Below, piece by piece: positions 1-32,536 of a DNA stretch of 32,536 bases. Position numbers and translations under genes: made by a program. Source of the DNA: Alphaproteobacteria bacterium. Lineage in GTDB: Bacteria; Pseudomonadota; Alphaproteobacteria; Micavibrionales; Micavibrionaceae. How positions within the stretch are numbered: position 1 is the first letter of the stretch; each line of letters starts with the position of its first letter. The notes below the pieces were generated by a model. The model did no database searches and was not told where the DNA came from. It was given only the letters and a program-made list of their open reading frames with translations. The stretch spans positions 1 to 32,536 of the forward strand of contig SKGD01000108.1 in assembly GCA_007117665.1 (NCBI GenBank). Direction: 5' to 3'.

Positions 1-2
1 AT

Positions 3-1010
3 ATGGGGTTGTTGGGCATCACCGTATCCGAACAATATGGCGGCGCGAATATGGGATATCTGGCGCATGTCGTGGCGATGGAGGAATTATCCCGCGCCAG
101 CGCGTCAGTCGCATTGTCATATGGGGCGCATTCCAATTTGTGCGTGAACCAGATTTATAAAAACGGTAATCAGGCGCAAAAAGAAAAATATCTGCCTAAA
201 CTGATTTCCGGCGAACATACCGGTGCTCTGGCGATGAGCGAGCCGGGGGCTGGCTCGGATGTTGTGAGCATGAAATTGCGGGCTGAGAAAAAAGGCGACC
301 GCTATGTGCTTAACGGTAATAAAATGTGGATCACCAATGGCCCTGAGGCCAGCACGCTTGTTGTTTATGCCAAAACCGACCCGGCCGCCGGCAGTAAGGG
401 TATTACCGCTTTTATCATCGAAAAGGGGATGAAAGGTTTTAGCACGGCGCAAAAGCTCGATAAGCTCGGGATGCGCGGCTCGAATACCTGCGAGCTTGTT
501 TTTGAAGATTGTGAAGTGCCGGAAGAAAATATCCTCGGCGAAGTCGGTAAAGGCGTGCGCGTTTTGATGAGCGGCCTTGATTATGAGCGCGTCGTGCTCT
601 CCGGCGGCCCGCTAGGGATTATGCAGGCTTGTATGGATGTTGTTGTTCCTTACGTTCATGAGCGCAAGCAGTTCGAGCAGCCGATCGGCACGTTCCAACT
701 GATACAGGGCAAGCTGGCCGATATGTACACAACCCTTTCCAGCCAGCGCGCTTATGTGTATGCCGTGGCGCAGGCTTGTGATCGTGGCGAAACCACCCGC
801 AAGGATGCCGCCGGATGCATTTTGATGAGCGCCGAAGCCGCAACGCAAATGGCGCTTCAGGCCATCCAGTGCCTTGGCGGGAATGGCTATATCAATGAAT
901 ATCCCACAGGCCGCCTCCTGCGCGATGCCAAACTCTATGAAATCGGCGCAGGGACCAGTGAGATCAGGCGGATGTTGATTGGTAGGGAGCTGTTTGAGGA
1001 GACGCGGTGA
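3..1010 (+). CDS. ivd: Isovaleryl-CoA dehydrogenase / acyl-CoA dehydrogenase, 5' end truncated by window edge
   Basis: ORF open to the left edge; acyl-CoA dehydrogenase motifs ([77 protein letters not shown]) typical of IVD. About 50 N-terminal residues probably lie outside the window. Confidence 0.9.
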
Positions 1011-1756
1011 GTAGCAGTTTTGAGGAACAGAAAGATAACGCAAAGCAGATTTTGGAGCGTCTGGATCACGATCTGAGAGAGGCTATTTGGTGTGATGCTT
1101 TGTTTCGGCGTGTCCAGCAACACGATGATGTTTCAGAGAGCTTTGGCAACAGCTATGAAACATGGGGGCTGATTTACTCTCATAGAGCTTTGTTTTTTAA
1201 CCTTACGATGGCGTTGTCCAGAATAATTGGAGGCGAGACAGATAGAGAAAGTACAGCCTCTTTGATAAAGCTAAATGAAATTGTTAAGTGCGATGAATTT
1301 GGTGAATATCTGAAGAAAGAACAGCTAAATGCAATCAATGGATTGACAATTAACGACATGATTTTTACGTCTGAAAGGTCAAAAGAAGAAAAGGAGCATC
1401 TTTGTCAATCATTCAATGAATATGACAGAAGTGTCTTTCTGGAAAAGTTTGACGATAACCTCCGTGAAATCCGAAGTTTATTTGAAAAAACGAAAGGTAT
1501 GTGTGGATATGGCGTATTAAAAAACTTTCGCGATTCAAAGCTTGCCCATTCTTCGGTATCACTTAGCCCCAGAAAAGGTATGCCGTCTTTAAAATATCAG
1601 CATGTTACCGATACCCTTGATGCCGTTACTAAAATTATCAGTCAAAGCAACCTGTTTATTTTCAGGACATGGCGTGGTTATGAGGACACAAAACAACACG
1701 CAGATAAATGTGCTGACTTGTATTGGAAAAAAGTTATCTGTGCAGCTAATCAGTAA
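1007..1756 (+). CDS. Hypothetical protein, AbiU2/HEPN-like
   Basis: 249 aa ORF, GTG start overlapping the ivd stop (GTGA); AT-rich relative to neighbours; alpha-helical with C-terminal FRDSKLAH, resembling the R-x(4-6)-H motif of HEPN proteins, and AbiU2-like layout ([19 protein letters not shown]). Family assignment is tentative. Confidence 0.6.
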
Positions 1757-1787
1757 AGTCTTCTATAGAATGCCTGCTTTTTATTTT

Positions 1788-1876
1788 GTCATGCCTGTCC
1801 TCCGAAGCCTTGGCGTAGGGGGAAGCGGGCATCCAGAAAGAAGCAGTGGTGATGCGTGCGGGCATCCGGGTTATCA
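1788..1876. repeat. Dispersed intergenic hairpin repeat, copy A (diverged)
   Basis: gtcatgcctgtcctccgaagccttggcgtagggggaagcgggcatccagaaag...gcgggcatccggg; shares GTCATGCC / GCGGGCATCC-AGAAA ends with the copy at 9550-9688; lies between convergent genes. Confidence 0.55.
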
Positions 1877-1899
1877 TGGTGGTCTTGGAGCGCCGGGGT

Positions 1900-2631
1900 T
1901 TAGAATGTGATGCCTGTACCGATCGTGAACCAGTGATTACGGCTTCCGGTGATGTTGCGGCCATAGATCAGATCAAGATGCATTTTATCTTCGATCACGC
2001 TGGGGCGTAGCCCGGACTGAAACCCGACCCGGTCGCCGCCGGTCTGGCCAAAAATTTCGGTAATCAGGGCTGTTTCAGGTAAACCGTCATATCCCGCAAT
2101 GACCGTCCAATCAAAACCGGCACCCCATGTCAGTTCATGGTCGCGTTCTTCGCGATCCCACAGCCAGCCGAGATTAAGGTTGAGTGCCAAAGAGTCGGTT
2201 GCGTCGATGCTGACCGGCACGATAGCAAATATCTCGGCAAGTCTTCCGTTACGTGTTTCATAGGCCGCGCCGCCGAACAGCCCCAGTGCAATATTTTGTA
2301 CGTCATCATCCCATAGGATCGTTTTGCCGTTTATTACAACGTTGTTGGCGCGCTCGCCGTCTTCGCGCTCTATGGCGATTTCACCGCCGATTTCGAACCC
2401 GCCGAACGGGTTGCATGAGGTTGTAAGAACGCTATGCCGGTTATTTTTATTGGCGCGGGAATGCCAGAGCTCCGCTTCGCAGGATTTGTGATCGACCAGA
2501 TCGGCATCTTCAACGACATAAGCGCTGCCCGCTGCCAGTGTGCTGTGCGGGAAGAGTATAAGAGCCGACACCATAACAAAGGTCATAAAAGCCAAAATAT
2601 TCATAAAAGCTGCGGGTTTTTGATGTTGCAT
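1900..2631 (-). CDS. Exported / outer-membrane beta-barrel-like hypothetical protein
   Basis: Start chosen at MQHQKPAAFMNILAF, with GGAG upstream of ATG; hydrophobic signal segment FMTFVMVSALILFPHSTLAAG; alternating beta-strand pattern; C-terminal ...HWFTIGTGITF with terminal Phe as in OMPs. The supplied ORF extends to 2688. Confidence 0.6.
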   Translation of the reverse strand: MQHQKPAAFMNILAFMTFVMVSALILFPHSTLAAGSAYVVEDADLVDHKSCEAELWHSRANKNNRHSVLTTSCNPFGGFEIGGEIAIEREDGERANNVVINGKTILWDDDVQNIALGLFGGAAYETRNGRLAEIFAIVPVSIDATDSLALNLNLGWLWDREERDHELTWGAGFDWTVIAGYDGLPETALITEIFGQTGGDRVGFQSGLRPSVIEDKMHLDLIYGRNITGSRNHWFTIGTGITF

Positions 2632-2786
2632 GAGTTCTCCGTTCTTTCCTTTGGGGAAATCTTTACCAAAGGCTAAAAATCTTTGCAAGTGGCTTTATCG
2701 GGATTGTCGTGGCGAGGAAAAGCGAAACGCAGCCTTTGTTGTCATAAAACCTAGCATTTAGCGTCGCTTGATGATAATGTCCGGGA

Positions 2787-3377
2787 ATGGATAAACGGAA
2801 AGCCAAAAGATCGCAAAATAAAGCGAGTCAGACTCAAAGGTTTGCCGCGCTTCAAACAGATATTATGACAGCGATCAGTGCCGGAAAAGATTATGAGTCT
2901 TTGGCTTGTGATTATAGCGAAAGCATTTTGAAGCGTGTTTTTAGCCGCTTGGCCATAGAGGCACCGGAATTGCTGGATCGTGCGTTGGGTGCGCCCGCGC
3001 ATGAGATGCGTATTTTGATTGATGAATGCGTTGATCCGGCTGTTTTGCCTGATATTCACCGTGGGGTGGGCCGTGCGATTCCGGCGGCTCTGTTATTCGG
3101 GAAGTCTGTGAAGGATCAGCCTCTATATCAGGCCGCGACCGAAAACAGATTTCATGCGATTGTGAGCTGTGACAGCGTCAGCGCCGGAAAACACGATTTA
3201 TGCGGACTCGCGCGTCGGGCTTTTGAAGGCGGCAACCCGCATGCGCCCCGTATTATTATTGTGCCGCAAAAAACAGAAGATGCGTTGGCTGCTTTAAGAC
3301 AGCATGTGCAAATGATGTCTGATTTCCTGCACAAAAAAGAAGCGCCTCCCGTGCTCACCTTGAACGCCGGGATGTAA
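2787..3377 (+). CDS. Hypothetical protein with PIN-like (DUF5615/Mut7-C-like) C-terminal region
   Basis: 196 aa; HEMRILIDECVDPAVLP ... FHAIVSCDSVSAGKHDLCGLARRAFEGG ... PRIIIVPQKTEDALAALRQHV resembles the acidic-residue layout of DUF5615-type PIN-like proteins. Tentative. Confidence 0.55.
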   Translation: MDKRKAKRSQNKASQTQRFAALQTDIMTAISAGKDYESLACDYSESILKRVFSRLAIEAPELLDRALGAPAHEMRILIDECVDPAVLPDIHRGVGRAIPAALLFGKSVKDQPLYQAATENRFHAIVSCDSVSAGKHDLCGLARRAFEGGNPHAPRIIIVPQKTEDALAALRQHVQMMSDFLHKKEAPPVLTLNAGM

Positions 3378-3445
3378 AAAGGCGTTTTCCTGCCATGCGC
3401 TTTACGCCTCCGTTATGTACTAAACCCTAGTAGGATAAGAGGATC

Positions 3446-3548
3446 CGCAGCAATGCGTGTGGATCCCCGCTGTTTAAGTTCGCCTGACGCCTCACCGCTT
3501 TCATGACAGCTGAGGGATATCCACACGCATTATTGCCGCTGTTTTTTT
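3446..3548. repeat. Dispersed intergenic hairpin repeat, copy B; terminator-like
   Basis: Perfect 12-bp inverted repeat ATGCGTGTGGAT (3453-3464) / ATCCACACGCAT (3519-3530), inner CCCGCTGTTTAAGTTCGCCTGACGCCTCACCGC core, followed by a T-run (3542-3548); between convergent genes. Confidence 0.75.
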
Positions 3549-6255
3549 AAGCCACCTTGCGGTGTGCCTGTTGCTTGGCACTCTTGGCGCGCAAACTGGC
3601 CTGCGCCGCCGCCAGCCTTGCGATAGGCACCCGATAGGGAGAGCAGGACACATAATCCAACCCGATGGTCTCACAAAAAGCAATTGATGCCGGATCGCCG
3701 CCATGCTCCCCACAAATGCCGAGCTTCAGCGCCGGACGCGCATCCCGTCCCTTGGCGACCGCTATTTCAATCAGCGCACCAACACCGTCCTGATCCAGCG
3801 TGACAAACGGATCCTTTGCGAAAATACCCTGACGGATATAATCCGGCATAAACCCGCCAGCATCGTCACGGCTCAGCCCCAGCGCGGTTTGGGTCAGGTC
3901 ATTCGTGCCAAAGCTGAAAAAAGCGGCTTCGGCGGCGATCTCATCCGCCGTCAGCGCCGCACGCGGCAGCTCGATCATCGTGCCGACACTGTATGGGGTG
4001 CGGCTGCCCCGTGCCGCGAATATCTCTTCCGCGACTTTATCGACCAGCGCCTTCATCAAGGACAGCTCTTTTTGTGTGGCAACCAGCGGGATCATGATTT
4101 CAGGCGTGACCGTATCGCCGCTTTTTTCCTGAACGTCAAGAGCCGCTTCAATAATCGCCCTGACCTGCATGTCATAAATTTCAGGATAAGATATTCCCAA
4201 ACGGCATCCGCGATGCCCCAGCATCGGGTTGGTTTCATGCAGTTCCGCCAATCGCGCCCGCACTGTTGCGATATCCATTCCGGCGGAATCAGCAAAACGT
4301 TCAGTGTCCTCAGCACCATGCGGCAAAAACTCATGCAAAGGCGGATCCAGCAAGCGAATGGTCACCGGCAGGCCTTTCATGATGGAAAATAAAGCGTAGA
4401 AATCTTCACGCTGCGCGGGAAGCAGCTTTTCCAGCGCCCCGCGGCGATACGCCGCACTGGTCGACAAAATCATCTCCCGCACATTCTGGATGCGCTGCGG
4501 CTCGAAAAACATATGTTCCGTCCGGCACAATCCGATGCCTTCCGCCCCGAAGGTCAAAGCCATGGCGGCATCAGCCGGCGTTTCGGCATTGGTACGCACC
4601 GTCATGCGGCGGTGACGATCCGCCCAATCCATGATTTTCGCAAAATCACCGGATAACACCGGTTGGATCGTGGCCACCTCGCCTGCCATGACTTCGCCGC
4701 TGGTACCGTCAATGGTGATAATATCACCCTGCCGAATCTGCTGTCCGCCCGCGATCATCGTCCGGGCTTCGTAATCTATTTGCAAGCTGCCCGCACCGGC
4801 AACGCAAGGCCGCCCCATCCCGCGCGCCACCACAGCCGCATGGCTGGTCATGCCGCCGCGTGACGTTAATATGCCCCGCGCCGCGTGCATGCCGTGAATA
4901 TCTTCAGGGCTGGTTTCCCGCCGTACCAAAATGACATCTTTGCCATCCTGCGCCATTTTTTCGGCTTCATCCGCCGTAAAAACAGCAATCCCGCAAGCCG
5001 CGCCGGGGGATGCCGGTAATCCTTTGGCTAATATGGTCTTATGCGCGTTCGGGTCGAGCGTCGGATGCAATAGCTGGTCGAGAGATAGCGGGTCGATCCG
5101 CAACAGCGCTTCATCCTCGGTAATCAGCCCTTCTTCAGCCATATCGGCGGCAATTTTCAAGGCCGCCGCCGTGGTTCTTTTTCCTGTGCGGGTTTGCAAC
5201 ATATAGAGCGTGCCTTGCTGGACGGTAAATTCAATGTCCTGCATCTCGCGATAATGTTTTTCAAGCACATGACGCACATCGTCCAACTGGCGGAATAAAT
5301 CAGGCATGGTTTCTTCCATGGACGGCAGGGTACTACCCTCTTTTTCCCGTCCCAGAACGGTCAGGGATTGCGGCGTGCGGATCCCGGCCACGACATCTTC
5401 GCCCTGGGCATTAATCAGATATTCGCCATAAAAATAATTTTCCCCTGTTGACGGATCGCGGGTGAACGCCACGCCGGTGGCGCAATCCTGCCCCATATTG
5501 CCGAACACCATCGACTGGACATTCACCGCCGTGCCCCAATCGCCGGGGATGTCGTGAATCTGGCGGTATGTGACGGCGCGCGGTACCATCCACGACCCGA
5601 ACACCGCCCCGATCGCCCCCCATAGCTGTTCATAGGGATCCGTCGGGAAGGGCTTTCCGGCCACGTCCTCAACCAGCTTTTTATATGCGGCGACAATCTC
5701 TTTCCAGCCCTCGGCCGTTACGTCAGTATCCTGCGTGATGCCTTCATCGCGTTTATGCGTGTCCAGAATATCCTCGAAATCATGATGCGGCACATTCATC
5801 ACCACATCCCCGTACATATTGATGAAGCGGCGATAGCTGTCCCATGCAAAGCGCTCATCCCCCGAACGCCGTGCGAGGCCGGCGACGGTTTCATCGTTCA
5901 ACCCCAAATTCAAAACCGTATCCATCATGCCCGGCATCGACACGCGCGCGCCGGAGCGGATCGACAGCAAAAGCGGGTTTTCCGGGTCGCCGAATAATTG
6001 CCCCATATCCGATTCCACCGTGGCGATCGCGGCTTTGACCTGCGCATCAAGGGCGGCGGGATAGTGCTTGTCATGGGTATAAAAATAAGAACAAACGCCG
6101 GTCGTGATCGTAAAGCCGGGCGGGACGGGAAGACCGATCGCGGCCATTTCGGCAAGATTTGCGCCCTTGCCGCCCAAAAGCTCCTTCATCGAACCTTTGC
6201 CTTCGGTTTTGCTGCTGCCGAAATTATAGACCCACTTCTCCGGCTGTCCGCTCAT
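3547..6255 (-). CDS. ppdK: Pyruvate, phosphate dikinase
   Basis: MSGQPEKWVYNFGSSKTEGKGSMKELLGGKGANLAEMAAIGLPVPPGFTITT; catalytic His region LTSRGGMTSHAAVVARGMGRPCVAGAG; PEP-utilising C-terminus FFSFGTNDLTQTALGLSRDDAG. Start at 6255 preferred, with AGGGAG SD upstream. Confidence 0.97.
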   Translation of the reverse strand: MSGQPEKWVYNFGSSKTEGKGSMKELLGGKGANLAEMAAIGLPVPPGFTITTGVCSYFYTHDKHYPAALDAQVKAAIATVESDMGQLFGDPENPLLLSIRSGARVSMPGMMDTVLNLGLNDETVAGLARRSGDERFAWDSYRRFINMYGDVVMNVPHHDFEDILDTHKRDEGITQDTDVTAEGWKEIVAAYKKLVEDVAGKPFPTDPYEQLWGAIGAVFGSWMVPRAVTYRQIHDIPGDWGTAVNVQSMVFGNMGQDCATGVAFTRDPSTGENYFYGEYLINAQGEDVVAGIRTPQSLTVLGREKEGSTLPSMEETMPDLFRQLDDVRHVLEKHYREMQDIEFTVQQGTLYMLQTRTGKRTTAAALKIAADMAEEGLITEDEALLRIDPLSLDQLLHPTLDPNAHKTILAKGLPASPGAACGIAVFTADEAEKMAQDGKDVILVRRETSPEDIHGMHAARGILTSRGGMTSHAAVVARGMGRPCVAGAGSLQIDYEARTMIAGGQQIRQGDIITIDGTSGEVMAGEVATIQPVLSGDFAKIMDWADRHRRMTVRTNAETPADAAMALTFGAEGIGLCRTEHMFFEPQRIQNVREMILSTSAAYRRGALEKLLPAQREDFYALFSIMKGLPVTIRLLDPPLHEFLPHGAEDTERFADSAGMDIATVRARLAELHETNPMLGHRGCRLGISYPEIYDMQVRAIIEAALDVQEKSGDTVTPEIMIPLVATQKELSLMKALVDKVAEEIFAARGSRTPYSVGTMIELPRAALTADEIAAEAAFFSFGTNDLTQTALGLSRDDAGGFMPDYIRQGIFAKDPFVTLDQDGVGALIEIAVAKGRDARPALKLGICGEHGGDPASIAFCETIGLDYVSCSPYRVPIARLAAAQASLRAKSAKQQAHRKVA

Positions 6256-6338
6256 GGCTGCGCTCCCTTTCCTTACATCTGTTCCGAATCCCGTTCCCAA
6301 GCTTAGCGGTTCAAAAATTTTAAATCCATGGGCTTTAT

Positions 6339-6911
6339 CTATAAATCCTTCACCATCATCAGGCATAAATCATCATCAACCGGACGAATTTCTCCGGCGG
6401 CGACCGTTGCGCGGTCATAAGTCACGCCATAGCCGTCCGGCACATATCCCAGCCGCGCGTAAAGACGCTGTGCCGCCCCGAATCCGCTATGCAGGCCGAC
6501 ACTGATTCCGATAGCGTCATAGGATTCCGCGCGGGCGCGCTGCTCGCAAAGTAAGATCAGCGCCGTCCCTATGCCCTGCCTGCGGCAGGATGGGCGCACT
6601 GCCAGATCCTGAATTTCAGGGATTTCGAGTCTCTGATAGAGCGCATAGCGCGGCCGGCGGTTGAATATCACATAGCCTGAGGCTGCGCCATTCTTGTCTT
6701 GGGTGATCTTGTCTTGGGTGATCTTGTCTTGGGTGATATAAATATCGCGGGCGCCTTCTTCCTGCATGGCCAGACATTGCCGGAAATAGGCTTCATCGCC
6801 GCTGCCGCCCTTCATATCGGTCAGCACGGCAATCGAGTCATAAGTCGCCCGGATAATGTCTGACAATTCCTGCTGCCTCCGCTTGTCGCAATTTAATTTG
6901 AATAAGCGCAA
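6339..6911 (-). CDS. GNAT family N-acetyltransferase
   Basis: IQDLAVRPSCRRQGIGTALILLCEQRARAESYDAIGISVGLHSGFGAAQRLYARLGYVPDGYG matches GNAT motifs A/B. Confidence 0.9.
   Translation of the reverse strand: MRLFKLNCDKRRQQELSDIIRATYDSIAVLTDMKGGSGDEAYFRQCLAMQEEGARDIYITQDKITQDKITQDKNGAASGYVIFNRRPRYALYQRLEIPEIQDLAVRPSCRRQGIGTALILLCEQRARAESYDAIGISVGLHSGFGAAQRLYARLGYVPDGYGVTYDRATVAAGEIRPVDDDLCLMMVKDL
6691..6735. repeat. 15-bp in-frame tandem repeat (3 copies) inside the GNAT CDS
   Basis: (t/a)tcttgtcttgggtg repeated three times at 6691-6705, 6706-6720 and 6721-6735; encodes ITQDK x3 on the minus strand. Confidence 0.95.
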
Positions 6912-6975
6912 AACTTAAATCAAGCTGTTTGAATAAATAACGATTTATAAGCCAAAAATTCTGTAAAATAGCCCT

Positions 6976-7494
6976 ATGTGGGACGCGTACGGCTTTTACA
7001 TTATACTGGGCTTTATCGCCATTGCGATCATGCTGATGCCCGGCGTCTGGGCCAGCGGTCTTTATGTGCTGACGAAACATCGCCGTTTCGGAATTTTTCT
7101 TGTTTTATGCGGGGTGGTGGCTGTTATGTTCTCCCTGCCGCATGAGCAGCTCCGCGACAACATGGCGCATCGCTATTATAGCTGGGCGCAGCCGGACGAA
7201 CGTGAAACGATGGCGATGATCGCAACGTGCCGTTCTTTTGTGCAGGCGCATATTGACGGCCAGAACCCGGATAATGTTCACAAAGTTTCCGCCGGTTTCA
7301 TCACTATCAGCCATGTCAGTTACTGGGATGTGTGCGCCCGCACATTCGGCATGAATTACTGGCGGCACGATATTTCGATCAATGGTGAAAATGGCGGACA
7401 GGTTCTGTGCCATGCCTATCATCGCGCATCATACCAATCTCCGCGGGTCGATGCGTGGTGCGACACGGTCTTTGCGGCCGGGCATAATGCCTGA
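6976..7494 (+). CDS. Hypothetical membrane-anchored protein
   Basis: 172 aa; two N-terminal TM segments (YIILGFIAIAIMLMPGVWASGLYVL; FGIFLVLCGVVAVMFSL) and a soluble Cys-containing C-terminal part. Confidence 0.65.
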   Translation: MWDAYGFYIILGFIAIAIMLMPGVWASGLYVLTKHRRFGIFLVLCGVVAVMFSLPHEQLRDNMAHRYYSWAQPDERETMAMIATCRSFVQAHIDGQNPDNVHKVSAGFITISHVSYWDVCARTFGMNYWRHDISINGENGGQVLCHAYHRASYQSPRVDAWCDTVFAAGHNA

Positions 7495-7546
7495 CCATCC
7501 TTACTATGGTTTCTTATGGCTGGCTTATTCAATGCGCTGACAGGCA

Positions 7547-7578
7547 CGCGGGCCGAATAAAGCCCGCGTTCTTTATTT
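7547..7578 (+). terminator. Rho-independent terminator-like hairpin
   Basis: CGCGGGC (7547-7553) / GCCCGCG (7562-7568) perfect 7-bp stem with T-rich tail ttctttatttta. Confidence 0.75.
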
Positions 7579-7595
7579 TACTTTTCCGCTTTACG

Positions 7596-7820
7596 TTATC
7601 TGGAAGGTTTTGAAGGTAACGGCGTTTGGCGCAACTGGTAAACGCCATTATCGCCATCAAATACTTCAGCGATCTCCCGGCGGATTGCCGCTTCAAGCTC
7701 ATCTTTCAGGCGCAGATCGGCAGGTGTCAGATTTTCCACGCCTTTCTCTGCCAGATAGTCAAGCGCCTCAGACTGTTTCCGGTAATCCGTATCAATAATA
7801 TTATGCTGTTTTTTTATCAT
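7596..7820 (-). CDS. Small hypothetical protein (74 aa)
   Basis: MIKKQHNIIDTDYRKQSEALDYLAEKGVENLTPADLRLKDELEAAIRREIAEVFDGD...; GGGAGAG SD just upstream of the ATG. Confidence 0.6.
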   Translation of the reverse strand: MIKKQHNIIDTDYRKQSEALDYLAEKGVENLTPADLRLKDELEAAIRREIAEVFDGDNGVYQLRQTPLPSKPSR

Positions 7821-7979
7821 TGTCGGTCTCTCCCTGATTGCATGCCTAATCTATGTTTATCCGCTTGAAAAATCAAACTTTGCCGACAAAAAATGGCGAT
7901 CTTCCTTATTTACAGAGTCAGGCTGGCGCGTTATAGCTTATGGGATATTTGATTTGTTGCAAAGCAGGAAAACACCGAT

Positions 7980-9530
7980 ATGTCCCACCCCGAGCCGGTA
8001 AAAAAGAACGATATGACCCAGACCGCCCCCGTTGATATGAAAGATATTGTAGCCTTGTGTAAACGGCGCGGTTTTATCTTTCCGGCATCGGATATTTACG
8101 GCGGCATTAACGGCTTTTGGGATTACGGCCCGCTGGGGACGGAGTTAAAAAACAACATCCGGGATCACTGGTGGAAAGCCATGGTTATCACCCCCCCGAT
8201 CGGCCCGGATGGAGAGCCTCTGCAGATTGTCGGGCTGGATACGTCCATTATCCAAAACCCGCGCAGTTGGGAAGCATCCGGCCATGTCGGCGGTTTTAAC
8301 GACCCGATGGTCGATTGCAAGGAAAGCAAAAAACGCTATCGTGCGGATCATATTCTGGCTTTTCTGCCCAAAGATGGCGAAGGCGCGGCACTGGCCTTTG
8401 ACAAAGATGCCGACAGCGCAGAAATCGACCAGCGCCTGAAAAAACTCGCAAAAGGGCGTCCCCAAAGCGATTATAACATCCTGACGCTAGATAAAGTGCC
8501 GGTCGAACAGTTCCCGTCAATCGTCGGCCCCGATGTCAAAACACCCGGAACCCTGACCGAACCGCGCCAGTTCAACATGATGTTCCATACATTTGTCGGC
8601 GCCGCCAGCGGTGATGAAAACAAGGCTTATCTGCGCCCGGAAACATGCGCCGGCATTTTTCTGAATTTCAAAAATGTCGTTGATTCAAGCCGCGTCCGCA
8701 TGCCGTTCGGGATCGCGCAAATCGGCAAGGCATTCCGGAACGAGGTCACACCACGTAACTTTATCTTCCGGAGCCGCGAGTTCGAGCAAATGGAGCTGGA
8801 ATGGTTTTGCCATCCTGACGAGCATGAAAAATGGTTTGAATTTTGGGTTGAACAGCGCAAGGCATGGTGGAAATCCATTGGCATGGATATGGCGCGTTTT
8901 TATTTTAACGACATTGAAAAAGCCGAGCTGGCGCATTATTCAAGCCGGACAATCGATATTGAGTATCTGTTTCCTTTCTCTGCGCCTGACTTTGACGAGT
9001 TGGAGGGCATTGCCCATCGCGGAGCATTCGACCTGACCCAGCATCAGGATTTTTCAGGGCAAAAGCTTGATTATCTTGACCCTGTCACGAATGAACGTTA
9101 TCTGCCGCATGTGATCGAGCCGTCAACCGGCCTGACCCGCGCATTGCTGGCGGTTCTGTGCGATGCCTATACACCCGACCCGAACCGCCCCAGCGGCGTT
9201 TACCTGAACTTCCACCCGGCGCTGGCGCCTAAAAAGGCAGCGATTTTGCCGTTGACGGCAAAGGATGATCACGTTCCCGCCGCGACAAAGCTGTATATGG
9301 CTCTGCGCGAGCATTTTCCTGTCGATCTCGATATCAAGCAAAATATCGGCAAGCGTTACGCGCGGCAGGACGAAATCGGCACGCCTTTCTGCTTTACAAT
9401 CGATGACCAGACAAACACCGACCAGACCGTCACCGTCCGCCATCGCAACACGATGAAGCAGGAGCGGATCGGTATGGATCATGCGCTGGACTATATGCGG
9501 CAAAATATGAGCACCGCCACCGGTCATTAA
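7980..9530 (+). CDS. glyS: Glycyl-tRNA synthetase, single-chain (alpha2, class II) type
   Basis: CKRRGFIFPASDIYGGINGFWDYGPLGTELKNNIRDHWWKAMV; FNMMFHTFVGA...AYLRPETCAGIFLNFKNV; IAQIGKAFRNEVTPRNFIFRSREFEQMELEWF; VIEPSTGLTRALLAVL. Confidence 0.96.
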   Translation: MSHPEPVKKNDMTQTAPVDMKDIVALCKRRGFIFPASDIYGGINGFWDYGPLGTELKNNIRDHWWKAMVITPPIGPDGEPLQIVGLDTSIIQNPRSWEASGHVGGFNDPMVDCKESKKRYRADHILAFLPKDGEGAALAFDKDADSAEIDQRLKKLAKGRPQSDYNILTLDKVPVEQFPSIVGPDVKTPGTLTEPRQFNMMFHTFVGAASGDENKAYLRPETCAGIFLNFKNVVDSSRVRMPFGIAQIGKAFRNEVTPRNFIFRSREFEQMELEWFCHPDEHEKWFEFWVEQRKAWWKSIGMDMARFYFNDIEKAELAHYSSRTIDIEYLFPFSAPDFDELEGIAHRGAFDLTQHQDFSGQKLDYLDPVTNERYLPHVIEPSTGLTRALLAVLCDAYTPDPNRPSGVYLNFHPALAPKKAAILPLTAKDDHVPAATKLYMALREHFPVDLDIKQNIGKRYARQDEIGTPFCFTIDDQTNTDQTVTVRHRNTMKQERIGMDHALDYMRQNMSTATGH

Positions 9531-9549
9531 CGATAGAGTCCCCTCAACT

Positions 9550-9688
9550 GTCATCCCCGCGCGGGGGCGGGGATGACAAAAAACCTCCCCTGTCATGCCC
9601 GCGGTGAGCCGTCAGGCGAACTTAGACAGCGGGCATCCAGAAAAGTGGCGGCAATCAGCGTGGATCCCCGCGCGGAGGCGGGGATGAC
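9550..9688. repeat. Dispersed intergenic hairpin repeat, copy C (composite)
   Basis: Perfect hairpin GTCATCCCCGC-gcgggg-GCGGGGATGAC (9550-9577), then CCCGCGGTGAGCCGTCAGGCGAACTTAGACAGCGGG, then GGATCCCCGC-gcggag-GCGGGGATGAC. Confidence 0.9.
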
Positions 9689-9706
9689 GGGAAATGAGGC
9701 AAAACT

Positions 9707-10627
9707 CTAAAGGCCGTAACGGTTCCATTCGGCGCGCGTTTCCAGCGTTGCGATAATATCATCCGCCAGGGAATATTCCTCCGGCACGCCCATTGCACCC
9801 GGCAAGCGTGCACCAAAGGGCGAAAACGGGAATTTGCGTTCCGGTGTCAGATCTATCAGGCGAGCATCTTTGCCGAATTTCTCACGGATCATCTCGCGCG
9901 CATCGCCGATCCCGTCAATCAACCCCAGATCGACAGCCTTCGCACCCAACCAGAACCCGCCCTCGAACAGCGATTTTTCTTCTTCTTTCAAAAGCCCGGC
10001 ACGGCGGTCACGCACCCAGTCTTTGAAAATATCATGCATATCACCCAGCAGCGTTTTCAACCGGGCGACATCATCTTTGCGTTCGGGCGAGAACGGATCC
10101 ATAAAAGATTTGTCCTTGCCTGCCGTGTAAAGGCGGCGCTTGATATCATAGCGATCAATCAGCCCTTCCATTCCGAAACCGGAAGAAATCACCCCGATCG
10201 AGCCAATCACCGAGCTTTCCTGGGCATAAATTTCATCCGCCGCGCAAGCCAGCCAGTAACCGCCCGATGCCGCGACATCTTCGATAAAAGCATAAACCGG
10301 CAGGTCTTTCTCTTCGGCCAGTGCGCGAATATGATTTCCGATCAACTGGGACTGGGCGGGCGAGCCACCCGGCGAATTAATGACCAAAACGACTCCCTTG
10401 ATGCCCGGACGCGCAAAGGCCTTGTCGATTATTTTCGCCAAACGGCAATGGCTCAACCCCTGTTTCCTGACATTACTGTCGGCGATGATTCCGGACAGCC
10501 GAACCATCGTCAGGCGCGGATAATCACCCAGAAAATCCGAAATAAAAGGCAGTCTTTTGAAACCGCGCCACAGCGCTTTCAAAAACAGCAAAAACGGGTT
10601 TGGCTTATCTGTCATATCATCGCTCAT
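9707..10627 (-). CDS. S49 family peptidase (SppA/SohB-like signal peptide peptidase)
   Basis: GVVLVINSPGGSPAQSQLIGNHIRALAEEKDLPVYAFIEDVAASGGYWLACAADEIYAQESSVIGSIGVISSGFG is the S49 peptidase core. Confidence 0.93.
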   Translation of the reverse strand: MSDDMTDKPNPFLLFLKALWRGFKRLPFISDFLGDYPRLTMVRLSGIIADSNVRKQGLSHCRLAKIIDKAFARPGIKGVVLVINSPGGSPAQSQLIGNHIRALAEEKDLPVYAFIEDVAASGGYWLACAADEIYAQESSVIGSIGVISSGFGMEGLIDRYDIKRRLYTAGKDKSFMDPFSPERKDDVARLKTLLGDMHDIFKDWVRDRRAGLLKEEEKSLFEGGFWLGAKAVDLGLIDGIGDAREMIREKFGKDARLIDLTPERKFPFSPFGARLPGAMGVPEEYSLADDIIATLETRAEWNRYGL

Positions 10628-10635
10628 GGGCTTTA

Positions 10636-11379
10636 CTATACAAGAGCCTGTGCCCGACGCAAGATGTCATCCGCTGCCCGCGTATAGGTTCCGTCATCCT
10701 CATGCAGGACAAGTCCGCTTCGCAAGCTGCAGGGCGACTTACGATCCCGAACCGTGCGGATAATCACCCGTCTGGCGTCCTGTCCGGCTTTCGGCCATAG
10801 CGGAATAATATCTGTCCGTCCAAAGCGCCGCCCCAGATCCCGGATAATCCGGTCTGTCCGGTCGGCACGGTGAACCAGAGTCAGGCTGCCTCCGGGTTTC
10901 AGGCAGAAAAATGCCTTATCGATCCAGTCCTTGACGGTCATTTCCTGTGCCTGATGACCATTCGCCAGCGCTCGCGCCTGTTCCGGTGACGGCATGTGGT
11001 CGCCTGCCTCCATAAAAGGCGGATTACATACCACATGATCGAAACGATCCGCCATGGTCGGCACCGGATATTGATCCAGCGCGGCACAGGAAAATGCCGC
11101 ATGTCCCTGCGCCCCGTTCAACGCGATATTATCCTGTGCCAGGGCAATATAATCCGGCAGGATGTCAAACCCCGTCACATAACAGCCCGGCACGCGGTGC
11201 AGCAGGCAAAAAGACACGCTTCCGACCCCGCACCCCATATCCAATATGCGATCACCCGCCCCCGCCGGACAAGCAGCAGCCAGCAAAACAGCGTCAAGCG
11301 AGGTACGAAAGCCTTTGGCAGGCTGCCGCAGCGTCACGTTTCCGTCCAGAACCTGAATATCCTGAGTCATGTCCGGCAT
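10636..11379 (-). CDS. SAM-dependent methyltransferase, TrmN6-like (tRNA1(Val) adenine-N6)
   Basis: GFRTSLDAVLLAAACPAGAGDRILDMGCGVGSVSFCLLHR (SAM motif I); VVCNPPFMEAG (NPPF motif). Start at 11379 (MPDMTQ) chosen over the supplied 11451. Confidence 0.88.
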   Translation of the reverse strand: MPDMTQDIQVLDGNVTLRQPAKGFRTSLDAVLLAAACPAGAGDRILDMGCGVGSVSFCLLHRVPGCYVTGFDILPDYIALAQDNIALNGAQGHAAFSCAALDQYPVPTMADRFDHVVCNPPFMEAGDHMPSPEQARALANGHQAQEMTVKDWIDKAFFCLKPGGSLTLVHRADRTDRIIRDLGRRFGRTDIIPLWPKAGQDARRVIIRTVRDRKSPCSLRSGLVLHEDDGTYTRAADDILRRAQALV

Positions 11380-11425
11380 TGTGACATAGCTATATTGATG
11401 AACATAGACAATATCCGCGATTTTA

Positions 11426-12133
11426 ATGAAAAATATATTTACATATAGCACGAACCTGTGTTACAAGAATGCACACATGAAAAATGCGATGAACGACCAC
11501 AAGATTTTTAAACCTTCGTCTGATGAGACATGTCTCGAAAGCACGGATGGAAAGTCCGTTATCGCCCTGCGTGACCATTTCTTTCTTGCTGCGACCAGCC
11601 CGATGCTGTCGCTTACCAGCCCAGCGATTGTTATCCCTCCCGGTGTAAAATATGCTATTTATCAAGCTGTCAGATTATCCGATCCTGTGACGGTACAAGG
11701 GGTCAAGCTTTCTGATTACACGCCGCAAGAGCGTGCAAAAACATATAGCTTGTCATCTCCTGAAAAGAAGCGAAGCGATTACATCACAACAGAAAAGCGT
11801 GTACTGCCCGCAGGAAGCCTTTTGCTAAGACGCTTTGATGCACATTCCGGTGCGCCGGAAGGTGCGTGGTATGGGCTGACCCCGGCACAAGAAGACATGC
11901 AGAATATGCAGAGAATTTTAAGAGATGCGACAGCCTCGTATCTTCAAAACCGTCCTTCTGTGGCGCCGTCATACTCAACAATGCACAGCGCATCAGTTCA
12001 AAGACAGCTTATAAAAGAATCTTCTGCGATCCCGCATCTCCAAAAGCGCGCTCATCTTGAAGATGTGAGCATTCAAAGCAAAGCGCAGCAAGGACCGGGG
12101 CTAATACCACGCCTGCTGACATTCTTGCGATAA
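11426..12133 (+). CDS. Hypothetical protein (orphan)
   Basis: 235 aa ORF, lower GC than neighbours; no recognised domain. Internal ATGs at MKNAMNDHK... offer alternative starts. Confidence 0.55.
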   Translation: MKNIFTYSTNLCYKNAHMKNAMNDHKIFKPSSDETCLESTDGKSVIALRDHFFLAATSPMLSLTSPAIVIPPGVKYAIYQAVRLSDPVTVQGVKLSDYTPQERAKTYSLSSPEKKRSDYITTEKRVLPAGSLLLRRFDAHSGAPEGAWYGLTPAQEDMQNMQRILRDATASYLQNRPSVAPSYSTMHSASVQRQLIKESSAIPHLQKRAHLEDVSIQSKAQQGPGLIPRLLTFLR

Positions 12134-12136
12134 GCC

Positions 12137-12358
12137 TCAGGATTGCTCAGATAACATCCCGGCTTCGCGCAAAATATCAAGCGCCCGGTCATAATCATCG
12201 TCCCCCACCATGATCCGCTGCGGCACCATGCCAATGGCGCCACCAAACGCCATGCTCGTATGCTGGTCGAAATGATAGGTCTTTATGCCTGCCTCCCCCA
12301 GCAAATAGCGCACATGGCTCAATCGCACCGGCGATGTATCCTGAAACACTGCTTTCAT
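12137..12358 (-). CDS. DUF2007 family putative signal-transducing protein
   Basis: MKAVFQDTSPVRLSHVRYLLGEAGIKTYHFDQHTS...PQRIMVGDDDYDRALDILREAGM resembles DUF2007. Confidence 0.82.
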   Translation of the reverse strand: MKAVFQDTSPVRLSHVRYLLGEAGIKTYHFDQHTSMAFGGAIGMVPQRIMVGDDDYDRALDILREAGMLSEQS

Positions 12359-12417
12359 GGGTTACAACCGCTCTTTCCCCTTGCTCTTTTCGGATGGCTG
12401 GTCTAATGCAATAGGCT

Positions 12418-13455
12418 ATGGTCACACAGACGTCACAATCAAAGCAAGAGACAAATGACGCCGCCACGCCGCTGGAAAGGCTTGCCTCGCTGCTGGATGA
12501 CGATATGCGCGCCGTCAATGCCGCTATTTTGAACTATATGGACTCCGGCGTACCGATGATCCCGCAACTGGCCGGTTATCTGATCGGGTCGGGCGGCAAG
12601 CGGATCCGGCCGCTTATGACCTTGGCGTCAACCGCCCTGTGCGGCGGTGAAATGGCGCGCGCACATAAGCTGGCAGCCAGTGTTGAGTTTATCCACACAG
12701 CCACATTGTTACATGATGATGTCGTTGACGAGAGCATCAGGCGGCGTGGCAAGGATGCCGCCAATGTAGTTTTCGGCAATCAGGCCAGTGTCCTTGTCGG
12801 CGATTTCCTGTTTTCGCGAGCTTTTCAGCTAATGGTCGGGGATGGCGCTCTTGACGTATTGCGGATTTTATCCGATGCCTCGGCCATCATCGCCGAAGGA
12901 GAAGTGATGCAGCTTGCCATGACGGGCGATCTGGGGATGGATTTTGAAACCTATGAAAAAGTTATTTCCGCCAAGACGGCTGCGCTGTTCGCCGCATCAT
13001 GCGAAATAGGCCCTGTGATTGCCGGGGCGGACAAGGCCACCGTCAACGCCATGCGCGATTACGGACTTTATCTGGGGCTGGCATTCCAGATTGTCGATGA
13101 TGTTCTGGACTACACCGCCGATCAAAACACGCTCGGCAAAACGATCGGTGATGATTTCCGCGAAGGAAAAATAACCGCACCGGTTTTATTTGCGCTGGCG
13201 CAGGCAGACGAAGAAGAACGCGCTTTTTGGGAACGTGTCATGGTAAAACGCGACCAGTCAGAAGATGACCTAGCCATGGCGCTGACGCTTATAAAACGCC
13301 ACGATGCCTTCGCGCGCAGCCTGCATATAGCCCAAACATACGGCAATCGCGCGATTGCCGCGCTGGATTCCCTGTCACCGGGAACCATAAAAAACGACGC
13401 CATCGGTGCCGCCCTCAAAGATATGGTGGACTTTACAATCCGCCGCGCCAGTTAG
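12418..13455 (+). CDS. ispB: Polyprenyl (octaprenyl-type) diphosphate synthase
   Basis: LIGSGGKRIRPLMTLAST; first Asp-rich motif LLHDDVVDESIRRRG; second GLAFQIVDDVLDYTAD. Confidence 0.94.
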   Translation: MVTQTSQSKQETNDAATPLERLASLLDDDMRAVNAAILNYMDSGVPMIPQLAGYLIGSGGKRIRPLMTLASTALCGGEMARAHKLAASVEFIHTATLLHDDVVDESIRRRGKDAANVVFGNQASVLVGDFLFSRAFQLMVGDGALDVLRILSDASAIIAEGEVMQLAMTGDLGMDFETYEKVISAKTAALFAASCEIGPVIAGADKATVNAMRDYGLYLGLAFQIVDDVLDYTADQNTLGKTIGDDFREGKITAPVLFALAQADEEERAFWERVMVKRDQSEDDLAMALTLIKRHDAFARSLHIAQTYGNRAIAALDSLSPGTIKNDAIGAALKDMVDFTIRRAS

Positions 13456-13481
13456 GATCATGTCATAACCGCCATCCAAAA

Positions 13482-13544
13482 GCGGCAGCGATGAGCGAGG
13501 ATCCCCGCTGTTAAAGCTCGCCTAACGGCGTGCCGCGGGGATGA
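13482..13544. repeat. Dispersed intergenic hairpin repeat, copy D
   Basis: GGATCCCCGCTGTTAAAGCTCGCCTAACGGCGTGCCGCGGGGATGAC; shares core (CCCGCTGT-TAA-GTTCGCCTGACG) with copies B and C. Confidence 0.85.
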
Positions 13545-13631
13545 CAAAAAAGGAGCAAAATGTACAAACCTGTACATGAGCCCCATACATGAGCGACGAA
13601 GCAACATAGTCACGATTGAAAGAGAAAAGCG

Positions 13632-14018
13632 CTAAGGACGTGGCTGCATCTTCTGGCGGGTATTTTCGATGACTGTTTCCAGATGGTCGCCATATTTTTT
13701 CTCCAACTCTTTGGAAAACTCGTTGACCTGCTCCACCGTAATGCCTGTCGCACGCTCACAAAACGGCTTAAAAAAATTCTCAACCATCGCATCAAGTGCT
13801 TCTTGTGTTGTGACTCTTCCTTGATCCACCGCGATCTGCGCATTCGTCCCGATGCAATTCATCAGATTGAAGGACCGACTTAATGTCGTAACTTCTTAGG
13901 GGGTCAGTGTCGGTCTTTCCACCGGAACCATTTCCATCTGCGCAAGAGCGGATGAACCGCCAAACATCATGGCACCCGTTAATGTCGCCGCAGCCAACTT
14001 TTGAGATAATGTTTTCAT
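13632..14018 (-). pseudogene. Secreted/periplasmic hypothetical protein gene interrupted by an in-frame TAA
   Basis: ATG at 14018 reads MKTLSQKLAAATLTGAMMFGGSSALAQMEMVPVERPTLTP-[TAA 13898..13896]-EVTTLSRSFNLMNCIGTNAQIAVDQGRVTTQEALDAMVENFFKPFCERATG... ending QKMQPRP at 13632. Same frame throughout (52 codons separate ATG 14018 and ATG 13862). Confidence 0.8.
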
Positions 14019-14095
14019 GCCTGTCGTCTCCCTGTTTTATTTTTTTACGTTACCTGAGGGGTAAATGATCCATGCGTACTTGTCAAAGTTTTTGA

Positions 14096-14758
14096 TCACC
14101 CTCTTTCGCCCTTTTTAAGTCTTGTGCCCGGCTCCCAATAGGTCACAATCTGCGCCAGATCGGGGCGCTCGCGCTCCTCCGGCATGGCTGACGGCGTGCC
14201 AATATAAATAAAGCCGGCGATATTCTCTCCCTCAGCCACCCCCAATTCGGAACGAAACGTGTCGTTATATGAGTACCACTCCGTTACCCAATTTGTTCCG
14301 TACCCCAATGCGTTAGCTGCCAGTGTTAAGTTTTGACATGCTGCGCCGGCGGATAATATCTGCTCCCATTCCGGGTGCTTGCTATCGCGCATTTTGCTGA
14401 TGACGGCGATAACAACCGGCGCCCGCATGAAACGCTCGCGCTCCAGCGCCATTTTAGCCGGGGCGGCTTTTGGTTCGACATCCCGCCATGCCCACTCCAG
14501 AATTTCGCCGGCCTGGCTACGCGCCTCGCCATCGAACACAACAAAATACCACGGGCACAGCTTGCCATGATCCGGGACATGGCTGGCAGCTTTGAGAATT
14601 ATGTCGATCTCCGCGCGTGACGGGCCGGGCGTGCTCAGATTTTTGATCGAGACACTGCGCTTTTTCATCACATATTCCAGCGTTTCCGGTGATTTTTTCG
14701 CGGCGATAACCGTCGGCTTTTCATGATCTTGCGGCGATGCGCCTGTGGCCTGTTCCAT
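14096..14758 (-). CDS. Nitroreductase family protein (YdjA-like)
   Basis: KKRSVSIKNLSTPGPSRAEIDIILKAASHVPDHGKLCPWYFVVFDG; LSAGAACQNLTLAANALGYGTNWVTEWYSYN; IAGFIYIGTPS. Start at MEQATG (14758); the longer ORF to 14830 runs into the repeat element. Confidence 0.9.
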   Translation of the reverse strand: MEQATGASPQDHEKPTVIAAKKSPETLEYVMKKRSVSIKNLSTPGPSRAEIDIILKAASHVPDHGKLCPWYFVVFDGEARSQAGEILEWAWRDVEPKAAPAKMALERERFMRAPVVIAVISKMRDSKHPEWEQILSAGAACQNLTLAANALGYGTNWVTEWYSYNDTFRSELGVAEGENIAGFIYIGTPSAMPEERERPDLAQIVTYWEPGTRLKKGERG

Positions 14759-14787
14759 GTTTCGGTTCCTTGCGGGTGAGTCACGAT

Positions 14788-15062
14788 TAGGGTCAAAACT
14801 CACAGTTTTCATCCATTCTGCGCGAGTCAAATTTTCAGGGGATGTTTGTAAAAAGCGCGCAGAGCATAGCCGTAGCTATGGCCAAGCGATTTGAGCAAAC
14901 AGACACGAAAATTTGCCGCGCCCTTTCGGGTGGCAAAACAAAAAGAAATTAGCATCATTTTTCCCGCTTGAATATGCTTTGGCATGTCCCGCGCGTGAAA
15001 AATTTGCTCCTTTCTTTTTGTTTTGTCACAGAATTGTATGAAAGCTGTGAGTTTTGACCCTA
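14788..15062. mobile_element. MITE/foldback-like element, complete copy
   Basis: TAGGGTCAAAACTCACAG (14788-14805) and its exact reverse complement CTGTGAGTTTTGACCCTA (15045-15062); internal inverted repeat GGCAAAACAAAAAGAAA / TTTCTTTTTGTTTTGTC; second copy at 32421-32536; no transposase ORF. Confidence 0.88.
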
Positions 15063-15202
15063 GACAGGATTATAGTTTTTTTAAGCGCTGGAATATAGAC
15101 TAAACATGGGGTAATTTTATCATGTCGCGATGAATGAGGCGGCTTTGGTCTTTTCCTGTGGGATTTGCATGATTTTTATACACGCTAACGGAACGGGCGG
15201 CG

Positions 15203-15778
15203 ATGGGCGTTGAAGCAAAACCATTGCCCTATGATCTCAGCAACCTGACGGTGCTGATCGTTGAGGATTCGCTTTATATGCATTCGCTGTTTTCATCGAT
15301 GCTGAAAATTTTCGGCGTCGGCGATATCATGGTCTGCGAAGGCGGTCACGAAGCCATGGATCTGATTACCGTTACGCAGGCACGGCGCAAAACGCGCTAT
15401 ATCAACCATATTGATATCGTCCTGATGGACTGGCTGATGGCCAAGGGAGACGGCAAGGAGTTAATGAAATGGATCCGCGCTCACGAAAAAGATGAAATCC
15501 GGTTTTTGCCTGTTGTCGTGGTCAGCGGCTATACAACCGATATTATCACGGCCACGGCGCGCGACATGGGCGCGCATGAAATTCTGGTCAAGCCCGTCTC
15601 GGCCAAGGGACTGGCTGGCCGGATATGTTCGGTCATCGACCATCCGCGCCCCTTCATTCAGGCGCCTCATTATTTCGGCCCCGACAGGCGGCGGCAGGCT
15701 TTGCCTTATAAAGGACAGGAACGCCGCGTGACGCAATCAGAAAAAATCAGGATTGAAGATGTCAAAACAGAATGGTGA
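15203..15778 (+). CDS. CheY-like receiver (response regulator) with basic C-terminal tail
   Basis: LTVLIVEDSLYMHSLFSSML; phospho-acceptor region IDIVLMDWLMAKGDG; PVVVVSGYT; HEILVKPVSAKGL; tail FGPDRRRQALPYKGQERRV. Confidence 0.92.
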   Translation: MGVEAKPLPYDLSNLTVLIVEDSLYMHSLFSSMLKIFGVGDIMVCEGGHEAMDLITVTQARRKTRYINHIDIVLMDWLMAKGDGKELMKWIRAHEKDEIRFLPVVVVSGYTTDIITATARDMGAHEILVKPVSAKGLAGRICSVIDHPRPFIQAPHYFGPDRRRQALPYKGQERRVTQSEKIRIEDVKTEW

Positions 15779-16295
15779 CACATCCCCGCAAGATGGCGGC
15801 GTTGCAGTCAGGCTGTTTCGCCTGACAAACCGCCTGAAGAAAAAAATCACCAAAATGCGGAAGCCTGACGATACGCCGGGCTTTTTGGCGCCCGAAGCCA
15901 TTGCCGAAGCGGACGCGCTGATTACCGAGTTATGCGAAGATTGCCCGGCCGCCATGAACAAGCATTTTAAGGCGCTGGTCGCCGCGTGGACGAAAATGCG
16001 TGACATGCCCGATGGTGCCGAACGTAAAGAACAAGCGCAGGATATGTTTACCGTCGCACATGAGATCAAGGATATAAGCGCTTTATGCGGCTATGATCTG
16101 GTTTCCTATTTCGCGGAATCCCTGCGTGATTTTGTCGCCGGCACCGAACTGAAGCTCGAAGCCCAACGCGTTATCATACAGGCTCATATTGATGCGCTGA
16201 ATGTCGTTTTAAAGCAGGGCATAAAAACGGATGGCGGCGCACAAGCCGAAGAGCTTAAAAAAATGGTCAAAATCGCGATTGATAAATATCGCTGA
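15759..16295 (+). CDS. Hpt-like / histidine-phosphotransfer-related protein
   Basis: Overlaps the upstream regulator; helical protein with FTVAHEIKDISALCGYDLVSYFAESLRDFV, resembling alphaproteobacterial Hpt-like proteins encoded next to CheY-like regulators. Start at ATG 15759. Confidence 0.65.
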   Translation: MSKQNGDTSPQDGGVAVRLFRLTNRLKKKITKMRKPDDTPGFLAPEAIAEADALITELCEDCPAAMNKHFKALVAAWTKMRDMPDGAERKEQAQDMFTVAHEIKDISALCGYDLVSYFAESLRDFVAGTELKLEAQRVIIQAHIDALNVVLKQGIKTDGGAQAEELKKMVKIAIDKYR

Positions 16296-16367
16296 CCCCG
16301 TTTTTCCGGTAATCTCGCCGCGACATCCCGATCATCACATCAAATGTAATTCAAATTGCATCAAATC

Positions 16368-16383
16368 CTAACAACACCTTAAC
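16368..16383 (+). promoter_or_regulatory. Candidate CtrA-type binding site
   Basis: CTAA-N7(CAACACC)-TTAAC, one mismatch from the alphaproteobacterial CtrA consensus TTAA-N7-TTAAC; about 85 bp upstream of the response regulator start. Confidence 0.4.
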
Positions 16384-16466
16384 GTGCCTGCGGCAAAATA
16401 TAAGTTGGGGGTATGCTGCTATAGCGGCGGTTTCAACATAAAAGCGGATATATAAAAGGGTTTGGT

Positions 16467-16934
16467 ATGCATATTTTATTGATAGAAGATAATCCGGCGG
16501 AAGCCCATATTTTCAAGGGCGCATTAAAACGGATATTCGGTGATGATCTATCGGTTCGTCATTGCCTGACATGTGCGCAGGCAAGAGAATATCTAACAGA
16601 TCATCACGATGAGGTTGGTCTGGCTTTTCTGGATTTATGCCTGCCGGATTCCGAAAACTGGGAGCGCAGTTTTGAAACGGTGGAATATTATGCGCGGCAA
16701 TTTCCAGTCATTGTCATGACCGGCGACGGTGACGAAACCGTCGCGCGGGAATTGCTCAAGCGCGGTGCGGAAGATTTTATCGTCAAAGGCAGCAGTAAGC
16801 GCAATCTCGATGCTTTGAAAGAAACCATCGAATTTGCGATTTGCCGCCACGAGACGGTTCGTAATCTGGCGCGGCAAGCCGATGAGGAAAAAATGTGCGT
16901 ACGATGGCTAACCGGCGGTTATTCAGTCGAATAA
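16467..16934 (+). CDS. Response regulator receiver-domain protein
   Basis: MHILLIEDNPAEAHIFKGALKRIFG; LAFLDLCLPDSENWERSFETV; FPVIVMTGDGDETVARELLKRGAEDFIVKGSS. Confidence 0.92.
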   Translation: MHILLIEDNPAEAHIFKGALKRIFGDDLSVRHCLTCAQAREYLTDHHDEVGLAFLDLCLPDSENWERSFETVEYYARQFPVIVMTGDGDETVARELLKRGAEDFIVKGSSKRNLDALKETIEFAICRHETVRNLARQADEEKMCVRWLTGGYSVE

Positions 16935-16952
16935 AGAAACGCGGCATTTTTC

Positions 16953-19073
16953 TTGGCGCACGCGCCTGAACGCACTATATTTCCAAGCATGACCGCAAAC
17001 GCGCATACAGGCCGGGACACGGCACAACAGCTTTTCTCGGCATCGTCCCCGATGGATGAGGCGCGCCCGATGCGCGTGGATTCCGACTACAAACCCGCCG
17101 GCGACCAGCCAGCCGCCATCCGCAAGCTGACCGAAGGATTGCGCGCGGGGCTGAGCGATCAGGTTTTACTGGGCGTGACCGGGTCGGGGAAAACATTTAC
17201 CATGGCGCATGTGATCGCCGAGATGCAGCGCCCCGCCATTATCATGGCGCCGAACAAAACGCTGGCGGCGCAGCTTTACGGCGAGTTCAAAAGCTTTTTC
17301 CCCGATAATGCGGTGGAATATTTTGTTTCTTATTACGATTATTATCAGCCTGAAGCCTATGTGCCGCGCAGCGACACCTATATCGAAAAAGATTCCCAGA
17401 TCAACGAACAGATCGATCGCATGCGCCACGCCGCCACCCGTGCTTTGTTCGAGCGGCGCGACTGTATCATCGTGGCATCCGTTTCGTCGATTTACGGCCT
17501 TGGCAGCAAGGAAGATTATCAGGCCATGCGGCTTGATGTGCGAAAAGGCACGCAAACCGACCGTCAGGATTTCATCCGCAGCCTTGTCGCCTTACAATAT
17601 CGCCGCAACGACATCGCGTTCGAGCGCGGCGCGTTCCGCGTGCGCGGGGATACGGTCGAGCTGTTCCCGTCCCACATGGAAGGCTCCGCATGGCGTTTTT
17701 CCTTTTTCGGCGACGAGATCGAGGACATCACCGAATTTGACGCGCTGACCGGGGAAAAACATGCCCGGCTGGATGGTGTTCGTATCTATGCCAACAGCCA
17801 CTATATCACCCCCGGCCCGACCATGGGGCAAGCCATCAAAGCCATCAAGGCTGACCTGAAAGACCGTATCAAATGGTTCGAGGAAAACGGCAAGTTGCTG
17901 GAAGCACAGCGGTTGCTCCAGCGCACGCAATTCGATATTGAGATGCTTCAGGCGACCGGCATTTGCCAGGGCATTGAAAATTACTCGCGCTACCTGACTG
18001 GCCGCGCGCCGGGCGAGCCGCCACCAACCCTGATTGAATATATCCCCGATGACGCCATCATGTTTTTGGATGAAAGCCACGTCATGGTGCCGCAACTGCG
18101 CGCGATGTATAATGGCGACCAAAAGCGGAAAAGCGTCCTGTCTGAATATGGGTTTCGCCTGCCCAGCGCGCTCGATAACCGCCCGCTGAAATTCGAGGAA
18201 TGGAACCGGTTTCGTCCCCAGACTATCTTTGTTTCGGCCACGCCGGGCGAATGGGAAATGGAACAGACTGGCGGCACGTTCGCCGAACAGGTCGTGCGCC
18301 CCACCGGTCTTGTCGATCCACAGGTTGAAATACGCCCCACCACCCATCAGGTTGACGATCTGATGGGGGAATGCCGGAAAATCCGTGATTTGGGCGGACG
18401 GGTGCTGGTGACGACCCTGACCAAGAAAATGGCCGAAGCCCTGACCGAATATCTGGCCGAGAACGGACTGAAGGTCAATTATATGCATAGCGATGTCGAT
18501 ACGCTGGAGCGCATCGACATCATACGCGGATTGCGGCTGGGCGAATTTGACGTGCTGGTCGGGATCAACCTGCTCCGCGAAGGGCTGGATATTCCTGAAT
18601 GTATGCTGGTTGCCATTTTGGACGCCGACAAGGAAGGATTTTTGCGTGGGCGCACGTCACTGGTGCAAACGATCGGACGCGCTGCACGGAATGTGGACGG
18701 GCGCGTGATTTTATATGCCGACCGCGAAACGGACAGCATGAAATACGCCATCGGCGAAACCAACCGCCGCCGCGAAAAACAAATGAAATACAACGCTGAA
18801 CACGGCATTACCCCCGAAAGCATCCGCAAAAATATCGGCGATGTCATGGCCAGCGTCTATGAACGGGGCGACCGCGTGCATGTCTCGCGTCTTGCTATAT
18901 CCGGCCTGTCAGACCAGCAACAAGCCGCGCTCGAAAACCCGAAAGCCATGCAAAAATACATTGCGACGCTTCAAAAAAACATGCACAAAGCCGCCGAAAA
19001 TCTGGAGTTTGAAGAAGCTGCCCGCCTGCGTGATGAAATCCGGAAACTGGAGAATATCGAACTGGGGCTGTAA
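16953..19073 (+). CDS. uvrB: UvrABC system protein B
   Basis: [96 protein letters not shown]...[23 protein letters not shown]. True start may be 16989 or further downstream. Confidence 0.98.
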
Positions 19074-19102
19074 CCGCCCCCGCCGCTTACCCCCTTCCCT
19101 GC

Positions 19103-20626
19103 TCAGCCTTTCGGGCGCAAGGTCGGGAAGCAGATCACATCACGAATATTGTGAGAATCAGTCAGGATCATCACCAGACGATCAAGCCCCATCCCCCAGC
19201 CACCGGTCGGCGGCAGGCCGTATTCCAGCGCATTAATGAAATCATCATCCATCATTTGCGCTTCTTCGTCACCGGCTTCGCGGGCGTCAACCTGCGCCTG
19301 AAATCTCTCGCGCTGGATAAGCGGGTCATTCAACTCGGTAAAGGCGTTGGCGATTTCCCAGCCATTAATGAAGCTTTCAAACCGTTCCACAAGGCGCGGA
19401 TTATCACGGTGGGTCTTGGCCAGCGGTGAAATATCCAGCGGGTGATCCGTCACGTGAATCGGCTGGATCAGTTTTGGCTCGACTTTATCACCGAAAACCG
19501 CCTCGACAACCTGCCCCCAATTGGCTTTCGGGTCGGCCGAAACACCGGCTTTTTCGGCGGCTTTGCGGGCTTCTGCGACATCGGTGATCGCCATAAAATC
19601 AATGCCGGTTTCGTCCTTGACCAGATCAACCATGCTTTTGCGTTTCCACGGGCCGGAAAAATCAATTTCATGATCCCCGAACGGCATCACCAAAGACCCG
19701 CCCGTCACCTTTTTCACGAGCGACTGCACCAGCCGTTCGACCAGATCCATCATATCATTATAATCTTTGTATAAATGATAACCTTCAATCGTGGTGAATT
19801 CAGGATTATGCTTGATGGAAATGCCTTCATTGCGGAACAGCCGCCCGATTTCGTAAACGCCTTCGGCAAAGCCGCCGACAATCAGGCGCTTCAGGAATAG
19901 TTCCGGCGCGACACGCAGGTAAAAATCACTATCCAGCGCATTATGATGCGTCACGAACGGCTTGGCCGACGCCCCGCCCATAATGGCTTGCAGGATCGGG
20001 GTTTCAACCTCAACGGCGCCGATCTCCTCATCCATAAAACGGCGGATTTCTTTCATGATCACCGAACGCTTCCGCAAGGTTTCCCGGCTCTCCTCATTCA
20101 TGATCAGGTCGAGATAACGCTGGCGATAGCGCGTTTCAATATCATGCAGGCCATGATATTTCTCCGGCAGCGGCAATAAGGATTTTGTCAGCATCGCCGT
20201 TTTGACGGCGCGCACCGAAAGCTCGCCGCGCGGCGTACGGCGGATTGTGCCTTCCGCGCCGATCACATCGCCGATATCATAATATTCCAGCGCCGCCAAC
20301 GCGTCTTCATCCATGGAATCCTTGTGGCAAAAAACCTGAATTTTCCCAGACGGATCGTGCAAATCAATAAACATGCCGTTATTCCGCATTGCCATGATCC
20401 GCCCGGCCACGCGCACCACATCCGTGGTTTCGGTACCGTTTTCAAGATCCTTATAATGGTCTTGTAACGTGCCGGCCTGATGCGTGCGGTCATAGACATG
20501 CGGATAAGGATCAATGCCTTTCTCCCGCAGGGCGGTGGCTTTTTTCAGGCGTCCGGCGCGTAATGTCTCGCGGGCGGAATGCGTGTCTTCATTCTGATGG
20601 TCGGGCTGTGCTGTCGGCGTATTCAT
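19103..20626 (-). CDS. lysS: Lysyl-tRNA synthetase, class II
   Basis: VRVAGRIMAMRNNGMFIDLHDPSGKIQVF (OB fold); ETRYRQRYLDLIMN; FLRVAPELFLKRLIVGGF-type motif; RLFRNEGISIKHNPEFTTIEGY; GLPPTGGWGMGLDRLVMILTDSHNIRDVI. Confidence 0.97.
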   Translation of the reverse strand: MNTPTAQPDHQNEDTHSARETLRAGRLKKATALREKGIDPYPHVYDRTHQAGTLQDHYKDLENGTETTDVVRVAGRIMAMRNNGMFIDLHDPSGKIQVFCHKDSMDEDALAALEYYDIGDVIGAEGTIRRTPRGELSVRAVKTAMLTKSLLPLPEKYHGLHDIETRYRQRYLDLIMNEESRETLRKRSVIMKEIRRFMDEEIGAVEVETPILQAIMGGASAKPFVTHHNALDSDFYLRVAPELFLKRLIVGGFAEGVYEIGRLFRNEGISIKHNPEFTTIEGYHLYKDYNDMMDLVERLVQSLVKKVTGGSLVMPFGDHEIDFSGPWKRKSMVDLVKDETGIDFMAITDVAEARKAAEKAGVSADPKANWGQVVEAVFGDKVEPKLIQPIHVTDHPLDISPLAKTHRDNPRLVERFESFINGWEIANAFTELNDPLIQRERFQAQVDAREAGDEEAQMMDDDFINALEYGLPPTGGWGMGLDRLVMILTDSHNIRDVICFPTLRPKG

Positions 20627-20765
20627 GATATTTTATTCCTCGCAAAACAGGCGAATAATGGCGGACAATCTGTGAAGCCTATAGCAAAGAACCGCCTGAA
20701 ATGCCATATTGTTTTAGAGGAAACAGGCTGTTTTTTCATAAATTGCTCATAAAACCGGCATTATA

Positions 20766-21476
20766 ATGAACCAAGAGATGATAAAAACACACAAAAACGA
20801 TTTCCGCAGCCAATCCGGCAACGCGCTCTGGATTATCCTGATCGCCGTGGCCTTGCTGGCGGCGCTGACCGCGACGATGATACGGTCCGCCGACACGACT
20901 GAACAAACCGGCGATATCGAACGTTACCGCATTCAAGCCAGCGAGATTATGAGAACCGCCGCCGGAATCGCCCAAACCGTCCGCAATATGCAGATGCAGG
21001 GCATCAGCGAAAATGTCATCAGCTTTCAGGCGAACGACTTGCCTGCCGCCTATAATAATGCGAATTGCACAGCCGATAATTGCCGGGTGTTCCATCCGCG
21101 CGGCGGCGGCTTGAATTACAGCGCGCCATCATCCGGATGGCTTGATTCCAGCCATTCTTCCCTGACCCATTACGGCGAATGGTTGATCAGCACCGTCAAT
21201 GCGCTTGACGGTGCGGGAACGGATAATCCGGATATGATTTTGTTCATTCCGGCAATCCGCGAGGCGCTATGCCGCCAGATCAACGTCATGCAACGGATCC
21301 ACGGCGCTACCGACCCGATCCCCACCAGCCCCATCACCCAGACGCCCTTTAATGGCACGGTTCCGGCCACCGCGACCACAATCATCGTCGATATGGGGCG
21401 TCATAAATCCGGATGTTTTCAGGATACCGGCGCGGGGAACCCTTATATGTACTATCACGTCCTGATCGAACGCTAG
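20766..21476 (+). CDS. Pseudopilin-like / single-TM exported hypothetical protein
   Basis: RSQSGNALWIILIAVALLAALTATMIRSADTTEQTGDIERYRIQASEIMRTA, a pilin-like N-terminal helix, followed by a Cys-containing globular domain. Confidence 0.65.
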   Translation: MNQEMIKTHKNDFRSQSGNALWIILIAVALLAALTATMIRSADTTEQTGDIERYRIQASEIMRTAAGIAQTVRNMQMQGISENVISFQANDLPAAYNNANCTADNCRVFHPRGGGLNYSAPSSGWLDSSHSSLTHYGEWLISTVNALDGAGTDNPDMILFIPAIREALCRQINVMQRIHGATDPIPTSPITQTPFNGTVPATATTIIVDMGRHKSGCFQDTGAGNPYMYYHVLIER

Positions 21477-21511
21477 GGTCAGACCTCATTCATTTCGTAA
21501 ATTCTGCGCGC
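21474..21511. mobile_element. Diverged solo end of the MITE-like element (candidate)
   Basis: TAGGGTCAgacctcattcatttcgtaaATTCTGCGCGC aligns without gaps to TAGGGTCAaaactcacagttttcatccATTCTGCGCGC at 32421-32458; no partner end found downstream. Confidence 0.45.
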
Positions 21512-21609
21512 CTGTGTTTCGCTTTTTTTACGATAAGAGTCTTGCGCCGCGCGTCAGGATTGCTATCCTGCGCGCCACACGTCACGATTATGAATAAGGC
21601 GAAGACATC

Positions 21610-22815
21610 ATGGAAGAAAATACCAGCAACGACCTGCCCCTGCCGCAAACGGCCATGGATATATGGGAAGAAGTCCTGAAGGTCTGGGAACATGGCTTTT
21701 TGGGCGTTGATATCGGAACAATCCTGACGGCGCTGGCGATTTTTGTCGGCTTTTTGATGATGCGCGGCCTGTTCAGCAAATATATTTTGTCTCACCTGCA
21801 GGGATGGGCGTCCCGCACCACAACCAAGGCTGACGATAAAATTATCGAGGCGCTGATACCGCCGATCAAATTCATTCCGGTTATTCTGGGGATCTTTTTC
21901 GCCGCCCAATATGCCGGGCTGGACGAAGCGATGGGCGAATTTTTCGCGCGCACGATCCGCTCGCTGATCGCCTTTACAATCTTTTGGGGGCTGCACCGGG
22001 CAATCGAGCCGATCAGCCACATGACAGGCGGTCTGAAGAAGCTCCTGACCGATTTGATGGTACGGTGGATATTCCGCGTCCTGCGCGTGCTGGTTATTTT
22101 TATCGGCGCCGCCATTATCCTTGAAATATGGGGCATTCAGGTCGGGCCTTTGCTGGCGGGTCTGGGGCTGTTCGGCGCGGCTGTCGCGCTGGGGGCGCAG
22201 GATCTGTTTAAAAACCTGATTGGCGGGATTACTATCATCGCCGAAAAACGGTTCCGCCCCGGCGAATGGATCCGGGTTGACGGCGTTGTCGAAGGCACAG
22301 TCGAAGACATTAACTTTCGTTCCACCATGATCCGTCGTTTTGACCGCGCGCCGGTTCATGTCCCCAACGCCCAGCTATCGGATGCGGCCGTCACCAATTT
22401 CAGCCGCATGACCCACCGCCGGATTTTCTGGGTGATCGGGGTGGAATACCGCACCACGACAGAACAGCTCAGGATCATCCGTGACGCTATCACGGCCTAT
22501 CTGGCGGAGAATGAAGCATTTGCGCGCCCTGAAGACGCTGCGACCTTTGTACGGATTGATTCTTTTGGTGCATCATCCATCGACATCATGGTTTATTGCT
22601 TCACCAACACGACAGTTTGGGGAGAATGGCTGGAGATCAAGGAACAACTGGCCTTCCGTATCAAGGAAATCGTCGAGAAAGAAGCCGGAACAGGCTTTGC
22701 CTTCCCGTCTCAATCCATTTATGTCGAGCAATGGCCGGACGATCAGCCGGAAGTTTTCATTCCGCCATCCACAAAAAAGACGGATAAAAAGCCCGGCGGT
22801 AAAAAAGCCGCCTGA
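21610..22815 (+). CDS. Small-conductance mechanosensitive channel (MscS family)
   Basis: GPLLAGLGLFGAAVALGAQDLFKNLIGGITIIAEKRFRPGEWIRVDGVVEGTVEDINFRSTMIRRFDRAPVHVPNAQLSDAAVTNFSR is the MscS pore helix plus beta domain. Confidence 0.96.
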   Translation: MEENTSNDLPLPQTAMDIWEEVLKVWEHGFLGVDIGTILTALAIFVGFLMMRGLFSKYILSHLQGWASRTTTKADDKIIEALIPPIKFIPVILGIFFAAQYAGLDEAMGEFFARTIRSLIAFTIFWGLHRAIEPISHMTGGLKKLLTDLMVRWIFRVLRVLVIFIGAAIILEIWGIQVGPLLAGLGLFGAAVALGAQDLFKNLIGGITIIAEKRFRPGEWIRVDGVVEGTVEDINFRSTMIRRFDRAPVHVPNAQLSDAAVTNFSRMTHRRIFWVIGVEYRTTTEQLRIIRDAITAYLAENEAFARPEDAATFVRIDSFGASSIDIMVYCFTNTTVWGEWLEIKEQLAFRIKEIVEKEAGTGFAFPSQSIYVEQWPDDQPEVFIPPSTKKTDKKPGGKKAA

Positions 22816-22847
22816 CAGGCGTGATGCAGGCATGATAGCCTGAACCC

Positions 22848-25667
22848 ATGTCCGCACCACAAAACTCCCAGCCGCATGAGACGGCCAGACTCGCGATTTG
22901 CCTGCCCGATATTCCGGTTCTGGCGGTTAATAGCGCGTGCGCCGTCATCATGACCACCGATGGCGAAATCAAGACATTACCGCACGCCCAGGCGCAAATG
23001 ATCATTCACAAAAAGCCCGTTCTGGTTTGTCACCGCCCTTATACAAGGCAGCGTCTGGGGATGGACGATCTGTATGGCTTTGACTTGCTGGAGCTATTCG
23101 CCTTTGTGCATCCGGCGCGGTTTTGCGTACCGACCCCGGCCGGACTGGCGCGGACGCTGGGGGTTGCCGCCCCCGGCGATATCGAGGATTACCCCCCGAC
23201 AATGATAGAATGCGCGCAGGCCTTGCTGTCCGACCTTCAGAACGAGCCGCGCCGCCCCAAAAAAGTAGACCCGCTGGAAATCGCCAAAGTTATGGGGATA
23301 CAGGGCAAAGGCTGGGCATGGACGCCCTTTATTTGCGCAACGCTGGGAACGCCCTATAACCCGCAGGAGTCAGTCATATCAAAACCGGCGCTCAATGTGT
23401 GGAAAAACCTGCCGGAATGGAGCGAAACCGCCCCCGAACCGCCCCCGTCCCATTATCCGGTGACCCCCGCCGAAAGCCATGCGCGCCTGTCCGCGATGTT
23501 ATCAGCCGGGGACAAGCCGGTCGAACCGCGTCCCCAGCAAAGCGATTACGCCGCCCATATCTGCAAGGCTTTTGCCCCCAAGGACGAAGAAGACCACCCG
23601 CATATCGTGCTGGCCGAAGCCGGCACAGGCACAGGAAAAACACTGGGTTACCTTGCACCGGCAAGCGTCTGGGCGGAAAAAAATGACGGCAGCGTCTGGA
23701 TTTCGACCTATACGAAAAACCTCCAGCGCCAGATTGATGACGAGCTGGACAGGCTCTACCCGCACCCGGATGTCAAAAAAGCCAATGTGACCATCCGCAA
23801 GGGGCGGGAAAATTACCTGTGCCTGTTGAATTTCGAGGATATGGCGGCTGGCGCGGCGCTGGCGAAACACCCGGATCAAGTCATTGCCGCCGGTCTGATG
23901 GCGCGATGGATCGAACGCAGTGCTGACGGCGACCTGCAGGGCGGTGATTTTCCGGGCTGGCTGCCCGGTCTTTTAGGATGGAAATATACGCGCAACCTGT
24001 CCGATACGCGCGGCGAATGTATTTATGCGGCGTGCGACCATTACCACAAATGTTTTGTCGAGCGTAACATACGCCGCGCCCGGCATGCGTCAATCGTTGT
24101 TGCCAATCATGCGCTGGTGATGATCAAGGCCGCGATTGCCAACCCCGACGACCCGCTGCCGCAGCGTTTCGTGTTTGATGAAGGCCATCATTTGTTCGAT
24201 GCCGCCGACAGCGCCTTTGCCGGTCATCTGACCGCTCGCGAAACCCATGATTTGCGACGATGGATCAAAGGAGTCGAAGGCGGGCGTAAAAGCCGGGCGC
24301 GAGGGCTGAAACGCCGCCTTGAGGATCTGGTTGCCGGTGATGCCGAAGCTGAACAGATGCTGGAAGCGGTTTTACATGAATCCGCCTGCCTGACCGCGAC
24401 AGGATGGTCGCGGCGGCTCAAGGATAAAGCGCCGCAAGGCGCCACCGAGATTTTTCTGGCGCTGATTTACCAGCAAGTCATGGCGCGGGCGCAAGATCAT
24501 GACACCCCCTATTCGATCGAAACCGCCACCCATCCGCCTTTGCCGGCACTGACCGAAGCCGCGCAAAATTTACGCGACCGGCTGCGGGCGCTGCAAAAAC
24601 CGCTGCGGGCGCTGGTCAAAAACCTCCGCGACAAGCTGGCATCAAAGGCGACCACGCTGGACACCGACACACGCAGGCGCATCATATCTGTTACAGCCGC
24701 CCTTGAACGCCGCGCTGAACATACGCTGGCCGGGTGGATCGCTATGCTCGGCATACTGGAAACAGGCGGTGACACGCCGTCCGAATTTGTCGATTGGATG
24801 GCGATCGAACGAATCGAAGGCCGCGCCGTGGATGTCGGCATGTACCGCCACTGGATCGACCCGATGCAACCTTTTGCGAAATCCATCATGCCCTATGCCC
24901 ACGGGATCGCCATCACATCGGCAACATTGCGCGATGCCGCCGGTCATGATCATGCCGACACCCAACAGGACTGGCAAATCGCGCGCGTTCGCAGCGGCAC
25001 ACCTTATATGAGCGCCGCCCCGCATGAGATGACCCTGGACTCACCTTTTGATTATGCCGCCCGCACAAAAATTATCGTCATCAACGATGTGCAAAAGCAC
25101 GACATGGATCAGGTCGCCGCCTCTTATCGCGCCTTATTCATGGCGGCAGGCGGCGGGGCGCTGGGGTTATTTACCGCGATCCAGAGATTACGCGCGGTGC
25201 ATGACCGGATCGCCGTACCGCTGGAGCAAGAAGGCCTGCCGCTTTACGCCCAGCATATCGATAATATCGACACGGGAACGCTGGTCGATATGTTCCGCGA
25301 AGACACGCATGCCTGCCTGCTGGGGACGGATGCGGTACGGGACGGCGTTGATGTGCCGGGCGAATCACTGCGGCTTTTAGTGTATGACCGCGTGCCGTGG
25401 CCCCGCCCGACAATTCTGCACAAAGCGCGACGGCAGGCTTTTGGCGGGCGCAATTATGATGAAATGCTGGCACGCCTGAAATTGCGGCAGGCTTATGGCC
25501 GTCTGATCCGCAGCGCCCGTGACAAAGGCGTTTTTGTCATGCTGGATTCAATGTTGCCGACACGGCTTTGCAGCGCCTTCCCCGAAAACGTCACCGTGCA
25601 ACGGATCGGGCTGCATGATGCACTTGCGGAAATAACACGATTTTTTCTTGCACCCCCGCGCGAATGA
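22848..25667 (+). CDS. DinG/XPD-family ATP-dependent DNA helicase
   Basis: Walker A AEAGTGTGKTLGYLAPA; STYTKNLQRQI; FVFDEGHHLFDAAD (DEGH box); GLFTAIQRLRAVHDRI; LRQAYGRLIRSARDKGVFVMLD. Confidence 0.94.
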   Translation: MSAPQNSQPHETARLAICLPDIPVLAVNSACAVIMTTDGEIKTLPHAQAQMIIHKKPVLVCHRPYTRQRLGMDDLYGFDLLELFAFVHPARFCVPTPAGLARTLGVAAPGDIEDYPPTMIECAQALLSDLQNEPRRPKKVDPLEIAKVMGIQGKGWAWTPFICATLGTPYNPQESVISKPALNVWKNLPEWSETAPEPPPSHYPVTPAESHARLSAMLSAGDKPVEPRPQQSDYAAHICKAFAPKDEEDHPHIVLAEAGTGTGKTLGYLAPASVWAEKNDGSVWISTYTKNLQRQIDDELDRLYPHPDVKKANVTIRKGRENYLCLLNFEDMAAGAALAKHPDQVIAAGLMARWIERSADGDLQGGDFPGWLPGLLGWKYTRNLSDTRGECIYAACDHYHKCFVERNIRRARHASIVVANHALVMIKAAIANPDDPLPQRFVFDEGHHLFDAADSAFAGHLTARETHDLRRWIKGVEGGRKSRARGLKRRLEDLVAGDAEAEQMLEAVLHESACLTATGWSRRLKDKAPQGATEIFLALIYQQVMARAQDHDTPYSIETATHPPLPALTEAAQNLRDRLRALQKPLRALVKNLRDKLASKATTLDTDTRRRIISVTAALERRAEHTLAGWIAMLGILETGGDTPSEFVDWMAIERIEGRAVDVGMYRHWIDPMQPFAKSIMPYAHGIAITSATLRDAAGHDHADTQQDWQIARVRSGTPYMSAAPHEMTLDSPFDYAARTKIIVINDVQKHDMDQVAASYRALFMAAGGGALGLFTAIQRLRAVHDRIAVPLEQEGLPLYAQHIDNIDTGTLVDMFREDTHACLLGTDAVRDGVDVPGESLRLLVYDRVPWPRPTILHKARRQAFGGRNYDEMLARLKLRQAYGRLIRSARDKGVFVMLDSMLPTRLCSAFPENVTVQRIGLHDALAEITRFFLAPPRE

Positions 25668-25685
25668 CGCGTATATCTCTTTTCC

Positions 25686-27116
25686 ATGAACAGGCTTTAT
25701 ACATATCCGGTTTTCGGCGCACAGGATCCGGCGAAAATTTTCGCCCCCCTGAGCACGACCCCCTATAGCCTGTTTTTCGACAGCGCCGATTCCGGCCATG
25801 CGCTGAGCCGTTACAGCTATATTGCCTATGCCCCGTTTGAAATGATCGAGTCGAAAAACGGGCATGTGACGGTCACCAACCGGACGCAGCAATTATCATT
25901 CATCAGCAACCCGTTCGATGTCATCCGCAACCGGATGGAAACTTACGAGCCCGTTTTTCAGGCACGTGATGACCTGCCACCCTTTCAGGGCGGCGCCGCC
26001 GGTTTTTTCGGTTATGATCTGGGGCGTGATCTGGAAACCATCACCCCGCATGCCACAGACAATCCTGACATGCCGGATATGGCTGTCGGGCTTTATGATC
26101 GGGTTTTTGTTTATGACCATGAAAAAAAATCGGCTTTTTTGATCGTCCATGCCGCGCATGAAAAAGACGCCAAAGAGAAATACGCCCATTTTGAAAAGCT
26201 GATCTCATCCGGCCACGGCTACCGTCACAAGCCTTTGCCGGACGCGAAACTTGACTGGTCGTCGTCGCACACCGCCAAAAGCTATCGTGATGATGTGCAA
26301 ACCATCATCGATTATATTTATGCTGGTGATATTTTTCAGGCCAATTTGTCGCAACGTTTTGATGCAGCGTTACCCCGCGATTTTGCGCCTTATGCGCATT
26401 ACCTGAATTTGCGGGCGGTTAATCCGGCACCATTTGCGTCTTTCATGAATTTCGGCAATGTCATTTTGGCATCGGCCTCGCCGGAACGATTCCTGCAGAT
26501 CGGGGCGGGACGCCGCGTTGAAACAAGGCCGATCAAAGGCACTCACAAGCGTGCCGAATCACCCGACATGGACGCGCTGTACCGTGAAAAACTTCTGACC
26601 AGCGTCAAGGATCGTGCCGAAAATGTCATGATTGTTGATTTGCTGCGGAATGATATTTCAAAAGTCTGCGAAGATTTCTCGGTTCATGTCGATCAACTTT
26701 GCGGCGTCGAGAGCTTTGCCGGGCTTCATCATCTGGTCAGCATCATCAAAGGCACATTGCGCGCGGATTATCATCCTGCCGATCTGATGGCGGCCTGTTT
26801 TCCGGGCGGGTCAATCACCGGCGCGCCAAAAATCCGTGCCATGGAGATTATCGAGACATTGGAAAAAACCCGGCGCGGCGCTTATTGCGGGGCGATGGGC
26901 TATATCGGTTTTAACGGCATGATGGACACGAACATCACGATCCGCACGCTGGTTTATCAGGGACAAAAAGTCAGCTTTCAGGCCGGTGGCGGCATTACCG
27001 CCCAGTCCGACCCCGAAGCCGAATATCAGGAAACATTGACCAAAGCGCAGGCTATTTTCAAAAGCTTTGCGCCCAAATCCCAATATCACGACATATATGA
27101 GGAATACGTCGCATGA
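25686..27116 (+). CDS. pabB: Aminodeoxychorismate synthase component I
   Basis: DDVQTIIDYIYAGDIFQANLSQRF; RRVETRPIKGTHKR; KDRAENVMIVDLLRNDISKVC; CFPGGSITGAPKIRAMEIIE; chorismate-binding family. Confidence 0.94.
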   Translation: MNRLYTYPVFGAQDPAKIFAPLSTTPYSLFFDSADSGHALSRYSYIAYAPFEMIESKNGHVTVTNRTQQLSFISNPFDVIRNRMETYEPVFQARDDLPPFQGGAAGFFGYDLGRDLETITPHATDNPDMPDMAVGLYDRVFVYDHEKKSAFLIVHAAHEKDAKEKYAHFEKLISSGHGYRHKPLPDAKLDWSSSHTAKSYRDDVQTIIDYIYAGDIFQANLSQRFDAALPRDFAPYAHYLNLRAVNPAPFASFMNFGNVILASASPERFLQIGAGRRVETRPIKGTHKRAESPDMDALYREKLLTSVKDRAENVMIVDLLRNDISKVCEDFSVHVDQLCGVESFAGLHHLVSIIKGTLRADYHPADLMAACFPGGSITGAPKIRAMEIIETLEKTRRGAYCGAMGYIGFNGMMDTNITIRTLVYQGQKVSFQAGGGITAQSDPEAEYQETLTKAQAIFKSFAPKSQYHDIYEEYVA

Positions 27117-27721
27117 TTTTGCTGATCGATAATTATGATTCCTTTGTCTATAATTTGTCGCGTTATATCGGGCGACTGGGGCGTGAACGAAAAGTCGTCC
27201 GCAATAACGAGATCACGCTGGACGACATTTCGGCGATGGCGCCGGATGCGATTATCCTGTCGCCCGGCCCCCGCACCCCCAAAGAAGCCGGTATTTGTAA
27301 CCAGTTAATTCAGGCCTTTTACAAACGCACGCCGATTTTGGGCATTTGCCTTGGCCATCAATGTATTGGCGAATCATTCGGTGGGCGAACTGTGCGCGCG
27401 CCGGAGCCTGTGCATGGCCGCACAAGCATGATCCAGCATGATGCGGGGGATCTGTTTATCGGGCTTCCCAACCCGATGGAAGGCACACGTTATCATTCCC
27501 TGATTATCGAGCTTGCCGCCAATTCCCCGCTGGACATCACCGCCCGCACCGAGGATGACGATATTATCATGGGATTGCGGCATCGGGATTATCCGCTTTA
27601 CGGGCTGCAATTTCATCCTGAATCGATTTTGACGCCTTATGGGCTGGACATTATCCGCAATTTTATGATGGTCGCCGATCGCTGGAACGAACGCGCCCAT
27701 AAATCCGGTCTGACCGCATGA
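27113..27721 (+). CDS. pabA: Aminodeoxychorismate/anthranilate synthase component II (glutamine amidotransferase)
   Basis: MILLIDNYDSFVYNLSRYI; LSPGPRTPKEAG; TPILGICLGHQCIGESFGG; YGLQFHPESILT; ATGA overlap with pabB. Confidence 0.95.
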   Translation: MILLIDNYDSFVYNLSRYIGRLGRERKVVRNNEITLDDISAMAPDAIILSPGPRTPKEAGICNQLIQAFYKRTPILGICLGHQCIGESFGGRTVRAPEPVHGRTSMIQHDAGDLFIGLPNPMEGTRYHSLIIELAANSPLDITARTEDDDIIMGLRHRDYPLYGLQFHPESILTPYGLDIIRNFMMVADRWNERAHKSGLTA

Positions 27722-28521
27722 AGAACCATCCCGTTATCTGGCTTGATGGCCGTTTTCAACCTGCATCCGGTGCGCTTGTGCCGCATGATGATGCGGGATA
27801 TCTGCGCGGGCTGGGGGTTTTTGACACGATGAAAGGCGCAAACGGTCAGGCCGTAAACGCCAAAGAACATCTGGAAAGACTGCAAAATCATTGCCGGATG
27901 GTGCTGCTGCACGACCCGGCGCTGGATATTGACGCGCTGGCCGCGACCGCGCAAAGGCTGCTGGTGAAAAACGGCCTGACCGAAGGTTATGCGCGTATCC
28001 GCACGCAAATCACCGCCGGGCGTGTCACGGAAATGTTTGGAAAGCCGCAAAATCCGATCATCATGATGATGGCGGTGCGTGCCGATATCCCGCCAACGCC
28101 CCAACCCGTATCATTGCAAATTATTGCCGATGCGCCGCGGATCGCCCGTTGCCGCTATGAAAATTGCAAGCGTCTCGATTATACACGCTCTTATCTGGCA
28201 AAACATCTGGCTGTGCAGGCCGGGGCGGATGATGCGCTGATCACCAATACGGACGGCAATATGGCCTGTGCCACGACCAGCAACCTGTTCATCGTCGAAG
28301 GCGGCAAGCTGGTCACTCCACCCCTGACCGACGGCGTGCTGGACGGCATCACACGGCGCAGCATGATCGCAACATATCACGCCAGTGAAGAAAGTATTTC
28401 CGAAACGCGCCTGATGAAAGCCGAGGGTGTTTTACTGACCAACAGCATTTTAGGGCTGCGCCCCGTCAAAAGCATCAATGGGACGGCTTTTGCCGTGCCC
28501 CCCGACAAATTTCTGAAATAA
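27718..28521 (+). CDS. Class IV aminotransferase, probable aminodeoxychorismate lyase
   Basis: GYLRGLGVFDTMKGANGQAVNAKEHLERL; YENCKRLDYTRSYLAKHLAVQAGADDALITNTDGNMACATTSNLFIVEGGKLVTPPLTDGVLDGITRR; ATGA overlap with pabA. Confidence 0.88.
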   Translation: MKNHPVIWLDGRFQPASGALVPHDDAGYLRGLGVFDTMKGANGQAVNAKEHLERLQNHCRMVLLHDPALDIDALAATAQRLLVKNGLTEGYARIRTQITAGRVTEMFGKPQNPIIMMMAVRADIPPTPQPVSLQIIADAPRIARCRYENCKRLDYTRSYLAKHLAVQAGADDALITNTDGNMACATTSNLFIVEGGKLVTPPLTDGVLDGITRRSMIATYHASEESISETRLMKAEGVLLTNSILGLRPVKSINGTAFAVPPDKFLK

Positions 28522-28550
28522 ACTCCACACAATGCAAGCAACGAAATAGA

Positions 28551-29453
28551 TCAGGGCGCGAGCGCGTGCGCGACTTTTGATGATGGCTTGCGGTCGAGAT
28601 GACCGGCAATATACCACGCCGCATCAATTAGTTTTTTTATATCAACGCCGGTTTCAATCCCCATACCGTGCAGCATGTAAAGCACGTCTTCCGTTGCCAC
28701 ATTACCTGATGCGCCTTTGGCATAAGGGCACCCCCCCAGACCGGCGACCGATGAATCAATCACCCCGATCCCCATTTCCAGCCCCTTGTAAATATTCACA
28801 AGCGCCTGACCGTATGTGTCATGGCAATGCAACGCCAGCGCCGATAAGGGTACTTTTTCACTGACCGCGCGCAGCATATCACCGATAATATTCGGCGTAC
28901 CGACCCCGATCGTATCGCCCAGAGAAATCTCGTAACACCCCATATCATACAGGCTGCGCGCGACATCAGCCACCGCATCCGGCGCGACAGCACCTTCATA
29001 CGGACACCCGGCAACACAGGACACATAACCGCGCACAGCGATACCCGCACCACGCGCCATCTCTATCACAGGCACAAAACGCTGCAGGCTTTCGGCAATG
29101 CTGCAATTAATATTTTTGCTGCTAAAGCTTTCAGATGCTGCTGCGAAAACAGCCACTTCTCCGACCCCGGATGCCAGCGCGCCCGCCATGCCTTTTTCAT
29201 TCGGCACCAGCGCCGGATAAGAGACACCTTCCCTGCGTTTTATACCTGTCATCACCGCCGCCGCATCGGCCATTTGCGGCACCCATTTTGGCGAAACGAA
29301 AGACGCCGATTCAATATGGCGCAACCCCGCATCCGCCAACTTCTCAATCAGCGTAATTTTGACATCCGCCGGCACAAGCTGCTTTTCATTCTGCAGCCCG
29401 TCCCGCGGCCCGACCTCATAGATTTTGACAATAGACGGCAGCATATCAGACAA
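28551..29453 (-). CDS. hmgL: Hydroxymethylglutaryl-CoA lyase
   Basis: [89 protein letters not shown]. Confidence 0.96.
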
Positions 29454-29539
29454 CGTAAGTGATCCCTTTCAAAACCAATAACCCTGACTTTATATCATTT
29501 GGCGGATTATCATTATAAGAAAACACAGAGAACACTTTA

Positions 29540-30436
29540 TTATCTGCGTCGCAATAAACGATTTAGCTCATTATAACCTGCGACTACTTTTTCTTTCGAT
29601 GCAATCAAAGGTCCTATAACAATAAGCATTGTCGCAAACAAAATACCGGCTGTCGCCATAGCTTTCGCGAAGGCTATCAATAAGAAAGTAGAGATCAAGG
29701 GTGTAAAATAAGAAGCCACACCTAATATTTGGATATGGCCTTTTTTCATCGCCGAATCCCAAAGAAAGTACCCAAGACTGGCCACTACTCCCATCAATAA
29801 AACAAATGGCGCCTGCCCCCAATCAACATAATCAAAACGCTCGGTTGAAAGGGAGATCGCAAACAGGATCAGACCGCTAAATAGAAAAGAAACCGGTACG
29901 GTGTTACCAGTATAAGACGGCACAAAACGTGTCAAAACTGAGTATCCCGCCCATATCACAGCCGCAAAAAGAGCAAGGATATGGCCAAAAGCAACATCCC
30001 CGAACAATTGATCCGGCCTTGACAAAAGAATAACAACGCCCGAAAAACCAGCCAAAGCCCCTACCAAATGATGCGGGCGAAATCCGCTATCTTTGAGAAA
30101 TGAACTAAAAACAACGACCAAAACAGGCCACAAATAATTAATCAGGGAGGCCTCCACAACGGGGACAGTCCCCAATGAGAAGAAATAGAGGGCGCGATAC
30201 CCCCCAATACCAACCACACAAAAAACGATCACCCACCAGGGAATAGCAAAATGAGCACGAATATCTTCCCGAAATAAAAGCCATTTGACAAAAAAGACAA
30301 AAAAACCGGTCAAGCTTGTCAATGCCGCCAACATGAAGGGAGGAAAAGTATCACAAAACGTAAAGAGCAAGGCTGTCGAAGACCAAAATAAAATGGCCAG
30401 TAAACCATTAAGATTTGCGCGCGCCACACTTGTCAT
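29540..30436 (-). CDS. EamA/DMT-superfamily transporter
   Basis: About 10 hydrophobic segments; two EamA-type halves (...LINYLWPVLVVVFSSFLK...; ...SLGYFLWDSAMKKGHIQILGVASYFTPLISTFLL...). Start overlaps the mccA stop (ATGA). Confidence 0.9.
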   Translation of the reverse strand: MTSVARANLNGLLAILFWSSTALLFTFCDTFPPFMLAALTSLTGFFVFFVKWLLFREDIRAHFAIPWWVIVFCVVGIGGYRALYFFSLGTVPVVEASLINYLWPVLVVVFSSFLKDSGFRPHHLVGALAGFSGVVILLSRPDQLFGDVAFGHILALFAAVIWAGYSVLTRFVPSYTGNTVPVSFLFSGLILFAISLSTERFDYVDWGQAPFVLLMGVVASLGYFLWDSAMKKGHIQILGVASYFTPLISTFLLIAFAKAMATAGILFATMLIVIGPLIASKEKVVAGYNELNRLLRRR

Positions 30437-32409
30437 GCTTCTGAATCTTTTATTGAAACAAGCAGCGCACCGTCGGCGACCTGATCATTTACCGCCACCG
30501 GCAATTCATCAACCACCCCCGCACAGCCTGCGCGAATGGTCATTTCCATTTTCATGGCTTCCATGATCAAAAGCGGCTGGTCTTTTTCAACATGATCGCC
30601 CTGCCTGACCATAACATCAATGATGCGCCCCGGCATCGGGGTTGTAATGCGCCCTTCGCCGGCGGCGCCATCATCATCCGCGCCATGCACAAAACAGTGC
30701 AGCATAACAACCCGCCCCGCGCGCAAAACCGACAACTCATCACCATGTGGCAAAAATGCTGCGCTTATATCGCGCCCGTCAAATAAAACCCGCACAAAAG
30801 CGCCTTGTCCGCCACGCCATGAAATGTTGTGCGTATGGCCGTTATAATCCAGTTCAAAATCGGTTCCTTTCGCGGCAAAGCGCGCATCAAAACGAGTCCC
30901 CCGGCACAAAAATGACATACGGCGAAACGGTGTCGCGCCATCCATGCGCCAGCTATCCGGCAACGACCACGGATCATCGGGCGACAGCTCATCCGCTCCG
31001 GCCACGCCGAAATAAATACAGGCCAGCGCCAGATCCTCGGCATGTGGCAAGCCGTAATCATCCGGGATCAAAAAGCTTTCATGCCGGGCGATAAAGTCCG
31101 TATCAACATCGCCATTGATAAAATCATGCTGCGCGAAGACGCGGGTCAGGAATTCATGATTATTATTCAGTCCGGCAATCGCGATTCCCTGCAAGGCATG
31201 CTGCATTTGTTCGATTGCCGCGCTGCGATTATCCCCATGCACAATTAATTTGGCAATCATCGGGTCATAATGGATGCTGACAGTGTCGCCGGCTTCGACG
31301 CCGCTGTCGATTCGCGCATGATCGGGCATGACAAACGCCTCGACCCGCCCGGTTTGCGGCAAAAATCCCTGCGCCGGATCTTCGGCATAAAGACGCACTT
31401 CAAACGCATGACCGCGCAGCATAATATCTTTTTGCTGCAACGGAATTTCCTCGCCATAGGCCACGCGCAACTGCCATTCCACAAGATCCAGCCCCGTGAC
31501 CATTTCCGTCACCGGATGTTCGACCTGCAGGCGCGTATTCATCTCCATAAAGAAAAAATCCTGCGTTTTGCCGTCCATGATGAACTCGATCGTTCCGGCA
31601 TTTTCGTATTTCAACGCCTTGACTGCTTTGATCGCCGCCGCGCCCAGCGCATCGCGCACATCATCGCGCAAGCCCGGTGCGGGGGCTTCCTCGACGACTT
31701 TTTGATGGCGGCGCTGCAACGAACAATCGCGCTCAAACAAATGCACGGCATTGCCTTTGGAATCACCGAAAACCTGCACCTCGACATGGCGCGGACACGC
31801 AATATATTTTTCAATCAAAACACGGTCATTGCCGAAACTTGCGCTGGCCTCGCGTTGACAGCTTTGCAGCATCCCGGAAAACTCTTTTGCATCCCTCACC
31901 AGCCGCATGCCCTTGCCGCCACCGCCGGCAACCGCCTTGATCAGCACAGGATAACCAATATCCGCCGCCGCTGCGGCCAGTGTTTTTTCATCCTGCGCCG
32001 CGCCGCGATAACCCGGCACAACAGGCACACCGGCTTTCTCCATAATATCCTTGGCTTTATCCTTCAGCCCCATCGCGTCAATGGCCGCGGCTGAAGGGCC
32101 GATAAACTTGATGCCTGCCTTGGCGCAGGCACGCGCAAAATCAGTATTTTCCGATAAAAATCCGTAGCCCGGATGCACCGCCTCGGCGCCGGTATCGCGC
32201 GCAGCCTTTAAAATCGCGTCCGCCCTGAGATAAGACTCGGACGCCGCCGTCCCGCCGATACAAACAGCTTCATCCGCCATCCGCACATGCAGCGCGCCGC
32301 GATCCGCCTCAGAATAAACAGCCACCGTTTGAATACCAAGATGGCGCGCTGTTTTTATAACCCTGCACGCAATCTCGCCCCTGTTCGCTATCAGAATTTT
32401 CCTGAACAT
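30433..32409 (-). CDS. mccA: Methylcrotonyl-CoA carboxylase biotin-containing (alpha) subunit
   Basis: MFRKILIANRGEIACRVIKTARHLGIQTVAVYSEADRGALHVRMADEAVCIG; KAVAGGGGKGMRLV; MEMNTRLQVEHPVTEMVTGLDLVEWQLRVA; C-terminal biotinyl motif EAMKMEM. mccA rather than pccA inferred from neighbouring hmgL and ivd. Start at 32409; the longer ORF to 32529 is repeat-derived. Confidence 0.93.
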   Translation of the reverse strand: MFRKILIANRGEIACRVIKTARHLGIQTVAVYSEADRGALHVRMADEAVCIGGTAASESYLRADAILKAARDTGAEAVHPGYGFLSENTDFARACAKAGIKFIGPSAAAIDAMGLKDKAKDIMEKAGVPVVPGYRGAAQDEKTLAAAAADIGYPVLIKAVAGGGGKGMRLVRDAKEFSGMLQSCQREASASFGNDRVLIEKYIACPRHVEVQVFGDSKGNAVHLFERDCSLQRRHQKVVEEAPAPGLRDDVRDALGAAAIKAVKALKYENAGTIEFIMDGKTQDFFFMEMNTRLQVEHPVTEMVTGLDLVEWQLRVAYGEEIPLQQKDIMLRGHAFEVRLYAEDPAQGFLPQTGRVEAFVMPDHARIDSGVEAGDTVSIHYDPMIAKLIVHGDNRSAAIEQMQHALQGIAIAGLNNNHEFLTRVFAQHDFINGDVDTDFIARHESFLIPDDYGLPHAEDLALACIYFGVAGADELSPDDPWSLPDSWRMDGATPFRRMSFLCRGTRFDARFAAKGTDFELDYNGHTHNISWRGGQGAFVRVLFDGRDISAAFLPHGDELSVLRAGRVVMLHCFVHGADDDGAAGEGRITTPMPGRIIDVMVRQGDHVEKDQPLLIMEAMKMEMTIRAGCAGVVDELPVAVNDQVADGALLVSIKDSEA

Positions 32410-32420
32410 GGTTGGTATTC

Positions 32421-32536
32421 TAGGGTCAAAACTCACAGTTTTCATCCATTCTGCGCGCGACGCGCCCTTTCGGGTGACAAAACAAAAAGAAATTAGCATC
32501 ATTTTTCCCGCTTGAATATGCTTTGGCATGTCCCGC
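32421..32536. mobile_element. MITE/foldback-like element, second copy, truncated by window edge
   Basis: TAGGGTCAAAACTCACAGTTTTCATCCATTCTGCGCG identical to 14788-14824, and CCCTTTCGGGTGACAAAACAAAAAGAAATTAGCATCATTTTTCCCGCTTGAATATGCTTTGGCATGTCCCGC nearly identical to 14921-14992. Confidence 0.85.

Follow-up and report, generated by a model that had tools for sequence, protein, structure and literature searches.

A 275-bp MITE of the Micavibrionales with putative IS5-family ends and a paired-hairpin core conserved across Alphaproteobacteria

The 275-bp element at positions 14,788-15,062 of the window (the whole stretch of 32,536 nucleotides analyzed here) is, as judged from sequence, a real MITE, whose putative IS5-family partner rests on its ends and on relatives of the matching insertion sequence (IS) and whose paired-hairpin core is unusually conserved: nearly all the letters of this core change across Alphaproteobacteria while its shape is kept. 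Very probably, it is a non-autonomous, IS5-family MITE, putatively IS427-like, and it is most likely moved by an IS5-family enzyme. The host belongs to the order Micavibrionales, which we take to be relatives of a predatory bacterium.

Results

Comparison of ends delimits the complete MITE from TA to TA (14,788-15,062, + strand). Its 18-bp perfect terminal inverted repeat (TIR), TAGGGTCAAAACTCACAG, lies at 14,788-14,805 (+ strand) and recurs as its exact reverse complement at 15,045-15,062 (- strand), the two forming the 5' and 3' strands, respectively, of a stem designated P1; the inverted repeat of the ends reaches 28 nt at 93%. A scan of the window for TAGGGTCAAAACTCACAG with at most 3 mismatches, which bears out the perfect repeats reported in the first-pass annotation of this DNA, returned 3 sites (both MITE ends and 32,421) against 0.02 expected. 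That annotation was equally right in seeing no transposase gene in the element, as none of the ORFs contained in 14,788-15,062 reaches 60 aa. Short, devoid of a transposase, bounded by TIRs and multicopy, the 275-bp element displays the properties by which bacterial MITEs are recognized. On the - strand, the left TIR reads in frame into both neighboring genes (RAEWMKTVSFDP), which was taken as chance.

The family is well represented in its own genome (147 contigs, 1.77 Mb), where 33 separate places match it and at least 14 copies are complete and TA-ended, in agreement with the proposal that further copies would have both ends conserved. As some of the fragments at the edges of contigs may represent two parts of a single copy, ~24 copies is a safe minimum. 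Three forms are found: the 275-bp form, complete on contigs C123, C94, C122 and C113; a 184-bp form devoid of element positions 38-129, complete on C144, C18 and C101; and a second subfamily, which measures ~274-276 bp and has TAGGGTCAGACCTCATTC as its ends, a left half that is ~80% alike and a different right hairpin. The segment at the right edge of the window, earlier described as near-identical to the 275-bp element, is indeed a second copy (32,421-32,536, + strand) but one of another type, namely the 184-bp form, in which positions 38-129 are missing; the end of the contig truncates it, and it precedes the ATG of a biotin-carboxylase gene (- strand) by 11 bp. The copies are 95-99% identical, and recent, if undated, activity of the family is plausible. 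No plasmid match was found for the element. Elsewhere in this genome (G000), a 29-bp remnant (L051, 1499-1527 of C95) consists of two fused TIRs with the TA boundaries kept, and in a 127-bp element (L117, 309-435 of C124) the MITE ends enclose a TGTCATGCCCGCC...GGCGGGAATCC REP instead of the arms.

All complete copies in the own genome have TA at both ends; the bases outside differ, and the flanks have nothing in common beyond this dinucleotide. When the flanks of one copy (L004) are joined with one TA, they align without a break, at 70%, to G003, a sister genome that has GCCTAGGTACC at this site, with a single TA within CTAG, in a stop codon. The site of another copy (L010) is also empty in a sister genome (G001), and copy positions differ between sister species. 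Of the empty sites with a single TA which the first-pass annotation had proposed to look for, the family thus offers one, that of L004; no alignable empty site was found for the window copy (14,788-15,062). The TA-only ends and the uninterrupted L004 site support the suggestion that the outermost TA is a target-site duplication of this MITE family, with positions 14,788-14,789 and 15,061-15,062 as its two probable halves in the window copy. The same dinucleotide was duplicated by the IS427-group IS ISPsp10 in a trap experiment (PMC4133298). At L004, the first TAG of the element is the stop codon of the neighboring gene, and L010 appears similar; a stop codon supplied in this manner could render such insertions harmless.

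Near-variants of the MITE TIR were found to mark contig ends in the own genome. Seven left contig ends consist of TAGGGTCTAAACACACAG followed by MRHFYLSDSQWEAIRPH, the start of coding, and seven right contig ends of TAGGGTCCAGACTCACAG, preceded by the C-terminus LKDWRRVATRYDKLARNFFAAICLASLLCFWI. The presence of these 7 left and 7 right IS ends at contig breaks is indicative of an unassembled multicopy IS, the copies of which would account for many breaks of the assembly. This IS5-family IS is known here from its ends alone, its full copy being unassembled, and these ends match those of the MITE at 16 of 18 positions. A full-length IS with MITE-like TIRs and a transposase, the existence of which had been envisaged earlier, has counterparts in other Micavibrionales in the form of IS5_3-type relatives complete with both ends (846 bp in G070, 830 bp in G094, 833 bp in G008 and 847 bp in G044). 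The left end of the 846-bp IS, TAGGGTCTAAACTCACAG, differs from the MITE end at 1 position, and the C-terminus encoded by this IS reads LKDWRRVATRYDKLARNYLAGLCLAALLCYWI. In related ISs (G044, G023), PF13340 (DUF4096, IS4/5; ORF A) is encoded in one frame and PF01609 (DDE_Tnp_1; ORF B) in another, with assignment to NCBIfam NF033580 (IS5_3). The TAGGGTC ends, the TA duplication and the two-frame transposase of the ~830-850 bp ISs of related genomes are all reminiscent of the IS427 group of the IS5 family. The IS5-like ISs of two genomes outside the order (G324 and G142) and an IS in one genome within it (G013) have ends unlike those of the MITE, and none of the IS ends found in non-order genomes matched.

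The IS5 transposase would be supplied by a full-length IS of this genome; it may bind the TAGGGTC ends of the MITE and then cut, whereupon the MITE would be inserted at a TA that becomes duplicated. We infer this mechanism because of the identity of the ends, the TA flanks and the uninterrupted site.

As a single strand, the whole element folds at -130.6 kcal/mol (z = -13.7) into a single cloverleaf-like unit made of stem P1 (the TIRs plus ATTCTG/CAGAAT), a left hairpin arm (14,820-14,923, + strand), a mini-hairpin, P3 (CCCTTTCGGG; 14,921-14,930, + strand), placed between the arms by the fold, and a right hairpin arm (14,930-15,029, + strand). The right arm contains the subterminal foldback of the first-pass annotation (14,930-14,961 with 14,998-15,029, 81% complementary over 32 nt); beyond that foldback, the left half is a hairpin as well. 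P3 shows compensatory variants in relatives (CCTG..CAGG, CCG..CGG), and the second subfamily, in which another hairpin replaces the right arm, folds to the identical plan. In ~12 elements, the left-arm model (R1, below) also fits the right arm, on the opposite strand, which makes the whole element a nested palindrome and gives the two arms the head-to-head layout expected of CGTC REPs. The interior does not consist of degenerate IS sequence: the IS5-family IS and the MITE have only their TIRs in common, the MITE interior being made of unrelated hairpins. In the genome richest in copies (G121, 22 copies), L181, L184, L186, L189, L193 and L195 are longer versions of ~305-337 bp in which the right arm is enlarged; for L186 and L189, delineation gave ~358 bp, the ends being uncertain.

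A covariance model, R1, built on the left arm and matching positions 14,816-14,931 of the window, identified relatives in 24 of the 142 genomes of the order, across five families and with up to 22 copies per genome, and, beyond the order, in 12 genomes of a 385-genome sample of the class; Micavibrio sp. SAT33 is among the pattern matches. Most matches outside the order fold to the same plan and have unrelated TIRs (e.g., TAGAGCATGATC, CTAGCCCGGATT), indicating that the TIRs differ between lineages while the fold of the arms persists. In an independent MAFFT alignment of 11 sequences, 92% of cells pair and 19 of 36 pairs are changed on both sides compared to a shuffled mean of 7.3; no shuffle reaches 19, and sliding the partners by 1-3 columns leaves 2-5 such pairs. 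A larger alignment, fitted to the model and mixing both arms, agrees on this covariation. No Rfam family was found above gathering score for the element.

The arms further bear a likeness to CGTC REPs, which are mainly alphaproteobacterial, mostly head-to-head and of which the CGTC-1 type was reported in Micavibrio aeruginosavorus (Di Nocera 2013, PMC3733652). Outside the order, 9 of the 11 left arms sampled have YGTC at the inner stem, usually with TCC on the other side, and the YGTC tags of the arms face inward. The likeness extends to the layout and the host group and, in part of the arms, to the unpaired CGTC/TGTC tag at one end and the CC tail at the other that mark these REPs. The arms differ from CGTC REPs in that they sit inside a 275-bp TA-bounded element, in that GCTC or GTTC tags, with TCA or TTA, are common in left arms inside Micavibrionales, and in that the first stem bases are AA, GA or GC, the 8-9 bp stem of CGTC REPs starting with complementary AT; because the AT-first stem is absent, we do not claim membership of this class. 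Canonical YGTCATNCCCGC motifs occur 10 times in the window, compared to 2.1 by chance. CGTC- or TGTC-tagged REP motifs lie at 9549-9602, 9678-9689, 13,535-13,546 and 1787-1836 (the last read by eye), some of them facing each other.

Discussion

The TA duplication, which is typical of IS630/Tc1-mariner elements, had led the first-pass annotation to suggest mobilization of that type, and IS630-type DDE_3 genes are indeed present in 22 of the 142 genomes of the order. However, the own assembly yielded no DDE_3 transposase, no TAGGGTC-ended inverted repeats were found around the DDE_3 loci fetched from the order, and it is a multicopy IS5-family IS that has matching ends in the own genome. An IS630 partner was rejected on these grounds, and movement of the element by such a transposase appears highly improbable. 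We attribute as little probability to the view that the arms are REP dimers of the CGTC type, that a REP-associated tyrosine transposase placed them and that the TIRs are secondary. The YGTC tag and TCC tail that prevail in the left arms sampled from beyond the order, the head-to-head arrangement of the arms and the report of CGTC-1 REPs in a Micavibrio species would be in keeping with such an origin; yet the mobile unit is bounded by TA and TIRs in the delineated copies, the stems start with AA, GA or GC rather than AT, and CGTC REPs showed no association with transposases in the 2013 survey, which stated their dispersal to be unresolved (PMC3733652). An IS5-family transposase acting on the TIRs is therefore the mobilizing agent that we retain as most likely.

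What maintains the fold is a separate matter. Somewhat in preference to other readings, we regard it as functional cargo or as an aid to transposition that has been maintained while carried by successive IS5 ends; that it is kept through several alphaproteobacterial families with differing TIRs suggests that the cargo, rather than an IS remnant, is what persists. The fold would probably act as a folded RNA or a cruciform in intergenic regions, comparably to ERIC, Correia/NEMIS and REP dimers. It is less probable, if still conceivable, that the interior is a gene leader or a regulatory RNA with a conserved structure, and that its mobility is incidental, given that the arms covary strongly and are conserved class-wide and that many copies, including both of those in the window, lie near a gene start. 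Against it, the whole element folds with equal stability on both strands (32 of 64, p = 0.84), the copies occupy different positions in sister species, and Rfam holds no such family; furthermore, an apparent bias in orientation to genes (34 vs 10) was dropped because right flanks were shorter, equal flank lengths giving p values of 0.03-0.2. The element being symmetric, folding energy cannot tell the strands apart, and since both fold equally well an RNA-level action stays putative. At the level of the arms, a G-U excess of 31 vs 12 was obtained from related sequences with a model that permits G-U pairs, and the favored strand reverses in the other arm. This weak G-U/A-C tilt with opposite directions in the two arms, the absence of strand asymmetry and the nested palindrome itself would all be in keeping with compensatory changes that arose from template-switch correction of quasi-palindromes during replication instead of selection on the fold. 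As a full account of the data we consider template switching doubtful: it could yield part of the covariation, and the mismatched internal loops and tags (YGTC...TCC), which were kept across lineages and not corrected to perfect palindromes, argue against its being the whole cause.

Bacterial MITEs tend to be viewed as remnants of ISs that are short-lived and restricted to a lineage. Like the present element, ERIC, Correia/NEMIS, Nezha and further MITEs of bacteria are small, TIR-bounded, intergenic, strongly folding and non-coding; unlike them, the element described here has a probable IS5 partner, two facing arms with a mini-hairpin, and a fold conserved across the class while its TIRs change. 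The RIME and Sm repeats of rhizobia, likened by description only, are also large intergenic palindromes of Alphaproteobacteria. To our knowledge, no transposase has been assigned to CGTC-type palindromes. We tentatively put forward that IS5-family transposases disperse, or once dispersed, these palindromes by moving TIR-bounded elements of which they form the head-to-head interior, and that the paired-hairpin core might be an ancient selected module whose TIRs changed repeatedly between ISs across Alphaproteobacteria. The MITE described here would provide both an IS5-family partner and a testable link to the CGTC REPs.
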